Source of the DNA: Pseudomonas eucalypticola
GTDB lineage: Bacteria; Pseudomonadota; Gammaproteobacteria; Pseudomonadales; Pseudomonadaceae
Length of the DNA stretch: 64,000 nt
Assembly: GCF_013374995.1 (NCBI RefSeq)
Contig: NZ_CP056030.1
Location: 6,046,501 to 6,110,500 of the forward strand
Reading direction: 5' to 3'
Shown here: positions 1-64,000 of the stretch, piece by piece
Numbering within the stretch: the stretch's first letter is position 1
How the letters are laid out: each line of letters opens with the position of its first letter
Position numbers and translations under genes: made by a program
The notes under the pieces: model-generated
The model's input: only the letters and a program-made list of their open reading frames with translations
Database searches by the model: none
What the model was told of the DNA's origin: nothing

Positions 1-48
1 GTTCTGACCCGGGACCAAGGCATACGCAGGTTGCAAAGAAGTGGTCAT
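1..48 (-). CDS. rpoH: RNA polymerase heat-shock sigma factor RpoH, N-terminal fragment
   Basis: Only the first 16 codons are inside the window, reading MTTSLQPAYALVPGQN, which resembles the N-terminus of Pseudomonas RpoH (sigma-32). The start is preceded by a strong ribosome binding site (GGAGG on the minus strand, bases 58-62). Position after ftsY-ftsE-ftsX is the conserved proteobacterial order. The product directs RNA polymerase to heat-shock genes. The rest of the gene lies to the left of the window. Confidence 0.88.
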   Translation of the reverse strand, partial: MTTSLQPAYALVPGQN

Positions 49-95
49 ACGAAAAAACCTCCGACTCACGAATTTGTGCATTAAAGCACAGACGC

Positions 96-122
96 ATAGA
101 CCGGGAACCGCGAAACAAGTTC
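96..122 (-). promoter_or_regulatory. Candidate AlgU/sigma-E-type promoter of rpoH
   Basis: On the minus strand GAACTT (bases 122-117) is followed after exactly 16 nt by TCTAT (100-96). This fits the sigma-E/AlgU pattern GAACTT-N16/17-TCtnA. The -10 lies about 48 nt upstream of the rpoH start. An AlgU-dependent rpoH promoter is known in P. aeruginosa. A sigma-70-like TTGACC lies further upstream at 149-144 but has no convincing -10. Confidence 0.55.
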
Positions 123-175
123 CCTAAAGTTAATTTCACCAAAGGTCAATGCTGGCAAACAAATATTACCAAAAA

Positions 176-1201
176 TTACCGCGGAGCCAGCTCGCGCAAA
201 TGCCGCGCCACTGCGATCCACGCACCGATATACCCCAACAACAGGGCACCAAGCAAGAGGGACAGACCATCGGATGATGGCACCCCGGCCAGGGCAAAGT
301 CGCTGCCGTACAGCCCGGAGAGCCCTACCACGGCGTCATTCAGCCAGTTCAGGCCGAAAGCCAGCACGCCCCAGGCGAAAACCCCGCCGCCCAAGCCGTA
401 AATCGCCCCCATGTACAGAAACGGCCTACGCACGTAGGCGTCAGTGCCGCCCACTAACTTGATGACCTCGATTTCCGTGCGCCGGTTCTCGATGTGCAGA
501 CGAATGGTATTACCCACCACCAGCAACAGCGCCGACACCAACAGCACGGTCAGGCCGAAGACAAAACGGTCACCCAGCTTGAGAATGGCCGCCAGGCGCT
601 CCACCCACATCAGGTCCAGTTGGGCCTGCTGCACCTTGGGCAGCTCGGCCAGTTGCCCGCGCAGGGCTTCCAGCGCGGCCTTGTCGATCTCCAGCGGGGT
701 CACTACCACCACGCCAGGCAACGGGTTGTCGGGCAGTTCCTTGAGCGCCTCGCCCAAGCCGGACTGTTGCTGGAACTCGGTGAGGGCCTTGTCCTTGTTG
801 ATGAACTCGGCATCGGCGACGCCACTCAGGCCTTTGATCTGGGTCACCAACGCTTCGCCGTCGCGGTCGCTGGCATTCATGTCCAGGTACAGCGAAATCT
901 GCGCTGCACGCTGCCATGAGCCGCCCAGGCGCTCGACATTCTTGAGCAGCAGCGACAGCCCCATGGGCAGGCTCAGGGCCACCGCCATCACCAGGCAGGT
1001 GAAGAAACTGCCGATGGGTTGCTTGCCCAGGCGCCGCAGGCTGTCTTGCAGGCTGGCGCGGTGGCTTTCCAGCCAGGCCTTGAACAGGGTGGCGAAGTCC
1101 GGACCGTCGTCTTCTTCGTGGGGTTTCTTCTTCGGCGGCAACGGGTCGGCGTTCTTCGGGGCCACGCGGTCGGCCACTTTGGGGCTACGGGTGCCAGTCA
1201 T
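176..1201 (-). CDS. ftsX: Cell division ABC transporter permease FtsX
   Basis: 341 aa inner-membrane protein. With FtsE it forms an ABC-type complex at the divisome that couples cell division to activation of periplasmic peptidoglycan hydrolases. The layout is typical: a cytoplasmic N-terminal region of about 60 residues, a first membrane segment (FFTCLVMAVALSLPMG region), a periplasmic domain, and three C-terminal membrane segments with the FtsX/MacB-type permease fold. The start codon overlaps the ftsE stop by 4 bp, so translation is probably coupled. It is the last gene of the ftsY-ftsE-ftsX operon. Confidence 0.95.
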   Translation of the reverse strand: MTGTRSPKVADRVAPKNADPLPPKKKPHEEDDGPDFATLFKAWLESHRASLQDSLRRLGKQPIGSFFTCLVMAVALSLPMGLSLLLKNVERLGGSWQRAAQISLYLDMNASDRDGEALVTQIKGLSGVADAEFINKDKALTEFQQQSGLGEALKELPDNPLPGVVVVTPLEIDKAALEALRGQLAELPKVQQAQLDLMWVERLAAILKLGDRFVFGLTVLLVSALLLVVGNTIRLHIENRRTEIEVIKLVGGTDAYVRRPFLYMGAIYGLGGGVFAWGVLAFGLNWLNDAVVGLSGLYGSDFALAGVPSSDGLSLLLGALLLGYIGAWIAVARHLRELAPR

Positions 1202-1869
1202 TCCGCAGCCTCCCCGTCACCGATGAGGCGCCCGCGCTGCAAGGTCAGCATGCGATGGCGCATGCGTGCGATCAGGGCCAGGTCGTGGCTGGCGATCAGC
1301 ACACTGGTGCCCAGCCGGTTGATGTCTTCGAATACACCCATGATTTCCGCTGCCAGCCGTGGGTCGAGGTTACCGGTCGGCTCGTCCGCCAGCAGCAAGG
1401 CTGGCCGGTGGACGATGGCCCGGGCGATGCCGACCCGCTGCTGCTGGCCGGTGGACAGGTCGCCGGGGAACAGCTCGGCCTTGTCGGCCAGGGCCACGCG
1501 TTCCAGCGCCGAATCCACGCGCTTGGCAATCTCGGGCTTGGACAGCCCGAGAATCTGCAGCGGCAGGGCGACGTTGTTGAACACCGTGCGGTCGAACAGC
1601 AACTGGTGGTTCTGGAATACCACGCCGATCTGGCGACGCAGGAACGGGATCTGCGCGTTGCTGATCTGGCCCAGGTCCTGGCCGGCCAGCAGCAGCTTGC
1701 CGGAGGTGGGGCGTTCCATGGCCAGCAGCAGGCGCAGCAGGGTACTTTTACCGGCACCGGAGTGGCCGGTGACAAACAGAAACTCGCCACGACGTACTCG
1801 AAAGCTCAGCTCATGCAAGCCGACGTGTCCGTTCGGATAGCGCTTACCGACCTGTTCGAAACGAATCAT
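1198..1869 (-). CDS. ftsE: Cell division ATP-binding protein FtsE
   Basis: 223 aa ABC ATPase, the usual FtsE length. Walker A is GHSGAGKS (residues 35-42), the ABC signature is LSTGQQQR, and Walker B is LLLADEPTGNLD. It partners with FtsX in the divisome. The gene overlaps ftsY upstream and ftsX downstream by 4 bp each (ATGA), so the three genes form one translationally coupled operon. Confidence 0.96.
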   Translation of the reverse strand: MIRFEQVGKRYPNGHVGLHELSFRVRRGEFLFVTGHSGAGKSTLLRLLLAMERPTSGKLLLAGQDLGQISNAQIPFLRRQIGVVFQNHQLLFDRTVFNNVALPLQILGLSKPEIAKRVDSALERVALADKAELFPGDLSTGQQQRVGIARAIVHRPALLLADEPTGNLDPRLAAEIMGVFEDINRLGTSVLIASHDLALIARMRHRMLTLQRGRLIGDGEAAE

Positions 1870-3365
1870 GAACGCTCCCGCTCGGCAAACAATGCCTGGA
1901 CAAAGGGTTCTGCTTCAAAGGTACGCAAATCGTCGATGCCCTCGCCCACGCCGATGTAGCGAATGGGCAGGCCGAACTGCTTGGCCAGGGCGAAGATCAC
2001 CCCACCCTTGGCGGTGCCATCCAGCTTGGTCAGGGCCAGGCCGGTCAGGGCCACGGTCTGGTTGAACTGCTTGGCCTGGTTGATGGCGTTCTGGCCGGTA
2101 CCGGCGTCGAGGACCAGCAGCACTTCGTGAGGCGCATCGGCGTCGAGTTTTCCGATGACACGACGCACCTTCTTCAGCTCTTCCATCAGGTTGTCTTTGG
2201 TGTGCAGGCGGCCAGCGGTATCGGCGATCAGCACATCGATGTTACGGGCCTTGGCAGCCTGCACGGCGTCGAAGATCACCGAGGCCGAGTCGGCGCCGGT
2301 GTGCTGGGCGATGACCGGGATCTTGTTGCGCTCACCCCATACCTGCAGCTGTTCCACGGCGGCGGCACGGAAGGTATCGCCGGCGGCCAACATGACCTTC
2401 TTGCCTTCCAGTTGCAGCTTTTTGGCCAGCTTGCCGATGGTGGTGGTCTTGCCGGCACCGTTGACGCCTACCACCAGGATCACGAACGGCTTGTTCTGCG
2501 AGGCAATCTTCAGGGGTTGCTCGACCGGGCGCAGCAGGTCGGTAAGCTCGCCCTGCAGCGACTTGTACAGCGCGTCGGCATCGGCCAACTGCTTGCGGGC
2601 AACCTTCTGGGTGAGGTTCTGCACGATCAGCGAGGTTGCCTCGACGCCGACGTCGGCGGTCAGGAGGCGAGTCTCGATTTCTTCGAGCAGGTCGTCATCG
2701 ATGTTCTTCTTGCCCAGGAACAGGAACGACATGCCCTCGCCCAGGCTGGCGCTGGTCTTGGCCAGGCCCTGCTTGAGGCGGGCAAAGAAGCCGACCTTGT
2801 TGCCGGCGTCAGCCTGGCCAGCGGGTTCCGGCTGGGGCTCAGGCTCGGGGGCTGGCTGCAGCACGGGCACCGCCACTGGGGCCGGGGCAGGCTCTGGAAT
2901 AGGCTGCGGCAGCACTTCGGCCACGGGCGTATGAACTGGCGCCGGCTCGGGCTCGGCGACGACAGGCGCAGGGGCCGTTTCAGGGACCACCAGGGGCGCG
3001 GGCACCGGCTCGGCCCGTTCGAGAGCAGGCTCGATGACCGGCTCGACGACGGGCGCCACCACTTCAGCTACCGGCGCGATCGGCGGCGGTGCGTGGGGTT
3101 CCAGGTCTGGCACCAGGGCCACGGGCTCTTCCGGCACCGGCAGCACCAGGCCGGCCGGTGCAGGGGCGGCAGCCGGCTCGGGCTCGGCCACCGCCTGAGG
3201 CGCAGGCGCCAGTGCTGGCTCGGGCGCTACCTCGACGGGGAGCTCGGGAGCCACGGTTTCAGGGGCTTTGGGCTGCTCGACCACTTCTTGCTGCGGCTTT
3301 TTGCGCAGCCAGCCGAACAGGCCTTTCTTCTCGGGGGACTTTTTGTCGTCGTTGGAACCAAACAT
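1866..3365 (-). CDS. ftsY: Signal recognition particle receptor FtsY
   Basis: 499 aa SRP-receptor GTPase that docks ribosome-SRP complexes at the membrane for co-translational insertion. The first part of about 190 residues is a low-complexity Ala/Pro/Glu/Val A domain. The C-terminal NG domain carries GVNGAGKTTT (G1), DTFRAAAVEQL (G2), DTAGRLHTKDNLMEEL (G3) and TKLDGTAKGG (G4/G5). It is the first gene of the ftsYEX operon and is divergent from the M16 peptidase gene. The 232 bp between the two start sites must hold both promoters, but I could not assign a clear -35/-10 pair. Confidence 0.95.
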   Translation of the reverse strand: MFGSNDDKKSPEKKGLFGWLRKKPQQEVVEQPKAPETVAPELPVEVAPEPALAPAPQAVAEPEPAAAPAPAGLVLPVPEEPVALVPDLEPHAPPPIAPVAEVVAPVVEPVIEPALERAEPVPAPLVVPETAPAPVVAEPEPAPVHTPVAEVLPQPIPEPAPAPVAVPVLQPAPEPEPQPEPAGQADAGNKVGFFARLKQGLAKTSASLGEGMSFLFLGKKNIDDDLLEEIETRLLTADVGVEATSLIVQNLTQKVARKQLADADALYKSLQGELTDLLRPVEQPLKIASQNKPFVILVVGVNGAGKTTTIGKLAKKLQLEGKKVMLAAGDTFRAAAVEQLQVWGERNKIPVIAQHTGADSASVIFDAVQAAKARNIDVLIADTAGRLHTKDNLMEELKKVRRVIGKLDADAPHEVLLVLDAGTGQNAINQAKQFNQTVALTGLALTKLDGTAKGGVIFALAKQFGLPIRYIGVGEGIDDLRTFEAEPFVQALFAERERS

Positions 3366-3597
3366 GGAGGACGGCTATCTCAAGGTAGCGACGCGCCAAT
3401 GCGGCGCCTCAGGAAATTCTAATAACGCAGAACAGACTGTATTTTTCCCGGCTCGTTCATGCGCAACATTTTGTAGAGTGCCCGCAGGCCATTCTCTGCA
3501 ACCAGGCATGGTCGCCAGGTAACCGGATCAGTATCCTAGCACCTCCTCGCCCGTGGACGCTAAGACCAAGCGGGCAGTCCGACAGGTTAAAAAACGA

Positions 3598-4953
3598 ATG
3601 AATGCTCTAGCCCGCCGTGCCGCCGGCCTGCTGCTCAGCTCGGTTTGTCTGCCTTTTGCAGCCCTCGCCGCCGATCCCCAACCCACCACCGAATTCACCC
3701 TGGACAACGGCCTGAAGGTCGTGGTGCGCGAAGACCACCGCGCGCCGGTGGTGGTTTCGCAGATCTGGTACAAGGTCGGCTCCAGCTACGAAACCCCGGG
3801 CCAGACCGGCCTGTCCCACGCCCTGGAGCACATGATGTTCAAGGGCAGCGAGAAACTCGGTCCCGGCGAAGCCTCGCGAGTGCTGCGCGACCTGGGCGCC
3901 GAGGAAAACGCTTTTACCAGCGACGACTACACCGCCTTCTACCAGGTGCTGGCCAAAGACCGCCTGCCCGTGGCCATGGAGCTGGAAGCCGACCGCATGG
4001 CCACCCTGAAACTGCCGGCCGACGAGTTCAGCCGCGAGATCGAGGTGATCAAGGAAGAGCGGCGCATGCGCACCGACGACAAACCCAGCGCCAAGGCCTT
4101 CGAGCTGTTCAAGGCCATGGCCTACCCGGCCAGCGGCTACCACACGCCGACCATTGGCTGGATGGCTGACCTGGACCGCATGAAGATCGAAGAGCTGCGC
4201 GACTGGTACAAGGCCTGGTACGTGCCCAACAACGCCACCCTGGTCGTGGTGGGCGACGTCACCCCCGACCAGGTCAAGGCGCTGGCCCAGCGTTTCTTCG
4301 CCGGCATCGCGCGGCGTGCCACCCCACCGAGCAAGATCCCGCTGGAACTGGCCGAGCCGGGCGAGCGGCAGATCACCGTGCACGTGAAAACCGAACTGCC
4401 CAGCGTGGTCTACGGCTTCAACGTGCCTGGCCTGGCCACTGCCACCAACCCCCGCGATGCCCAGGCCCTGCGCCTGATCTCGGCGCTGCTTGACGGCGGT
4501 TACAGCGCGCGCCTGTCTACGCAGCTGGAGCGCGGCGAAGAACTGGTCACCGGCGCCTCCGCCAGCTACAACCCGTTCACCCGTGGCGACAGCCTGTTCA
4601 TGCTCTCGGGCACGCCGAACACCCAGAAGAAAAAGACCCTGGCCGACGTCGAGAAAGGCTTCTGGCGCCTGCTGGACGAACTCAAGACCAAGCCACCCAC
4701 CGCAGAAGAGCTGGAACGCGTGCGTGCCCAGGTCATCGCCGGGCTGGTCTACGAACGCGACTCCATCAGCAGCCAGGCCACCACCATCGGCCAACTGGAA
4801 ACCGTGGGCCTGTCCTGGAAGCTGATGGACACCGAACTGGATGACATCAAGAGCGTCACCCCCCAGGACATCCAGAACGCCGCCCGCACCTATTTCACCC
4901 GGTCGCGCCTGAGCGTCGCCCACGTATTGCCAGAGGAATCGGCGCATGAATAA
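3598..4953 (+). CDS. M16 family zinc metallopeptidase (catalytic subunit)
   Basis: Periplasmic insulinase-type peptidase of about 451 aa. I chose ATG 3598 over the in-frame GTG 3553 because it places a typical signal peptide (MNALARRAAGLLLSSVCLPFAALA) at the N-terminus. The inverted zinc motif HxxEH is intact as HALEH (residues 74-78), with a downstream ELEADRM segment that can give the third zinc ligand. The next gene encodes a second M16 protein without this motif, so the two probably form a heterodimer of catalytic and non-catalytic subunits. The substrate cannot be told from sequence. Confidence 0.88.
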   Translation: MNALARRAAGLLLSSVCLPFAALAADPQPTTEFTLDNGLKVVVREDHRAPVVVSQIWYKVGSSYETPGQTGLSHALEHMMFKGSEKLGPGEASRVLRDLGAEENAFTSDDYTAFYQVLAKDRLPVAMELEADRMATLKLPADEFSREIEVIKEERRMRTDDKPSAKAFELFKAMAYPASGYHTPTIGWMADLDRMKIEELRDWYKAWYVPNNATLVVVGDVTPDQVKALAQRFFAGIARRATPPSKIPLELAEPGERQITVHVKTELPSVVYGFNVPGLATATNPRDAQALRLISALLDGGYSARLSTQLERGEELVTGASASYNPFTRGDSLFMLSGTPNTQKKKTLADVEKGFWRLLDELKTKPPTAEELERVRAQVIAGLVYERDSISSQATTIGQLETVGLSWKLMDTELDDIKSVTPQDIQNAARTYFTRSRLSVAHVLPEESAHE

Positions 4954-6412
4954 GCGCATTCAACCCCGCCGAGCCCTGCTGGGCACCGCGCTGATGGCGG
5001 CGCTGCTGGCCGGCCAGGCCCTGGCCGACACCGCCAGCGCCCCTGCCCAGCCGCTGGACAAGTTGCAGACCCTGAAGGAGATGGACGGCAAGGCGCCCAG
5101 CCACCGGATGATGGACATCCAGACCTGGCAGACCGCCGCCGGCTCCAAGGTGATGTTCGTCGAGGCCCGGCAGTTGCCCATGTTCGACCTGCGCCTGACC
5201 TTCGCAGCGGGCAGCAGCCAGGACCAGAAGAGCCCCGGCATCGCCCTGCTTACCAACGCCATGCTCAACGAAGGCGTGGCCGGCAAGAACGTCGAGGCCA
5301 TCGCCCAGGGCTTCGAAGGCCTGGGCGCCGACTTCGGCAATGGCGCCTACCGCGACATGGCCGTGGCCTCGCTGCGCAGCCTGAGCGCCAGCGACAAGCG
5401 CGAACCGGCGCTCAAGCTGTTCGCCGAGGTGGTGGGCAAGCCGACCTTCCCCGCCGACTCTATGGCACGCATCAAGAACCAGTTGCTGGCCAGCTTCCAG
5501 TACCAGAAGCAGAACCCTGGCAAACTGGCGGGCAATGAGCTGTTCAGCCGCCTCTACGGCGACCATCCGTACGCGCACCCCAGCGACGGCGACGCCAAGT
5601 CCATCGCCGCCATCAATGCGCAGCAACTGCGGGGCTTCCATGACCGCGCTTACGCGGCAGGCAACGCGGTGATCGCCATCGTCGGCGACCTGTCCCGGGA
5701 CGAAGCGGCAAAAATTGCCGAACAGGTGTCCTCGGCGCTGCCCAAGGGCCCGGCGCTGCCACACATGCCTGACCCACAGGCACCGAAGGCCGGCCTGACC
5801 CATATCGAATTTCCCTCCAAGCAGACCACCATGCTGCTCGCCGAACTGGGCATTCAGCGTGACGACCCGGACTACGCCGCCCTGTCGCTGGGCAACCAGA
5901 TCCTCGGTGGCGGTACCTTCGGTACCCGCCTGATGAGCGAAGTACGCGAGAAGCGCGGCCTCACCTACGGTATCTACTCGGGCTTCACCCCGATGCAGGC
6001 CCGCGGCCCCTTCTCGATCAGCCTGCAGACCCGCGCCGAACTCAGCGAGGGCACCCTGGGGCTGGTGCAGGACATCCTGCGCGACTACCTGAAAAACGGC
6101 CCTACCCAGGAGGAACTGGACAACGCCAAGCGTGAACTGGCCGGTAGTTTCCCGCTTTCCACCGCCAGCAACGCGAGCATCGTTGGGCAATTGGGGGCCA
6201 TTGGCTTCTATAATCTGCCCCTGAGCTTTCTGGAAGACTTCATGCAGCAGTCGCAGAGCCTGACGGTCGACCAGGTGAAGGCGGCACTCAACCGCCACCT
6301 GGATGCCGACAAGCTGGTGATCGTCACCGCCGGCCCCACCGTGCCCCAGAAGCCATTGCCACCCCCTACAGACAAACCCCAGGAACAACCCATGGGCGTT
6401 CCGGAGCATTAA
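4946..6412 (+). CDS. M16 family peptidase-like protein (non-catalytic partner)
   Basis: 488 aa protein with a signal peptide (MNKRIQPRRALLGTALMAALLAGQALA). It has the M16 two-domain fold, including the C-terminal stretch around REKRGLTYGIYSGF that is typical of the family. At the place of HxxEH it reads LLTNAMLNEG, so zinc ligands and the catalytic Glu are missing. By analogy with other paired M16 proteins it should support substrate binding by the upstream subunit. It overlaps the upstream gene by 8 bp, and its TAA stop overlaps the rsmD ATG by one base. The C-terminal tail is Pro/Gln-rich. Confidence 0.85.
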   Translation: MNKRIQPRRALLGTALMAALLAGQALADTASAPAQPLDKLQTLKEMDGKAPSHRMMDIQTWQTAAGSKVMFVEARQLPMFDLRLTFAAGSSQDQKSPGIALLTNAMLNEGVAGKNVEAIAQGFEGLGADFGNGAYRDMAVASLRSLSASDKREPALKLFAEVVGKPTFPADSMARIKNQLLASFQYQKQNPGKLAGNELFSRLYGDHPYAHPSDGDAKSIAAINAQQLRGFHDRAYAAGNAVIAIVGDLSRDEAAKIAEQVSSALPKGPALPHMPDPQAPKAGLTHIEFPSKQTTMLLAELGIQRDDPDYAALSLGNQILGGGTFGTRLMSEVREKRGLTYGIYSGFTPMQARGPFSISLQTRAELSEGTLGLVQDILRDYLKNGPTQEELDNAKRELAGSFPLSTASNASIVGQLGAIGFYNLPLSFLEDFMQQSQSLTVDQVKAALNRHLDADKLVIVTAGPTVPQKPLPPPTDKPQEQPMGVPEH

Positions 6413-7002
6413 TGGCCAATCCTTCTGCAAAACCTGTGAAACACAACGGCCAGGGCCAGCTGCGCATCATTGGCGGCCAATGGCGCAGCCGCAAGCTGAG
6501 CTTTCCCGACGGCCCGGGCCTGCGCCCCACGCCGGACCGGGTGCGTGAAACCCTGTTCAACTGGCTGGCGCCCCATGTCGAAGGCGCCAAGGTGCTGGAC
6601 CCGTTCTGCGGCAGCGGCGCGCTGTACCTGGAGGCCTTGTCGCGCGGCGCCAGCATGGGCCTGGCCCTGGACAGCAACGCCCAGGCCATCGCCAGCCTGC
6701 GCAGCAACCTGGACCTGCTCAAGTGCGGCACCGGCCAATTGCTGCAAAGCGATGCACTGCGCTACCTGGAGACCCAGGCGGCCAGCGCGTTCAACCTGGT
6801 GTTCCTCGACCCACCGTTCCACCAGAACCTGCTGGCGCCTGCCTGCGAGTTGCTGGAAAGCCGTGGCTGGTTGAGCGAAGGGGCCTGGGTGTACACCGAG
6901 AGCGAAACACCGCCTTCGGCATCGGGGCTGCCGCAGAACTGGCGGTTGCATCGGGAGAAGAAGGCCGGCCAGGTGTATTACGCGCTCTGGCAGCGTGGCT
7001 GA
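6412..7002 (+). CDS. rsmD: 16S rRNA (guanine966-N2)-methyltransferase RsmD
   Basis: 196 aa SAM-dependent methyltransferase that modifies G966 of 16S rRNA. Visible motifs are the N-terminal IIGGQWRSRKLSFPDGPGLRPTPDRVRETLFNWL region, the SAM-binding VLDPFCGSGALYLEALSRGA, and the catalytic LDPPF of N2-guanine methyltransferases. Its start overlaps the preceding stop (TAATG), so it is coupled to the M16 genes. Confidence 0.94.
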   Translation: MANPSAKPVKHNGQGQLRIIGGQWRSRKLSFPDGPGLRPTPDRVRETLFNWLAPHVEGAKVLDPFCGSGALYLEALSRGASMGLALDSNAQAIASLRSNLDLLKCGTGQLLQSDALRYLETQAASAFNLVFLDPPFHQNLLAPACELLESRGWLSEGAWVYTESETPPSASGLPQNWRLHREKKAGQVYYALWQRG

Positions 7003-7088
7003 AAGCTCGTCAACGCTGCCCGCAAAATCCCGACACACCTTCCTCCAATCATGGCACCCTACGCCAGTAATTGGAGGAAGAAACACCC

Positions 7089-8093
7089 GTGGACACGTCT
7101 ACCGCGCAACCCGTTGCGCCTTTCCGCCCCGCCCGGGGCTTCGGCAACCCGCACCTGCAAACGCTCTGGGGCCCCACACTACGCCGCCAGCCTGCACTGG
7201 TGCGTGAACGTCAACGCCTGTGGCTGGCCGACGGCGACTTCATGGACCTGGACTGGCACGGGCCCCATAGCCCCGATAGCCCGCTGGTACTGGTGCTGCA
7301 CGGCCTGACCGGCTCTTCCAACTCCCACTATGTGGTGGGCCTGCAGCGTGCATTGGCCGCGCAAGGCTGGGCCAGCGTGGCGGTCAACTGGCGAGGCTGC
7401 TCGGGCGAGCCCAACCTGCTGGCGCGCAGTTACCACTCCGGCAGCAGCGAAGACCTGGCGGAAGTCATCGACCACCTGCACCGCCATCGCCCCATGGCGC
7501 CACTGTTCGCCGTCGGCTATTCGCTGGGCGGCAACATTCTGCTCAAGCACCTGGGCGAAGCGGGCAGCGCCAGCCAACTGCAAGGCGCCGTGGCGGTGTC
7601 GGTGCCTTTTCGCCTGGATCAGTGCGCGGACCGTATCGGCCTCGGTTTTTCCAAGGTCTACCAAGCGCATTTCATGCGCGAAATGCTCGCCTACGTGAAA
7701 GACAAGCAGCGGCGCTTCCAGCACGAAGGCAAGCAGGACGGCCTTGACACCCTGAGCAACCTGGGGCCTTTGAACAACCTGCGCACCTTCTGGGACTTCG
7801 ACGGCAAGGTCACCGCCCCCCTGAACGGTTTCACCGACGCCCACGACTACTACCGCCGCTCGTCCAGTGGCTATTACCTGGCGGGCAACCGAACGCCCAC
7901 CCTGATCATCCAGGCCGAAGACGATCCCTTCGTGTTTCGCCACAGCCTGCCCCAGGCCAACGAGCTGTCCGCCAGCATTACCCTGGAACTGCATGAGCAC
8001 GGGGGGCATGTGGGCTTCGTCGAGGGTCGCCTGGGCAAACCCGGTTACTACCTGGAGCGACGCATTCCACAGTGGCTGATGGGGCTGGCGTAA
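7089..8093 (+). CDS. YheT-type alpha/beta hydrolase
   Basis: About 334 aa. I chose GTG 7089 because a good Shine-Dalgarno (GGAGGA, 7073-7078) sits 10 nt upstream; the upstream in-frame TTG at 7071 overlaps that site. Family features are RGFGNPHLQTLWGP at the N-terminus, the oxyanion region LVLHGLTGSSNSHYV, the nucleophile elbow GYSLGGN, and the C-terminal HGGHVGFVEG with the catalytic His. This is the YheT/ABHD family; the physiological substrate is unknown. The stop shares a base with the start of the AraC regulator (TAATG). Confidence 0.85.
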   Translation: MDTSTAQPVAPFRPARGFGNPHLQTLWGPTLRRQPALVRERQRLWLADGDFMDLDWHGPHSPDSPLVLVLHGLTGSSNSHYVVGLQRALAAQGWASVAVNWRGCSGEPNLLARSYHSGSSEDLAEVIDHLHRHRPMAPLFAVGYSLGGNILLKHLGEAGSASQLQGAVAVSVPFRLDQCADRIGLGFSKVYQAHFMREMLAYVKDKQRRFQHEGKQDGLDTLSNLGPLNNLRTFWDFDGKVTAPLNGFTDAHDYYRRSSSGYYLAGNRTPTLIIQAEDDPFVFRHSLPQANELSASITLELHEHGGHVGFVEGRLGKPGYYLERRIPQWLMGLA

Positions 8094-8944
8094 TGACCGA
8101 GCTAGCGGGCGAGTCCATCCACTTCTGGCAGACGCCGCCGCTGACGGGGGTGGAGTTGCTGTCGGCACGCTACATCGAGCAGCGGTTCGTGCCCCATGTG
8201 CACGACGGTTTCGTGATCGGCATGATCGTCGACGGTGCCCAGCGCTACCGTTACCGCGGCGCGGACCATCTGGCGCCGCGGGGCACCCTGGTGCTGATAA
8301 ACCCGGATGAAGTGCACACCGGCAGCAAGGGCCACGACCAGGGCTGGCTGTACCGGGCTTTCTACCCGCAGAACACCCGGCTCGACAGCCTGATGCAGGA
8401 ACTGGAGATCAGCACCTGCGCCACCCACGCATTCAGTGAAACCCTATACCGCGACCCCGACCTGGTCGCGGGGTTCTACCGCCTGCATCGCCTGCTGGAA
8501 AATGGCGGCGAGGCGCTGGAACAGCAAACCCTGTGGCGGGAAATGATGCTCACCCTGTTCGCCCGCCACGCCAAGCTGCGCTTGCCCGGCGACGCAGGCC
8601 GCGAACCCGTGGCCATCGCCTGGGCCAAGGAATTGCTGCTCACCCACTTGGCGGCGCCGCCTTCGCTAGAGGCGCTGGCCGAAGCGGTACACCTGTCACC
8701 CTTCCACTTCGCCCGCTGTTTTCGCAAGGCCACCGGCCTGCCGCCCCATGCCTGGCTGATGCAACAGCGCATCGCCCGGGCCCGCGCCTTGTTGCGCGAG
8801 GGCTGCGTACCGGTTCAAGTGGCCACGCAGCTGGGGTTCGCCGACCAGAGCCACCTGAGCCGCCAGTTCAAGAAGGTCTACGGCGTGGGGCCCCGCGCTT
8901 ACCGTGATGCCGGGGCTCAGTCGCCGGTGGCCAGGGGCCGCTGA
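8093..8944 (+). CDS. AraC family transcriptional regulator
   Basis: 283 aa, start at ATG 8093 overlapping the hydrolase stop. The N-terminal half is a cupin-like sensing domain (HDGFVIGMIVDGAQRYRYRGADHLAPRGTLVLINPDEVHTG). The C-terminal 100 residues hold the double helix-turn-helix of AraC proteins (LAEAVHLSPFHFARCFRKATGLPPHAWLMQ ... VATQLGFADQSHLSRQFKKVYGVGPRAYR). Target genes cannot be read from the sequence. The last 28 bp overlap the convergent sulfurtransferase gene. Confidence 0.88.
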   Translation: MTELAGESIHFWQTPPLTGVELLSARYIEQRFVPHVHDGFVIGMIVDGAQRYRYRGADHLAPRGTLVLINPDEVHTGSKGHDQGWLYRAFYPQNTRLDSLMQELEISTCATHAFSETLYRDPDLVAGFYRLHRLLENGGEALEQQTLWREMMLTLFARHAKLRLPGDAGREPVAIAWAKELLLTHLAAPPSLEALAEAVHLSPFHFARCFRKATGLPPHAWLMQQRIARARALLREGCVPVQVATQLGFADQSHLSRQFKKVYGVGPRAYRDAGAQSPVARGR

Positions 8945-9771
8945 GGGTCGGTGATCCACTCGCTCCAGGACCCGGCATACAGCGGCGCCAGCGGGTAACC
9001 GGCCAGGCACAGGGCGAACAGGTTATGGCACGCCGTCACCCCGGACCCGCAATAGGCTACCAGTGATTCCACCGGTCGCCCGGCCAACGTCGCGGCGAAG
9101 CGCTCCTTGAGTGCCTGCGGGGGCAGGAAGCGACCGTCGGCCCCGAGGTTGTCGGTGAACGCCGCGCACTGGGCACCAGGAATGTGCCCCGCTACCGGAT
9201 CGATAGGTTCAAGGTCACCGCGGAAACGCGGCAACGCCCGGGCGTCGAGCAACGTCAGCTCGGCCTGGCCCAGGCGTTCCTGCAACTGGCGGGCGGTAAC
9301 CAGCAGGCTGGCGTCCGGCTTGCCATGCAAATGGCCGACGGTGTTGCCCGGCGCGTCGAGGCTCAGCGGCAAGCCGGCAGCGTGCCAGGCCTTCAGGCCG
9401 CCATCGAGAATAGCGACCCCGTCACGCTTGCCCAGCCAAGCCAGCAACCACCAGGCGCGCGCGGCGAAAGCGCCGGGGCCGTCGTCGTACAGCACTACGG
9501 TGCTATCGGCATTGATACCCCAATGCTGGAAACGCTCCAGCAGCCGCCCCGGTTCGGGAAGCGGATGGCGCCCGGTCACCCCCTTGACCACCCGGCCACT
9601 GAGGTCACGTTCCAGGTCCGCGAAATGAGCGCCGGCAATATGCCCTTCGGCATAGCTGCGCTGCCCGTAGTCGGGGTCCTCAAGGGCAAAACGACAATCC
9701 AGTACCACCAGCGAAGGTTGCTCGAGTTGCGCAGCCAGTTGCTGGGGGGTGATCAATTGCGCGATGGGCAT
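8917..9771 (-). CDS. sseA: 3-mercaptopyruvate sulfurtransferase
   Basis: 284 aa protein with two rhodanese domains. The start ATG 9771 (MPIAQLITPQQL) was chosen because the upstream in-frame stretch does not resemble the family. The C-terminal rhodanese domain has the active loop CGSGVTA, typical of 3-mercaptopyruvate sulfurtransferases, rather than CRKGVT of thiosulfate sulfurtransferases. It moves sulfur from 3-mercaptopyruvate to an acceptor through a Cys persulfide. It is convergent with the AraC gene, overlapping it by 28 bp. Confidence 0.85.
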   Translation of the reverse strand: MPIAQLITPQQLAAQLEQPSLVVLDCRFALEDPDYGQRSYAEGHIAGAHFADLERDLSGRVVKGVTGRHPLPEPGRLLERFQHWGINADSTVVLYDDGPGAFAARAWWLLAWLGKRDGVAILDGGLKAWHAAGLPLSLDAPGNTVGHLHGKPDASLLVTARQLQERLGQAELTLLDARALPRFRGDLEPIDPVAGHIPGAQCAAFTDNLGADGRFLPPQALKERFAATLAGRPVESLVAYCGSGVTACHNLFALCLAGYPLAPLYAGSWSEWITDPQRPLATGD

Positions 9772-9818
9772 GACTGCCTCCCTGGAATCAAGAACGAAAA
9801 CACGTGTTGGCTGGCAGC

Positions 9819-10490
9819 TTAGTCCGGCTGCTCCAGCGCCTGGTTCAGTGATACATGAAATTCGCTGCACAGGGCATCCACGGCCGCCTGATAAGGCGGT
9901 GCCACGTACCCCAGCTCCAGCACCAGCACTTGATAAATGCCACGACGGACGGCGTCTTCACTCAAATGGCTGGCGTTTTCCCGCGTGGTGCAGAGAAATC
10001 GTACCCACGAGGTGAGGATGATCCAGGCGTTGAGGGTAACCGCCTCGACCTGGGCCTCGCTCATCCGCAGAATACCTGCCTCCACGAAGCCCTTGTATAT
10101 CAGTTGCCCCTGAACCAGGCAGCGTTGGGAAAACCGCCGATAGCGTTCGGCGAGCACCGGGTCACTGTCCAGCAGGTGCTCCAGGTCTCGATGCAGGAAG
10201 CGGTAGTGCCACATCGCCGCAAGCACAGCCCGCAAGTAGAAGCCTTTGTCTTCAACGGTCGCCACGCGCCCGGCGGGCGGGCGCAGGAAGCTATCCACCA
10301 GGGCTTGGTATTGGTCGAACAACGCGCTGATGATTTCCTGCTTGTTGGCGAAATGGTAGTAGAGGTTGCCGGGCGAGATCTCCATGTGCGCGGCAATGTG
10401 GTTGGTGCTGACACTGCGCTCGCCCTGCTGGTTGAACAATTCCAGACTGTGCTGAACGATGCGCTCACGGGTTTTGAGGCGTACAGCCAT
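9819..10490 (-). CDS. TetR family transcriptional regulator
   Basis: 223 aa. The N-terminal TetR helix-turn-helix is clear (RERIVQHSLELFNQQGERSVSTNHIAAHMEISPGNLYYHFANKQEIISALF), followed by a helical ligand-binding domain of unknown specificity. It is divergent from the aldehyde dehydrogenase gene. A perfect palindrome in the shared intergenic region is the likely operator, so it probably represses itself and the dehydrogenase. Confidence 0.88.
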   Translation of the reverse strand: MAVRLKTRERIVQHSLELFNQQGERSVSTNHIAAHMEISPGNLYYHFANKQEIISALFDQYQALVDSFLRPPAGRVATVEDKGFYLRAVLAAMWHYRFLHRDLEHLLDSDPVLAERYRRFSQRCLVQGQLIYKGFVEAGILRMSEAQVEAVTLNAWIILTSWVRFLCTTRENASHLSEDAVRRGIYQVLVLELGYVAPPYQAAVDALCSEFHVSLNQALEQPD

Positions 10491-10542
10491 GTGGGTTCCT
10501 GACCAGGATCTTGGGGGATGGCAACAGTGTAACAGCAGCCGT

Positions 10543-10564
10543 TTTTAGAGTATAAACTCTAAAA
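10543..10564. promoter_or_regulatory. Perfect palindrome, probable TetR-family operator
   Basis: The 9-base arms TTTTAGAGT (10543-10551) and ACTCTAAAA (10556-10564) are exact inverted complements separated by ATAA. The site ends 22 bp upstream of the dehydrogenase ATG and lies 53 bp upstream of the regulator start. This is the usual size and position of a TetR-family operator between divergent genes. It is AT-rich in a GC-rich region and probably overlaps the dehydrogenase promoter -10. Confidence 0.75.
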
Positions 10565-10586
10565 TATCATCACTCCGGAGCGAGCC

Positions 10587-12014
10587 ATGTCGGCCCCACT
10601 GCTGGAACAGCCTGATGCCTTCGCCCTGCTTGAGCCACTGCTGCAGGCTCAGCGCCAGGCCTTCGCCGCCAACCCGATGCCCCCGGCAGCCCAACGCCGG
10701 CAATGGCTGAAAAGCCTGCGCGGGATGCTGGTCAGTGAACAGCAGGCGTTGATCGAGGCACTGCGCAGCGATTTCGGCAACCGCAGCGCCGACGAGACGC
10801 TGCTGGCCGAACTGCTCCCCAGCCTGCAGGGCATCCAGTACGCCAGCCGCCACCTCAAGGGCTGGATGAAAGCTTCGCGGCGCACGGTCGGGCCGGCGTT
10901 TCAACCGGCTTCGGCCAAGGTGGTCTACCAGCCACTGGGCGTGGTAGGCGTCATCGTACCGTGGAACTACCCACTGTTTCTGGCCGTGGGACCGCTGGTG
11001 GGCGCGCTGGCGGCCGGCAACCGGGTGATGCTCAAACTGAGCGAAGCCACCCCTGCCACCGGCATCCTGCTCAAGCGCCTGCTGGAGCGCGTGTTCCCCA
11101 CCGACCACGTGTGCGTCGTCCTGGGCGAGGCCGACGTGGGCATTGCCTTCTCGCGCCTGGCGTTCGACCACCTGTTGTTCACCGGGGCCACCAGCATCGG
11201 GCGGCAGGTGATGCGCGCCGCCGCCGACAATCTCACCCCGGTTACCCTGGAGCTGGGTGGCAAGTCGCCGGCCATCGTCAGCCAGGACGTGCCGCTCAAG
11301 CACGCCGCCGAACGTATCGCTTTCGGCAAGACCCTCAACGCCGGGCAAACCTGCGTTGCCCCCGACTATGTGCTGGTCCCGCGGCAACGCATGGAGGCGT
11401 TCGTGGAAGCCTATCGCAAGGCCGTGCTGGCCTTTTACCCGAAGGTGCAGGGTAACCCCGATTACACCTCCATCATCAATGACCGCCAGCTGGCCCGCCT
11501 CAACCGCCATGTGGAGGACGCCCGGGCCAAAGGTGCCCGCGTCGTCGACCTGTACCCGCCACGCGAAAACGCCGGGCGCTGCCTGGCGCCCCAGGTGCTG
11601 CTGGGCGTCAACGACCAGATGACGGTCATGCAGGACGAAATCTTCGGGCCACTGCTACCCATTGTCCCGTATGACCAGCTCGATGAGGCCCTGGCTTATG
11701 TCAATGCCCGCCCGCGCCCGCTGGCGCTGTACTATTTCGGCTACGACAAGGGCGAGCAGGGCAAGGTGCTGCAGCACACGCATTCCGGCGGGGTATGCCT
11801 GAACGATACCTTGCTGCAGGTGGCCCAGGAGGATCTGCCCTTTGGCGGCGTGGGGCCGTCAGGCATGGGACACTACCATGGCCACGAAGGCTTCCTGACG
11901 TTCAGCAAGGCCAAGGCGGTGCTCGCCAAGCGGCGCTTCAACGCCGCCAGGCTCATATACCCGCCATATGGGAAAGCGCTGCAACGGCTGGTCTACCGGC
12001 TGTTCATTCGCTAG
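10587..12014 (+). CDS. calB: Coniferyl-aldehyde-type dehydrogenase (ALDH superfamily)
   Basis: 475 aa NAD(P)-dependent aldehyde dehydrogenase. Visible motifs are VIVPWNYPLFL, the cofactor-binding FTGATSIGRQVM, the catalytic Glu in TLELGGKSPAIV, and the catalytic Cys in NAGQTCVAPDYVLVP. The NAGQTCVAPDYVL stretch and C-terminal hydrophobic tail are typical of the coniferyl aldehyde dehydrogenase/fatty aldehyde dehydrogenase branch. The real substrate may be another hydrophobic aldehyde. It is divergent from the TetR gene, which likely controls it. Confidence 0.8.
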   Translation: MSAPLLEQPDAFALLEPLLQAQRQAFAANPMPPAAQRRQWLKSLRGMLVSEQQALIEALRSDFGNRSADETLLAELLPSLQGIQYASRHLKGWMKASRRTVGPAFQPASAKVVYQPLGVVGVIVPWNYPLFLAVGPLVGALAAGNRVMLKLSEATPATGILLKRLLERVFPTDHVCVVLGEADVGIAFSRLAFDHLLFTGATSIGRQVMRAAADNLTPVTLELGGKSPAIVSQDVPLKHAAERIAFGKTLNAGQTCVAPDYVLVPRQRMEAFVEAYRKAVLAFYPKVQGNPDYTSIINDRQLARLNRHVEDARAKGARVVDLYPPRENAGRCLAPQVLLGVNDQMTVMQDEIFGPLLPIVPYDQLDEALAYVNARPRPLALYYFGYDKGEQGKVLQHTHSGGVCLNDTLLQVAQEDLPFGGVGPSGMGHYHGHEGFLTFSKAKAVLAKRRFNAARLIYPPYGKALQRLVYRLFIR

Positions 12015-12110
12015 GCCCGCGGTTGTGCCGGGTACCGGGCACGCCAGCGCCTGCCGGGGAAGCTAGCAATCAGGTTCGCGTAAAGGTGTCTATAGTCCCT
12101 TATACCCTGA

Positions 12111-12662
<552 letters not shown>

Positions 12663-12678
12663 ACCGCCGGCCGCCCCC

Positions 12679-12705
12679 ATAAGCGTGCACTGCGCGCGCT
12701 TATGC
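12679..12705 (+). terminator. Possible hairpin terminator after coaD
   Basis: CATAAGCG (12679-12686) and CGCTTATG (12698-12705) are perfect complements with an 11-nt loop, 17 nt after the coaD stop. No T-run follows, so it may be a transcript-stabilising hairpin rather than a factor-independent terminator. Confidence 0.35.
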
Positions 12706-12725
12706 GGCACAATTGCGCACATTAG

Positions 12726-13016
<291 letters not shown>

Positions 13017-13069
13017 TTCCCAGATTCGGGCAACGCCGGTAAGCGGAATTTCAGACAAGGCAGGAAGCG

Positions 13070-14752
13070 ATGTCGAAACCCTATTCATTACTGTTCAGCG
13101 CCCTGCTGCTGTGCTGTGCCACCCTGGCCCAGGCACAACCTCTGCCGACCGCCGCGGCCATCGCCAGCCCTCACGCCCAAGCCACCGCCGCCGGCCAGAA
13201 GGTACTCTCGGAAGGTGGCAATGCCTTCGACGCCGCCATCGCCATCAGTGCTGCCCTGGCCGTGGTAGAGCCCTATGCCTCGGGCCTGGGCGGCGGCGGT
13301 TATTTCCTGCTGCGCCAGGCCGGCACACCGGTCAGCTACCGTTTCATCGATGCCCGCGAAAAGGCCCCCATGGCCGCCCGGGGCGACATGTACCTGCGCG
13401 ACGGCAAGGAAGTACCCGGTCTGTCGACCACGGGCGCCCTTGCCAGCGGCATCCCTGGCCTGCCGGCCGCGCTGGTAGAGTTGGCGGCGCATTACGGCGC
13501 CCTGCCGCTGAAGGACTCCCTGGCCCCGGCCATCCGCCTGGCCAACAAGGGCTTTGCCGTCGACCGCGTTTATCGCGCCTGGGCCACGGCCCGTCTGGCG
13601 GCCATGCGCGACGACCCGGAAACTGCCCGCCTGTTCCTGCGCAACGGCGAAGTGCCGGACATTGGCGAGGTGCTGCGCCAGCCAGAATTAGCGCAAACCC
13701 TGACGCTGATCGCGGAAAAAGGCCACGACGGCTACTACAAAGGCGCCACGGCCCAGGCACTGGTCAAGGCCGTGCAGGCCGGCGGCGGCATCTGGACCCT
13801 CAAGGACCTGGCCGACTATCAGGTGGCCACCCGCGCACCGTTGCGCTTCGCCCTGGCCGACCAGCGTGAGCTGATCACCACCCCGCCGCCTTCGGCTGGC
13901 GGCGTTGCGCTGGCGCAGTCGTTGGCCATGCTGCAGCAACTGCCTTGGCAACAGGCCGAACCGGTGCAACGGGTGCATTACGTGGTGGAAGTACTGCGCC
14001 GCGCCTACCGCGACCGCAGCCAACTGGGTGACCCGGACTTCGTCAACAACCCGATCAAGGCGCTGTTGGCACCCGACTACCTGAAAACCCTGGGCGCCGG
14101 TATCGACCCACGGCAGGCCACGCCCAGCGCCGCGCTGCCCCCGGCACCGGCCTCACATGAAGGCGAGCACACCACTCACTTCACCGTCCTCGACAACCAG
14201 GGTAACGCCGTGGCGGCCACGCTATCGGTGAACCTGCCATTTGGTTCCGCCTTCACTGCCGCCGGCACCGGGGTGGTGCTGAATGATGAAATGGACGATT
14301 TCGCGGCCGACCCCCATGGCAGCAATGCTTATGGACTGGCCGGCAGCCAGGCTAACGCCGTGGCGCCCGGCAAGCGCCCGCTGTCGAGCATGAGCCCCAG
14401 CTTCATCGAAAGCCCTACGCAATTCGCATCATTTGGCACGCCCGGTGGCAGCCGCATTCCCAGCATGGTGCTGTTGTCGATGCTGCAATACCTGGATGGC
14501 CAGCCTGTGCCCACCTGGCCCGCAGTGCCGCGCTACCACCACCAGTACCTGCCCGACGTGGTGGAGTATGAACCGGGCGCGTTCACCGCACCGCAGTTGG
14601 CCGAACTCAAGGCTCGCGGCTACAGCCTGAAGGAAACCGGCCGGGCCTATGGCAACCAGCAAGTGCTGCTCTGGCACAAGGACGACGGCCAGGTGGAGGC
14701 CGCCAGCGACCCCCGCGGGGTCGGGGTCTCGGAAGTGATGCCGCGCCAGTAG
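13070..14752 (+). CDS. ggt: Gamma-glutamyltranspeptidase
   Basis: 560 aa periplasmic N-terminal-nucleophile hydrolase with a signal peptide (SLLFSALLLCCATLAQAQP). It removes the gamma-glutamyl group from glutathione and similar compounds. The proenzyme self-cleaves before the first Thr of HTTHFTVLD. Other family motifs are FDAAIAISAALAVVEPYASGLGGGGYFLL in the large subunit and GKRPLSSMSPSF in the small subunit. The stop is 3 bp from the convergent small gene. Confidence 0.93.
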   Translation: MSKPYSLLFSALLLCCATLAQAQPLPTAAAIASPHAQATAAGQKVLSEGGNAFDAAIAISAALAVVEPYASGLGGGGYFLLRQAGTPVSYRFIDAREKAPMAARGDMYLRDGKEVPGLSTTGALASGIPGLPAALVELAAHYGALPLKDSLAPAIRLANKGFAVDRVYRAWATARLAAMRDDPETARLFLRNGEVPDIGEVLRQPELAQTLTLIAEKGHDGYYKGATAQALVKAVQAGGGIWTLKDLADYQVATRAPLRFALADQRELITTPPPSAGGVALAQSLAMLQQLPWQQAEPVQRVHYVVEVLRRAYRDRSQLGDPDFVNNPIKALLAPDYLKTLGAGIDPRQATPSAALPPAPASHEGEHTTHFTVLDNQGNAVAATLSVNLPFGSAFTAAGTGVVLNDEMDDFAADPHGSNAYGLAGSQANAVAPGKRPLSSMSPSFIESPTQFASFGTPGGSRIPSMVLLSMLQYLDGQPVPTWPAVPRYHHQYLPDVVEYEPGAFTAPQLAELKARGYSLKETGRAYGNQQVLLWHKDDGQVEAASDPRGVGVSEVMPRQ

Positions 14753-14756
14753 GGCG

Positions 14757-15101
14757 TTACTCGCGCTTGCCGTAGCCGTCGCCGGTGCAACCCAGGCAGC
14801 GCACGAACGCTGCCTTGCCCGGGTCGACCACCAGCGCCTTGCCGGCGTCCTTGACGTTGCCACCCAGCGCAGTGAATGGCAGGGACACCACGAAGACCAC
14901 TGCGCCGACCGCCGTGGCGGCTACCAGAAACGGCCGGGCGATCACCAGGTCGGCGATCATCGAATACGCCGGTGGGCTCTGCACCTGGTACACGGGGTCT
15001 CCGCTGCCACTGGCGATCTGCTCGTCGTCCGCCAGGCTGGGCATGGCCTGCAAGCCTAGGCAAAGCGTCAGGAACAGAGCGAGGGTGCGGAAGCAATTCA
15101 T
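14757..15101 (-). CDS. Small exported or membrane protein of unknown function
   Basis: 114 aa with start ATG 15101. A signal peptide ([24 protein letters not shown]) is followed by a short acidic stretch, then one hydrophobic segment ([25 protein letters not shown]), and a C-terminal [16 protein letters not shown] with two Cys. Similar small proteins in pseudomonads are often labelled multidrug transporter, but nothing in this sequence supports transport. No function is assigned. Confidence 0.65.
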
Positions 15102-15225
15102 GGCGCAAGTCCTTTCACGGGCGGTTGATGGGTGCTGAGACGAACACCTGTCGTTGGCGGCGCACCCCGGTTGGCTATTAACTATATCAGGCGGCGCGCC
15201 CTTGTCAGGCACGAGCCGTAACCAC

Positions 15226-16038
15226 TTACTTCTGGCAACGCGGGCAATACACACTGGCACGCTGGCCCAGCTTAACCTCGCGCAGGGTGCTGCCGCACAC
15301 CTTGCACATTTGGCCCCCACGCCCGTACACGAACAGCTCCTGCTGGAAGTACCCTGGCTGGCCATCGCCGCCGATGAAATCACGCAACGTGGTGCCGCCG
15401 CGCTCGATGGCCATGGCCAGAATGCGCTTGATCTCGATGGCCAGCTTCAGGTAACGGGCACGGGAAATGCCCCCTGCCTCGCGGCGCGGGTCGATGCCCG
15501 CGGCGAATAGCGCTTCGGTGGCATAGATGTTACCCACCCCCACCACCACGGCGTTGTCCATGATGAACGGCTTCACCGCCATGCTCTTGCCCCGCGACAG
15601 CTGAAATAGGCGCTCACCGTCGAACAGCGCCGTCAGGGGTTCAGGGCCCAGGCGCAGCAGTAGCTCATGGTTGAGGGGGTCCAGGCTCCAGAGCATGGCG
15701 CCGAAACGTCTTGGGTCGGTATAGCGCAAGGCCAGGCCCGAATCCAGTTCGATGTCCACGTGCTCGTGCTTGAGCGCTGGCAGGCCCGCTTCCACCAGGC
15801 GCAGGTTGCCGGACATGCCCAAATGGCTGATCAGCGTGCCCACCTCTGCGTTGATCAGCAGGTACTTGGCCCGCCGCTCCACGCCGGTGATCAACTGGCC
15901 AGACAAGCGTGCGTCCAGGTCCTCGGGAATGGGCCAGCGCAGGCGCCGGTCACGCACGATCACACGGCTGACCCGCTGCCCTTCCAGGTGCGGCGCAATA
16001 CCTCGGCGGGTGGTTTCGACTTCAGGCAATTCAGGCAT
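15226..16038 (-). CDS. mutM: Formamidopyrimidine-DNA glycosylase MutM
   Basis: 270 aa bifunctional base-excision repair enzyme that removes 8-oxoguanine and cuts the abasic site. After Met removal it begins [12 protein letters not shown], giving the catalytic Pro and Glu. The C-terminal zinc finger is [26 protein letters not shown]. The DNA-binding Lys region [12 protein letters not shown] is also present. Confidence 0.96.
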
Positions 16039-16068
16039 GGATGACTCAACGCTGGGAAATGGACGGCC

Positions 16069-16935
16069 TCAGCGGGCGCCCAGTTCGCGGATGGATTCCT
16101 TCAGGTTCTCGAAGTCGTAGTCCGACAGCCCCACGTAATCGAGCACCAGATGGCTGATGGTATTCCACTCGTGGTCTTCGCCCTGGTTGCCCAGCACCCG
16201 GTAGGACGAGCAGATGTGTTCGGCCATCTTCAGGATCGCCAGCAGGTTTTTCAACTGGCTGTTGCGGTTCGAATCATCGCTGAAGATCGCCAGGGCATTG
16301 TGGTGGTTGGCGATGGCGTTGCCCAGGTGCTCGGGCAGGCGCCAGGACTTGGCGGTGTAGTAGCCCACCACCGAATGGTTGGTGTTGTAGGCCTGGTTCT
16401 CGGTGTCGACGATGCGCGACTCGGGGCCGGCATTGGCATAGGCCTGCTCCAGGGTACTCATGTAGTCAGGGAAGCGCTTGAGCATCAGCGGAATGCCGCA
16501 GTCATGGAACAGGCCGAGAGCATAGGCCTCGTCCACGGCCTGGGAGCCGATGCGCTTGGCCAGGGTCAGGCACGTCATGGCTACGTCCTGGGCAGTGTCC
16601 CAGAAACGGTTTAGGGTGACGATGGTCTCGTCGCTCATCTCGCCCTTGATCGACTGAGCGTTGATCAGGTTGATGATCGAGCGGCTGCCCAGCAGGTTCA
16701 CCGCGCGCTGGATGGAGGCGATCTTGTTGGTCAGGCCGTAGTACGGTGAATTGACGATCTTGAGCAACGCCCCCGACAGACCGGGGTCCTGCGCTATCAG
16801 ACGAGCGATCACTTCCAGGTCCGGGTCGGGCATGTACTGCTCCATCTGCAGGTCGACCATGATCTGCGGTTGAGGCGGCACACTGATCCCCTGCAAGGCT
16901 TGCTGGATCTGCTCTTCGGATAACTCTTGGGACAT
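16069..16935 (-). CDS. HDOD domain protein
   Basis: 288 aa cytosolic protein with an HDOD domain over about residues 15-215 (VPPQPQIMVDL, ARLIAQDPGLSGALLKIVNSPYYGL, AVNLLGSRSIINL). HDOD proteins are HD-related signalling proteins that usually lack phosphohydrolase metal sites and often act in regulatory networks. No extra output domain is present. It is followed by mutM with a gap of 30 bp, so they may be co-transcribed. Confidence 0.85.
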   Translation of the reverse strand: MSQELSEEQIQQALQGISVPPQPQIMVDLQMEQYMPDPDLEVIARLIAQDPGLSGALLKIVNSPYYGLTNKIASIQRAVNLLGSRSIINLINAQSIKGEMSDETIVTLNRFWDTAQDVAMTCLTLAKRIGSQAVDEAYALGLFHDCGIPLMLKRFPDYMSTLEQAYANAGPESRIVDTENQAYNTNHSVVGYYTAKSWRLPEHLGNAIANHHNALAIFSDDSNRNSQLKNLLAILKMAEHICSSYRVLGNQGEDHEWNTISHLVLDYVGLSDYDFENLKESIRELGAR

Positions 16936-17109
16936 AAGTACTTACTCTGGGCTGAGGCGCGATTTTAACCCGTACGAGGCCTTGCGCCCACAAGCGCTAG
17001 CCATTTCTTCACGGTTGGCGGTCCACCTGAAAGGACCGCCGATCCTCACCCGGGCCATCGGCCAGCGTTCCACGCTATACTCCCGCTCTTTTTTCCCCGG
17101 AGCGACTTC

Positions 17110-18306
17110 ATGTCCCTGCCCAGCCTTCGCCTCAAAGCCAATGCCGACCGCCGCCTGCGCGCCGGTCACCTGTGGGTCTACAGCAACGAGATCGACGTAG
17201 CCGCCACGCCATTGCATGGTTTCAAGGCCGGCGACCAGGCCGTGCTGGAAGCCGCCGGTGGCAAGCCGTTGGGCATCGTCGCCATGAGCCCCAACAACCT
17301 GATCTGCGCCCGCCTGCTGTCGCGCGACGCCAAGTTGCCGCTGGACAAATCGCTGCTGGTACACCGCCTCAACGTCTGCCTGTCCCTGCGCGAGCGCCTG
17401 TTCGACAAGCCATTCTACCGCCTGGTCTACGGCGATTCCGACCTGCTGCCAGGCCTGGTGGTCGACCGTTTCGGCGATATCCTGGTCGTGCAGCTGGCGT
17501 CGGCCACCATGGAACAGCACAAGGCCGACGTCATGGCCGCGCTGATCCAGGTCATCAAGCCCAGCGGCATCCTGTTCAAGAACGACTCGGCCGCCCGTGA
17601 TGCCGAAGGCCTGGAACGCTACGTGGAAACCGCCTTCGGCGTGGTCCCGGAGTGGGTCGACCTGGAAGAGAACGGCGTGAAATTCCAGGCCCCGGTCATG
17701 GAAGGCCAGAAAACCGGCTGGTTCTACGACCACCGCATGAACCGCGCCCGCCTGGCCCCTTACGTCAAGGGCAAGCGCGTGCTGGACCTGTTCAGCTACA
17801 TCGGTGGCTGGGGCGTGCAGGCTGGTGCCTTCGGCGCCAGCGAAGTGTTCTGCGTCGACGCTTCGGGCTTCGCCCTGGACGGTGTCGAGCGCAACGCCGC
17901 CCTGAACGGTTTCGCCGAGAAAGTCACCTGCGTCGAGGGCGACGTGTTCGAAGCCCTGAAGCAACTCAAGGCCTCGGAAGAGCGCTTCGACGTGATCGTC
18001 GCCGACCCGCCCGCCTTCATCAAGCGCAAGAAAGACCTGAAAAACGGCGAAGGCGCCTACCGCCGCCTGAACGAGCAAGCCATGCGCCTGCTGAGCAAGG
18101 ACGGCATCCTGGTCAGCGCTTCGTGCTCCATGCACTTGCCCGAGGACGACCTGCAGAACATCCTGCTGACCAGCGCCCGCCACCTGGACCGCAACATCCA
18201 GCTGCTGGAACGCGGCGGCCAGGGCCCGGACCACCCGGTGCACCCAGCTATCCCGGAGACGCGCTACATCAAGAGCATCACATGCCGGTTGTTGCCGAAT
18301 AGCTAA
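17110..18306 (+). CDS. rlmI: RlmI-type 23S rRNA m5C methyltransferase
   Basis: 398 aa, class I SAM-dependent methyltransferase. An N-terminal PUA-type RNA-binding domain (LKANADRRLRAGHLWVYSNEI) is followed by an EEHEH-like linker. The C-terminal Rossmann domain has VLDLFSYIGGWGVQAGAFGA and the catalytic VADPPAFIKRKKDL, with SCSMHLPEDDL containing the second conserved Cys. The family methylates C1962 of 23S rRNA in E. coli; the same target is inferred here. Confidence 0.85.
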   Translation: MSLPSLRLKANADRRLRAGHLWVYSNEIDVAATPLHGFKAGDQAVLEAAGGKPLGIVAMSPNNLICARLLSRDAKLPLDKSLLVHRLNVCLSLRERLFDKPFYRLVYGDSDLLPGLVVDRFGDILVVQLASATMEQHKADVMAALIQVIKPSGILFKNDSAARDAEGLERYVETAFGVVPEWVDLEENGVKFQAPVMEGQKTGWFYDHRMNRARLAPYVKGKRVLDLFSYIGGWGVQAGAFGASEVFCVDASGFALDGVERNAALNGFAEKVTCVEGDVFEALKQLKASEERFDVIVADPPAFIKRKKDLKNGEGAYRRLNEQAMRLLSKDGILVSASCSMHLPEDDLQNILLTSARHLDRNIQLLERGGQGPDHPVHPAIPETRYIKSITCRLLPNS

Positions 18307-18394
18307 AGCAAGTCCCAGACCTGTAACCGCTGCCGCCGTGTGTTGCTGGCCCCCATGCCTCGTTGGAGATATCCAGTGTGCAAACGGGCCTGTA

Positions 18395-18412
18395 CAGCCT
18401 GCGGTAGCGGCT
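18395..18412 (+). repeat. REP-like element, copy 1
   Basis: CAGCCTGCGGTAGCGGCT matches the reverse complement of 19746-19763 at 17 of 18 positions. The core has the GC-rich palindromic character of Pseudomonas REP sequences. The two copies flank the MFS gene in inverted orientation. Confidence 0.5.
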
Positions 18413-18509
18413 ACGATAACTCCTACAAAAATTTAGGAAATTTCGCTAACTAGCCGCTATCGCCTACAATCGCGCAACACAGTAGCCTTGATCCAAAAAG
18501 GCTCATCTC

Positions 18510-19676
18510 ATGCCCGCCCTACCAAAACGCTCCATCATCACCCTGCTCCTGGCCATGGTGCTGCTCGGCGTTTTTCCCCTCGACGTCATCCTTCCCTCCT
18601 TTCCCGCCTTGTCCGAGCATTTCGCTACACCCTCAAGCGAAATAGCCCTCTCCATCAGCCTGTTCGCCCTGGGTGTCGCCATCTCGCAGTTCTTCCTTGG
18701 CCCGCTTTCCGACCGAATCGGCCGCAAGGGCCTGCTGGTGATGGGGCTGGCTGTTTCCATCCTCGGCGCTATCGGCTGCGCCAATGCCACGCAGTTCATG
18801 ACCTTCATGCTCTTCCGCACCCTGCAAGCCATCGGCTGCGGCTGCTTCGTGCTGCTCAACGCCCTGGTCCAAGATCTGTTCGCCGGCACCGAACGGGACC
18901 GTACCCGCATCTTGGTCACCAGCGCCAGCGGCGTATTCATCTCCACCTCACCGCTGGTTGGTGCCCTGCTGCAGCACCTGGCCGGCTGGCAGGCAAGCTT
19001 CTACCTATTCTCCCTGATCGCGCTGATGGTACTGATTCAAGCCATCCGCATCCTGCCGCCCACCTGCGGCGCCAATCGCCAGGCCAAAGGCTTGATCAGT
19101 GCCTACCTTGAACTGCTGCTCAATCCTGCCTTCATGGGTTTCTCGCTGATCGTGGCCATCGCCTTCACCTGCCACTTCGCCTTTATCGCCATCTCGCCGC
19201 TGATCTTCCTCGACCACTTCCAGCTCAGCCAACTGCAATTCGGGCTGACCCTGCTCAGTTACGGCGCCGCCTACGTGCTGGGTGGCCTCATCGCCAGCCG
19301 CATGAGCCGCAGCGTCAGCTACCGTCAACAACTATGCGCAGGCCTTGCCCTGATTGGGCTGGCGGGCATGACAATGCTGGCATTGACTTTGCTCACCGAG
19401 CGCAGCGTGACGACCGTCTTGCTGCCCATGATGATTTGCACCGCCGGCACCACCATCACCCGCCCTGCCGCCACTTCCCGAGCGATGGAGTGTGTGCCAG
19501 GGAGCGCCGGTGGCTCGGCTTCAGTACTGAATACGCTGGTGTTGGTGGCGGGCGGGGTGGGGAGTGCGGCGATCAGTGTGGTGGCGGAGGATTTCGAGCG
19601 AGTGTTGGGGACGGCTTTCATGCTGTTGAGCATGGCAGGGCTGGCAGTGACTGCCCGGCTCTGTAAAGCAGCGTAA
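18510..19676 (+). CDS. Bcr/CflA family MFS multidrug exporter
   Basis: 388 aa with 12 predicted membrane segments. The first reads LLAMVLLGVFPLDVILPSFPAL, followed by the loop 2-3 motif GPLSDRIGRKGLLVMGL. The Bcr/CflA subfamily is recognised by the DVILPSFPALSEHF start and the ISQFFLGPLSDRIGRK stretch. It is a probable proton-driven exporter, with substrate unknown. It stands alone between two inverted REP-like repeats. Confidence 0.82.
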   Translation: MPALPKRSIITLLLAMVLLGVFPLDVILPSFPALSEHFATPSSEIALSISLFALGVAISQFFLGPLSDRIGRKGLLVMGLAVSILGAIGCANATQFMTFMLFRTLQAIGCGCFVLLNALVQDLFAGTERDRTRILVTSASGVFISTSPLVGALLQHLAGWQASFYLFSLIALMVLIQAIRILPPTCGANRQAKGLISAYLELLLNPAFMGFSLIVAIAFTCHFAFIAISPLIFLDHFQLSQLQFGLTLLSYGAAYVLGGLIASRMSRSVSYRQQLCAGLALIGLAGMTMLALTLLTERSVTTVLLPMMICTAGTTITRPAATSRAMECVPGSAGGSASVLNTLVLVAGGVGSAAISVVAEDFERVLGTAFMLLSMAGLAVTARLCKAA

Positions 19677-19745
19677 CCGTTTGCCCTGCAGAAAACCGCC
19701 ACGACCAGAAGCATCTCAAGGGCCGTGGCTTGGGAATAATTCGAA

Positions 19746-19770
19746 AGCCGCTGCCGCAGGCTGCGGCTAC
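19746..19770 (-). repeat. REP-like element, copy 2
   Basis: Bases 19746-19763 are the inverted counterpart of 18395-18412 with one mismatch. The core CCGCA-GGC-TGCGG can fold into a short hairpin. It lies in the 114-bp gap between the convergent MFS and mgtE genes and could also act in transcript termination. Confidence 0.5.
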
Positions 19771-19790
19771 AGTCGGGACCACCACCTAGG

Positions 19791-20516
19791 TCACAACTGC
19801 AAAACCACCGAAGCAATCCCGAAATACACCAACACCCCCGCCGCATCGGCAATCGAGGTAATCAACGGCCCGCTGGCCACGGCCGGGTCCATGTTCAGGC
19901 GGCTGAACAGGAAAGGCAGGCTCATGCCGATGACGCTGCCCACCAGCACGATCACCAGCATGCTGCTGGCAACCACGAAAGAGATGTCCCAGCCGCCACG
20001 CACTGCGCCCAGCAAGGCCACGGCCACGGCCATGGTCACACCCAGGGCCAGGGCCACGGAGCATTCGCGCCAGAGCAGGCGCAGCCAGTCTTTCATCACC
20101 ACATCACCCGTGGCCAGGGCGCGCACCATCAGGGTGGCCGATTGGGCGCCGGCGTTCCCGCCGCTATCCACCAGCAGGGGCAGGAAAAACACCAGTACGA
20201 TGTTGGCGGCGATCACGTCTTCAAAGGCAGCGATGCCGGCGCCGGAGAACAGGTTGCCGAACACCAGCAATACCAGCCACAGCACGCGCTTGCGGTACAG
20301 CAGGCCGATAGTGGCGGTGCTGAGGTTGCCCAGGGGCGTGGATATCAGCGCGCCTTTGTGGAAGGCCTCGGTGGCTTCCACCGCGGCCTCCGTTTCGAGG
20401 CGGCTGAGGACGTCGGCGCGCTTGTCTTCGGGCAGCGCCTGCAGGTGGGCCGCGATGTCGGCGGCGGACAGGTGGGCCAGGGATGCATCGTGTTGCGCAA
20501 GGTCGAAGGTAGTCAT
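19791..20516 (-). CDS. mgtE: MgtE-type magnesium transporter, membrane domain only
   Basis: 241 aa with start ATG 20516 (MTTFDLAQHDASLAHL). The C-terminal part of about 180 residues is a clear MgtE channel domain with five membrane segments, including FFLPLLVDSGGNAGAQSATLMVRAL, whose pore signature PLLVDSGGNAGAQS is intact. Full-length MgtE has about 450 residues with a superhelical N domain and two CBS domains. Here only a short N-domain-like stub (LPEDKRADVLSRLETE) remains and the CBS pair is missing. The channel should lack the usual Mg-sensing plug. Confidence 0.82.
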   Translation of the reverse strand: MTTFDLAQHDASLAHLSAADIAAHLQALPEDKRADVLSRLETEAAVEATEAFHKGALISTPLGNLSTATIGLLYRKRVLWLVLLVFGNLFSGAGIAAFEDVIAANIVLVFFLPLLVDSGGNAGAQSATLMVRALATGDVVMKDWLRLLWRECSVALALGVTMAVAVALLGAVRGGWDISFVVASSMLVIVLVGSVIGMSLPFLFSRLNMDPAVASGPLITSIADAAGVLVYFGIASVVLQL

Positions 20517-20963
20517 TGAGTCTCTCCAGGCGGCGCAGGGCTGCCTGGCGAGCGGACGCGTCAGCTCACAGGCAGGCCCGCCGCCGCTGCGGTCGGTGCC
20601 AGGATCGGGTTCTCGAAGGAACTTGAACTGGGGTGGTCCATTGGGTGTTTTCTCGTCGGCCGCACATGCGGCGCAGGGATAGTAGCCAGCGTGCAGCGGC
20701 AAAAATAGCCGCTGACGCAAATTCAGAAATGTCCTACAAGCCCGCCCCTGATCGGTCTCGGCATTCCATCCCGCCGCCAGCGGTGTAGAATCGGCCTATT
20801 CATCGCCAATCATCCCCCGGCGGGTTTATGAGCTCCGGTCGAGCGCGCAGCGATCCTGTGGCGTCACCGACCTCATCCGCAACGGCAGCTACCTGTCGCC
20901 GCTGCAAAGGACAAGAGAAGCTCACTCCCTTACTGATACCTGATTAGCCGCCCGGAGTGTTCC
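20517..20963. other. 447-bp divergent intergenic region between mgtE and ilvD
   Basis: This gap holds the promoters of both genes. The mgtE side (minus strand, about 20517-20720) leaves an unusually long space before the start, rich in GC stems, compatible with a structured leader RNA. I could not match it to the Mg-responsive M-box. On the ilvD side a TAGAAT-like -10 lies near 20786, and the transcript would have a leader of about 170 nt. No run of Ile, Leu or Val codons is present, so a classical attenuator is not supported. Confidence 0.4.
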
Positions 20964-22804
20964 ATGCCTGACTATCGTTCGAAAACATCCACCCACGGCC
21001 GCAACATGGCCGGCGCCCGCGCCCTGTGGCGCGCCACGGGGATGAAGGATGCCGACTTCAAGAAGCCGATCATCGCCATCGCCAACTCGTTCACCCAGTT
21101 CGTCCCGGGGCACGTGCACCTGAAGGACCTGGGCCAGCTGGTTGCCCGCGAGATCGAACGCGCCGGTGGCGTGGCGAAGGAATTCAACACCATCGCGGTC
21201 GACGACGGCATCGCCATGGGCCATGACGGCATGCTGTATTCCCTGCCGAGCCGCGAGATCATCGCCGACTCCGTGGAATACATGGTCAATGCCCACTGCG
21301 CCGACGCCATCGTGTGCATCTCCAACTGCGACAAGATCACCCCCGGGATGCTGATGGCCGCCTTGCGCCTGAACATCCCGGTGATCTTCGTGTCCGGCGG
21401 CCCGATGGAAGCCGGCAAGACCAAACTGGCCAGCCACGGCCTCGACCTGGTAGACGCCATGGTCATCGCCGCCGACTCCAGCGCTTCTGACGAGAAGGTC
21501 GCCGAGTACGAGCGCAGCGCCTGCCCTACCTGTGGTTCGTGCTCCGGCATGTTCACCGCCAACTCCATGAACTGCCTGACCGAGGCCCTGGGCCTGGCCC
21601 TGCCGGGCAACGGTTCCACCCTGGCCACCCACAGCGACCGCGAGCAGCTGTTCCTGCAGGCCGGCCGCACTATCGTCGAGCTGTGCCAGCGTTACTACGG
21701 CGAGAACGACGAGTCGGTACTGCCGCGCAACATCGCCAACTTCAAGGCGTTCGAAAACGCCATGATGCTGGACATCGCCATGGGCGGCTCGACCAACACC
21801 ATCCTGCACTTGCTGGCCGCCGCCCAGGAAGCCGAGATCGACTTCGACCTGCGTGACATCGACCGCTTGTCGCGCAGCGTGCCGCAGCTGTGCAAGGTGG
21901 CGCCGAACATCCAGAAGTACCACATGGAAGACGTGCACCGTGCCGGCGGCATCTTCAGCATCCTCGGTTCGCTGGCCCGCGGTGGCCTGCTGCACACCGA
22001 CCTGCCCACCGTGCACAGCCGCAGCATGGAAGAAGCCATCGCCAAGTGGGACATCACCCAGACCAGCGATGAAGCGGTGCACCACTTCTTCAAGGCAGGC
22101 CCGGCCGGCATCCCGACCCAGACCGCCTTCAGCCAGTCGACCCGCTGGGACACCCTGGACGACGACCGCGAGAACGGCTGCATCCGCAGTTTCGAGCACG
22201 CTTATTCGAAAGAAGGCGGCCTGGCCGTGCTGTACGGCAACATCGCCCTGGACGGCTGCGTGGTGAAAACCGCTGGCGTGGATGAGTCGATCCATGTGTT
22301 CGAAGGCAACGCCAAGATCTTCGAAAGCCAGGACAGCGCCGTGCGCGGCATTCTGGCCGACGAGGTGAAAGCCGGTGACATCGTCATCATCCGTTACGAA
22401 GGCCCGAAAGGCGGCCCGGGCATGCAGGAAATGCTGTACCCCACCTCGTACCTGAAGTCCAAGGGCCTGGGCAAAGCCTGTGCCCTGCTGACCGACGGCC
22501 GTTTCTCGGGGGTACCTCGGGCCTGTCCATCGGCCACGCCTCGCCGGAAGCCGCCGCGGGCGGTGCCATCGGCCTGGTGCAGGATGGCGACAAGGTGCTG
22601 ATCGACATTCCGAACCGCTCGATCAACCTGTTGGTCAGCGACGAAGAACTGGCGGCCCGCCGCGTCGAGCAGGACAAGAAAGGCTGGAAGCCTGTTGAGG
22701 TGCGCCCACGCAAGGTGACCACCGCGCTGAAGGCCTACGCCCTGCTGGCAACCAGTGCCGACAAGGGCGCGGTGCGCAACAAGGCGCTGCTCGACGGGCT
22801 GTAA
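20964..22804 (+). pseudogene. ilvD: Dihydroxy-acid dehydratase IlvD, frameshifted in this sequence
   Basis: IlvD makes 2-oxo acids from dihydroxy acids in isoleucine and valine synthesis. The first frame runs 20964-22601 with Fe-S motifs [11 protein letters not shown] and [19 protein letters not shown]. Normal homology ends at LLTDGRFSG and continues in another frame from about 22513 ([25 protein letters not shown] ...) to a stop at 22802-22804. The break is a run of five Gs at 22508-22512 where six are needed for SGGTSG. Adding one G restores exactly 613 codons, the usual Pseudomonas length. A homopolymer sequencing error is the likeliest cause; a real mutation would make the strain auxotrophic unless another copy exists. 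Confidence 0.93.
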
Positions 22805-22820
22805 GCCTTAGCCCTCCGCC

Positions 22821-22895
22821 TTGTGGGACCGGGCGAAGCTCGGGAAGCAGACACCGCGTAATACCGGCCTGCCCGAGCTTCGCCCGGTCCCGCAA
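22821..22895. terminator. Long hairpin between convergent ilvD and pchP, bidirectional terminator or REP-like
   Basis: Arms at 22825-22844 and 22872-22891 are perfect 20-bp inverted complements (starting GGGACCGGGCGAAGCT) with a 27-nt loop. They extend outward to 22821/22895 with one G-U-type mismatch. The element ends 20 bp before the pchP stop. The arm start TTGTGGGACCGGG resembles Pseudomonas REP-type repeats. Confidence 0.65.
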
Positions 22896-22915
22896 GGGAT
22901 CGCGTGAAGCGAGGG

Positions 22916-23971
22916 TTACTGGATTTCCTCAGGCTTCACGATCACCCAGTTCTTGTCCGCCGTCACCGGCAACCCTTCCTTGGCCTGCGCTGCGGCGTTC
23001 TGGCTGATCATGCCATTGAGCTGGTCCATGTACTTGGCCTTGCGGTTCACCCACAGGTGCACGCCGCCCTTGGCCACGTCCACGCTGTGAAACAGCATGT
23101 AGCCGTCGCTCGACGGTGTGTCGCCCCCCACCAGCACCGGCTTCTTCCACTGATCGATATAGGTCAGGATCGCTGCCTGCTTGCCCGCCATCCAGGTGGC
23201 CGGGGTCCACAGGTACGGCGTCACTTCCAGGTCCATGTTCGCCTTGGGGTCATATTTGCCCGCTGCGATCTGCTTGCGCGCGGTGGTCAACTCGCCGGTC
23301 TTGGGGTCTTTGAGCAAGGTGGTCACGCCAATCACGTTCTGCGGCTTTACGTTGTAGCCGTACTTGGGGTCGGCAGCGATCATGCGCACCAGTTCCTCGG
23401 ACGCCGCTGTGACCACGTACACGTCGATGCCGTTTTCCATCAGCTTGTTGTAAAGCTCGGCCTGGCCGGTGAAGACCTTGGGGGGCTCGACATCCATCTT
23501 CTTGACTACGTCGCCATCGAAGTACGTGGTCGGGATGGGTTTGCCTGACGCCATCATTTCATCCACGTAGCCCTTGAGTTCCTTGAGCGTGAAACCGGAA
23601 AACACCTGGGCCACCCAGGGGTAGCAGACCATGTCGTCGACTTCACACAGGCGGTAGTAGTAGCTGAACAGGCTCTCCTTGTGCTCGGCGGTGTCCTTGA
23701 AGGGAATCAACTTCAGTGAGGGGTCGAGCTTTTCCCGGGTCAGAATCCCCTTGTTTTCCAGGTAAGGCAGCAACGACTCTTCGACGTCGTAGCGGTAGCT
23801 GGTGTTGTCCATGTCGAATACCGCGTAATTGCCCTTGTTGGCGTTGGCGGCAATCATTGCGTCGAGCTGTTTGCCCTGTGCCGCGGGCCAGTGCTTGAGG
23901 TCGGTGGCGAAGACAGGGCTGGCCAGCGCCAGGCCAAGGGTGACGGCAAGCAGGTTGCGCAGTGGCTTCAT
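22916..23971 (-). CDS. Periplasmic HAD phosphatase, PchP (phosphorylcholine phosphatase)-like
   Basis: 351 aa with start ATG 23971. A signal peptide (MKPLRNLLAVTLGLALASPVFA) precedes HAD motif I VFDMDNTSYRYD (nucleophile Asp and Asp+2). Motif II is probably VVTAASEELVRM, and PVLVGGDTPSSDGYML carries the C-terminal acidic residues. Length, secretion and the DMDNTSYRYD block match the phosphorylcholine phosphatase PchP of P. aeruginosa, which frees choline from phosphorylcholine. The exact substrate is inferred. Confidence 0.75.
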   Translation of the reverse strand: MKPLRNLLAVTLGLALASPVFATDLKHWPAAQGKQLDAMIAANANKGNYAVFDMDNTSYRYDVEESLLPYLENKGILTREKLDPSLKLIPFKDTAEHKESLFSYYYRLCEVDDMVCYPWVAQVFSGFTLKELKGYVDEMMASGKPIPTTYFDGDVVKKMDVEPPKVFTGQAELYNKLMENGIDVYVVTAASEELVRMIAADPKYGYNVKPQNVIGVTTLLKDPKTGELTTARKQIAAGKYDPKANMDLEVTPYLWTPATWMAGKQAAILTYIDQWKKPVLVGGDTPSSDGYMLFHSVDVAKGGVHLWVNRKAKYMDQLNGMISQNAAAQAKEGLPVTADKNWVIVKPEEIQ

Positions 23972-24070
23972 CGGTGGTGCTCCCCAGTGAGATCCGATGG
24001 ACCGTAGCAAATCCTCATGACAAACCCGGCGTGAACACGACCGCCAGGCACTGGATCACGCCATGGCGTT

Positions 24071-24104
24071 ATCCATGAACGACAGTTCTTATTCCATAAA
24101 CGAC
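24071..24104. promoter_or_regulatory. Direct repeat in the pchP/tcyP divergent promoter region
   Basis: ATCCATGAACGAC (24071-24083) and TTCCATAAACGAC (24092-24104) agree at 11 of 13 positions. They are spaced 21 bp apart, two helical turns, which suits a dimeric activator. A TATAAAT box on the plus strand lies at 24124-24130, 20 bp downstream, and could serve the transporter gene. The regulator is unknown. Confidence 0.4.
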
Positions 24105-24217
24105 TATCTACATTCGATCTCGGTATAAATAGCAGAAAATTCAGAGTGTTAGAGTTTCGGGTTGGCCAGCGCCCATCAGAGGTGCATCAGCCTGGAAATC
24201 TTTCACCTGGAGCTTCA

Positions 24218-25609
24218 ATGAACCTGCCCCTGCTACTCAACCTGCTGGTGTTCCTGGCCCTGCTGCTGGGCCTGGCGCAAACCGCCCGCACCTCGTTCAC
24301 CCTGGCGAAAAAAGTGCTGATCGGCCTGGTATTGGGCGTGCTGTTCGGCAGCGCCCTGCATGCCATCTATGGCCAGGGCAGTCCCCTGCTCAAGACCACC
24401 ATCACCTGGCTCGACCTGGTGGGCAACGGTTACGTGCAATTGCTGCAAATGATCGTCATGCCACTGATCTTCGCCTCGATCCTCGGTGCCGTGGCGCGGC
24501 TGCACAACGCCTCTTCCCTGGGCAAGATCAGTTTCCTGACCATTGGCGTGCTGCTGTTCACCACCCTGATCGCGGCGTTGATCGGCGTGGGCCTGACCAA
24601 CCTGTTCGGCCTGACCGCCGAAGGCCTGGTCGCAGGCACCCAGGAAGCCGCGCGCATGCAGGCGATCCAGAACGACTACGTGGGCAAAGTCAGCGACCTG
24701 AGCATCCCGCAGTTGCTGTTGTCGTTCGTGCCCCAGAACCCGGTGGCCGACCTCGCGCGGGCCAAGCCCACGTCGATCATCAGCGTGGTGATCTTCGCGG
24801 CATTCCTGGGCGTCGCGGCGCTGCAGTTGCTCAAGGATGACGCCGACAAAGGCGCTCGCGTGGTCACGGCCATCGAAACCCTGCAGGCCTGGGTCACCCG
24901 CCTGGTGCGCCTGGTGATGAAGCTGACGCCCTATGGCGTGCTGGCGCTGATGGCCAAGGTGGTTGCCAGCTCCAACCTGCAGGACATCATCAAGCTGGGC
25001 AGCTTTGTGCTGGTGTCGTATATCGGCCTGACGCTGATGTTCATGGTTCACGGTCTGCTGCTAAGCATCGCCGGGGTCAACCCCCTGCGGTTCTTCCGCA
25101 AAGTGTGGCCGGTGCTGACGTTCGCGTTCACCAGCCGCTCCAGCGCGGCTTCGATCCCGTTGAGCATCGAAGCGCAGACCTTGCGCCTGGGCATCCCGCA
25201 ATCGATCGCCAGCTTTGCTGCATCGTTTGGCGCCACCATCGGCCAGAACGGTTGCGCGGGCCTGTACCCGGCGATGCTGGCGGTGATGGTCGCGCCCACC
25301 GTGGGCATCAACCCGCTGGACCCGCTGTGGATCGCCACCCTGGTCGCCATCGTGACCCTGAGTTCGGCCGGCGTGGCGGGCGTGGGCGGGGGCGCGACCT
25401 TCGCCGCGCTGATCGTGCTGCCGGCCATGGGCTTGCCGGTATCACTGGTGGCGTTGCTGATTTCGGTAGAACCGCTGATCGACATGGGCCGCACGGCGTT
25501 GAACGTCAGTGGTTCGATGACCGCTGGCACCATTGCCAGCCAGGTGCTCAAGCAGACCGACCGTGCCGTGCTGGACAGCGACGAACACGCCGAGCTCGCT
25601 CACCGCTGA
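24218..25609 (+). CDS. TcyP/YdjN-type L-cystine symporter (dicarboxylate/amino acid:cation symporter family)
   Basis: 463 aa with start ATG 24218, preceded by a GGAG ribosome site; this is the same length as E. coli TcyP/YdjN. Many membrane segments are visible. Family signatures include [42 protein letters not shown] and [17 protein letters not shown]. Cystine is the best-supported substrate for this branch, but dicarboxylate transport cannot be excluded by eye. The gene is divergent from the pchP-like gene. Confidence 0.75.
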
Positions 25610-25633
25610 ACAACTGGCCGCGCCACGAACGCC

Positions 25634-25657
25634 GACGCGGCCAGGTCCGCTGCCACG
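25634..25657. repeat. 24-nt dispersed repeat, copy 1
   Basis: The 24 bases starting GACGCGGCCAGGTCCGCTGC recur at 29052-29075 with one change (C to T). The copy lies in the 77-bp gap between the convergent tcyP-like and folA genes. It is likely a REP-family extragenic element. Confidence 0.55.
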
Positions 25658-25686
25658 AGGTGTGTGGCTTGCACCGCGTCAGGGGC

Positions 25687-26199
25687 TCAGCGGCGGTCCC
25701 AGACTTCGAAGGCGTAGGCCGGGGCGTCGCCCACGGCAGGGTTTTCGGTGTTGGACGCCAGCAGCCACTGGCTCTGGTCATATTCAGGGAAGAACGCATC
25801 GCCTTCGGGGCGCGCGGCCACGCGGGTCAGGTACAGGCGGTCGGCCTGTTCAAGGCCCAGGGCATACAACTGCGCCCCCCCGATCAACATCAGTTCCTGC
25901 GCACCGTTGGCCTGGGCCCATGCCTCGGCGCGCTCGATGGCGGCCTGCAGCGACGGGTACACCTCGGCGCCTTCCAGCACCAGCCCGGCCTGGCGGCTGA
26001 CCACGATGTTCAGGCGCCCCGGCAGCGGCCTGCCGAGCGAATCCCAGGTCTTGCGGCCCATGATGATCGGCTTGCCCAGGGTGGTGGCCTTGAAGTATTT
26101 GAAATCACCCGGCAGGTGCCAGGGCATGGTGTTGTCTATGCCGATGACGCGGTTCTCGGCGAGCGCCGCGATCAGGCTGAGGGGGAGTGTGTTTTTCAT
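25687..26199 (-). CDS. folA: Dihydrofolate reductase
   Basis: 170 aa with start ATG 26199 (MKNTLPLSLIAALAENRVIG). It reduces dihydrofolate to tetrahydrofolate with NADPH. Motifs include GIDNTMPWHLPGDFKYFKATT with the substrate-binding acidic region, PIIMGRKTWDSLGRPLPGRLNIVVSR for NADPH binding, and MLIGGAQLYALGL. Length is normal for a chromosomal type I enzyme. Confidence 0.95.
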   Translation of the reverse strand: MKNTLPLSLIAALAENRVIGIDNTMPWHLPGDFKYFKATTLGKPIIMGRKTWDSLGRPLPGRLNIVVSRQAGLVLEGAEVYPSLQAAIERAEAWAQANGAQELMLIGGAQLYALGLEQADRLYLTRVAARPEGDAFFPEYDQSQWLLASNTENPAVGDAPAYAFEVWDRR

Positions 26200-26270
26200 G
26201 CCGCGAGGATAGCAGAGCCCAGGGCCTGGCTGGGTTATGCTCTTGGCTGGTTCGATCAATGGATGGTGGC

Positions 26271-27644
26271 GTGACAGCACTGGACAGACTCTGGCTCACC
26301 GAAGCCATACGCCTGCGCGAAGAGCAGGCCGGCCCCCTGGACGACCAGGAAGCCAACCGCCGCGCCCGTCAGCAAGGTGGCGAGCTTGCGGCGCGGGTGG
26401 AACATCGCGCGCTGTGGCTGGCCGAGCGCGACGGCCTGCTGACGGCCCTGAAGCACTGGAAGCAGGGTGCGCGGCTGAGTGTCATGCTGCTGGCCGTGCT
26501 GGTCGTGGTCAGCGGCGCAGGGCTGGCGTTCGCCGCCCTGGGCAGCGGCCCGGTCAATGTGTTTTGGGCACTGGGCAGCCTGCTGGGCCTGAACTGGCTA
26601 CTGCTATTGGGCTGGGCCAGCGGGTTGCTGCTGGCGGGCGAGCACAGCGCCAGCCTTGGCCGCTTGTGGATGTGGCTCAGTTCCCGCCTGGCGCGCGATG
26701 CCAACGCCGTGCACCTGGGCCCGGCACTCATTCTCCTGCTGCAACGCCGGCGCCTCAACCGCTGGGTGCTGGGTGCCCTGGTCAACGGCCTCTGGCTGCT
26801 GGCCCTGAGCAGTGCCCTGATGGTGCTGCTGCTGATGCTGGCCACACGGCGCTACGGCTTCGTCTGGGAAACCACTATCCTCAGCCCAGACACCTTCGTG
26901 GCGCTGACCCGTGGCTTGGGCACCCTGCCCGCCCTGCTCGGCTTCAACGTGCCGGACGTCGCCACCATTCGCGCCAGCGGCGACAGTGCGCTGGCCATCG
27001 ACAGCGCCCGCCAGGCCTGGGCAGGCTGGCTGGTGGGGGTATTGCTGGTGTTCGGCATTGCGCCGCGGCTGCTGCTGGCAGTGGCGTGCTGGGCGCGGTG
27101 GCGCCTGGGCCGCGCTCACCTGGATCTGGACCTGACCCTGCCAGGCTACAGTGATTTGCGCGAACGGCTGATGCCCAGCAGCGAACGCCTGGGCGTCAAC
27201 GACCAAGCCCCGGAACAGTTGCACCAGGCCACCGCCGCCCACGCCGGGGAACATACCGATGGCGCGCTGCTGGTCGGCCTTGAGCTGGATGAGCAGCAAC
27301 CCTGGCCGCCCGCCCTGCCGGCCACTGTCGCCAATGCCGGTATCCTCGATAGCCGCGAATCCCGACGCCGCCTGCTGGACCAGCTTGCCCGCTACCCGGC
27401 CGCGCGCCTGGCGATTGCCTGCGACCCGCGTCGCTCACCTGACCGTGGCAGCCTGGGCCTGATTGCCGAACTGGCACGCAGCGCCGGGCGCACCCGGGTC
27501 TGGCTGTTGCCTGCGCCACCTGGACAGCAACTGGACGCCCACCGCCTGGCCGACTGGCATCACGCGCTGGATACCCTCGGCCTGCCCGTGGTGGAGCACG
27601 CGCCCCTGAACTGGTTGGAGACCGGCCATGACCAAGCCTCTTAA
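26271..27644 (+). CDS. DUF2868 membrane protein
   Basis: About 457 aa; GTG 26271 (then TALDRLWLTEAIRLREE) is chosen, with ATG 26259 as the alternative. The N-terminal half has hydrophobic segments (VMLLAVLVVVSGAGLAFAAL, NVFWALGSLLGLNWLLLLGW, NRWVLGALVNGLWLLALSSALMVLLLML, and one near LVGVLLVFGIAPRLLLAVACW). The C-terminal part is soluble and ends inside the next gene by 17 bp. It is always worth reading with its GTPase neighbour; the function is unknown. Confidence 0.75.
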   Translation: MTALDRLWLTEAIRLREEQAGPLDDQEANRRARQQGGELAARVEHRALWLAERDGLLTALKHWKQGARLSVMLLAVLVVVSGAGLAFAALGSGPVNVFWALGSLLGLNWLLLLGWASGLLLAGEHSASLGRLWMWLSSRLARDANAVHLGPALILLLQRRRLNRWVLGALVNGLWLLALSSALMVLLLMLATRRYGFVWETTILSPDTFVALTRGLGTLPALLGFNVPDVATIRASGDSALAIDSARQAWAGWLVGVLLVFGIAPRLLLAVACWARWRLGRAHLDLDLTLPGYSDLRERLMPSSERLGVNDQAPEQLHQATAAHAGEHTDGALLVGLELDEQQPWPPALPATVANAGILDSRESRRRLLDQLARYPAARLAIACDPRRSPDRGSLGLIAELARSAGRTRVWLLPAPPGQQLDAHRLADWHHALDTLGLPVVEHAPLNWLETGHDQAS

Positions 27645-28983
27645 GCTGGCCGTGGTCGGCCACACCAATGTCGGCAAGACTTCACTGCTGCGCACCCTGA
27701 CCCGCGACGCGGGCTTCGGCGAGGTCTCGCACCGCCCCAGCACTACCCGCCATGTGGAAGGTGCGCGGCTGTCGGTGGACGGCGAACCGCTGCTGGAGCT
27801 GTACGACACCCCCGGCCTGGAAGACGCCATCGCCCTGCTCGATTACCTGGAACGCCTGGAGCGCCCCGGTGAACGGCTGGACGGCCCGGCGCGCACCGAA
27901 CGTTTTCTGCAGGGCAGCGAAGCGCGCCAGCGTTTCGAACAGGAGGCCAAGGTGCTGCGCCAGTTGTTGGGCAGCGACGCCGGCCTGTATGTGATCGACG
28001 CCCGTGAACCGGTACTGGCCAAGTACCGCGATGAACTGGAGGTGCTCAACGGTTGCGGCAAACCGTTGCTGCCGGTGCTCAACTTCGTCAGCAGTCCCGG
28101 CCACCGTGAAGACCAGTGGCGCGAGGCACTGGCACGCCTGGGGCTGCATGCACTGGTACGTTTCGATAGCGTGGCGCCGCCACAGGATGGCGAACAGCGC
28201 CTGTATGAAAGCCTGGCGCTGTTGCTGGAACACGCCCGGCCGGCCCTGCAACGCCTGATCGAAGACCAGCACAAACAGCGCCTCGCGCGTCAGCAGGCGG
28301 CCCTGCGCCTGATCGCCGAACTGCTGATCGACTGCGCCGCGTGCCGGCGCAGCGTAGCCGGTGAGCCACACGACGCCATTCAACAGCTGCGCGAAGCCGT
28401 GCGCCAGCGCGAGCAGAAGTGCGTGCAGGCGCTGCTCAAGCGCTATGCGTTCCGCCTGGAGGACGCTACCGCCAGCGACTTGCCGCTACTGGACGGACGC
28501 TGGGGCGATGACCTGTTCAACCCGGAAACCCTCAAGCAACTGGGGGTCAAGGTGGGTGGCGGCATAGCGGCCGGCGCGGCCGCGGGGGCCGGGGTGGACT
28601 TGCTGGCAGGCGGCATCACCCTGGGCCTGGCCGCCTTGGCGGGTGCCATCGCCGGTGGCTTGCTGCAGACCAGCCGTGGCTATGGCGGGCGGCTGCTGGG
28701 CAAGCTCAAAGGTCAGCGCGAGCTGACCGTGGACGATAACGTGCTGCGCCTGCTGGCCTTGCGCCAGCGCCAGTTGCTGCAAGCCCTGGACAGCCGCGGC
28801 CACGCCGCCATGGGCAGCATCGAATTGGCCACGCCACAGGACCAGGCCTGGCGCGAGGGCAAGCTGCCCGAGGCGCTGGGCAAGGCCCGCGCTCATCCAC
28901 AATGGTCGTCTCTCAACCCACACCCACGCCTGAACCAGGCCGAGCGCCAGGAACAGCTCGAACGCCTGGCCGCTCAGCTGTAG
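27628..28983 (+). CDS. GTPase with DUF3482 domain
   Basis: 451 aa. The N-terminal Era/TrmE-like G domain has G1 GHTNVGKTSLL, the DTPGLED G3 motif, and a G4-like NFVSS region in place of the common NKxD (LLPVLNFVSSPG). The C-terminal DUF3482 region includes a glycine/alanine-rich hydrophobic stretch (GGGIAAGAAAGAGVDLLAGGITLGLAALAGAIAGGLL) that could insert in a membrane. It overlaps the DUF2868 gene by 17 bp, so the two are made together and may form a membrane-associated pair. Role unknown. Confidence 0.8.
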   Translation: MTKPLKLAVVGHTNVGKTSLLRTLTRDAGFGEVSHRPSTTRHVEGARLSVDGEPLLELYDTPGLEDAIALLDYLERLERPGERLDGPARTERFLQGSEARQRFEQEAKVLRQLLGSDAGLYVIDAREPVLAKYRDELEVLNGCGKPLLPVLNFVSSPGHREDQWREALARLGLHALVRFDSVAPPQDGEQRLYESLALLLEHARPALQRLIEDQHKQRLARQQAALRLIAELLIDCAACRRSVAGEPHDAIQQLREAVRQREQKCVQALLKRYAFRLEDATASDLPLLDGRWGDDLFNPETLKQLGVKVGGGIAAGAAAGAGVDLLAGGITLGLAALAGAIAGGLLQTSRGYGGRLLGKLKGQRELTVDDNVLRLLALRQRQLLQALDSRGHAAMGSIELATPQDQAWREGKLPEALGKARAHPQWSSLNPHPRLNQAERQEQLERLAAQL

Positions 28984-29051
28984 CAGCGGTCCGGGCCATT
29001 CCGCGCCATGTCGGCGGTACGGAGGTAGGCCTGATGCTGCGCGGCGTTTGT

Positions 29052-29075
29052 GACGCGGCCAGGTCCGCTGCTACG
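29052..29075. repeat. 24-nt dispersed repeat, copy 2
   Basis: Second copy of the element at 25634-25657, 23 of 24 bases identical. An inverted TAGCAGCGG at 28981-28989 pairs with CCGCTGCTA at 29066-29074, so the gap after the GTPase gene may hold a REP-type inverted pair. Confidence 0.5.
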
Positions 29076-29223
29076 GGCCATTGAGCAGCGCCGTGGCTTT
29101 GGTCGTGTTCGAAGGCGTCGGCCTCTTCAGCGGTCATTACGCCCCCCTGATACTCCAGGGTACAGTGGTAATGCTGCCCAGCCGGGCCACCATGTAGAAC
29201 GCCTTCAGCTCGGCACTGAGCAT
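29076..29223 (-). pseudogene. Deletion scar: LysR-type regulator 5' end joined to an HD-domain gene 3' end
   Basis: A ribosome site (GAGGG) and ATG 29223 open MLSAELKAFYMVARLGSIT, the start of a LysR-type helix-turn-helix protein. Homology stops near 29167 and a stop follows soon after. In another frame, from about 29173, CTLEYQGGVMTAEEADAFEHDQ resembles the C-terminal part of HD-domain phosphonate-degradation oxygenases (QGGxMSAEEAxxFE). I infer that a deletion fused the two genes of an aminoethylphosphonate-type cluster. The assignment rests on remembered family patterns only. Confidence 0.5.
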
Positions 29224-29233
29224 CACCACCCTC

Positions 29234-31471
29234 TTACTTGCGTAACAGCCTCAAACCGTTGAAAACCACCAGCAGACTGACGCCCATATCGGCGAACACC
29301 GCCATCCACATCGTCGCCAGGCCCGCGAAGGTCATGGCCAGGAACACGGCCTTGATCACCAGGGCGAGCACGATGTTCTGCATCAGTATCGCGCGGGTCT
29401 GGCGCGAGAGCCTGACGAAGGCCGGTATTTTTCGCAAGTCGTCGTCCATCAGCGCCACGTCGGCGGTCTCGATCGCCGTGTCGCTCCCCGCCGCGGCCAT
29501 GGCGAAGCCCAATTCGGCACGGGCCAGCGCCGGAGCATCGTTGATCCCGTCGCCCACCATGCCCACCCGGTGGCCCTGGGCATACAGCGCTTCGATGACC
29601 TGCAACTTGTCGGCAGGCAACAGATTGCCACGGGCCTCGTCGATGCCCACCTGCGCAGCGATGGCCTGGGCCGTGTGCGGGTTGTCGCCGGTCAGCATCA
29701 CGGTCTTGATGCCCAGCGCATGCAACTGGGCGATGGCTTCGCGGCTGGTGTCGCGCAAGGTGTCGGCCACGGCGAAGAAGGCCAGCGGGCCGCTGGCGTC
29801 AAGCAACACCACCACGCTCTTGCCCTGGCGCTCAAGGGTGTCGAGCTGCGCTTCCAGCTTCGGCGAGCACAGGCCCAGCTCTTCCACCAGGCGATGGTTG
29901 CCCAGGTGGTAGACCTGGCCTTCGATGCAGCCGCGCACACCGCGGCCGGCCAGGGCCTGCAAGTCCAGCACGTCCAGCAGCGCCTCGCCTGCCTCCAGCG
30001 CCGGCCGGGCAATGGCCTGGGACACCGGGTGGTCGGAACGCGCGGCCAGGCTGGCGGCGATCTGCTCGGCACGCGTGACGAAGGCTGGGTCCAGGGGCAC
30101 GAAATCAGTCTGCACCGGCTTGCCGTGGGTCAGGGTGCCGGTCTTGTCCAGCGCCAGGTAATCCAGGCGGTGGCCGCCCTCCAGGTGCACGCCGCCCTTG
30201 ACCAGGATGCCTTTGCGCGCCGCCGAGGCCAGGCCGCTGACGATGGTCACCGGGGTCGAGATCACCAGCGCACAGGGGCACGCGACCACCAGCAGCACCA
30301 GCGCCCGGTAAACCCAGTCGAACCAACCGCCGCCCATGAACAAGGGCGGCAGCAGCGCCACGGCCAGCGCCAGGGCGAACACCGCCGGGGTGTAGTAGCG
30401 AGAAAAGCTGTCCACGAAGCGCTGGGTCGGTGCCCGGGCACCCTGGGCCTGTTCCACGGCGTGGATGATGCGCGCGAGGGTCGAATCGCTGGCGAGCGCA
30501 GTCACCCGGTATTCCAGGGCGCCCGCCTGGTTGATGGTACCGGCGAATACCTTGTCGCCTACGGCTTTCTCCACCGGCAGGCTTTCGCCGGTGATGGCTG
30601 CCTGATCGACGCTGGATTGCCCCGCCACCACTTCCCCATCCAGAGCGATACGCTCGCCGGGCCGCACCCGCACCACGGCGTGCAGCGCGATGTCCTTGGC
30701 GGGCAGTTCGGCCCATTGGCCGTCTACCTGCCGCACCGTGGCGCGCTCGGGGGTCAATTGCAGCAAGCTGCCGATGGCGTTGCGCGCGCGGCTCAGGGAG
30801 CGGGCTTCGATCAGTTCGGCCACCGTGAACAGGAACATGACCATGGCCGCCTCCGGCCACTGGCCGATCAACAAGGCGCCCGTCACGGCGATGCTCATCA
30901 GCGCATTGATGTTCAGGTTGCGGTTCTTCAGGGCAATCCAACCCTTCTTGTAGGTACCCAGGCCACCGCTGACGATGGCCAGCAATGCCAGGCCGGCAAT
31001 GCCCCACTGCGGCACCAGGCCGCTGAAATGGGCAGCCTCGGCCGCCACCGCTGCCACGCTGGAAAGCGCCAGCGGCCACCAGGGCTTGTGCACGGTTACG
31101 CTGGCAGCACCGGGCCCCGCGCCGTCCAGCGGCTCGGCCTGCATGCCCAGCTCTGCGATAGCCGCGACGATCGCCTGGTCGTCGACCAAGGCATGGCGCA
31201 CGCCCAACACCCGGTTGATCAGGTTGAACTCCAGTTCCTCGACCCCGGCCAATTTGCCCAGGCGGTTCTGGATCAATGTCTGCTCGGTGGGGCAGTCCAT
31301 CTGCTCGATACGAAAACGGCTGAGCCGCGCGTCGATACTGGCCTTGCCGCCCAGCCGTACGGTGGCCGGCGCCGCACCGGCGCAGCAGCTGCCGTGGGCA
31401 GGGCTGCGTACCGAAGCATGGTCGTGGTGATGATCGTGGTCGTGCTTGTGGTCGTGCGTGGGCTGGCTCAT
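29234..31471 (-). CDS. cadA: Cadmium/zinc/lead-exporting P1B-type ATPase CadA
   Basis: 745 aa metal-exporting P-type ATPase. The N-terminus is His-rich ([18 protein letters not shown]), followed by one heavy-metal-associated domain with the altered motif EQMDCPTEQ. The core has the CPCALVIS metal-site segment, the phosphorylation motif [10 protein letters not shown], and [19 protein letters not shown]. The CPC plus the C-terminal membrane Lys/Asp features fit the Zn/Cd/Pb group. It is divergent from cadR and shares its operator region. Confidence 0.9.
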
Positions 31472-31508
31472 TGGTCAGGTCCGTAGAAGTGCCTGTTGCC
31501 AAGTGAAC

Positions 31509-31529
31509 ACCCTGTAGCCACTATAGGGT
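31509..31529. promoter_or_regulatory. CadR operator within the cadA promoter
   Basis: The inverted repeat ACCCTGTAG-CCA-CTATAGGGT is the CadR site type known from P. putida, where the cadA strand reads ACCCTATAGTGGCTACAGGGT-like. On the minus strand TTGACC (31532-31527) partly overlaps it and is the likely cadA -35, followed by the long spacer typical of MerR-family promoters. Confidence 0.85.
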
Positions 31530-31552
31530 CAAGCACCTTTGGAGGGCGCAGC

Positions 31553-32002
31553 ATGAAAATCGGCGAATTGGCCAAGGCCACCGACTGCCAGGTCGAGACC
31601 ATCCGCTACTACGAGCGCGAGCAACTATTGCCGCCCCCGGCTCGAACCGATGGCAACTATCGGCTGTATACCCAAGCCCATGCAGAGCGCCTGACCTTCA
31701 TCCGCAACTGCCGTACCCTGGACATGACCCTCGACGAAATCCGCAGCCTGCTGACCCTGCGCGACAGCCCCCAGGCCCAGTGCGAAAGCGTCAATGCCCT
31801 GGTTGACGAGCATATCCACCATGTGCGCGCACGTATCGAGGGCCTGCAGGCGCTGCAGTCACAGCTGCTGGAGTTGCGCCAGCGTTGTGGCACGGCGGGC
31901 AGCAGCGACCAGTGCGGCATCCTGCAGCGCCTGGAAGTCAACGGCGCGGTCACGGCCCCGGAGGCCGAGCACTCCCACGTGGGCCGCAGCCACGGTCACT
32001 GA
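31553..32002 (+). CDS. cadR: MerR-family cadmium-responsive regulator CadR
   Basis: 149 aa with start ATG 31553 behind GGAGG. The MerR winged helix is clear (MKIGELAKATDCQVETIRYYEREQLLPPPARTDGNYRLY). Metal-binding Cys are CRTLDM, CESVNALVDEH and the C-terminal CGTAGSSDQCGIL, and the tail is His-rich (EHSHVGRSHGH). It activates cadA on Cd binding by DNA distortion. Its last 7 bp overlap the first flagellar gene on the other strand. Confidence 0.92.
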   Translation: MKIGELAKATDCQVETIRYYEREQLLPPPARTDGNYRLYTQAHAERLTFIRNCRTLDMTLDEIRSLLTLRDSPQAQCESVNALVDEHIHHVRARIEGLQALQSQLLELRQRCGTAGSSDQCGILQRLEVNGAVTAPEAEHSHVGRSHGH

Positions 32003-32751
32003 GGTGGCGGGTTGGCAACCGCCTCCAGCACCACTTCCACCCGACGGTTTTTCGCCCGGCCTTCGGCCGACTCGTTGCCCGCCAGGGGGTGGGTATCGCC
32101 GAACCCCACGGCACGCAAGCGCTGACCGTCGACACCATTGGCCTGCAGATAGCGCACCACGCTGGCAGCGCGGGCGCTGGACAGCTCCCAGTTGGATGGA
32201 AAGCGTGTGCTCTGGATCTTTTCGGCATCGGTATGGCCTTGTACCAGGATCGGTTGGCTGTTTTTTTCCAGTACCGGCAGCAACGGTTTCAGCGCAGTGA
32301 TGCCCGCCGGGCTCAAGTCAGCCTGCCCCGACTCGAACAGCAGTTCGCTGCTCAGGCGAAAACTCACGGTCTTCTGCGAAATATCCACCTCGATATCCTT
32401 GCCCAGGGCGTCCAGGCCGAGGTTTTTCGCCATCTCGTCCGGGCCAGGTGGGGCCGGGGGTGCGGGTGGTGCTGGCGGGGGCGGCTCGGCGGCAGCGGCC
32501 GTGGCCACTACCGGTTTCACCACGGGCGGGCGGCCCAGCAGGGCAAGGCCGTGGGGCAACAGGCCCTGGCCCATGAACGGCAACGGCGCGGGTGGCGAAG
32601 GTGGCGCGGTGCTGTGCAGGCGGGTGGTGATGGCCAGCATCGCCATGGTCACCACCAGCAGCAGCGTCATCATGTCCAGGTAGGTCATCATCCAGCTGTC
32701 TTCGTCGCTCTCCAGGGCCAGACGCCCCAGCGCTTCCAGCGGCCGGCTCAT
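31996..32751 (-). CDS. Flagellar stator subunit B (MotB/PomB-like, OmpA C-terminus)
   Basis: 251 aa. One N-terminal membrane helix carries the conserved ion-binding Asp (MMTYLDMMTLLL, D26). It is followed by a Pro-rich linker (PPPPAPPAPPAPPGP) and an OmpA-type peptidoglycan-binding domain (ILVQGHTDAEKI ... NWELSSARAASVVRYL ... KNRRVEVVLE). It forms an ion channel with the adjacent A subunit to drive the motor. It is clearly distinct from the MotB at 44449-45258, so the cluster has two stators. Whether it uses protons or sodium cannot be decided here. Confidence 0.8.
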   Translation of the reverse strand: MSRPLEALGRLALESDEDSWMMTYLDMMTLLLVVTMAMLAITTRLHSTAPPSPPAPLPFMGQGLLPHGLALLGRPPVVKPVVATAAAAEPPPPAPPAPPAPPGPDEMAKNLGLDALGKDIEVDISQKTVSFRLSSELLFESGQADLSPAGITALKPLLPVLEKNSQPILVQGHTDAEKIQSTRFPSNWELSSARAASVVRYLQANGVDGQRLRAVGFGDTHPLAGNESAEGRAKNRRVEVVLEAVANPPPQ

Positions 32752-33560
32752 GGCCCGACGCTCTCGCCCAGGCGTGGGGTGATGCGCAGTGGCTCGCGGA
32801 TCTCATCGGCGTGTTGGGCGACGAACGTGCTCAAGGTTTCACGGATGAGTCCTGGGCTGCGCTTGTTGCACATCATTGATATGCCCTGGATCAGCATGTT
32901 CATCTGCAGCACCCGCTGCTCGGTCCGGCGCTCCAGCTTTACCGCCACCGGTTTGAGTACCAGGTTGGCCAGCAGCACACCGTACAGCGTGGTCATCAGG
33001 CCCACCGACATCTGGTGGCCGATGGTGACCATGTCGCCGTCGCCCAGTACGAACATCAGGTTCACCAGGCCCACCAGCGTGCCGAGCATGCCAAACGCCG
33101 GCGCATAGCTGGCCATGACCCGGAACAACTGCGCCTCGGCGCGCTCCTTGGCGCGCATGCGCACGATGCGCCATTGCAGCAGTTCGATGATCTCGGCCTC
33201 GGCGGTCTTGTCGATCACCAATTGCACACCCGAGCGCAGGAAGGGGTTGCGAGTATTTTCCAGGGCTTTCTCCACGGCGCGCAGATCGTCATCCAGCCAT
33301 AGCCGGGCCATGGTCACAACCTGCTCGATGTCGTCGTGGGCGTGTGCCGGCTCCTTGCGCATTACCGTGGCGAACAACCCCAGCACCCGTCGCACTTCGC
33401 TGAGCGGGTAGCTGAGGCAAGTGGCGGCGAAGGTGCCGATCAGCACGATGCCGAGGCTGGGCAAATCGATGAACATCAGGGGGTGCTGCGCCGAGAACAA
33501 CAGCAGCAAGGCCAGCAGGACCAGGCCAGAGAGCAGGCCGATCAGGGTCGAGGGATTCAT
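32748..33560 (-). CDS. Flagellar stator subunit A (MotA/PomA-like)
   Basis: 270 aa; ATG 33560 is preferred to GTG 33563 because GGAG lies 6 nt upstream. Four membrane segments are seen, with the PomA/MotC-like short form (GIVLIGTFAATCLSYPL, SYAPAFGMLGTLVGLVNLM, LMTTLYGVLLANLVLKPVA) including the conserved Pro of helix 3. It overlaps its B subunit by 4 bp. It is shorter and different in sequence from MotA at 45255-46130. I found no sigma-28 promoter upstream. Confidence 0.8.
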   Translation of the reverse strand: MNPSTLIGLLSGLVLLALLLLFSAQHPLMFIDLPSLGIVLIGTFAATCLSYPLSEVRRVLGLFATVMRKEPAHAHDDIEQVVTMARLWLDDDLRAVEKALENTRNPFLRSGVQLVIDKTAEAEIIELLQWRIVRMRAKERAEAQLFRVMASYAPAFGMLGTLVGLVNLMFVLGDGDMVTIGHQMSVGLMTTLYGVLLANLVLKPVAVKLERRTEQRVLQMNMLIQGISMMCNKRSPGLIRETLSTFVAQHADEIREPLRITPRLGESVGP

Positions 33561-33695
33561 CACAGGCTCCGGGAAGTGAACAGCGGCAGCGGGTTTTATA
33601 ACGCGCGCGCGGGCGTTTCAAAGGCGCTAACACAGGGCTTTTCCCTATCGAAATCCGCTGACGGCCACGGGCGCGAAAAAAATCGGAGGCTTTTC

Positions 33696-33722
33696 TAAAG
33701 CTGACCAGGGTGTTGCCGATCT
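33696..33722 (+). promoter_or_regulatory. Sigma-28 (FliA) promoter of flagellin
   Basis: TAAA (33696-33699), 15 nt, then GCCGATCT (33715-33722). This fits the FliA consensus TAAA-N15-GCCGATAA with two mismatches at the 3' end. The -10 lies 67 nt upstream of the fliC ATG. Confidence 0.88.
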
Positions 33723-33789
33723 TCGCGGTTAAAAGGCCCGGGGCGCCACAGACCTGGGCCCCAGGCCACCACCAAGAAGGAAGTGCAGC

Positions 33790-34878
33790 ATGTCCGTCAT
33801 TAATACCAACATCACGTCCATGATCGCTCAGAAGAACCTGAGCTCGTCGGAAAGCTCCCTGAGCACCTCCATCGAGCGTCTGTCTTCGGGCCTGAAAATC
33901 AACAGCGCGTCCGACGACGCCGCCGGCGAAGCCATCGCCAACCGCATGAGCTCGCAGATCACCGGCCTGGACCAGGCCAGCAGCAACGCCAGCGACGGTA
34001 TCTCCCTGGCGCAGACCACTGAAGGCGCGCTGGACGAAGTGAACGACAACTTGCAGCGTATCCGTGAGCTGTCGGTACAGGCCGCCAACGGCACCAACTC
34101 CCAGTCCGACCTGCAGTCCATCCAGGATGAAATCACCCAGCGCCTGGATGAAATCGACCGTATCTCCTCGCAAACCGCGTTCAACGGCGTCAGCGTTCTG
34201 GACTCTGACCAGACCATCACCATCCAGGTAGGCGCCAACGATGGCGAGACCATCGACATCAAGCTGAGCGAAATCAACAGCTCGACCCTGGGCCTGAGCG
34301 GCTTCAACGTCAACGGCTACGACGGTTCGGTGAGCGCGGCTTCGGTGGAAGACGAAGGCGGTGCATCCATGACTCTGTCCAGCACCAACGTCACCATCAC
34401 CGACAAGTCGGGCAGCTCCATCAGCTACGGCAGCGGCAGCACTGGCGGCACCCTGGTGCAGGACGAAGATGGCGATTACTTCCTGCAGGTGGGCAGCGGT
34501 TCTACCGCCACCTACTACGCCGCCGACGTGACCGTGACCGGCAGCGGCTCCACCGCCACCGTATCGGTAAGCGTGGACACCGAAAACGAAGTGACCCAGA
34601 AGTCCACCAACACCCTGACCACCCTGGACTCGGCCCTGAATACCGTGGACTCCATGCGTTCGGACCTCGGTGCGGTGCAGAACCGGTTCGATTCGGCCAT
34701 TTCCAACATTTCCACCACCGAAACCAACCTGACCTCGGCGCGCTCGGGTATCGAAGACGTGGACTACGCCACTGAAGTATCGGCCATGACCAGCGCCCAG
34801 ATCCTGCAACAGGCAGGTACCTCGGTACTGGCGCAAGCCAACTCCACCCCACAGCAGATGCTGTCGCTGCTGCAGTAA
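33790..34878 (+). CDS. fliC: Flagellin
   Basis: 362 aa filament subunit. Conserved N-terminal D0/D1 (SVINTNITSMIAQKNLSSSESSLSTSIERLSSGLKINSASDDAAG) and C-terminal D1/D0 (FDSAISNISTTETNLTSARSGIEDVDYATEVSAMTSAQILQQAGTSVLAQANSTPQQMLSLLQ) are complete. The central domain (about 155-275) is short, rich in Ser, Thr, Gly and acidic residues, with only 5 Lys in the whole protein. A sigma-28 promoter lies upstream and a strong hairpin downstream. The next three genes look like modification genes. Confidence 0.95.
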   Translation: MSVINTNITSMIAQKNLSSSESSLSTSIERLSSGLKINSASDDAAGEAIANRMSSQITGLDQASSNASDGISLAQTTEGALDEVNDNLQRIRELSVQAANGTNSQSDLQSIQDEITQRLDEIDRISSQTAFNGVSVLDSDQTITIQVGANDGETIDIKLSEINSSTLGLSGFNVNGYDGSVSAASVEDEGGASMTLSSTNVTITDKSGSSISYGSGSTGGTLVQDEDGDYFLQVGSGSTATYYAADVTVTGSGSTATVSVSVDTENEVTQKSTNTLTTLDSALNTVDSMRSDLGAVQNRFDSAISNISTTETNLTSARSGIEDVDYATEVSAMTSAQILQQAGTSVLAQANSTPQQMLSLLQ

Positions 34879-34891
34879 CCGCGGTAAGCGG

Positions 34892-34915
34892 AACAGGCCC
34901 CACCCGGGGCCTGTT
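34892..34915 (+). terminator. Hairpin terminator after fliC
   Basis: AACAGGCCCC (34892-34901) and GGGGCCTGTT (34906-34915) form a perfect 10-bp stem with a 4-nt loop, followed by CTT. It starts 13 bp after the fliC stop and should separate abundant flagellin mRNA from the downstream genes, with partial read-through possible. Confidence 0.75.
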
Positions 34916-34988
34916 CTTCACGCATCGCCGAGGGCCCAACCGCCCTACCCTAGCTTTTTCAACCGAATTCCATGGGGACCATCGAACC

Positions 34989-35867
34989 ATGACGGCGCAA
35001 CCCTTCAACTGGAATTTCCAAGGCCGGCTGGTCGCCCTCGACCAGGGTGCCGGCCTGGCCAGCCGCCCGGATTTCGCCGCCCTGATGGCCCTGGACGCCC
35101 TGAGCGTCATTATCTTCGACCCGGCCAGCCGCCTGCACGGGTCGCCCCTGGGCGAACACCCGCACGTGCAGATTTTCAACGGCATCACCCTGGGCGACGG
35201 CCGCCCGACGACCCTGCACGCCTGCCTGGACTCGCAGCTCAGCGGCACGCGCCCACCGCAACCGCTCGCCAGCCTGCCTGCGCCTTTGCAACGAGGGGCC
35301 CAGGTACTCGCGCGGCTGCCGATTCGCAGCACCAGGCTGGACGGTCTGCAAGGCCTCAAGAGCCTGGACTGGCTGGTGCTGGACGATCGTCACGACACCC
35401 TGGGCATCGTTCACCACGCCGGTGCGACCCTGGGCCAACTGCTGCTGGCCCAGGTCAGTGTGTCGATGCTTGCCCCCCAGGCCGAGCACTTCGAGTTCGG
35501 CCCGCTATGCCAGCGCCTGGCCGAACACGGCTTGCAGTTCTACCGCTTTCACGCCCCCAGCCACCTCAGCCAGTTCCCTGCCGAACTGGACCTGACCGCG
35601 CCACGGGCAACCCAGTTGCACAGTGTGCAGGCATTGTTCATTCCGACCCCCGAGCGCCTGGCGCAATTGCTACCGCAACGCCGCCTGAAACTGGCATTCG
35701 TCCTGGACACGGCCTACGGCCTGCACGACCTGGCCTACCGCCTGCTTGCAGGTGTCGACCAGGGCCAGGCTGCAGCCTACCTGCAAGCACGTCACTACCT
35801 GCCCGCCGCCAACCTCGCGGCCACCACCTTCACGCTTACCGCCGAGTACAGCCCAGCGCCGTGGTAA
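34989..35867 (+). CDS. Unrecognised protein between flagellin and the LicD-like gene
   Basis: 292 aa, no signal peptide and no membrane segment. Two stretches, LKSLDWLVLDDRHDTLGIVHHAGATL and FEFGPLCQRLAEHGLQFYRFHAP, recall proteins annotated as FkbM-like in Pseudomonas flagellar modification loci. However, no SAM-binding glycine motif is visible, so methyltransferase activity is not supported. The C-terminal part (LKLAFVLDTAYGLHDLAYRLLAG) looks helical. Its place between fliC and licD/tagD-like genes suggests a role in flagellin or surface modification; this is inference from context. Confidence 0.6.
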   Translation: MTAQPFNWNFQGRLVALDQGAGLASRPDFAALMALDALSVIIFDPASRLHGSPLGEHPHVQIFNGITLGDGRPTTLHACLDSQLSGTRPPQPLASLPAPLQRGAQVLARLPIRSTRLDGLQGLKSLDWLVLDDRHDTLGIVHHAGATLGQLLLAQVSVSMLAPQAEHFEFGPLCQRLAEHGLQFYRFHAPSHLSQFPAELDLTAPRATQLHSVQALFIPTPERLAQLLPQRRLKLAFVLDTAYGLHDLAYRLLAGVDQGQAAAYLQARHYLPAANLAATTFTLTAEYSPAPW

Positions 35868-35903
35868 GTGCGCGCTGGCTCAGCCTTCCAACCGGGGTCC
35901 ACC

Positions 35904-37088
35904 ATGTCTCGCACCGCCAGAAAAACCTGGAGCAACAAGAACGAGGACGCGGCCAACGCCTACATCAACAGCGGCCGCCAGCTGCTTAGGCAACAGCGTA
36001 CCGACGAAGCCATCGCCAGTTTTCGCCAGGCGCTGCCCTTGGCGCCGCGCAATGCCCGGCTGCACGCGGACCTGGGGCTGCTGCTGGCCAAACAGAAAAA
36101 AACCGCGGAGGCGCTGACACTGCTGGATCGCGCCCTGGAACTGGACCCCGACCAGGTTCAGGTACTGGTCAAGCTGGCCGAAATTCATAACCAACAGGAT
36201 GACAGCACCCGCGCCGACGCACTGGTGCAGCGCGCGCTGCAATTGGCGCCGCGCAGCACATCGGCGCACTTGGTGCTGGGGGTTGTTCGCCACCATCAGG
36301 TGCGCCTGCCAGAGGCCTTGGCCTGCTACCGCCAGGCGTTGACCCTGCGCCTGGAAAAACCCATCAGTGTCACCCCCAGGGCGCCTCGCGATGACTTCAA
36401 CAAACCGCAGGTTGAACAGCTGTTGTGGGATACCCTGGCCGCGCTCTGCCAGGCAGGCGTTCATGCCTTCGCCGCCTATGGCACGCTACTGGGCCTGACC
36501 CGCGAGGGCGGCCTGCTACCGTTCGACAAGGATATCGACTTCGGCCTGCCCCACTGTGAAATGGAGCGCGCGACCCATTGCCTGATTCGCCGCGGCTGGG
36601 TCGAACCAACCGGCGCGCACCGGCTTACCAACCCCAAGGCCTTCTACCACCCGGCGCACAAGATCTCCCTCGACCTGTCCGGCTTCGTGGTGGACCGCGA
36701 GGGCAATACTTGCACGGGGTTCTGGATCAAGGACGGCCTTCACGAATGGCACCGCCAGACCCGCTACCCAACCTTGCACCTGATCAAGGGACATACCCCC
36801 GACAACCGGCCGATATGGCAGCTGGAACAGGCCGACACTTGGCTGACCGCCGTGTACGGCGACTGGCGCACCCCGGACGCGTTCTTCGACACTGTGATCG
36901 CGGCAAAGAACCTGCAGGGTTTTTCGCTGCTGACCGAGTGCTACGCCGTCTCGCGGATTTATTCGCACATCGAGAGCGGACATCTGCACAAGGCCCGCGC
37001 CCTGGCCGACCACGCGCTGGCCCATCGCCCGGAGGATGAACTGCTGTTGGCCGCCCGGGCAGCCCTAGGCACGGTGCTGGCGCCATGA
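35904..37088 (+). CDS. TPR protein with LicD-type phosphotransferase domain
   Basis: 394 aa. Residues 14-150 hold about four tetratricopeptide repeats (ANAYINSGRQLLRQQRTDEAIASFRQALPLAPRN and similar). From about 170 a LicD/fukutin-type domain follows, with AYGTLLGLTREGGLLPFDKDIDFGL (191-215). The D-x-D motif DKDID at 208-212 fits the catalytic metal-binding site. LicD proteins transfer phosphocholine, or in relatives polyol phosphates, from a CDP-activated donor. The next gene makes such a donor, CDP-glycerol. The TPR part may bind the acceptor, for example flagellin. The 4-bp overlap with the downstream gene shows joint expression. Confidence 0.78.
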   Translation: MSRTARKTWSNKNEDAANAYINSGRQLLRQQRTDEAIASFRQALPLAPRNARLHADLGLLLAKQKKTAEALTLLDRALELDPDQVQVLVKLAEIHNQQDDSTRADALVQRALQLAPRSTSAHLVLGVVRHHQVRLPEALACYRQALTLRLEKPISVTPRAPRDDFNKPQVEQLLWDTLAALCQAGVHAFAAYGTLLGLTREGGLLPFDKDIDFGLPHCEMERATHCLIRRGWVEPTGAHRLTNPKAFYHPAHKISLDLSGFVVDREGNTCTGFWIKDGLHEWHRQTRYPTLHLIKGHTPDNRPIWQLEQADTWLTAVYGDWRTPDAFFDTVIAAKNLQGFSLLTECYAVSRIYSHIESGHLHKARALADHALAHRPEDELLLAARAALGTVLAP

Positions 37089-37489
37089 GCCGTATCGTTC
37101 TCACCTACGGAACCTTCGACCTGTTCCACGTGGGTCACCTCAACCTGCTGCGCAACTTGCGGGCACTGGGCGACCGGCTGATCGTCGGGGTATCCACCGA
37201 TGAGTTCAACCTGAAAAAGGGCAAGCAGACGGTGATTCCCTTCGCCGACCGCCTGGACATCGTGCAATCGCTCAAGTGTGTGGACATGACCCTGGCCGAA
37301 ACCGGCTGGGCGCAGAAGGCCGATGACATCCGCCGCCTGGGCGTCGCGGTGTTCGGCATGGGGGATGACTGGCGGGGCCACTTCGACACCCTCAGACCGC
37401 TGTGCGAAGTGGTGTACCTGCCGCGCACGCCGGGCATTTCCAGTTCAGCGCTCAAGCACTGCCTGGCACGGCCGGCGCCTGCGGCCTAA
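37085..37489 (+). CDS. TagD-like glycerol-3-phosphate cytidylyltransferase
   Basis: 134 aa, close in size to B. subtilis TagD (129 aa). It converts CTP and glycerol-3-phosphate to CDP-glycerol. Motifs match TagD along the whole length: TYGTFDLFHVGHLNLLRNLRALGDRLIVGVSTDEFNLKKGK, the nucleotide-binding HVGH, MGDDWRGHFD, and the RTPGISS block (ISTT-type motif). Such enzymes are typical of teichoic acid synthesis and unexpected in a flagellar cluster. It is coupled to the LicD gene by a 4-bp overlap and ends 4 bp inside fliA (convergent). Confidence 0.88.
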   Translation: MSRIVLTYGTFDLFHVGHLNLLRNLRALGDRLIVGVSTDEFNLKKGKQTVIPFADRLDIVQSLKCVDMTLAETGWAQKADDIRRLGVAVFGMGDDWRGHFDTLRPLCEVVYLPRTPGISSSALKHCLARPAPAA

Positions 37490-38181
37490 TCGGCCAGGGC
37501 GTCGCGCAGGCGCGAGACAGCCTGGCTGTGCAACTGGCACACCCGCGACTCACTGACCCCGATCACGGCGCCAATTTCCTTGAAGTTGAGCTTTTCCTGG
37601 TAATACAGCGCAAGGAGCAAGCGTTCCCGCTCGGGCAATGCATCAAGGGCCTTGACGAACCGCTCGCGGTTGCGCTCCTGCAGCAATTCGACAAAAGGCG
37701 AGGCCCCGTAGCCGCTGCTGACCCCGCTGGCATCATCCTCGGCGATTTCCTCGATGGGCATCAATTGGCAGCCGTTGATGTCCAGCAGCAATTGCCGATA
37801 CTGCTCCAGGGGCAAGTCCATGGCCTGGGCGATCTCCCGCTCTTCCGGCGGGCGGCCCAGTGCCTGTTCCAGGCGCCTTATCACGCCCTTCAGCGCGCGG
37901 GCGTTGCGGCGCACGCTGCGGGGGGCCCAGTCGCGGCTGCGCAGCTCGTCGATCATGGCCCCGCGGATGCGCTGCGAAGCGAAGGTGCCAAAGGTCGCAC
38001 CCTGGGCAGTGTCGTAACGCGCCAACGCATCGAGCAGGCCGATGCTGCCGGCCTGTATCAGGTCATCGAGATCGACATTGGCCGGCACCCTGGTTTTCAA
38101 CTCAAGCGCGTGTCGGCGTACCAGTGGCAGGTACTGTTCCAGCAACTCGCTTGATTTTAGTTTTCCCTGAGCTGTGTACAT
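37486..38181 (-). CDS. fliA: Flagellar sigma factor FliA (sigma-28)
   Basis: 231 aa with start ATG 38181 (MYTAQGKLKSSELLEQYLPLVRRHALELK). Sigma regions 2 (DLIQAGSIGLLDALARYDTAQGATFGTFASQRIRGAMIDELRSRDW), 3 (RSVRRNARALKGVIRRLEQALGRPP) and 4 (LPERERLLLALYYQEKLNFKEIGAVIGVSESRVCQLHSQAVSRLR) are complete. It reads like the enterobacterial FliA rather than the polar-system FliA of Pseudomonas. It transcribes fliC, motAB and fliD from the sigma-28 promoters seen here. An FlhDC-box-like repeat lies upstream. Confidence 0.93.
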   Translation of the reverse strand: MYTAQGKLKSSELLEQYLPLVRRHALELKTRVPANVDLDDLIQAGSIGLLDALARYDTAQGATFGTFASQRIRGAMIDELRSRDWAPRSVRRNARALKGVIRRLEQALGRPPEEREIAQAMDLPLEQYRQLLLDINGCQLMPIEEIAEDDASGVSSGYGASPFVELLQERNRERFVKALDALPERERLLLALYYQEKLNFKEIGAVIGVSESRVCQLHSQAVSRLRDALAD

Positions 38182-38290
38182 CCTGCAGGCCTGGTGTGAT
38201 GAGGAAACCGAGGGCATGCCCGCCACGCGGGTCACGGCGTGGAGGGCGGGTCATGGGCGCGGGCATTATTACTGCTTAGCCTGGGTGGGT

Positions 38291-38333
38291 AAGGGCGGAA
38301 TAGCCGTAGCCTTTAGTGGCTTTTCTGCCAATT
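38291..38333 (-). promoter_or_regulatory. FlhDC-box-like inverted repeat upstream of fliA
   Basis: Half-sites GGCGGAATAGCC (38294-38305) and GGCTTTTCTGCC (38318-38329) are inverted with 10 of 12 matching positions and a 12-nt spacer. They resemble the E. coli FlhD4C2 half-site AATGGCAGAAATAGCG in sequence, orientation and spacing. The site is 110-150 bp upstream of the fliA start and partly inside the end of the FlhG-like gene's downstream gap. It fits class II control of fliA. Confidence 0.65.
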
Positions 38334-38336
38334 GAA

Positions 38337-38798
38337 CTAATTGTCGGCCACGCGGTCGCGGTGGCGTTCTGCCACGATCAGCAGCTCCACCCCCAGGAAC
38401 TGGGCACAGGCCGCGCGCAAGTTTTCCACCCGGGCGCATTGCGCTACTGCCCCGCCATGCAACAACAAGAGGCGGCGCGGCCCACCCGCCTGCACCAGCG
38501 TGCGCACCAGCCGGTAAGCCCGTTGGCAGGCACCTGGGTCCGTGCTTAGCCACAGCCCCCAGCGGGGGTAGTGGCGCGCCATCTCAGGCACCCTGGGGCT
38601 GTCGGCTGCCAGCGCCAGCAACTGCCAGCGCGACGGCTCTGCGACCCATGCATGGCCGTCGGCCCGCCAGCGCCGCAGGGTTGCCCTGGCGTCGCCAAGC
38701 CCCGAGGCCGCGCCTACTACCACCAGCACCTGCTCGGGCGCGGTTGCCCGGGCGTGGCGCTCAGCCCAGCGACGCAGACCTTGGGCCTGGTCACTCAT
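38337..38798 (-). CDS. Short FlhG-like protein lacking the P-loop
   Basis: 153 aa. The N-terminus SDQAQGLRRW matches the DQAxGLR helix with which FlhG binds and stimulates FlhF. The expected MinD-type P-loop (GKGGVGKT) is absent; the aligned place reads VVVGAASGLGDARATL. True FlhG has about 270-300 residues. There is no room for the missing part and no rescue frame, so this is not a simple frameshift. It overlaps flhF by 8 bp, as flhG does in normal clusters. ATP-driven dimerisation should be lost while FlhF contact may remain. Confidence 0.65.
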   Translation of the reverse strand: MSDQAQGLRRWAERHARATAPEQVLVVVGAASGLGDARATLRRWRADGHAWVAEPSRWQLLALAADSPRVPEMARHYPRWGLWLSTDPGACQRAYRLVRTLVQAGGPRRLLLLHGGAVAQCARVENLRAACAQFLGVELLIVAERHRDRVADN

Positions 38799-41064
38799 GT
38801 GCCAGGCGGGCCATGGCCGTGCGGGTGGTGAGCAGGTGCAGCAGGCTTTCCAGCAACACCAGCGGGCTACACGCGCGACGCTTGCCAGACAACTCCAGCA
38901 GTTGTTGACGCACAGCCTGGCCCCACTCGGCTTCGACCTGGTCCAGGTGGCAGGCGCACGCCGCCAGGGCAGTGGCCAGGAACAGACGCAGGTCGGCGTT
39001 CAACGGGCCATGCCGCTCACCCAGGATGTTCCAGGCCCGCAGCGTCAGTGCCGGCAGCGACTCGCACACCTGCACGCGGCTCAGGCTGTCGGCCTGTTCA
39101 GCGAGGTTGCCGTTGCCGTCGGCGAGCCAGTAACGCTGGCCCAGTATCTGGTCACTGTCGCAATGTCGCAGGGTGCCGAACCAGGCACGTACGGGTCGCT
39201 GCGGCTCGGTGGGCAAGCTGACGACCAGGTAGCCGAGCTCCAGCTTCACCCACCGCCCCCGCTGGCGCAGAGCACGGTAACCGTGGCTAGCGCTGCGCTC
39301 CGCCAACTGCGCCAGGGTCCAGGACTGACCGCCCTGCATCACCCGCTGCCCCCGCTGCGCATTGGCCAACCAGGTGGGGCCGGCCTCCAGCAAACGCTGC
39401 ATCAGTTCGCGGCTGGGGCTGCCCGCCCACAGGTGGCGGCTGCCGCCCAGGGTTGCCGAGCTCCACTCCAGTCGCGGCTGAGTGCCGATAGGCAGTTGAT
39501 GGGCCAGCCACGGGCGTATCTGCAGATTCCCTTCGGCGGTAAAGCTCAGCACCGGCATTTTCCAGGTCGCGCCGACGACGGGTCGCTCCGCGCCCCACAG
39601 AATCTGTCGGTTTGCCGCGTTGGGCACCGGCGTGTCCGCCAGCAGCCGGGCAAGCGCCTGACTCTGCTGGGAGGCGGGCAGATCAGCCATGTGCCAAGCC
39701 TGCTCCAGCAGCGCGAAGTCATCGACCTGGCGGTGCAAGCTGGCGCGCAGGGTAGCCAGCAGCCGGCCATGGCCCAGCACGTTGCGAGCCAGGGTATCGA
39801 GTTGCTGCCCCTTGCCATGGAGCGCCGTCGGGCCCGCGCCGTAGAGAGACGGGCGCTCGCGGGTCAGCGCCTGGTTCATCAGCGCGGGCCTGTCGGCCAG
39901 GTGCAAGTCTTCCGGCACCTGCTGCCCAGTGGACAGGTAATTGAGCCGCAGGTCATGGCGTATCAGTACGTCCAGCACCGGCCCCAGGCGTGGGGCTTCG
40001 TCGCATTTGCTGATAATGCAATCGCGCAACGTCGTGCCGGCGTTCAGGGCGGCGCGGCGATAGGTGTCCACCACTTCATCCAGGGTGTCACCGTGGCTGG
40101 CGGCATTGAGTACCAGCATCAGCCGCACCAGACTGTCACCATTGGCCAGCCGTTTGATCTGCGCCAGCAGGCGCTGGTCGCGCTGGCTCATGCCTACGGT
40201 GTCGATAATCACCAGGCGCTTGCCGGACAGGCTGGCCAGCAACTGCTCGATATTGTCTTCGGCGCCCAGCGCATGCACTTCGCCGCCCAGCAATTCGGCG
40301 TAGATACGCAGTTGTTCGTGAGCGCCGATCCGGAAGCTGTCGGTGGTCACCAGGGCCAGGCCGTCTGCACCGTGGCGCATGACGAAACGCGCGGCGAGTT
40401 TGGCGGTGGTCGTGGTCTTGCCTACCCCGGTGGGTCCGACAAGCGCGATGATGCCGCCCGCTTCCAGCAGCGGGCCGTCGTCGGGCAACACCGACAGGCG
40501 CGCCCCCAGGCGCTCGGCCAGCCAACTGGCCCGGCCGGGGCCATCAACCCCAGGCAACGCCGGGGCAGCGTCGAGCAATTCCTGGCTGAGACAGTGGCTG
40601 AACCCGCTGCCCAGCAGGTCGCGCAACAGTGCCTGGCGGCTGTCGTCAGCCGGGGCCGAAGGCTGTTGCTGCATGAGCAGCTGGCGCATCTGTTCCATTT
40701 CGCCGCGCAGCAGTTGGCTCAGGGCGGCAAAGTCGCCAGCAGGCATGGGTGTCGCTGGGAAGCTCACGGGCAACCCGGCACCTACGGCCTCCCGGGGCTG
40801 AACGCCTGGGGTATCCAGGGTGGCAGCTGGTTCGCCAGCGGGCTTTCGAGTGCCAGCCGAGCCGCTGGCGCTCATGTGTGCATAGGCGGCGGCCGCGCGG
40901 CGCGGGCTGAGGGGAGCAGGCTGGGTGTCATCAGCCACTGCCATGATCTCGACACCCTCCTCCACGCTGCGGCTGGAGAGGATCAAGGCATCTTCCCCGA
41001 GTACCAGGCGCACCTGGTGCATGGCTTCGCGGCTATTGGCCCCGACAAATCGTTGCACGCCCAT
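38791..41064 (-). CDS. flhF: FlhF, SRP-type GTPase with a long C-terminal extension
   Basis: 757 aa; ATG 41064 overlaps the flhA stop (TGATG). Residues 1-45 are the FlhF B-domain start (VQRFVGANSREAMHQVRLVLGEDALILSSR). The SRP-type NG domain spans about 140-393, with GPTGVGKTTTT (210-220), DSFRIGAHEQL, DTVGMSQRD and SKCDEAPRLG. FlhF usually ends near residue 430. Here about 360 further residues follow with no recognised domain. FlhF sets flagellum position and early assembly; the role of the extension is unknown. Confidence 0.88.
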   Translation of the reverse strand: MGVQRFVGANSREAMHQVRLVLGEDALILSSRSVEEGVEIMAVADDTQPAPLSPRRAAAAYAHMSASGSAGTRKPAGEPAATLDTPGVQPREAVGAGLPVSFPATPMPAGDFAALSQLLRGEMEQMRQLLMQQQPSAPADDSRQALLRDLLGSGFSHCLSQELLDAAPALPGVDGPGRASWLAERLGARLSVLPDDGPLLEAGGIIALVGPTGVGKTTTTAKLAARFVMRHGADGLALVTTDSFRIGAHEQLRIYAELLGGEVHALGAEDNIEQLLASLSGKRLVIIDTVGMSQRDQRLLAQIKRLANGDSLVRLMLVLNAASHGDTLDEVVDTYRRAALNAGTTLRDCIISKCDEAPRLGPVLDVLIRHDLRLNYLSTGQQVPEDLHLADRPALMNQALTRERPSLYGAGPTALHGKGQQLDTLARNVLGHGRLLATLRASLHRQVDDFALLEQAWHMADLPASQQSQALARLLADTPVPNAANRQILWGAERPVVGATWKMPVLSFTAEGNLQIRPWLAHQLPIGTQPRLEWSSATLGGSRHLWAGSPSRELMQRLLEAGPTWLANAQRGQRVMQGGQSWTLAQLAERSASHGYRALRQRGRWVKLELGYLVVSLPTEPQRPVRAWFGTLRHCDSDQILGQRYWLADGNGNLAEQADSLSRVQVCESLPALTLRAWNILGERHGPLNADLRLFLATALAACACHLDQVEAEWGQAVRQQLLELSGKRRACSPLVLLESLLHLLTTRTAMARLAHE

Positions 41065-43154
41065 CAATTACCTCCACCGATCAGGCTGGTTATACGCAAG
41101 GTCCGGCCTTCCGGAATTTCCGACAAAGACATCACCACCAACTGGCGCAAACGCCGGCGCAGGAACCGCGCCAACAACGGCCGCAATTTGCTCGGTACCA
41201 CCACCACGGCTGGGTGGTTGCCCACTTCCTGACGGGCCAGGGCGATTTCGGTCTGCTGCATCAGGTTGTCCGCAAGGCTTGGCTCCAGGGCTCCGCCGCT
41301 GGTGACGGCTTGCAGCAGCACTTGCTCCAGGTTGGAGCCCAGGCCAATGGCATGCAGTTCGGTCTGGTTGGGGAACCACTGCTGGGTGATTGCCCGGCCC
41401 AGAGCCACGCGTACCACGGCGGTCATTTCCTGCACGTCAGCCTCGGGCTGGGCAGTGACGAATTCGGCCAGGGCATCGAGGATGCTGCGCAGGTCGCGGA
41501 TCGAGACCTCCTCTTCCAGCAGGTTCTGCAGGATGCGCTGCAAGGTGCCGAGGGAAATCAGCTTGGGCACGACTTCTTCCACCAGGGCTTTGTTGTCCTT
41601 GGTGAGCTTGTCCAGCAGCTTCTGCACTTCGCCACGGCCGAGCATGTCCTTGGCGTGCAGGTACAACAGATGGTTGAGGTGGGTGGCGGCCACGGTGCTG
41701 GCGTCGACCACGGTGTAGCCGAAGATCTGCCCGTGCTCACGCATGCTCGAATCGATCCAGATGGCCGGCAAGCCGAAGGCCGGGTCGACGATCACCTCGC
41801 CTTCCAGCTTACCGGTGACCTGGCCGGGATTGATCGCCAGCCACTTGCCCGGGAACAGCTCGCCGCGCCCCACTTCCACGCCGTTGAGGCTGATGACGTA
41901 GGTGTTGGCCAGCATGTCGACCTTGTCACGGACGCGCACCACCGGGGGCAGGAAACCCACGTCCTGGGCGAACTTCTTGCGCACGCTCTTGATGCGCACC
42001 AGCATCTCGCCCTGCTGGCGGCTGTCCACCAGCGGAATCAGGCGGTGGCCGACGGTCAGTGCCAGGGTATCCACCAGGCTGACGTCGTCCCAACTGGCTT
42101 CCGAGCTCTGCGACGCCGCCTTGGGCACCACCTGCTCTTCCGGCGCGGCCGCCTGTGCCAGGTCGCGCTTGCGCAGCCACCAGCCGAGCCCGCCCAGCAA
42201 GGCGGTGAACAGCAGGAATACCAGGTTCGGCATGCCGGGTACCAGGCCCAGCAGGCCGATCACTGCCGCGGTAAGGATCAGTACCTGGGGGCGGATGAAC
42301 AGTTGGCCGATCATCTGCTGGCCCACATCTTCCTCTGTGTTCACCCGCGATACCGTCACGCCAGCGGCGATGGAAATCACCAGGCCTGGAATCTGCGCCA
42401 CCAGACCGTCGCCGATGGTCAGCATGGTGTAGGTGTGCGCAGCGTCCGCAAAGGCCATGCCGTGCTGCAGCATGCCGATGATCAGGCCGCCCACCACGTT
42501 GACCCCCATGATCACCAGGCCCGCCATGGCGTCACCGCGCACGAATTTGCTGGCACCGTCCATGGAACCGTAAAAGTCCGCTTCCTGGGCCACTTCCCGG
42601 CGACGCTTGCGCGCTTCCGGCTCCCCGATCAGGCCGGCGTTGAGGTCGGCATCGATGGCCATCTGCTTGCCTGGCATCGAATCCAGGGTAAAGCGTGCGC
42701 CTACCTCGGCAATACGCCCGGCACCCTTGGTGATCACCATGAAGTTGATGATCACCAGGATCAGGAACAGCGCCATGCCGACGGCGAAATTACCGCCTAC
42801 CAGGAACTCCCCGAAGGCTTCGATGACGCGGCCAGCGGCATCCGGGCCCTGGTGGCCTTCCATCAGCACCACGCGGGTGGAAGCCACGTTCAGCGACAGG
42901 CGCAGCAGGGTGGTGAACAGCAGTACTGCCGGGAACGCCGAGAAGTCCAACGGTTTTTCGGTGAACATGCTGACCAGCAGCACCATGATCGCCAGGGCGA
43001 TGTTGAAGGTGAACAGCAGGTCGAGCACGAACGGCGGCAGCGGCAAAATCATCATGGACAGGATCATGACGATCAGCACGGGGCCGGCCAGCAGTTTCAG
43101 GTCGGCCTTGGCCAGCCAGGAGTCGGGGCCCAGCAGTTGAGTCATGGCGTTCAT
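41064..43154 (-). CDS. flhA: Flagellar type III export gate protein FlhA
   Basis: 696 aa, standard length. Eight membrane segments in the N-terminal half and a large cytosolic C-domain that docks chaperone-substrate complexes. The FHIPEP-type region VGARFTLDSMPGKQMAIDADLNAGLI is intact. Overlaps of 4 bp with flhB and 1 bp with flhF make flhB-flhA-flhF-flhG-like one unit. Confidence 0.96.
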   Translation of the reverse strand: MNAMTQLLGPDSWLAKADLKLLAGPVLIVMILSMMILPLPPFVLDLLFTFNIALAIMVLLVSMFTEKPLDFSAFPAVLLFTTLLRLSLNVASTRVVLMEGHQGPDAAGRVIEAFGEFLVGGNFAVGMALFLILVIINFMVITKGAGRIAEVGARFTLDSMPGKQMAIDADLNAGLIGEPEARKRRREVAQEADFYGSMDGASKFVRGDAMAGLVIMGVNVVGGLIIGMLQHGMAFADAAHTYTMLTIGDGLVAQIPGLVISIAAGVTVSRVNTEEDVGQQMIGQLFIRPQVLILTAAVIGLLGLVPGMPNLVFLLFTALLGGLGWWLRKRDLAQAAAPEEQVVPKAASQSSEASWDDVSLVDTLALTVGHRLIPLVDSRQQGEMLVRIKSVRKKFAQDVGFLPPVVRVRDKVDMLANTYVISLNGVEVGRGELFPGKWLAINPGQVTGKLEGEVIVDPAFGLPAIWIDSSMREHGQIFGYTVVDASTVAATHLNHLLYLHAKDMLGRGEVQKLLDKLTKDNKALVEEVVPKLISLGTLQRILQNLLEEEVSIRDLRSILDALAEFVTAQPEADVQEMTAVVRVALGRAITQQWFPNQTELHAIGLGSNLEQVLLQAVTSGGALEPSLADNLMQQTEIALARQEVGNHPAVVVVPSKLRPLLARFLRRRLRQLVVMSLSEIPEGRTLRITSLIGGGN

Positions 43155-44320
43155 GGGGTCGGTGTTTCCTCGGCGGTGGCCCCCGCGGGGCCAGGCTGAT
43201 CCATACCGGCGGGCACCAGCAGGTTTTTCGGTTTGGGCGGCACCAGGCCGCCGGTTTCACTGACACGCTTGAGGCGCATGGCCCAGGCCAGCACCTCGGC
43301 AACAGCGGTATACAGCGAGCCAGGAATTTCCCGGTCGATGTCCACATGGAAATACAGGGCGCGCGCCAGGGCTGGCGCTTCGAGCATGGGGATGCGGTGC
43401 TCTTCGCCCAGCTCGCGGATACGTGCGGCCACCTCATCCGCGCCCTTGGCGATCACCCGCGGCGCCGACATCTTGTCCTGGTAGGCCAGGGCCACGGCGT
43501 AGTGGGTTGGGTTGGTGACGATCACGTCAGCCTTGGGCACCTTGCTCATCATTCGCGAGCGGGCCATCAGCTGTTGCTGGCGGCGGATCCGCGCCTTGAT
43601 GTGCGGGTCGCCGTCGGTGTCCTTGTGCTCCTGGCGCTGCTCTTCGCGGGTCATGCGCAGCTTCTGGTAGTAGGTGTAGAACTGGAACGGCACGTCCAGG
43701 GCCACCACCAGCACCAGCGAGCCGATAACCAGCGCGCAGGCTTTCGCCACCAGGCCCATGGCCGTGGCCAGGGCCAATTCCACTGGCATGCCTGTGAGGT
43801 CCAGCAGCAGGCGGGCGTGGCCCCTGAGGAACAGCACGGCCACGCAGCCCACCAGCAACGCCTTGGCCACGGCTTTGCCAAGGTCGGCCAGAGCACGCAG
43901 GGAAAACATGCGCCCCAGGCCTGCTATAGGGTTCATACGGGAAAAGTTGGGTTGCAGCGCTTTCAGGGTAATCACCAGGCCGCCCAGCAGCATCGACGCC
44001 GCGACCCCGGCCAGCATCAGCACCAGGAGAAATGGCATCACCGTCAACAGCCCCAGTTGACCCAGCCCCAGAGCGGCTTGAACCATGCGGGTAGTGTCGA
44101 ATGCCTGGGCGCGTTCGAACAACAGGCCGTGTTCGAGCACCTGGCACAACTGCCCGTAAAACCACCCGCCGCCGCCCCATAGCGCGGCCACGCCGGCCAG
44201 CAGCACCACAAAGGTATTGAGCTCCCGGGAGCGCACCACCTGGCCCTGTTCACGGGCCTTCTCGATCTTGCGCGGTGACGCCGATTCGGTCTTGTCTTCG
44301 TTGCTGCTGTCTTCCGCCAT
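43151..44320 (-). CDS. flhB: Flagellar export switch protein FlhB
   Basis: 389 aa. It begins with the typical MAEDSSNEDKTESASPRKIEKAREQGQV, has four membrane segments, and the autocleavage motif NPTH at residues 270-273 (KADVIVTNPTHYAVAL). Cleavage switches export from rod/hook to filament substrates. The 128-bp gap upstream suggests its own promoter. Confidence 0.96.
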   Translation of the reverse strand: MAEDSSNEDKTESASPRKIEKAREQGQVVRSRELNTFVVLLAGVAALWGGGGWFYGQLCQVLEHGLLFERAQAFDTTRMVQAALGLGQLGLLTVMPFLLVLMLAGVAASMLLGGLVITLKALQPNFSRMNPIAGLGRMFSLRALADLGKAVAKALLVGCVAVLFLRGHARLLLDLTGMPVELALATAMGLVAKACALVIGSLVLVVALDVPFQFYTYYQKLRMTREEQRQEHKDTDGDPHIKARIRRQQQLMARSRMMSKVPKADVIVTNPTHYAVALAYQDKMSAPRVIAKGADEVAARIRELGEEHRIPMLEAPALARALYFHVDIDREIPGSLYTAVAEVLAWAMRLKRVSETGGLVPPKPKNLLVPAGMDQPGPAGATAEETPTP

Positions 44321-44328
44321 GGCGGTTC

Positions 44329-44350
44329 ATCGGCTTTTGATAAGGCCGAT
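44329..44350. promoter_or_regulatory. Inverted repeat upstream of flhB
   Basis: ATCGGC (44329-44334) and GCCGAT (44345-44350) flank a 10-nt AT-rich spacer just upstream of the flhB start. AAATA-containing, FlhDC-half-site-like segments also occur in the 44321-44448 gap. A class II promoter is plausible, but no half-site pair meets the spacing seen upstream of fliA. Confidence 0.3.
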
Positions 44351-44448
44351 ATTTTGCGCAGCACCGGGCTCGCCCCATCCTTGGAACAAGCACAGAATTG
44401 GGGCGTATTTAGCGCAATGGCCGCCGGCCCACCCGCCTGTGGCACCGG

Positions 44449-45258
44449 TCATTCGTTGCGGCTGAGAATTTTGCGTGCCACCTGGCTGTCCAATACGGTG
44501 ATCTCGATACGCCGGTTGGCAGCGTCCAGCGGCTGAGCATCACGGGTAGGGATGCGGTCGGCCATGCCCGAGATGCGCAACAGCTTATCCGAGTCCAGCC
44601 CGCCACTGACCAGCTCCAGGCGCGAAGCTTTGGCCCGGTCAGCCGACAACTCCCAATTGCTGTACCCCGCCTCGCCGCCCGCATAGGGATGGCTGTCCGT
44701 GTGGCCGCTGATCTGCACGCTGTTGGGCAGCTCGTTGAGCACCGGTGCAATGGTGCGCAGCAGGGTGCGCATGTAAGGTGCCACCCGGGCGCTACCCAGT
44801 TCGAACATGGGCCGTTGCTCACTGTCGATCAGCTGCAGGTTCAAGCCCTCGGGGGTCAACTCCATGAGGATCTGCTTGCTCAGGTCCTTGAGCGCCGGGT
44901 TCAGCTGGATCACCTGCTGCAAGCGCTGACGCAAAGCCGCCAGGCGCTTGAACTCCTCCTCCGACAACGGCCGGGCCGGCAGTTCGATGGGGTTGAGCGA
45001 CGTCTCCTTGAACGCCAGCGCCGGGGTGCCACCGGGGATCGGGTGTTCGCTGCGGTTGATGGCGCTGAGCAGAGGGGTGCTGAAATAATCGGCCACGGCG
45101 TTTTTCTGCGACTTGCTGGCGTTGGACAAAACCCAGAGCACCAGAAACAGCGCCATCAGCGCAGTCATGAAGTCGGCGAAGGCGATTTTCCACGCGCCGC
45201 CGTGGTGGCCGTGGGCGGCACTTTTGCGCCGCCGCATGATGATCGGGCGCTCGCTCAT
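44449..45258 (-). CDS. motB: Flagellar motor protein MotB
   Basis: 269 aa with start ATG 45258 overlapping motA by 4 bp. The membrane helix carries the proton-binding Asp (AWKIAFADFMTALMALFLVLWVL, D29). A plug/linker follows, then the OmpA-like peptidoglycan-binding domain (VQISGHTDSHPYAGGEAGYSNWELSADRAKASR). It resembles E. coli MotB and lacks the Pro-rich linker of the other B subunit in this window. Confidence 0.93.
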   Translation of the reverse strand: MSERPIIMRRRKSAAHGHHGGAWKIAFADFMTALMALFLVLWVLSNASKSQKNAVADYFSTPLLSAINRSEHPIPGGTPALAFKETSLNPIELPARPLSEEEFKRLAALRQRLQQVIQLNPALKDLSKQILMELTPEGLNLQLIDSEQRPMFELGSARVAPYMRTLLRTIAPVLNELPNSVQISGHTDSHPYAGGEAGYSNWELSADRAKASRLELVSGGLDSDKLLRISGMADRIPTRDAQPLDAANRRIEITVLDSQVARKILSRNE

Positions 45259-46130
45259 CCCAGGGCCATCGCGCCGGCCGGCGTGCCACGCACATAGCTC
45301 TCCAGCTCCAGCGCCGTCGGCCGCTCGGCATGGTGCAGTGCCTTGCGGCCAAACTCTATCGCCAGCATCGGTGCCATGCCCTGCTGGCTGGCCAGCAGGG
45401 TCATGCGCATGCACTGCAGCATTTTGACCGCTTCGGCTACCTGGCGGTCGATGCGGCTGGCCAGTGGCGCGATCACACCGTAGGCCAGGTAGATGCCGAG
45501 AAAAGTACCCACCAGCGCATGGGCGATCATCTCCCCCATCAAGTCCGGCCCCACGTTCACCGCGCTCAGCGCCTTGACCACGCCCATCACCGCGGCCACG
45601 ATACCGAAGGCCGGCAATGCGTCGCTGACCTTGTACAGGGCATCGGCGGGAATATGGGCTTCATGCTCGAACGCTTCGACCTCGTGCAACATCAACTCGT
45701 CGAGCTCATGGGGCTGCATTTGCCCGCTGAGGATCAGGCGCATGTAATCGGTGATGAAGGTGAGGATCATCGGGTCATCGAGCAGTTCGGGGTAGTCGCT
45801 GAACAGCGAGCTCTGCCCGGGTTCATCGATGTCCCGCTCGACCGCCAGCATCCCTTCGCGCCGCGCCTTGCCCAGCAAGTGGTAAAGCAACGCCATGACC
45901 TGCAGGTACCGGCTCTTGTCATAGCGGGTGCTGCCCTTGAGGCGCGAAACGGTGGTAAGGGTGGCCTTGATGGCCTTGCCGTTGTTGGCCGCGACAAAGG
46001 CCCCCAGGGCCGCGCCGCCAATCATGAGCATTTCGGTGGGCTGGTACAGCGGCCCCAGGCTGCCGCCTGACAGCGCGAAGCCGCCGAATACCGACAGCAG
46101 AATAGCGATGAGTCCTAGAGCGATAAGCAC
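45255..46130 (-). CDS. motA: Flagellar motor protein MotA
   Basis: 291 aa, near the 295 aa of E. coli MotA, with four membrane segments and the large cytoplasmic loop with charged torque residues. The segments KVSDALPAFGIVAAVMGVVKALSAV and IAHALVGTFLGIYLAYGVIAPLA carry the two conserved Pro positions. A sigma-28 promoter lies upstream, so motAB is class III here rather than read through from flhDC only. Confidence 0.94.
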   Translation of the reverse strand: MLIALGLIAILLSVFGGFALSGGSLGPLYQPTEMLMIGGAALGAFVAANNGKAIKATLTTVSRLKGSTRYDKSRYLQVMALLYHLLGKARREGMLAVERDIDEPGQSSLFSDYPELLDDPMILTFITDYMRLILSGQMQPHELDELMLHEVEAFEHEAHIPADALYKVSDALPAFGIVAAVMGVVKALSAVNVGPDLMGEMIAHALVGTFLGIYLAYGVIAPLASRIDRQVAEAVKMLQCMRMTLLASQQGMAPMLAIEFGRKALHHAERPTALELESYVRGTPAGAMALG

Positions 46131-46169
46131 AGGCCGTTCCTTTTATGACGCCAGGGGTGACCTGGGCAA

Positions 46170-46196
46170 AGATCGGCGCTCGATGGCCCAACTTTA
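46170..46196 (-). promoter_or_regulatory. Sigma-28 (FliA) promoter of motAB
   Basis: On the minus strand TAAA (46196-46193), 15 nt, GCCGATCT (46177-46170). The extended -35 reads TAAAGTTG. The -10 is about 40 nt upstream of the motA start. Confidence 0.88.
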
Positions 46197-46283
46197 ACCA
46201 CGGCCGGTCACACCCTTCGTCGCGGCGGACCTGACCGCGTCGGCGGTGCACGCGGTACACCTCACACCCCGCGGCCGCGCTTG

Positions 46284-46853
46284 TCAGGCGTTGGCCTGGC
46301 GCATGGGCGCCTCGTCTTCCAGCTCTTCGCTCTCGCGCCGCTTGAGGGTTTTGCCGGCACGCGACGGCGGCTGGCAGATACCGCATATATAGCGCTGGGC
46401 AGGGCCGTGGGAGTGGGCCACGAACTGACCGCTGCACGAGGAACACGCCACCAGTTCCAGCATGTCGCTCTCGAAGAAACGCACCAGCGTCCAGGCACGG
46501 GTCAAGCCCAGCACCACCTCGGACTCTTCGTCGCCCCCCACTTGCTCAAGGTACAGCCGGTACGCCTTGATGAAGGCCTCGATACGGTCGCAGCCGATCT
46601 TGGTCAGACGCAGGTAGATACCGTAGAACAGCGAGGAGTGGATATTGGGCAGCCAGGTCACGAACCAGTCGGTGGAAAATGGCAGCATGCCCTTGGGCGG
46701 CGATACCCCGCGTACCTCTTTGTACAGGCGGATCAACCGGCCCCGGCTGAGGTTGGTTTCCACCTCCAGTACCTGCAGCCGCGCCCCCAGCTCGATGAGC
46801 TCGATAGCCAGTTGCACCTGGAACATTTCCTCGACCAGGCTTTTCTCAGACAT
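46284..46853 (-). CDS. flhC: Flagellar master regulator subunit FlhC
   Basis: 189 aa, usual length. FlhC binds DNA in the FlhD4C2 complex and holds zinc through four Cys, seen as CSSCSGQF and CGICQPP. Conserved [32 protein letters not shown] is present. The tail is charged. The gene overlaps flhD by 8 bp. FlhC is not part of the usual FleQ-driven Pseudomonas flagellar regulon. Confidence 0.95.
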
Positions 46854-47226
46854 GCGCCTGCCCCACGCGTCCTCCCGTGTCGCCCCCGGCGTCCACCGAC
46901 GCCATCAGCAACGACGAGTGAATTTCCACCAGGCCCAGCTCCCGCGAATTGCCCAGCACCCGCGACAGGCACTCTGCTTCATCGAAAACCGGGCGGCACA
47001 CCAGTTGGTTGATGCGTGCCAACTGGGTCAGCTGCTTGCTGGTCAGCTTGACCAGCAGGTCCGCCATGCCTTCGGTCAACTTCAGGCGAAACATGGCGGT
47101 AGCGCGATCCTTGCGCAACAGGCGCTGTACCAGCAACAAATAAGAGAAATTCAGATCCTGAATATCTTCCAGACCTCGATCAGCGTTCAGCACTTCCCAC
47201 TCCCCTGTACTTTTCGCACTCTTCAA
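46846..47226 (-). CDS. flhD: Flagellar master regulator subunit FlhD
   Basis: 126 aa. Typical core [58 protein letters not shown]. With FlhC it activates class II flagellar promoters. Only 66 bp separate it from fliT on the same strand, and I see no convincing terminator or own promoter, so it may be partly transcribed from the fliD promoter. A weak CCGC-TAGG-GCGG stem occurs in the gap. Confidence 0.94.
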
Positions 47227-47292
47227 TTCAACAGACGTGAATGACTTGGTTCAAACACACCGCCCTAGCGGCAACTTGTCGCAACCCCTGAC

Positions 47293-47664
47293 TCACACTT
47301 CCGGACGCACAACTGTCTTGAATAGTGGCCTAACAGTGGCAGTTGGCCTGTATGCCTTGCCCTGTCCGCGCTTTAAACGCCCGGCCAATATAAGTGCGCC
47401 CAAGTGGCTCTGACGGTCGGCCAGGCATTTGCGAACTTCAACTTCCAACTCCAGAATCTGCTTGATCAATTCGAACTTGCGCCGACGGTGTTCTTCGTCC
47501 AGCTGGACCCCCGCCTCCTGGCGTCGCAAGGTTTCTTCATCGATCAGCCCCTGGGACTTCAACAGCAGAATCTCTGCCCAGTCCCCTTGCGCCGCACATT
47601 CGTGCATGCGACGCGACTGCGCCAGCAACCGCTCGTACGACTCAACCACCTGCGCTTGCGACAT
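47293..47664 (-). CDS. fliT: Flagellar chaperone FliT-like
   Basis: 123 aa; ATG 47664 is chosen because GGGGGAGG lies 6 nt upstream, while ATG 47670 abuts that site. The protein is small and helical (VVESYERLLAQSRRMHECAAQGDWAEILLLKSQGLIDEETLRRQE), as for FliT, the FliD chaperone that also restrains FlhDC in Salmonella. Family identity rests mainly on size and on position after fliD and fliS. Confidence 0.72.
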   Translation of the reverse strand: MSQAQVVESYERLLAQSRRMHECAAQGDWAEILLLKSQGLIDEETLRRQEAGVQLDEEHRRRKFELIKQILELEVEVRKCLADRQSHLGALILAGRLKRGQGKAYRPTATVRPLFKTVVRPEV

Positions 47665-48067
47665 CGCCATCCTCCCCCTCGACTCGAGGCCCTATCTGCC
47701 GCCACGCGGAACCAATGTTTTCAATCAGGCTTGCTGCCACATCCAGGACCTCCTCGTCGTTATGCAGATTGGCCCGCAATAACAGCCGCACCACCGTGTC
47801 GTAGAGCTGATCCAGGTTGGCGGCGACCTCGCCGCCGCGTTCCATGTCCAGCGAACCGCGCAGGCCGCGGCTGACGATCTTGATGGCAGACGTGATGGCC
47901 TTGCCCTTGCCCGCCATGTCGCCGACCTGCATGTGCAGCCGGGCCGTGCGGATGGCGGCCTGGTAGCTGTCGAACAACATCACGATCCGTTGGTACGGGG
48001 AAGCAGCCAGGATGCCGCTCTCCAACCCCACCGCCGCGTAGGCATTCGCTCCGCGCAATACACTCAC
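47642..48067 (-). CDS. fliS: Flagellin export chaperone FliS
   Basis: 141 aa. Typical NAYAAVGLESGILAASPYQRIVMLFDSYQAAIRTARLHMQ and the helical bundle with SAIKIVSRGLRGSLDMERGGEVAANLDQLYDTVVRLLLRANLHND are visible. FliS binds the C-terminus of flagellin and prevents premature polymerisation. The order fliD-fliS-fliT is the conserved one. Confidence 0.93.
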   Translation of the reverse strand: MSVLRGANAYAAVGLESGILAASPYQRIVMLFDSYQAAIRTARLHMQVGDMAGKGKAITSAIKIVSRGLRGSLDMERGGEVAANLDQLYDTVVRLLLRANLHNDEEVLDVAASLIENIGSAWRQIGPRVEGEDGDVASAGG

Positions 48068-48091
48068 AACCTCACTCCCATCTACTGAGGA

Positions 48092-49504
48092 TTAATCATC
48101 ACTGCTCAAGGCATCGAACTGGGTGGTGAGGTAGTCCGCTGTCGAATCAAGCTCGGAAATCAGGGTGTCCAGGGCCGTGAATTGCTCGGTATAGCGGTCC
48201 ATCACACTGTCGATGAAGTCCTGCTTGTCTTCGTACTTCTCTTCAAGATCATCCAGCTGGTCGTTCAGGTCGTTGACCACCGAGACGAGCGAGCCGTCGT
48301 CCTCATCCAGAAAGGTGTCCAGGTCGGTCGCTATCTGGGTGGCGAAACCCTCTGTATCGTCGGTACCCACAAAGAAATCGGTTACGTCGCTGAGGTTGTT
48401 GGTGACCGCGTCTTCCAGCGTGTCATCGTCGATACTCAGGGTGCCGTCCACGCCCAGGGAAATGCCCAACTGCGAGAGGTAGCTGAACGTACTGTTGGAA
48501 ATAGAGTTGTACAGGTCCTTGCTCAGGGTGCTGTCGACGCGGCGCGTGGTGGAGTCGCCAAGCAAGGCCCCCGCGGTGTCGTCGTCTGCGTCGTATTCGG
48601 TCAAGGTGTCCATGGTCGAAGCGTAGGAGTTGTAGGCGTCGACGAAATCGTTGATGGCATCGATGATCGAGTCGGTATCGCGCTTGACCGTCAAGGTCGA
48701 GGTACCCGTGTCGGTGATGCTCAGGGTGACGCCCTGCAGGGCTTCTTCCACGGTATTGCTCTGGCTGGTCACGCTCAGGCCGTTGACTGTCAGCAGGGCG
48801 TCGGCCGCCGCGACAGTCTCGGTCATGTTGTTACTGTCGCTGTCGGTGCTATAACCGAACAGGTCCGCGGCATCGCCCGTGCCGTCGTAGCTCACGGTCA
48901 TTTGCGACTCGGTGCCGGTGTCGTTCGAGGTCAACACCAGGCGGTAGGGGGTGTCGCTGCCATCGTTGACGATGGAGGCAGTGACGGACCCACCCGCGTC
49001 ATTGATAGCATCGCGGATACCTTCCAGGGTGTTGTTGCTCGACGTCAGGTCGATACTGATGCTCTCGTCGTCACCGACTGTAATGGTGAGCGTACCGGTG
49101 CCCAGCGCTGTTGTAGAATCAGCGATACCATCGGTGGCCAAGGTCTGTGCGCTGGCCAGCTGGCTGACCACGATCGAATAGGTACCGGCCACGGCGTCGC
49201 TGGTGGTCGCGGCGGTCACGCCCGTGCCGCTGACGCTGCTGGTCAGGGCGTCATAGGTGTCCGCGTCGGCGAGGGTTTCGACGGCGGTCTGCAGGCTGGT
49301 CAGGGCACTGGTCAAGGTGCCATACGCAGTGATTTCGGCGTTGATGTCGTCTTCTTCGTTCTCGATCGGCGTCAACAGACTCGTTTCCTGGGCTTCCTCG
49401 AGGCTATCGAGAATCGAGTCCAGATCCAGCCCCGACCCCACACCCAGAGAGGTGATGGTTCCGCTGGTAGCAGAGGAGGAAGAAGTGGAAGTGGTCGTCG
49501 TCAT
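48092..49504 (-). CDS. fliD: Flagellar filament cap protein FliD
   Basis: 470 aa. Conserved N-terminal (TITSLGVGSGLDLDSILDSLEEAQ) and C-terminal (SVMDRYTEQFTALDTLISELDSTADYLTTQFDAL) HAP2 regions. It forms the pentameric or hexameric cap at the filament tip. The protein is highly acidic and Thr/Ser-rich with only 4 Lys. It is transcribed from a near-perfect sigma-28 promoter. Confidence 0.93.
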   Translation of the reverse strand: MTTTTSTSSSSATSGTITSLGVGSGLDLDSILDSLEEAQETSLLTPIENEEDDINAEITAYGTLTSALTSLQTAVETLADADTYDALTSSVSGTGVTAATTSDAVAGTYSIVVSQLASAQTLATDGIADSTTALGTGTLTITVGDDESISIDLTSSNNTLEGIRDAINDAGGSVTASIVNDGSDTPYRLVLTSNDTGTESQMTVSYDGTGDAADLFGYSTDSDSNNMTETVAAADALLTVNGLSVTSQSNTVEEALQGVTLSITDTGTSTLTVKRDTDSIIDAINDFVDAYNSYASTMDTLTEYDADDDTAGALLGDSTTRRVDSTLSKDLYNSISNSTFSYLSQLGISLGVDGTLSIDDDTLEDAVTNNLSDVTDFFVGTDDTEGFATQIATDLDTFLDEDDGSLVSVVNDLNDQLDDLEEKYEDKQDFIDSVMDRYTEQFTALDTLISELDSTADYLTTQFDALSSDD

Positions 49505-49881
49505 ATAGTCCTCACAGGTCCGCGCCTATTAAGCAGGGCCAATCAAAAATTACCCCATCACAAATGAAACATTCGCAATGACGCAGAGGAAATCGGCAGC
49601 CGAATATAAAACTTTAACGACACATGTCTATTTATTTTTTAAGTAACGCCTTTTAAACAAATGCTTTTCCCGTAACTTTAAGACTTGCCATCTCTCGCCC
49701 CGGCAGTACTTTCCTTAGTGCAACCTAAGTAATAAGCCGGTTACACAGCTTTGCCCTTCAGCGCTTTCCCGACCAACGCCCTTAGTTAGATCCTGAATTT
49801 TTTTTCATCGAGACCGCCGACCACTCAAACGTATCAACTGACGTACAGATGGATACTTTTACGTAGACCGCAACGCCGTCC
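49505..49881. other. 377-bp AT-rich non-coding region between fliD and fliE
   Basis: No gene is supported here. It is clearly lower in GC than its surroundings, with runs such as TTATTTTTTAAG near 49631 and a T8 run near 49798. It holds the sigma-28 promoter of fliD and the 3' end of the short fliE transcript. No strong hairpin was found after fliE. Confidence 0.6.
49590..49616 (-). promoter_or_regulatory. Sigma-28 (FliA) promoter of fliDST
   Basis: On the minus strand TAAAGTTT (from 49616), 11 nt, then GCCGATTT (49597-49590). This is the best match to the FliA consensus in the window. The -10 is about 86 nt upstream of the fliD ATG. Confidence 0.9.
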
Positions 49882-50199
49882 CTACACCTGCATCGCCATC
49901 ACATCCTTATAAGCGGTGACCAACCGGTTACGCACTTGCACCCCCATCTGGAAACTGAGTGCGGCTTTCTGCATGTCCACCATCACGTCGTTGAGCGCTA
50001 CATCCGGGCTGCCTACCTGAAAGGCATTGGCGTGCTGGGTGGCCGTCTGCTGCAGCTGGTTGATGCGCTTGAGCGACGCCTGCAATTCACCGCTGAAGCC
50101 CGTCGCCCCCGCCCCTGCCACTGACGACGTCGCGCCTTGTGATTGGCTGGCCAGCAGGGTGAGTTGCTGCAGTGCAGCCTGCAAAGCAGATGTATTCAT
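49882..50199 (-). CDS. fliE: Flagellar hook-basal body adaptor FliE
   Basis: 105 aa with start ATG 50199 (MNTSALQAALQQL). The C-terminal VGSPDVALNDVMVDMQKAALSFQMGVQVRNRLVTAYKDVMAMQV is the FliE signature. It joins the MS ring to the rod. It is divergent from fliF; the 275 bp between them should carry both class II promoters, though no clear FlhDC box was identified. Confidence 0.93.
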   Translation of the reverse strand: MNTSALQAALQQLTLLASQSQGATSSVAGAGATGFSGELQASLKRINQLQQTATQHANAFQVGSPDVALNDVMVDMQKAALSFQMGVQVRNRLVTAYKDVMAMQV

Positions 50200-50474
50200 G
50201 GCGCGAACATGTCCGAAGTGGAAAAGGTCAGGGTGATGGCTCGAAAGGTTAACAAGGCGGGCCGTACCGACAAGCAACCAATTGGCTACAAAAGCGCTGG
50301 CTTTTCCGACCTTTGGATACGGGCCGGGTCGAGATAATAGCCGCCCTGCGATACCTGCCAGCGCTGGCACCGGGCGGCCCCGCCGCAGCCTGATGCCACA
50401 GCTTCTCGACCACCTTCGACACCGGAACGAGCAATGTCTTCTGTAGCGCCCCTACCCTCGCCTGCGAGGTGCGT

Positions 50475-52172
50475 GTGAGTAACGCCGCCCAAGGCAAAGG
50501 CTCCGCCAGAGTCGCCCCCGACAAGAACAAGGCCAGTGCGCTGGAACCGCTGCTGGCACGCCTGCGTGGCCAATCCCTGCCCTTGCTGTTGGCGGGTGCG
50601 GCAGCCATTGCTCTTCTGATGGTGCTGGCCTTGTGGGCACGGCAGCCCGAGTACCGCGTGCTGTTCTCCAACCTCAGCGAGGCCGACGGTGGCCAGGTGA
50701 TCAGCGAACTGGAGAAACGCCAGGTGCCCTACCGCCTGAGCGAAGGTGGCCACGCCATCCTGGTACCGGCCGCGCAAATGAATGCCTTGCGTCTGCAACT
50801 GGCTGAACAGGGTCTGCCCAAGGGCGGCAACGTGGGTTTCGAACTGATGGACAAGCAGGCGTTCGGGGTCAGCCAGTTTGCCGAACAACTCAACTACCAG
50901 CGCGGCCTGGAAGGTGAACTGGCGCGCACCATCGAGTCCCTGGGCCCCATTGCCAGTGCCCGGGTGCACTTGGTCATGGCTCGCCAGTCGGTGTTCGTGC
51001 GCGAACGCGAGCCAGCCCGCGCCTCGGTCATGGTCAACCTGCAACCGGGCCGCGAACTGGGCCAGAGCCAGGCTAACGCCATCGCCCACCTGGTGTCGTC
51101 CAGTGTCGCCGACCTGAGCATCGACGGTGTGACCATCGTCGACCAGAGCGGCCGTCTGTTATCCCAGAACCCTGGCGACAACGGTGGCCTGGATGGCACG
51201 CAATTGACCTACGTGCGCGATATCGAGCGCTCCTACCAACGCCGTATCGAAGATATTCTGGCGCCGTTGCTGGGCCGTCAGAACGTCCACGCCCAAGTCG
51301 TGGCCAAGGTCGATTTTGACAGCCGCGAAAGCACCGCCGAACACTACGAGCCCAACCAGGCGCCGGACCATGCGGCCGTACGCAGCAAACAGATCAACGA
51401 AAGCCTGGCCGGCAGCGACGCGGCCGCCCGTGGCGTGCCTGGCGCGCTGACCAACACCCCGCCCAACCAGCCGCCCGCGACCCGCGCCACGGCACCGGGC
51501 AAACCGGGCGAAGGTACCCAGGCCAGCACCGACGACAGCGACACCAGCGCCTCGGCCCGCAGCAAGACCCTGCACAGCGAGCGCATGACCAACTACGAGG
51601 TCGACCACAGTGTCGAGCACGTCAAGCAGGCCCAGGGCGAGGTCACGCGCCTGACCACCGCCGTGGTCGTCAACTACCGCGCCACCGAGAAGGACGGCAA
51701 GCCGGCCCAGGAACCCCTGAGCAAGGAAGAACTGGCCAACATCGAGAGCCTGGTGCGACAGGCCATGGGCTTCACCGAAGGCCGTGGCGATGAACTGAAA
51801 GTGATCAACAGCCCGTTCGCCGTGGAAGACACCAGCGGCCCGGAACTGGCCTGGTGGCGCACGCCAGAGTTCTTCGCGTTGGCGATGAGCCTGTCGCGTT
51901 ACGTGCTGGTGGCCTTCATCGCCTTGCTGCTGTGGCTGATGGTGTTGCGGCCGATGCAAAAGCGCCACGCCCAGACACTCAAGGCGGCCCAGGCCGAGGA
52001 AGAACCGCAGACCATGGTCACCGAAAGCGGCGAGACCGTTGAAGTGCCAGCCGGCAAGCGCAAGGCCCAGGGCTACGAGGCAAACATGAAACGCCTGCGC
52101 GAGATCTCCGTGGAAGACCCACGCCTGATCGCCATGATCATCAGGGGCTGGATGAAAAAAGATGACAAATAA
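50475..52172 (+). CDS. fliF: Flagellar MS-ring protein FliF
   Basis: 565 aa; GTG 50475 is preferred because a GAGG site lies 6 nt upstream. Two membrane helices flank the periplasmic ring domains (LPLLLAGAAAIALLMVLALWA near the N-terminus and YVLVAFIALLLWLMVLRPM near the C-terminus). YRVLFSNLSEADGGQVISEL and the C-terminal FliG-binding tail are conserved. First gene of the fliFGHIJK series. Confidence 0.95.
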   Translation: MSNAAQGKGSARVAPDKNKASALEPLLARLRGQSLPLLLAGAAAIALLMVLALWARQPEYRVLFSNLSEADGGQVISELEKRQVPYRLSEGGHAILVPAAQMNALRLQLAEQGLPKGGNVGFELMDKQAFGVSQFAEQLNYQRGLEGELARTIESLGPIASARVHLVMARQSVFVREREPARASVMVNLQPGRELGQSQANAIAHLVSSSVADLSIDGVTIVDQSGRLLSQNPGDNGGLDGTQLTYVRDIERSYQRRIEDILAPLLGRQNVHAQVVAKVDFDSRESTAEHYEPNQAPDHAAVRSKQINESLAGSDAAARGVPGALTNTPPNQPPATRATAPGKPGEGTQASTDDSDTSASARSKTLHSERMTNYEVDHSVEHVKQAQGEVTRLTTAVVVNYRATEKDGKPAQEPLSKEELANIESLVRQAMGFTEGRGDELKVINSPFAVEDTSGPELAWWRTPEFFALAMSLSRYVLVAFIALLLWLMVLRPMQKRHAQTLKAAQAEEEPQTMVTESGETVEVPAGKRKAQGYEANMKRLREISVEDPRLIAMIIRGWMKKDDK

Positions 52173-53160
52173 AATGACCGCTACCCGCCGCAGCGCCATC
52201 CTGCTGCTGTCGCTGGAAGCCGACGAGGCCGCCGAAGTATTCAAGCTGCTGCCAGGCCCGGACGTGGAAAGCATCAGCATGGAAATGGCGCGCCTGAGCC
52301 AGGTGTCCCACGACGAGATGCGCAAGGTGCTCGAGGAGTTCATCGACGAGACCGAGCAGTACGCGGCCATCAATATCCAGTCCAGCGAGCATATCCGCGC
52401 GGTACTGACCAAGGCCCTGGGCAGCGAGCGGGCGGCCAGCCTGATCGATGACATCCTGGAGGCCAACGACGGCGGCTCGGGCATCGACAAGCTCAACCTG
52501 ATGGAGGCCTCGCTCGTCGCCGAGATGATCCGCGAGGAACATCCGCAGATCGTCGCCACCATCCTGGTACACCTGGACCGCCACCAGGCCTCGGATATTC
52601 TAGAGCTGTTCGAAGAGCGCCAGCGCAACGACATTATCCTGCGTATCGCCACCTTCAGCGGCGTCCAGCCGGTGGCCCTGCAGGAACTGACCGAAGTACT
52701 GGGCGGCATGCTCGACGGCCAGAACCTCAAGCGCAGCAAGATGGGCGGCGTGCGCACCGTGGCCGAGATTCTCAACCTGATGAACTCCAGCCAGGAAGAG
52801 TCGGCCATCCAGACCCTGCGTGCGCACAACGAAGACCTCACGCAGAAGATCCTCGACGAGATGTTCCTGTTCGAGAACCTGCTGGAGATCGACGACCGTG
52901 GCATCCAGACCATCCTCCAGGAAGTGGAGACCAACTCCCTGTCCATCGCCCTCAAAGGCGCGCCCACGGCGCTGCTGGACAAGTTCCTGGCCAACATGTC
53001 CCAGCGTGCGGCGCAGCTGTTCCGCGAAGACATGGAAGCCCGCGGGCCGACGCGCATGTCCCAGGTGGAAGCCGAACAGAAAGCCATTCTGCAGGTGGTG
53101 CGACGCCTGGCCGACAACGGCATCATCGTGACCGGCAATGGGGACGACACCTATGTCTGA
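52162..53160 (+). CDS. fliG: Flagellar motor switch protein FliG
   Basis: 332 aa, standard length. Conserved RRSAILLLSLEADEAAEVFKLL, the middle EEHPQIVATILVHLDRHQASDIL (EHPQ motif), and the C-terminal torque domain with charged helix DRGIQTILQEVETNSLSIALKGAP. It overlaps fliF by 11 bp; ATG 52174 is an alternative start just after the fliF stop. Confidence 0.96.
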   Translation: MTNKMTATRRSAILLLSLEADEAAEVFKLLPGPDVESISMEMARLSQVSHDEMRKVLEEFIDETEQYAAINIQSSEHIRAVLTKALGSERAASLIDDILEANDGGSGIDKLNLMEASLVAEMIREEHPQIVATILVHLDRHQASDILELFEERQRNDIILRIATFSGVQPVALQELTEVLGGMLDGQNLKRSKMGGVRTVAEILNLMNSSQEESAIQTLRAHNEDLTQKILDEMFLFENLLEIDDRGIQTILQEVETNSLSIALKGAPTALLDKFLANMSQRAAQLFREDMEARGPTRMSQVEAEQKAILQVVRRLADNGIIVTGNGDDTYV

Positions 53161-53869
53161 CGGCAACCCCTGGGCTGACGGCGCCAGCCAATGGCAACCC
53201 TGGCGCATGGCCGTGCTGCCCAGCGAGCCCGTGCCCGCCCGCGAGCTGGACGAAGCCCAGGCCGAGGCCCAGCGCAAGCACGCCTTCCAGCGCAAGCTGG
53301 AGTTGCAGGCACGCCGCGACAAGGTCCGCCAGGAAGCCATGCACCAGGGACATGCCACGGGCCTGGCCGCCGGCCACGCCGAGGGCTATGCCCAGGGCCT
53401 GGAGGAAGGCCGGCTGGCCGGCGAAGCCGCCATGCAGGAACAGATCCAGGCCACATTGGCGCCCCTGCTGCACCTGTGCCAAAGCTTTGACCAGGCCATG
53501 CGCCAGCTGGACGGCCAACTGCTCGGCCAGCTGGTAGAGCTGGCCCTGGACACAGGCCGGCACATTGCCGGCGAGGCTCTGCAAGCGCGCCCTGAGCAGG
53601 TCATTGGCAGGGTGCAGCGCTTGCTGCAACATGAACCGGCATTGAGCGGCAAACCACGCCTGTGGTTACACACCGACGACCTGGTGCTGGTGCAAGAGGC
53701 CCTGGGCGAGCAACTGGCCGCTGCCGGCTGGAGCCTCGCAGCCGACGCCGGCCTGGCGCGCGGCGGCTGCCGAGTCACCAGTGCCAGCGGTGAGCTGGAC
53801 GCGACATTGGAAAGCGCCTGGGCCGGCATTCGCAGCCGCCTGCCCGACACGCTGCCGGCTACTTCATGA
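53153..53869 (+). CDS. fliH: Flagellar export ATPase regulator FliH
   Basis: 238 aa with start ATG 53153, overlapping fliG by 8 bp. The central part has the FliH-typical GxxxG repeats ([28 protein letters not shown]), followed by a C-terminal domain that binds FliI. Sequence identity in this family is low; position and the glycine repeats support it. Confidence 0.88.
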
Positions 53870-55260
53870 GCCTGCCAAATCCATTTGTGCAAGGCTGGCA
53901 GCAACGCCTGGCCAGCCTGCGCGGCGAGATCGCCCAGGTACCGGCTCATGTTCATAGCGGGCGTATCGTCCGAGCGACGGGCCTGGTACTGGAAGCGGTG
54001 GGCCTGAGCATTCCCCTGGGCGGCGCCTGCCGCATCGAAACCCAGGTTGCGCAGCCCGGCCAAGGGCTTGGCGCCGAATATGCCGAAGCCCAGGTGGTTG
54101 GCTTCGCCGCGGACACCCTGTACCTGATGCCGCTGGAAGAAATCGGTGACCTGCAACCCGGTGCTCGGGTATTGCCCCTGGACGAACGCCAGACTGGCGG
54201 CGCGGCCACGCGCCAGTTCCCCTTGGGCCCGGCATTGATGGGCCGGGTACTGGACAGCCGTGGCGAGCCGCTGGACGGCAAGGGCGCACTGGCTGACGTG
54301 CGGCACAGCCCCCTGAATACGCCGCCGCTCAACCCGCTCAAGCGTGCGCCCATCGACCGCCAGATCGATGTGGGAATTCGCGCCATCAACGCCTTGCTCA
54401 GCGTTGGCCGCGGCCAGCGCCTGGGTCTGTTCGCCGGCTCCGGTGTGGGCAAGTCGGTGCTGCTGGGCATGATGGCCCGGTACACCCGAGCCGATGTCAT
54501 CGTCGTGGGGCTGATCGGTGAACGGGGCCGCGAGGTGCAGGATTTCATCGACAACATCCTTGGCGAGGAAGGCCTGCGCCGCGCGGTGGTGGTGGCCGCG
54601 CCCGCCGACACCTCGCCCTTGCAACGCCTGCAAGGTGCCGCTTATGCCACCCGTATCGCCGAGGACTTCCGCGACCAGGGCCAGGACGTGCTATTGATCA
54701 TGGATTCGCTGACCCGCTATGCCATGGCCCAGCGCGAGATAGCCCTGGCCATCGGCGAACCACCGGCCACCAAGGGTTACCCCCCATCCGTGTTCGCCAA
54801 GCTGCCAAAGCTGGTTGAACGTGCCGGCAACGGGCCGCCCGGTGGCGGTTCGATCACGGCGTTCTACACGGTGCTGAGCGAAGGCGATGACCAGCAAGAC
54901 CCTATCGCCGACTCGGCGCGGGCGATCCTGGATGGTCATATCGTGCTGTCGCGCACCCTCGCTGAGGCCGGGCACTACCCGGCCATCGATATCGAGGCGT
55001 CCATCAGCCGAGCCATGACGGCCATTGTCAGCGATAGCCAGCAGCGCAAAGCCCAGCAGTTCAAGCAGGTGCTGAGCAAATACCAGCGCAACCGCGACCT
55101 GATCACCGTCGGTGCCTATGCCGCTGGCCATGACCCGCTGCTGGACCGCGCTGTGCAACTGAACCCGCACCTGGAGCGCTTCCTGCAACAGCGCATCCAG
55201 GAGCGGACCACCCTGGAAGACACCCTCCAGGCCCTGAACCAGCTGTTCCCAGGTAAATAA
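53866..55260 (+). CDS. fliI: Flagellum-specific export ATPase FliI
   Basis: 464 aa. Walker [16 protein letters not shown] and the F1-like [18 protein letters not shown] and [31 protein letters not shown] are present. It supplies energy and substrate unfolding for the flagellar type III apparatus. It overlaps fliH by 4 bp. Confidence 0.96.
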
Positions 55261-55275
55261 CCCCGAGGCAGTGCC

Positions 55276-55728
55276 ATGACATCGTCCCTCGACCTGCTCG
55301 CTGAACTGGCCCACAAGGCGCGCGACGGTGCCGCCCGTACCCTGGCCCAGCAGCGCCAGGCCCTGCGCCAACTGGCAGGGCAATTGAAAACCTTGCAGCA
55401 GTATCAGCAGGAATACCGCCAGAGTTTGCAAAGCACCCTGCACAAGGAAGGCATGAGCCCCGCCAGCCTCGCCAACTACCGCGCCTTCCTGGCATCGCTG
55501 GACACTGCCATGGATCGTGCGCGCAACAGCATGGCCCGGCAGCAGGCGGAAATCGACAAAAGCCAACAGGCCTGGCAAGCCGAATGGCGCAAGGCCCACG
55601 CCTACGAAGCCCTGCTGCAACGACGCGCCTCGCAACAGCAGCACCTGGCTAACCGCCGCGAACAGCGCCAGAGCGACGAAATGGGCGCCCGGATGCGCCA
55701 GCAGCCCGGCCCCTTCACCCGTACTTGA
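55276..55728 (+). CDS. fliJ: Flagellar export protein FliJ
   Basis: 150 aa, almost entirely helical coiled coil (LLAELAHKARDGAARTLAQQRQALRQLAGQLKTLQQYQQEYRQSL). FliJ is the central stalk of the export ATPase ring. Identified by position between fliI and fliK and by coiled-coil pattern. Confidence 0.88.
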   Translation: MTSSLDLLAELAHKARDGAARTLAQQRQALRQLAGQLKTLQQYQQEYRQSLQSTLHKEGMSPASLANYRAFLASLDTAMDRARNSMARQQAEIDKSQQAWQAEWRKAHAYEALLQRRASQQQHLANRREQRQSDEMGARMRQQPGPFTRT

Positions 55729-55736
55729 GAGCTCCC

Positions 55737-57050
55737 ATGGACATCACCGCACTGCTGGCCAGCCCCGCGACCGCCAGCGCCCCGGGCCCCGCTGCAACCG
55801 AAACCGACGGCAGCGTGTTTGCCCAGGCACTGGACGCGGCCGCCCAGGCACAACCCGTGGAGGCGATAACGCCCGACACGACCGTTGCGCTGCCCGTCGC
55901 GGTACTTGAAACGGCCGCCGAACCGGCAATGACGGCGGCGACAGCAGTGCCGCTGGCGGAACCTGAAATGTCGGTGACACCCCAAGGCGAGCCACCCGCT
56001 GCCAGCGTGCCTGATGAAGCCAGCGTGCCCAGCGCGATACCGGTAGCGCAACCGGCTGCCCCGGCGGTAGCCGCGAACACACCGGCCAAACCGCAGGTGG
56101 TGGCGTCGCAGCAACCAGAGGAAATCGAGCCTCCCGAAGCCAGCCTGCCCATGGTGGATGAGTCGCAACCCCCTGAAAACGATGACGGCACGGATAGCCA
56201 ACTGCAGCACATCCGCAACCGCATGCACTTGATCGACACGGCCGGCACCCCCGATGCCAGCACAGCCCAGGCATATACCCAGCCGGTGTCCATACCGCTG
56301 GCCGACGCCACCCCGGTACTCGCCGAGGCGCCGGCCCAGGCCGCGCCCGCGGTGACCGTGCGCAGCACTCAACTGCCTGCGGTAACCAGTACCACCGGCA
56401 ACCCTGGCAAGGCGCAAAGCGCGGCGGCAGTGCCACCCACCACTACCGTGCCCGCCGACACGGTGACCGACACCGCCGTCATGGCGACAGCAACCGATAC
56501 GCCGTCGGACGGCAACGAGACTGGTGCCGACGGCGACACACCCAGCCCCCAGCCGCCCGACACCCTGAGCGCCTGGACGCCCGTCACCGGCGGGGTGGTC
56601 AGCAGCGAACCCGCGCCGACCGCCACCGGCAACCCGACCTTGACCGCCGTGGTGGGCAGTTCGCAATGGCAAAGCGGGCTCAGCCAACAAGTGCTCAGCC
56701 TGCACCAGCGCGGCAAGCACCAGGTGGACCTGCAGCTGCACCCCGCCGACCTGGGGCCCTTGTCCATCAGTCTCAAACAGGACACCAGCGGCACCCAGGC
56801 CCAGTTCATCTGCGCTCACCCAGCCGTGCGCACTGCCGTGGAGCAGGCCCTGCCCCAATTGCGCGAAGCCTTGGCGGCCCAGGGCATCACCCTGGGGGAC
56901 ACCTCGGTCAGTGACCAGCCTTCGCGCCAGGCACAGCGCGAGCAGAGCCCCTATGCCCCACCTGCGGCCAGCGCCGGGGCCGTCGCCGACGAAGACCCCA
57001 GCGAGGCTCAGCCCACCCCGCTCATGACGCGCATCGACCTGTACACCTGA
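55737..57050 (+). CDS. fliK: Flagellar hook-length control protein FliK
   Basis: 437 aa with start ATG 55737. A long Ala/Pro/Thr/Val-rich ruler region fills the first 290 residues or so. The C-terminal switch domain has HQVDLQLHPADLGPLSISLKQDTSGTQAQFICAHPAVRTAVEQALPQLREALAAQGITLGD, which is typical. It measures hook length and triggers the FlhB switch. Confidence 0.92.
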   Translation: MDITALLASPATASAPGPAATETDGSVFAQALDAAAQAQPVEAITPDTTVALPVAVLETAAEPAMTAATAVPLAEPEMSVTPQGEPPAASVPDEASVPSAIPVAQPAAPAVAANTPAKPQVVASQQPEEIEPPEASLPMVDESQPPENDDGTDSQLQHIRNRMHLIDTAGTPDASTAQAYTQPVSIPLADATPVLAEAPAQAAPAVTVRSTQLPAVTSTTGNPGKAQSAAAVPPTTTVPADTVTDTAVMATATDTPSDGNETGADGDTPSPQPPDTLSAWTPVTGGVVSSEPAPTATGNPTLTAVVGSSQWQSGLSQQVLSLHQRGKHQVDLQLHPADLGPLSISLKQDTSGTQAQFICAHPAVRTAVEQALPQLREALAAQGITLGDTSVSDQPSRQAQREQSPYAPPAASAGAVADEDPSEAQPTPLMTRIDLYT

Positions 57051-57072
57051 CAGCCCGCCATGCCACGGCAAA

Positions 57073-57089
57073 ACGCCAAGATACGGCGT
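57073..57089. promoter_or_regulatory. Inverted repeat in the fliK-fliL gap
   Basis: ACGCC (57073-57077) and GGCGT (57085-57089) lie in the only sizeable gap (126 bp) of the fliF-fliR series. Flanking GGCAAAACGCC and its inverted partner recall FlhDC half-sites, but the 7-nt spacer is too short. It may be a weak hairpin or part of a fliL promoter. Confidence 0.25.
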
Positions 57090-57176
57090 ATTGGGCGGCT
57101 TTATCGGGCCATGGTCGGGGCGCGGTGATGGTCATACTCGCGGCTTGTCTGATCAGACCCTACGAAGACACCGGCA

Positions 57177-57632
57177 ATGAGCACGACCCGCAAGACCCCT
57201 TGGCTACCCATGATCCTGTGCGTTGTGTTGCTGGCCGCCGCCAGCATCGCCGGCACCTGGTACTACGTGACCCGCCTGCAGGCCCCCGCCCAAGCGGCCG
57301 TCGAACCGCCGGCCGCGCCGCAGCTGGTGAACATCGCACCGCTGACCGTCAACCTGCAGAACCCACAGCACGAACAACGCCTGCTGTATGTCGGCTTCGC
57401 CATCAGCGTGGGCGACAAGGCCACCCAGGCCTTCCTGCAATCCTACGTGCCACAGATCCGCAGCCAGCTGTTCAAGCTGCTGGGCGAACAGGACAGCACC
57501 GCCCTGATGACCAGCCAGGGCAAGAGCGCTTTGGCCGCCAAGGTGCTGGAGCTGGTCAAGCGTCCGCTGACAACACCCCAACCCGAGCTTTCCATACTCG
57601 ACGTCCTTTACACCGACTTCATCGTGCAATAG
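57177..57632 (+). CDS. fliL: Flagellar basal body protein FliL
   Basis: 151 aa. One N-terminal membrane helix (WLPMILCVVLLAAASIAGTWYYV), then the periplasmic domain with NIAPLTVNLQNPQHEQRLLYVGFAISVGD. FliL surrounds and stabilises stator units. First gene of the fliLMNOPQR series after a 126-bp gap. Confidence 0.92.
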   Translation: MSTTRKTPWLPMILCVVLLAAASIAGTWYYVTRLQAPAQAAVEPPAAPQLVNIAPLTVNLQNPQHEQRLLYVGFAISVGDKATQAFLQSYVPQIRSQLFKLLGEQDSTALMTSQGKSALAAKVLELVKRPLTTPQPELSILDVLYTDFIVQ

Positions 57633-57635
57633 CCC

Positions 57636-58688
57636 ATGCCCTTAGAAGACCTGTTGTCGCAGGAAGAGATCGATACGCTGCTCAACGGCGTCAGCGGTGA
57701 CGACGAGTCATCCGCCGGCACCGAGCAGATGCCCTGGGATGCCCACATCCGCCCCTATGACCCGGCCACCCAGCACCGGGTCATCCGCGAGCGGCTGCAC
57801 GCCCTGGACATCATCAACGAGCGCTTTGCCCGGTATTTCCGCATGGGCCTGTTCAACCTGATCCGGCGCAGTGCCGATATCACCGTGGACAGCGTGCGCT
57901 ACCAGAGCTTCAACGATTTCTCCCGCCATGTGCCGGTGCCCACCAACATCAATCTGCTGGCCATGAAGCCCCTGCGCGGCACGGTGCTGACGGTGTTTCC
58001 GCCCAACCTGGTGTTCATGGTGGTGGACAACCTGTTCGGCGGCGACGGGCGCTTCCTGGCCAAGTCGGAAGGTCGCGAGTTCACCCGCACCGAGCAGCGC
58101 ATCATCCGCCGCCTGCTCAGCCTGGCCATCAGCGCCTACCAGGACGCCTGGAGTTCGGTGTACCCGCTGGAAATCGAATACCTGCGCTCGGAAATGCAGG
58201 CCAAGTTCGCCAACATCACCAGCTCGCCCAACGAGATCGTGGTCAACACCACGTTCCACCTGGAAGTGGGCAACCTGGCCAGTGATTTCAACATCGTCAT
58301 TCCCTACCTGATGATCGAGCCACTGCGCCAGTTGCTCAATGGCCCCCTCACCGACAGCGATCCCGACGCCGAGAAGGCCTGGAACCGCAAGATGGCCGGC
58401 GAGATCACCCAATCGCATATCGAACTGGTGGCCGACTTCACCGAAATCGACACCAGCATCGGCCAGGTCATGGCGCTGCAGGTGGGCGACGTGCTGCCCA
58501 TCGAGCTGCCCGACACCCTGGTGGCCAAGGTCGACGGCGTGCCGGTGCTGACCTGCGATTACGGCAGCCAGAACGGCCTGTGCGCCCTGCTGGTGAAAGA
58601 CCTCATCGACCACTCGCCCGTAGGCCCCGAAGCCGCCAGCTTCGTGAAAGGCCCCGTGCCCCCTGCCAAGGACTCCGCCCATGACTGA
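57636..58688 (+). CDS. fliM: Flagellar motor switch protein FliM
   Basis: 350 aa. N-terminal CheY-P binding motif LSQEEIDTLLNGV, the CheC-like middle domain with GxxG (LAMKPLRGTVLTVFPPNLVFMVVDNLFGGDGR), and the C-terminal SpoA domain that pairs with FliN. It can therefore be controlled by the cell's CheY. It overlaps fliN by 8 bp. Confidence 0.95.
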   Translation: MPLEDLLSQEEIDTLLNGVSGDDESSAGTEQMPWDAHIRPYDPATQHRVIRERLHALDIINERFARYFRMGLFNLIRRSADITVDSVRYQSFNDFSRHVPVPTNINLLAMKPLRGTVLTVFPPNLVFMVVDNLFGGDGRFLAKSEGREFTRTEQRIIRRLLSLAISAYQDAWSSVYPLEIEYLRSEMQAKFANITSSPNEIVVNTTFHLEVGNLASDFNIVIPYLMIEPLRQLLNGPLTDSDPDAEKAWNRKMAGEITQSHIELVADFTEIDTSIGQVMALQVGDVLPIELPDTLVAKVDGVPVLTCDYGSQNGLCALLVKDLIDHSPVGPEAASFVKGPVPPAKDSAHD

Positions 58689-59160
58689 ACCGACCACCCC
58701 CGAGCCCACCCCGGCGCAAGACCCATCGCTGGAAGACGAATGGGCCAGCGCCATGGCCGAGCAGGGCGATGATGCCGATCTGGATGACCCATGGGCCGCA
58801 GCCCTGGCCGAACAGGAAAGCGCCCCGGCGGACGCCCCCGCCGCGGCACCTGCCAAGGTGTTTCGCCCCCTGAACAACCAGGGCGGCGGCGCCGTGAGTC
58901 GCGACCTGGAAATGATCATGGACATCCCGGTCAAGCTCAGCGTGGAACTGGGCCGCACCCGGGTGACCATCAAGCAATTGCTGGAACTGGCCCAGGGCTC
59001 GGTGCTGGCACTCGACGGGCTGGCCGGCGAGCCGATGGATATCCTCATCAACGGCTACCTGATCGCCCAGGGCGAAGTGGTGGTGGTCGATGAAAAGTAT
59101 GGCATCCGCATCACCGAGATCATCACCCCGTCCGAGCGGGTACAGAAACTCAACCGATGA
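58681..59160 (+). CDS. fliN: Flagellar motor switch protein FliN
   Basis: 159 aa. An acidic N-terminal extension of about 75 residues precedes the SpoA domain (DLEMIMDIPVKLSVELGRTRVTIKQLLELAQGSVLALDGLAGEPMDILINGYLIAQGEVVVVDEKYGIRITEI). With FliM it forms the C ring. Confidence 0.95.
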   Translation: MTEPTTPEPTPAQDPSLEDEWASAMAEQGDDADLDDPWAAALAEQESAPADAPAAAPAKVFRPLNNQGGGAVSRDLEMIMDIPVKLSVELGRTRVTIKQLLELAQGSVLALDGLAGEPMDILINGYLIAQGEVVVVDEKYGIRITEIITPSERVQKLNR

Positions 59161-59546
59161 CCAGCCCGCCCTCCTCACCCGACAGCCTCTTGGGCCTGGC
59201 CTTGCTTGGCAAGACCGGCCTGGCCTTCGCCGTAGTGGTGGCCAGCATTCTGCTATGCGGCTGGTTGGCCAAGCGCTTACGCCCCGGCCACACCCGGCCC
59301 GGCGCGCACCTGCGGCTGGTCGGCAGCACCCAAGTGGGCCAGCGCGAGCGGGTGGTGATCGTCCAGGTGCAAGGGCGCTGGCTGGTACTGGGGGTCACGC
59401 CCCAGCACATCAGCGCCCTGTCGGAACTGCCCGCCCCGGCCGATGAACCTGCCGCACCCGGCACGCCGCTGGCACCAGCCTTCGCCGAACGCCTGGCGGC
59501 CGCCGTGAAACAACGCCTGACCCCCGCCGGAAACGACACGCCATGA
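59157..59546 (+). CDS. fliO: Flagellar export apparatus protein FliO
   Basis: 129 aa. One membrane helix ([27 protein letters not shown]) followed by a cytosolic FliO domain ([37 protein letters not shown]). It assists FliP assembly. It overlaps fliN and fliP by 4 bp each. Confidence 0.9.
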
Positions 59547-60295
59547 ACCTGCGCCCCATGCTCCTGGCTGCCACTGTGCTGCCGGCCCTGATCGACACCG
59601 CCTGGGCCCAGGAAGCCCCGGGCCTGGCGGCCTTCACCAGCCAGGCCATGGGCAACGGCAGCCAGCAATGGTCGCTGAGCCTGCAAACCCTGATGCTGCT
59701 GTCGTCCATGGCCTTCCTGCCGGCGCTGTTACTGATGATGACCGGTTTTACCCGCATCATCATCGTCCTGGGCCTGCTGCGCACTGCCATCGGCACCACC
59801 TCGGCGCCCCCCAACCAGGTATTGCTCGGCCTGGCCCTGTTTCTGACGTTCTTTGTTATGTCGCCGGTGCTGAACAAGGCCTACGACACCGCGTGGCAGC
59901 CGTTCTCCAGCAACCAGATCGGCCTTGAGGAAATGCTCGACAAGGGCAGCCAGCCGTTTCGCGGCTTCATGCTCAAGCAGACCCGCGAAACCGACCTGGC
60001 CATGTATGCGCGCATCGCCGACCTGCAGGACCTGGACAGCCCCGACCAGGTACCCATGCGCGTGCTGATGCCGGCCTTCGTCACCAGCGAGCTGAAGACC
60101 GCCTTCCAGATCGGCTTCAGCATTTTCGTCCCCTTTCTGATCATCGATCTGATCGTCGCCAGCGTGCTGATGGCGCTGGGCATGATGATGGTGCCGCCGG
60201 CGACCATTTCGCTGCCCTTCAAGTTGATGCTGTTCGTGCTGGTGGATGGCTGGCAGTTGCTGCTGGGCTCCCTGGCCCAGAGTTTCTACACCTGA
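59543..60295 (+). CDS. fliP: Flagellar export gate protein FliP
   Basis: 250 aa with a cleavable signal sequence and four membrane helices. Signatures are [46 protein letters not shown] and [40 protein letters not shown]. Core of the FliP5Q4R1 gate. Confidence 0.96.
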
Positions 60296-60320
60296 CACCT
60301 ACCTTCGGAGCCTTACCACG

Positions 60321-60590
60321 ATGACACCGGAAATGGTCATGGACCTGGCCTACAGGGGCATGCGCGTGAGCCTGTTCGTCGCCGCGCCGCTGCTGCTCAC
60401 CACCCTGGCGGTGGGCCTGATCGTCAGCCTGTTCCAGGCGGCGACGCAGATCAACGAGTCGACGCTGTCGTTCATCCCCAAGATCATCGGTATCTGCGCG
60501 GTACTGGTACTGGCGGGGCCTTTGATGATGGACATGATCCTGGACTTCACCCGCGACCTGCTGGTGGGGCTGCCAGGCCTGGTGGGCTGA
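60321..60590 (+). CDS. fliQ: Flagellar export gate protein FliQ
   Basis: 89 aa with two membrane helices, start ATG 60321 after a GGAG site. MTPEMVMDLAYRGMRVSLFVAAPLLLTTLAVGLIVSLFQAATQINESTLSFIPKI is a standard FliQ pattern. Confidence 0.95.
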   Translation: MTPEMVMDLAYRGMRVSLFVAAPLLLTTLAVGLIVSLFQAATQINESTLSFIPKIIGICAVLVLAGPLMMDMILDFTRDLLVGLPGLVG

Positions 60591-60596
60591 GCGCCC

Positions 60597-61388
60597 ATGC
60601 TGGACATCGACTCGGGACAATTGCAGCAATGGCTGGCGCTGTTCTTCTGGCCGCTGTGCCGCATTGCCGCGTTCATGCTGGTGGACCCGCTGCTGGGCCA
60701 TACCATCATCCCCAACAGCGTGAAAATCGGCCTGGCCTTGTTGCTCAGCGTGCTGCTTTCACCGGTGCTGCCGCCCATGCCGGACGTGGCCATCGTGTCA
60801 TGGGAAGGGCTGGGTATCGCCGTGGAACAACTGTTGATCGGCGCCAGCCTGGGCATGGTGATGCGCGTGACCCTGGCGGCGGTGGAAATGGCTGGCGAGA
60901 TCTGCGGCATGCAGATGGGGCTGGCGTTCGCCAGTTTCTATTCGGCGGAAAGCAACACCAACACCATGGTGCTGTCGCGGCTGCTGAGCATGACTACCTT
61001 GCTGATGTTCCTGGCGCTGGATGGCCACCTGCTGGTGCTGCGCCTGCTGGCCAGCACCTTCCAGAGCCTGCCGGTGGGCAACCTGCATTTCGACCCGTCG
61101 TCATGGGAGATGGTCGCCCGCTATGGCAGCCGCGTGTTCCTCACCGGCCTGCTGCTGGCCTTGCCCATGGTGGCGGCGCTGCTGATCATCAACCTGGCCA
61201 TGGGCATTCTCAACCGCGCGGCGCCGCAATTGACCGTGTTCGCCGTGGGCTTTCCGGTCACCCTGAGTACCGGGCTGGTACTGATCATGGCGCTGACCAG
61301 CCACCTGGGGCATTTCATCCAGCTGCTGCTGGATGAATCGCTGCACTTCATGCAGATGCTGGTCGGCAACATGATCGTGCCCGGCTGA
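60597..61388 (+). CDS. fliR: Flagellar export gate protein FliR
   Basis: 263 aa with six predicted membrane segments (FFWPLCRIAAFMLVDPLLG, VKIGLALLLSVLLSPVLPPMP, IGASLGMVMRVTLAAVEMAGEICGMQMGLAFASFY). It completes the export gate. The gene ends 6 bp from flgL (convergent), so the two transcripts meet without a visible terminator. Confidence 0.95.
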   Translation: MLDIDSGQLQQWLALFFWPLCRIAAFMLVDPLLGHTIIPNSVKIGLALLLSVLLSPVLPPMPDVAIVSWEGLGIAVEQLLIGASLGMVMRVTLAAVEMAGEICGMQMGLAFASFYSAESNTNTMVLSRLLSMTTLLMFLALDGHLLVLRLLASTFQSLPVGNLHFDPSSWEMVARYGSRVFLTGLLLALPMVAALLIINLAMGILNRAAPQLTVFAVGFPVTLSTGLVLIMALTSHLGHFIQLLLDESLHFMQMLVGNMIVPG

Positions 61389-61394
61389 GCCCGG

Positions 61395-62594
61395 TCAGAT
61401 ATAGTCGAACAGCGTCATGTCCTGCACGCTGGCGAAGGTCTGTTGCGCTGCCTGCAAGGCGACCTGCAGAGCGGTGTAGTTGGATACCGACGTGGTGTAG
61501 TCGGCATCGGTCAGGTTGGACAGGCTGGTGGCGTAGGTCAGCGACATGTCATCGCCCACGGTATCCAGCACATCGATCTCGTTCATGCGCGTGCCTACCG
61601 AGGTGCGCACGGTGAGGACGTTGTCCAGGGCGTTGTCCAGCTCCCGACTGCTGGTGGACAGGGTGTTGCTCAAGGCTGCCTGGTCGGCCTCGTCTTCCAC
61701 CGGTGTGTTGAGGGCCGTGATGATGTTCTGCAGGGTGCTGAACAGGTCCGGGTCGGCATCGGCGGCCGCGCTGACGCTGATGCTGTCGCCGTCGGCGGGC
61801 TCGCCTTCCAGGGTCATGGAAAGGCCGTTGACCTCCACGGTGTCGCCCGACTCGTACGCCACCGCGTCACCGCCATCGACGCTGTAAGTGGTTGCGCCGT
61901 CGTCGTCCACGGCGAAGGTCAGGGTGAAGGCGGTACCGTAGTTGGTAGCGCTGCTGTCAGTGATATCCGGCCCGTCGAACGTCACCGATCCGCTGTTGTC
62001 GGCACTGGCCTGGGCCACGAACCCCGCGGCGCTGCCTACGCTGAGGAAGACGCTCTGGCCGGTGTCCCCGCTGGCAATGGTCTCGGTGGCGCTGATCTGC
62101 TGCATCACCGCGTTGTCGTCACCCTGGTAGGTGAGGTTGCCGTCGGCGTCTGCTACGAACGTCTGGCTCTCGCTCTGGTAGCCGGAAAAGATGTAGTTGC
62201 CGTTGCTATCCGTGGTATTGGCCAAGGACACCAGCGTGTCGTAGATGCCTTGCAGCGAAGTGGCGATGGACGCGCGGTCATCATCACTGAGGGTGCCGTC
62301 GCCAGCCTGGATCAACAGGGTCTTGGCGCTGGTGATTGCATCGCTGATGCTGTCCAGAGCGCTCTCTTCGGTAGACAACGACGTGGTCACCGAGGTGCGC
62401 GAAGCGGCGTACTGGTCGTTGAGCGACGAAGCCTGTTGCACCACCACTGCCTGGGCTGCCGCCGACGAATCGTCGGAAGGGTTCACCACGCGCTTGCCGC
62501 TGGATACCTCGCTGCTGGCGTCCAGGTAGGCGGCTTCCTGGGTGAGCATGTTGCTCAGGCCCTGGCTGTAGACGGTCTGGGTGGAAATACGCAT
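61395..62594 (-). CDS. flgL: Flagellar hook-filament junction protein FlgL
   Basis: 399 aa, the second hook-filament junction protein (HAP3). N-terminal MRISTQTVYSQGLSNMLTQEAAYLDASSEVSSGKRVVNPSDDSSAAAQAV and the flagellin-like C-terminus are conserved. The middle is acidic and Ser/Thr-rich; the whole protein has only 2 Lys. It is 16 bp downstream of flgK. Confidence 0.92.
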   Translation of the reverse strand: MRISTQTVYSQGLSNMLTQEAAYLDASSEVSSGKRVVNPSDDSSAAAQAVVVQQASSLNDQYAASRTSVTTSLSTEESALDSISDAITSAKTLLIQAGDGTLSDDDRASIATSLQGIYDTLVSLANTTDSNGNYIFSGYQSESQTFVADADGNLTYQGDDNAVMQQISATETIASGDTGQSVFLSVGSAAGFVAQASADNSGSVTFDGPDITDSSATNYGTAFTLTFAVDDDGATTYSVDGGDAVAYESGDTVEVNGLSMTLEGEPADGDSISVSAAADADPDLFSTLQNIITALNTPVEDEADQAALSNTLSTSSRELDNALDNVLTVRTSVGTRMNEIDVLDTVGDDMSLTYATSLSNLTDADYTTSVSNYTALQVALQAAQQTFASVQDMTLFDYI

Positions 62595-62610
62595 CGGTCA
62601 AGCCTCCTTG

Positions 62611-64000
62611 TCAGGCGTCCATGCTCAGAATGGTGTCGAGCACGGTGGAACCCACCTCGACGATTTTCGCGCAGGCCTGGTAGTACGCCTGGTAGCGCAC
62701 AAGGTCGGCGGCCTCTTCGTCCAGGTTCACGCCCGAGGACGACTGCTGCAGGGTGGTCAGTTGTTCGGTGACGCTGGTCTGGTTGTCCAGTTGCGTGCTG
62801 ATGGAACTGGTGGTGCTGCCTACTTTGCTGACCAGCGATGCATAGGCTTCGGTCAGGGTGGACGTACCGCCCACCAGGTCCTGGTTCTGCAAGTCGAGCA
62901 TTTCCAGGGCGATGCTGTTGTCACTGTCCCCGCCACCGGCGCCTGCGGCGATCAGCGATGGGTCATCGATTTCGGTGTCCAGCGTGCTGGCGGCGCTGCT
63001 CAGGGGCTTGACCAGGAAGCTGTCGCCGTCGTTGGCAGTGCCGCTGATGGTCACGGTCAGGCCGCCGAAGCCGAGGGTGCCGGTGTCGGCGTCATAGGTG
63101 CTTTCCACGGCCTCCCCGGTGCTGGCATCCGTCACGCTGTAGCCGTTATCGACCGTATAGGTGACGGTGTAATTGCTGGTGGTCAGGCCGTCCAGGTCAT
63201 CGGAAAAGGTGGCGCTCAGGCTCGCGGTGCCGGTATTGCCGGTATTGCTGTACACCACCGGGTCGTCCACCGAAAAGAATGCGGTGCCGGTGTCGCCATT
63301 GAGGTCCGTGCCACTGGTTTGCAGGGCATTGAAAGCGCTGGCCAAGGCGACGGCCATCTGGCCCAACTGATTCTGGGCGGTATCGAGGGTTTCGCTGCGG
63401 AAGGTCAACAGGCCACCGATGGAGCCCCCGCTGATGGTCGACTCGTCGAGCTCGGTTTCGTTGCCGGCGGCATCCACGTAGCTGACCACCGTCTGGGAAG
63501 GGTCGCTAGCGGAGGTGGTAGTTGCCAATTCGAAGCTTTGATTACCGGACACCAGCGACAGACCATTGCTCAGGGACAGGCTGTAGCTGCCGTTGTCCTG
63601 GACGGTGAGGTCGACATCCACCAGCTCATTCAGCGAGGTAACCAGGGCGTCGCGCTGGTCCATCAGGGTGTTGGCCGAGTCCGAGTTGCTGCCCAGCGCA
63701 CTGATCTGCTGGTTGAGGGTAGCGATCTGGTCGGTGATATCGTTGACCTGGTCGACCTGGTCGCTCAACTGCGAGTTGACGCTGCTCTGCATGTCATCCA
63801 GGTAACTGCCCAGGGAATTGAACTGGGACACCAGGGTTTCTGCCGAGCCTATCACCTCTTCGCGGGCTGCCGAGTCACTGGCATCGCTGCTCATGGTCTG
63901 TACCGAGGAGAAGAAATCCTGCATCAGGGTATCCAGGTCCGAGGTGCTGTCGGCCAGCAGATCGTCGACCTGGGAGACTTGCGTCGAGTAGGTGCTGAGC
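62611..64000 (-). CDS. flgK: Flagellar hook-filament junction protein FlgK (5' end outside the window)
   Basis: C-terminal 463 codons of HAP1. The frame is open to the right edge, where it reads LSTYSTQVSQVDDLLADSTSDLDTLMQDFF, typical of the FlgK N-terminal third; the first ATG in view (63924) is internal. Visible signatures are DQVNDITDQIATLNQQISALG and the C-terminal VNLDEEAADLVRYQAYYQACAKIVEVGSTVLDTIL. It is Asp/Ser/Thr-rich like FliC, FliD and FlgL. Confidence 0.93.
   Translation of the reverse strand, partial: LSTYSTQVSQVDDLLADSTSDLDTLMQDFFSSVQTMSSDASDSAAREEVIGSAETLVSQFNSLGSYLDDMQSSVNSQLSDQVDQVNDITDQIATLNQQISALGSNSDSANTLMDQRDALVTSLNELVDVDLTVQDNGSYSLSLSNGLSLVSGNQSFELATTTSASDPSQTVVSYVDAAGNETELDESTISGGSIGGLLTFRSETLDTAQNQLGQMAVALASAFNALQTSGTDLNGDTGTAFFSVDDPVVYSNTGNTGTASLSATFSDDLDGLTTSNYTVTYTVDNGYSVTDASTGEAVESTYDADTGTLGFGGLTVTISGTANDGDSFLVKPLSSAASTLDTEIDDPSLIAAGAGGGDSDNSIALEMLDLQNQDLVGGTSTLTEAYASLVSKVGSTTSSISTQLDNQTSVTEQLTTLQQSSSGVNLDEEAADLVRYQAYYQACAKIVEVGSTVLDTILSMDA

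What the first reader, a model, noticed from the sequence alone, without database searches (positions are those of the whole stretch)
34989..37489. Possible polyol-phosphate (glycerol-phosphate) modification system next to flagellin
Seen: after fliC lie an unknown gene, a TPR-LicD fusion with an intact DKDID motif, and a TagD-like cytidylyltransferase; the last two overlap by 4 bp. Known: TagD makes CDP-glycerol; LicD/fukutin-type enzymes transfer phosphocholine or polyol phosphate from CDP donors. Inference: CDP-glycerol made by the third gene feeds the second, which puts glycerol-phosphate on an acceptor bound by the TPR part, with flagellin as the best candidate. I know of no described flagellin modification of this kind.
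Basis: partly seen in the sequence, partly recalled or inferred. Interest (0 to 1): 0.9.

Follow-up and report, generated by a model that had tools for sequence, protein, structure and literature searches.

The report
Polyol-phosphate tagging enzymes beside flagellin
Next to the flagellin gene of a Pseudomonas second flagellum lie three genes that probably attach a small phosphate-linked group, most likely glycerol phosphate, to the flagellum protein, and some relatives of the key enzyme sit beside other secreted proteins, which suggests a little-known way in which bacteria decorate proteins.

Summary
In detail: downstream of flagellin lie a 292-aa gene, a TPR-LicD fusion with an intact DKDID motif, and a TagD-like cytidylyltransferase overlapping it by 4 bp. 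The order flagellin-gene1-TPR-LicD recurs in four Chromohalobacter/Halomonadaceae-like genomes (gene1 34-44%, TPR-LicD 35-46% identical), in two with no basal-body gene recognised in about 60 kb. Gene1 has an FkbM-methyltransferase-like fold; sister Pseudomonas islands carry it fused to TPR-GT41 in the same slot. The LicD part matches human FKRP bound to CMP. The cytidylyltransferase keeps TagD signatures here, but other cassettes have a diverged subtype or an NTP_transferase/HAD fusion, so the donor varies. Of 47 TPR-LicD loci examined, 6 have flagellin (the 6 with gene1) and 41 carry, or are fused to, a GCT-like enzyme; of the 41 without flagellin, 24 have a recognised exported neighbour (20 in one genus, an RTX protein), 17 none. 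Most likely: a cytoplasmic phospho-polyol transferase for flagellin (glycerol phosphate in this strain), one branch of a family serving neighbouring exported proteins. No chemistry was tested.

The parts
33696..33720 (+). sigma-28-type promoter-like site (TAAA-N15-GCCGAT) upstream of the flagellin gene
   Evidence: 3 exact sites in the window against 0.14 expected; 0-1 mismatch with 15-bp spacer upstream of every cassette flagellin examined (window, L031, L050, L051, L052, both of L054)
33790..34878 (+). flagellin of the second flagellum (362 aa), proposed acceptor; three GSGS motifs at residues 214, 235 and 251
   Evidence: (Flagellin_N 1e-44, Flagellin_C 1e-28)
34989..35867 (+). gene1: 292-aa protein with FkbM-methyltransferase-like fold, marker of the flagellin-linked branch
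   Evidence: beside flagellin in 6 of 6 TPR-LicD loci that have it; as domain of larger proteins beside flagellin in L098, L100, L106, L107
35868..37088 (+). TPR-LicD fusion (394 aa from ATG 35904; 406 aa from GTG 35868), proposed CDP-dependent phospho-polyol transferase
35934..36368 (+). TPR superhelix (residues 11-155), proposed acceptor-binding part
36378..37085 (+). LicD/fukutin-type nucleotidyltransferase-fold domain (residues 159-394)
36525..36539 (+). DKDID catalytic motif (D208 and D210 invariant in 50 homologues)
36672..36674 (+). D257, invariant third acidic residue
37085..37489 (+). TagD/GCT-like cytidylyltransferase (134 aa), 4-bp overlap with TPR-LicD
   Evidence: (TIGR01518 136.6 bits, cut-off 165.4)
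37127..37138 (+). HVGH motif of the cytidylyltransferase
37424..37447 (+). RTPGISSS motif of the cytidylyltransferase (RTEGISTT in TagD)

Best explanation
The three genes form a flagellin-modification cassette of the second flagellum. The TagD-like enzyme makes CDP-glycerol from CTP and glycerol-3-phosphate. The TPR part of the TPR-LicD protein holds the unfolded flagellin in the cytoplasm, and its LicD/FKRP-like part transfers glycerol phosphate from CDP-glycerol to Ser/Thr (or to a sugar already there) in the variable domain before export. Gene1, an FkbM-like fold, is either a recognition/scaffold partner or a methyltransferase that caps the group. Shown here: gene order, conservation, predicted folds, motifs and linkage. 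Inferred: every chemical step, TPR binding of flagellin, the acceptor residues and the role of gene1.
Confidence: 0.62

Rival explanations
1. The cassette modifies flagellin, but the transferred group is not plain glycerol phosphate: another CDP-activated polyol or amino compound, or a glycerol phosphate methylated by gene1 (compare N-methyl-phosphothreonine in C. difficile Type A).
For: The donor enzyme differs between cassettes (TagD type in the window, L031 and L051; diverged subtype in L052 and L054; NTP_transferase + HAD fusion in L050). Gene1 has an FkbM-like fold. C. difficile Type A combines a putative methyltransferase, a cytidylyltransferase and a TagF-like transferase (PMC10714395, passages).
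Against: The window's own enzyme keeps the TagD signatures and its nearest solved relatives are G3P cytidylyltransferases. Gene1 lacks the KxDxEGxE-type motif recalled for FkbM enzymes (motif from memory; sequences).
Confidence: 0.2
2. The acceptor is not flagellin but a surface glycan (LPS, capsule); the genes sit in the flagellar island by chance or share its regulation only.
For: Classical LicD and TagD act on glycans (general knowledge). 41 of 47 family loci have no flagellin in the fetched stretch, and 17 of these 41 have no recognised exported neighbour.
Against: Flagellin is the upstream neighbour in 6 of 6 gene1 loci over two bacterial families, in two of them with no basal-body gene recognised in about 60 kb. 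24 of the 41 others sit beside an exported protein. The N-terminal part is an OGT-like TPR.
Confidence: 0.1
3. TPR-LicD extends a glycan first put on flagellin by a glycosyltransferase encoded elsewhere (as proposed for CD0244 acting on O-GlcNAc in C. difficile).
For: CD0244 is proposed to act on the GlcNAc of FliC (PMC10714395, passages). Sister islands carry TPR-GT41 in the same slot.
Against: No glycosyltransferase is among the three genes between fliC and fliA. GT41 and LicD appear as alternatives, not together, in the islands read (window, L014; L098, L099/L106, L100).
Confidence: 0.18
4. A dead or decaying remnant without function.
For: Gene1 is diverged from the FkbM family (0 Pfam hits for the window protein).
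Against: Intact reading frames, invariant catalytic residues in 50 homologues, same cassette in distant genomes.
Confidence: 0.04

Closest known systems
Clostridioides difficile Type A / Pseudomonas aeruginosa PAO1 b-type flagellin modification (CD0240-0244, PA1088-1091)
   Same: Phosphodiester-linked group on flagellin; gene cluster downstream of fliC in C. difficile; a cytidylyltransferase, a CDP-dependent phosphotransferase and a methyltransferase proposed for C. difficile (PMC10714395, passages).
   Different: There the transferase is TagF-like, the cytidylyltransferase is NTP_transferase-like, and a glycosyltransferase and a ThrH-like enzyme take part; here LicD fused to TPR and a TagD type, with no glycosyltransferase or ThrH-like gene in the cassette.
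FlmG of Caulobacter (TPR-glycosyltransferase, cytoplasmic flagellin O-glycosylation)
   Same: N-terminal TPR part fused to a transferase; TPR binds flagellin (PMC7591256, passages).
   Different: FlmG has a GT-B-like glycosyltransferase in a pseudaminic acid pathway; here a LicD/FKRP-type phosphotransferase.
Flag-2 variable region 1 tagD/tagB genes of Enterobacterales
   Same: TagD genes in flagellar loci (235 strains, ten genera) in a region assigned to filament modification (PMC6993521, passages).
   Different: TagB and LtaS are the teichoic-acid-type genes reported there; no LicD appears in the passages shown.
GT41-methyltransferase fusions of flagellin glycosylation islands
   Same: GT41 transferases with a methyltransferase domain in flagellin islands (PMC4875605, passages); G088, G018 and G160 have TPR-GT41-gene1 domain in the same slot.
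   Different: In the window the methyltransferase-like domain is a separate gene and the catalyst is LicD.
FKRP/fukutin (CDP-ribitol-dependent ribitol-phosphate transferases)
   Same: Catalytic fold and DxD motif.
   Different: Animal Golgi enzymes acting on a glycan of dystroglycan (recalled); no TPR part (recalled).

Membership tests
LicD (PF04991) | Score above the curated Pfam cut-off | tested here: met
   25.3 bits against 22.6, though over 38 of 227 positions only; also the only LicD match of the genome
LicD (PF04991) | hG[GST] motif, DxD motif and third acidic residue | tested here: met
   G193, D208, D210 and D257 invariant in 50 homologues
LicD (PF04991) | Transfer of a phospho-group from a CDP donor | not testable with these tools
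   Only indirect: fold of FKRP-CMP complex, fusion to a GCT-like enzyme in 33 of 47 loci
Glycerol-3-phosphate cytidylyltransferase (TIGR01518) | Curated equivalog cut-off 165.4 bits | tested here: not met
   136.6 bits, E 4.7e-40: works like one, not filed as an equivalog
Glycerol-3-phosphate cytidylyltransferase (TIGR01518) | HxGH, W..QK, GDDW.G.FD and RTxGIS[ST][ST] motifs of TagD | tested here: met
   Alignment with 1coz
Flagellin-modification system | Conserved linkage to flagellin across lineages | tested here: met
   6 of 6 TPR-LicD loci with gene1, two bacterial families
Flagellin-modification system | Modified flagellin shown by mass spectrometry | not testable with these tools
C. difficile Type A / PAO1 b-type system | Glycosyltransferase and ThrH-like phosphotransferase in the cluster | tested here: not met
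   Neither is among the three genes between fliC and fliA; the rest of the genome was not searched for them
FlmG class | N-terminal TPR part | tested here: met
FlmG class | C-terminal GT-B glycosyltransferase | tested here: not met
   C-terminal part is LicD/FKRP-like
FkbM methyltransferase (gene1) | Fold | tested here: met
FkbM methyltransferase (gene1) | PF05050 profile match | tested here: inconclusive
   0 families for the window protein; 2 of 13 members of the alignment match, best E 1.2e-4

The most novel reading that the evidence does not exclude
TPR-LicD (often fused or coupled to a cytidylyltransferase) is a general, undescribed class of cytoplasmic protein phospho-polyol transferases, a bacterial counterpart of fukutin/FKRP, each member dedicated to the exported protein encoded next door: flagellin (with the FkbM-like gene1), small RTX proteins, ESPR autotransporters, DUF4214 or type I secreted adhesins. 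Acceptor, donor enzyme and accessory domain are exchangeable modules, and flagellin is one branch.
Probability: 0.45. Interest if true: 0.85.

Novelty: new variant of a known kind. Interest (0 to 1): 0.72.

Why it matters
If true, bacteria decorate flagellin with phosphodiester-linked polyols by a fukutin-like enzyme that reads its substrate through TPR repeats. This would add a non-sugar modification to flagellin chemistry and give a simple three-gene system for studying how such transferases choose proteins. Modified filaments could bear on phage adsorption, plant flagellin perception and root colonisation by pseudomonads with a second flagellum. The pairing of relatives with RTX proteins and autotransporters would open a wider hunt for acceptors.

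Tried and rejected
Rejected as sufficient: hitchhiking in a flagellar island. Around L052 (L109, L110) no other flagellar gene was recognised in about 60 kb; around L051 (L107, L108) no basal-body gene, but a second flagellin with a gene1-domain protein lies about 20 kb away. The other cassettes are near flagellar genes: L054 (fliD, motB within 9 kb), L050 (flgK/flgL and fli genes about 20 kb away, L105). Rejected as the general rule: LPS-only function. But 17 of the 41 loci without flagellin show no recognised exported neighbour (12 of genus g29, plus L036, L037, L055, L057, L058; L036 and L058 have large unclassified neighbours with 0 Pfam families), which no reading explains.

L106 shows flagellin followed by an intact 1104-aa TPR-GT41-gene1 protein.

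Led nowhere: the plasmid collection gave only partial matches, mostly TPR by position (33 records, none over 80% of the query). A full-length search of 57 relatives returned mainly TPR noise, so a LicD-only alignment was used. The test whether TPR parts are more alike among flagellin-linked members was negative. Viral contigs were not searched. CDP-2-glycerol genes (considered from memory for the NTP_transferase/HAD fusion of L050) gave no useful paper, so that idea is not claimed.

Literature: 10 searches. No listing showed a flagellin-linked LicD or a TPR-LicD system in its title or abstract start. Two papers hold both LicD and flagellin; they were seen only as listing. Most subscription papers are not in the library.

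Rows dropped: of 54 fetched stretches (L031-L045, L050-L069, L070-L088), 8 (L039-L045, L069) were left out of the count of 46 because the LicD profile match was weak (E 1e-10 to 1e-16); with the window this gives 47. Further weak matches were not fetched. Near relatives inflate the counts: 20 loci are from one genus (g383) and 13 from another (g29). Stretches reach about 10 kb on each side, less where contigs end (L050, L054, L056, L070, L079, L083 among others). Gene finding was a simple script, so genes may be missed. Flagellin and flagellar genes were sought with the window's proteins (tblastn, E 1e-5). The GSGS motif was picked after looking at the sequence, and it is absent from the flagellins of L050, L051 and L052 and single in L054.
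Full report
What is there. The window lies in a Pseudomonas chromosome (G000:C1:6046501-6110500; the genus is inferred from Pseudomonas sp. T1-3-2, L014 = G072, in the same genus). Between flagellin (33790-34878) and fliA (37486-38235, opposite strand) are three genes on the flagellin strand: gene1 (34989-35867, 292 aa), TPR-LicD (35868-37088) and a TagD-like cytidylyltransferase (37085-37489), the last two overlapping by ATGA. The flagellin belongs to a second flagellar cluster of FlhDC type (FlhD, FlhC, FlhA, FlhB, FliD, FliF, FlgK and sigma-70-type fliA by Pfam); another flagellin locus with flgK/flgL-, fliD- and fliS-like neighbours lies at C1:1579061. FlhC was found in 7 of 298 sampled genomes of the genus, one of them weak, so such clusters are rare. 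PMC5031763 (abstract start and two passages) describes a second flagellar island in P. fluorescens F113; the find counted no LicD, cytidyl-, tetratricopeptide or glycosyl- term in its main text.

How the cassette is distributed. An alignment of the LicD part (A1) found strong members in few genomes: 4 of 398 in the genus, own genome included; 11 of 390 in the order at E 1e-10, of which 5 strong, own included; 4 of 369 in the class, of which 2 strong, own included; 13 of 48 in the family of G625; 20 of 61 in the family of G1096; 17 of 275 in the family of G433, of which 7 strong. The strong loci were fetched with up to 10 kb on each side: 46 loci plus the window. Flagellin is in 6 of 47, gene1 in the same 6, always in the order flagellin-gene1-TPR-LicD on one strand. 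They are the window, L031 (Pseudomonas sp. T1-3-2, also L014), L050 (G1237; its TPR-LicD is identical over the last 380 residues to that of Chromohalobacter beijerinckii, P0011), L051 (G1429), L052 (G1414) and L054 (G1343). All 17 genomes checked, most of them without linkage, have flagellin genes, so lack of flagellin is not the reason for 0 of 41. Around L052 no other flagellar gene was recognised in about 60 kb; around L051 no basal-body gene, but a second flagellin about 20 kb away followed by a 1339-aa protein with a gene1 domain (residues 317-586), a TPR and a methyltransferase domain (L107). L050 is about 20 kb from flgK/flgL and fli genes, and L054 is beside fliD and motB. In the protein database gene1 gave 13 proteins at E 1e-3, the window's own included and candidates capped; four of them carry the same longest-contig length as a TPR-LicD relative (P0127/P0005, P0126/P0006, P0129/P0007, P0130/P0026), which suggests the same contigs.

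The donor slot. A GCT-like domain is fused to LicD in 33 and adjacent in 8 of 47 loci; 6 have none. Fusion is good evidence that the two act in sequence. The subtype varies: window, L031 and L051 keep the TagD signatures; L052 and L054 have YT in place of RT and lack W..QK; the fused ones differ more. L050 has no GCT in the genome beyond one weak match in a 503-aa frame (HldE-like by length, inferred), but directly after TPR-LicD has a 504-aa NTP_transferase-HAD fusion (LicC-like is my inference). So the transferred group probably differs between species, and glycerol phosphate is inferred for the window and its nearest kin only.

The acceptor slot. Six genomes of the genus have strong FlhC. 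Two carry the cassette (G000, G072). Three (G088, G018, G160) have, directly after flagellin, one protein of 1124, 1188 or 1104 aa with TPR, GT41 and a gene1 domain (residues 669-920, 699-959, 650-899); in G160 T6SS-type genes (VgrG-like, VasX_N) lie between it and fliA. G155 ends at a contig end. So gene1 goes with flagellin modification under different catalysts; these extra gene1 loci (L098, L100, L106, L107) were reached through flagellar genes and are not independent tests. GT41 enzymes with methyltransferase domains in flagellin islands were described in Enterobacteriaceae (PMC4875605, passages). Members without gene1 sit elsewhere: in genus g383 20 of 20 are beside a small RTX protein while other neighbours change; in G113 and G398 an autotransporter with ESPR lies directly upstream; in G1381 a TPR-sulfotransferase-TPR-LicD protein with a separate GCT lies between a Big_13/SWM-repeat protein and genes that look by eye like type I secretion; in G1392 a DUF4214 protein cut by the contig end. 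That is 24 of 41; the other 17 have no recognised exported neighbour, among them 12 of genus g29. In the tree of 135 rows the g383 rows form one clade; the flagellin-linked rows fall in two starred groups (window, L031, L050 and L051 within a set of 34 rows; L052 and L054 with P0037) below an unresolved base, and L052 and L054 have long branches and odd composition, so one or two origins cannot be told apart.

Expression and sites. A perfect sigma-28-type site lies upstream of fliC (33696-33720), and the cassette flagellins have 0-1 mismatch sites (22 of 1000 random 300-mers of the window have one). Gene1 in the window has no such site of its own (best has 3 mismatches; L050 gene1 has one with 1 mismatch), so read-through from fliC is likely but unproven. 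The window flagellin has three GSGS motifs (214, 235, 251), also in L031, absent from the two GT41-type flagellins aligned, but also absent from L050, L051 and L052 and single in L054; 1 of 10000 shuffles of residues 171-280 has three. The motif was chosen after seeing it and is a lead only.

Known relatives. FlmG shows that a TPR part fused to a transferase can bind flagellins (PMC7591256, passages). C. difficile Type A gives a phosphodiester-linked flagellin group with a proposed CDP-activated donor, and PAO1 a similar structure (PMC10714395, passages). Flag-2 loci of Enterobacterales carry tagD and tagB (PMC6993521, passages), and one Geobacillus flagellin island carries tagD (PMC5109656, passage). 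Polyol-phosphate chemistry on flagellin is therefore not without precedent as an idea. New here, as far as the ten searches listed under Tried and rejected show, are the TPR-LicD catalyst, its coupling to a cytidylyltransferase, the FkbM-like gene1 shared with GT41 systems, and the pairing of the wider family with other exported proteins.

Verdict. Observation confirmed; interpretation partly supported. The weakest steps are the identity of the transferred group, direct attachment to protein, and the role of gene1.

Noticed in passing
window 31996-63924: Second flagellar gene cluster with FlhD/FlhC (46284-47226), MotA/OmpA-type motor genes, FlhA, FlhB, FliD, FliF, FlgK and others; an E1-E2 ATPase and a MerR regulator (29234-32002, cadA/cadR-like by eye) border it here and in L031.
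   Followed up: partly
L098:9013-12384, L100:11075-14638, L106:14052-17363: TPR-GT41-FkbM-like single proteins directly after flagellin in three other Pseudomonas second-flagellum islands.
   Followed up: partly
L107:7053-14490: In G1429, about 20 kb from the cassette, a second flagellin lacking its N-terminal end in the frame found, followed by a 1339-aa protein with gene1, TPR and methyltransferase domains.
   Followed up: partly
L038 and L070-L088: Small RTX-repeat protein divergently adjacent to a TPR-LicD-GCT fusion in 20 of 20 loci of one genus.
   Followed up: yes
L032:6722-10373 and L033:5299-9886: ESPR autotransporter gene directly upstream of a TPR-LicD gene in two other Pseudomonas genomes; no GCT next to it.
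   Followed up: partly
L050:411-1925: NTP_transferase fused to a HAD hydrolase domain, taking the place of the TagD-like gene.
   Followed up: partly
L053:9574-17991: TPR-sulfotransferase-TPR-LicD protein (1100 aa) next to a 1679-aa Big_13/SWM-repeat protein and genes that look by eye like type I secretion.
   Followed up: no
L099:930-11046: VgrG-type and VasX_N-type genes with three similar 370-385 aa genes inserted between fliA and the TPR-GT41-gene1 protein of G160.
   Followed up: no
G000:C1:4689533 (L102) and G1414:C19:22278 (L104): Further TagD-like genes away from flagellin: beside a Stealth-family protein in the window's genome, and in what looks by eye like a polysaccharide locus in G1414.
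   Followed up: no
L103:6676-8421: 582-aa TPR protein with no other Pfam family at E 0.01 beside the other flagellin of this genome; perhaps its own modification enzyme.
   Followed up: no
window 33790-34878: Three GSGS motifs in the variable part of the flagellin, absent from GT41-type sister flagellins.
   Followed up: partly
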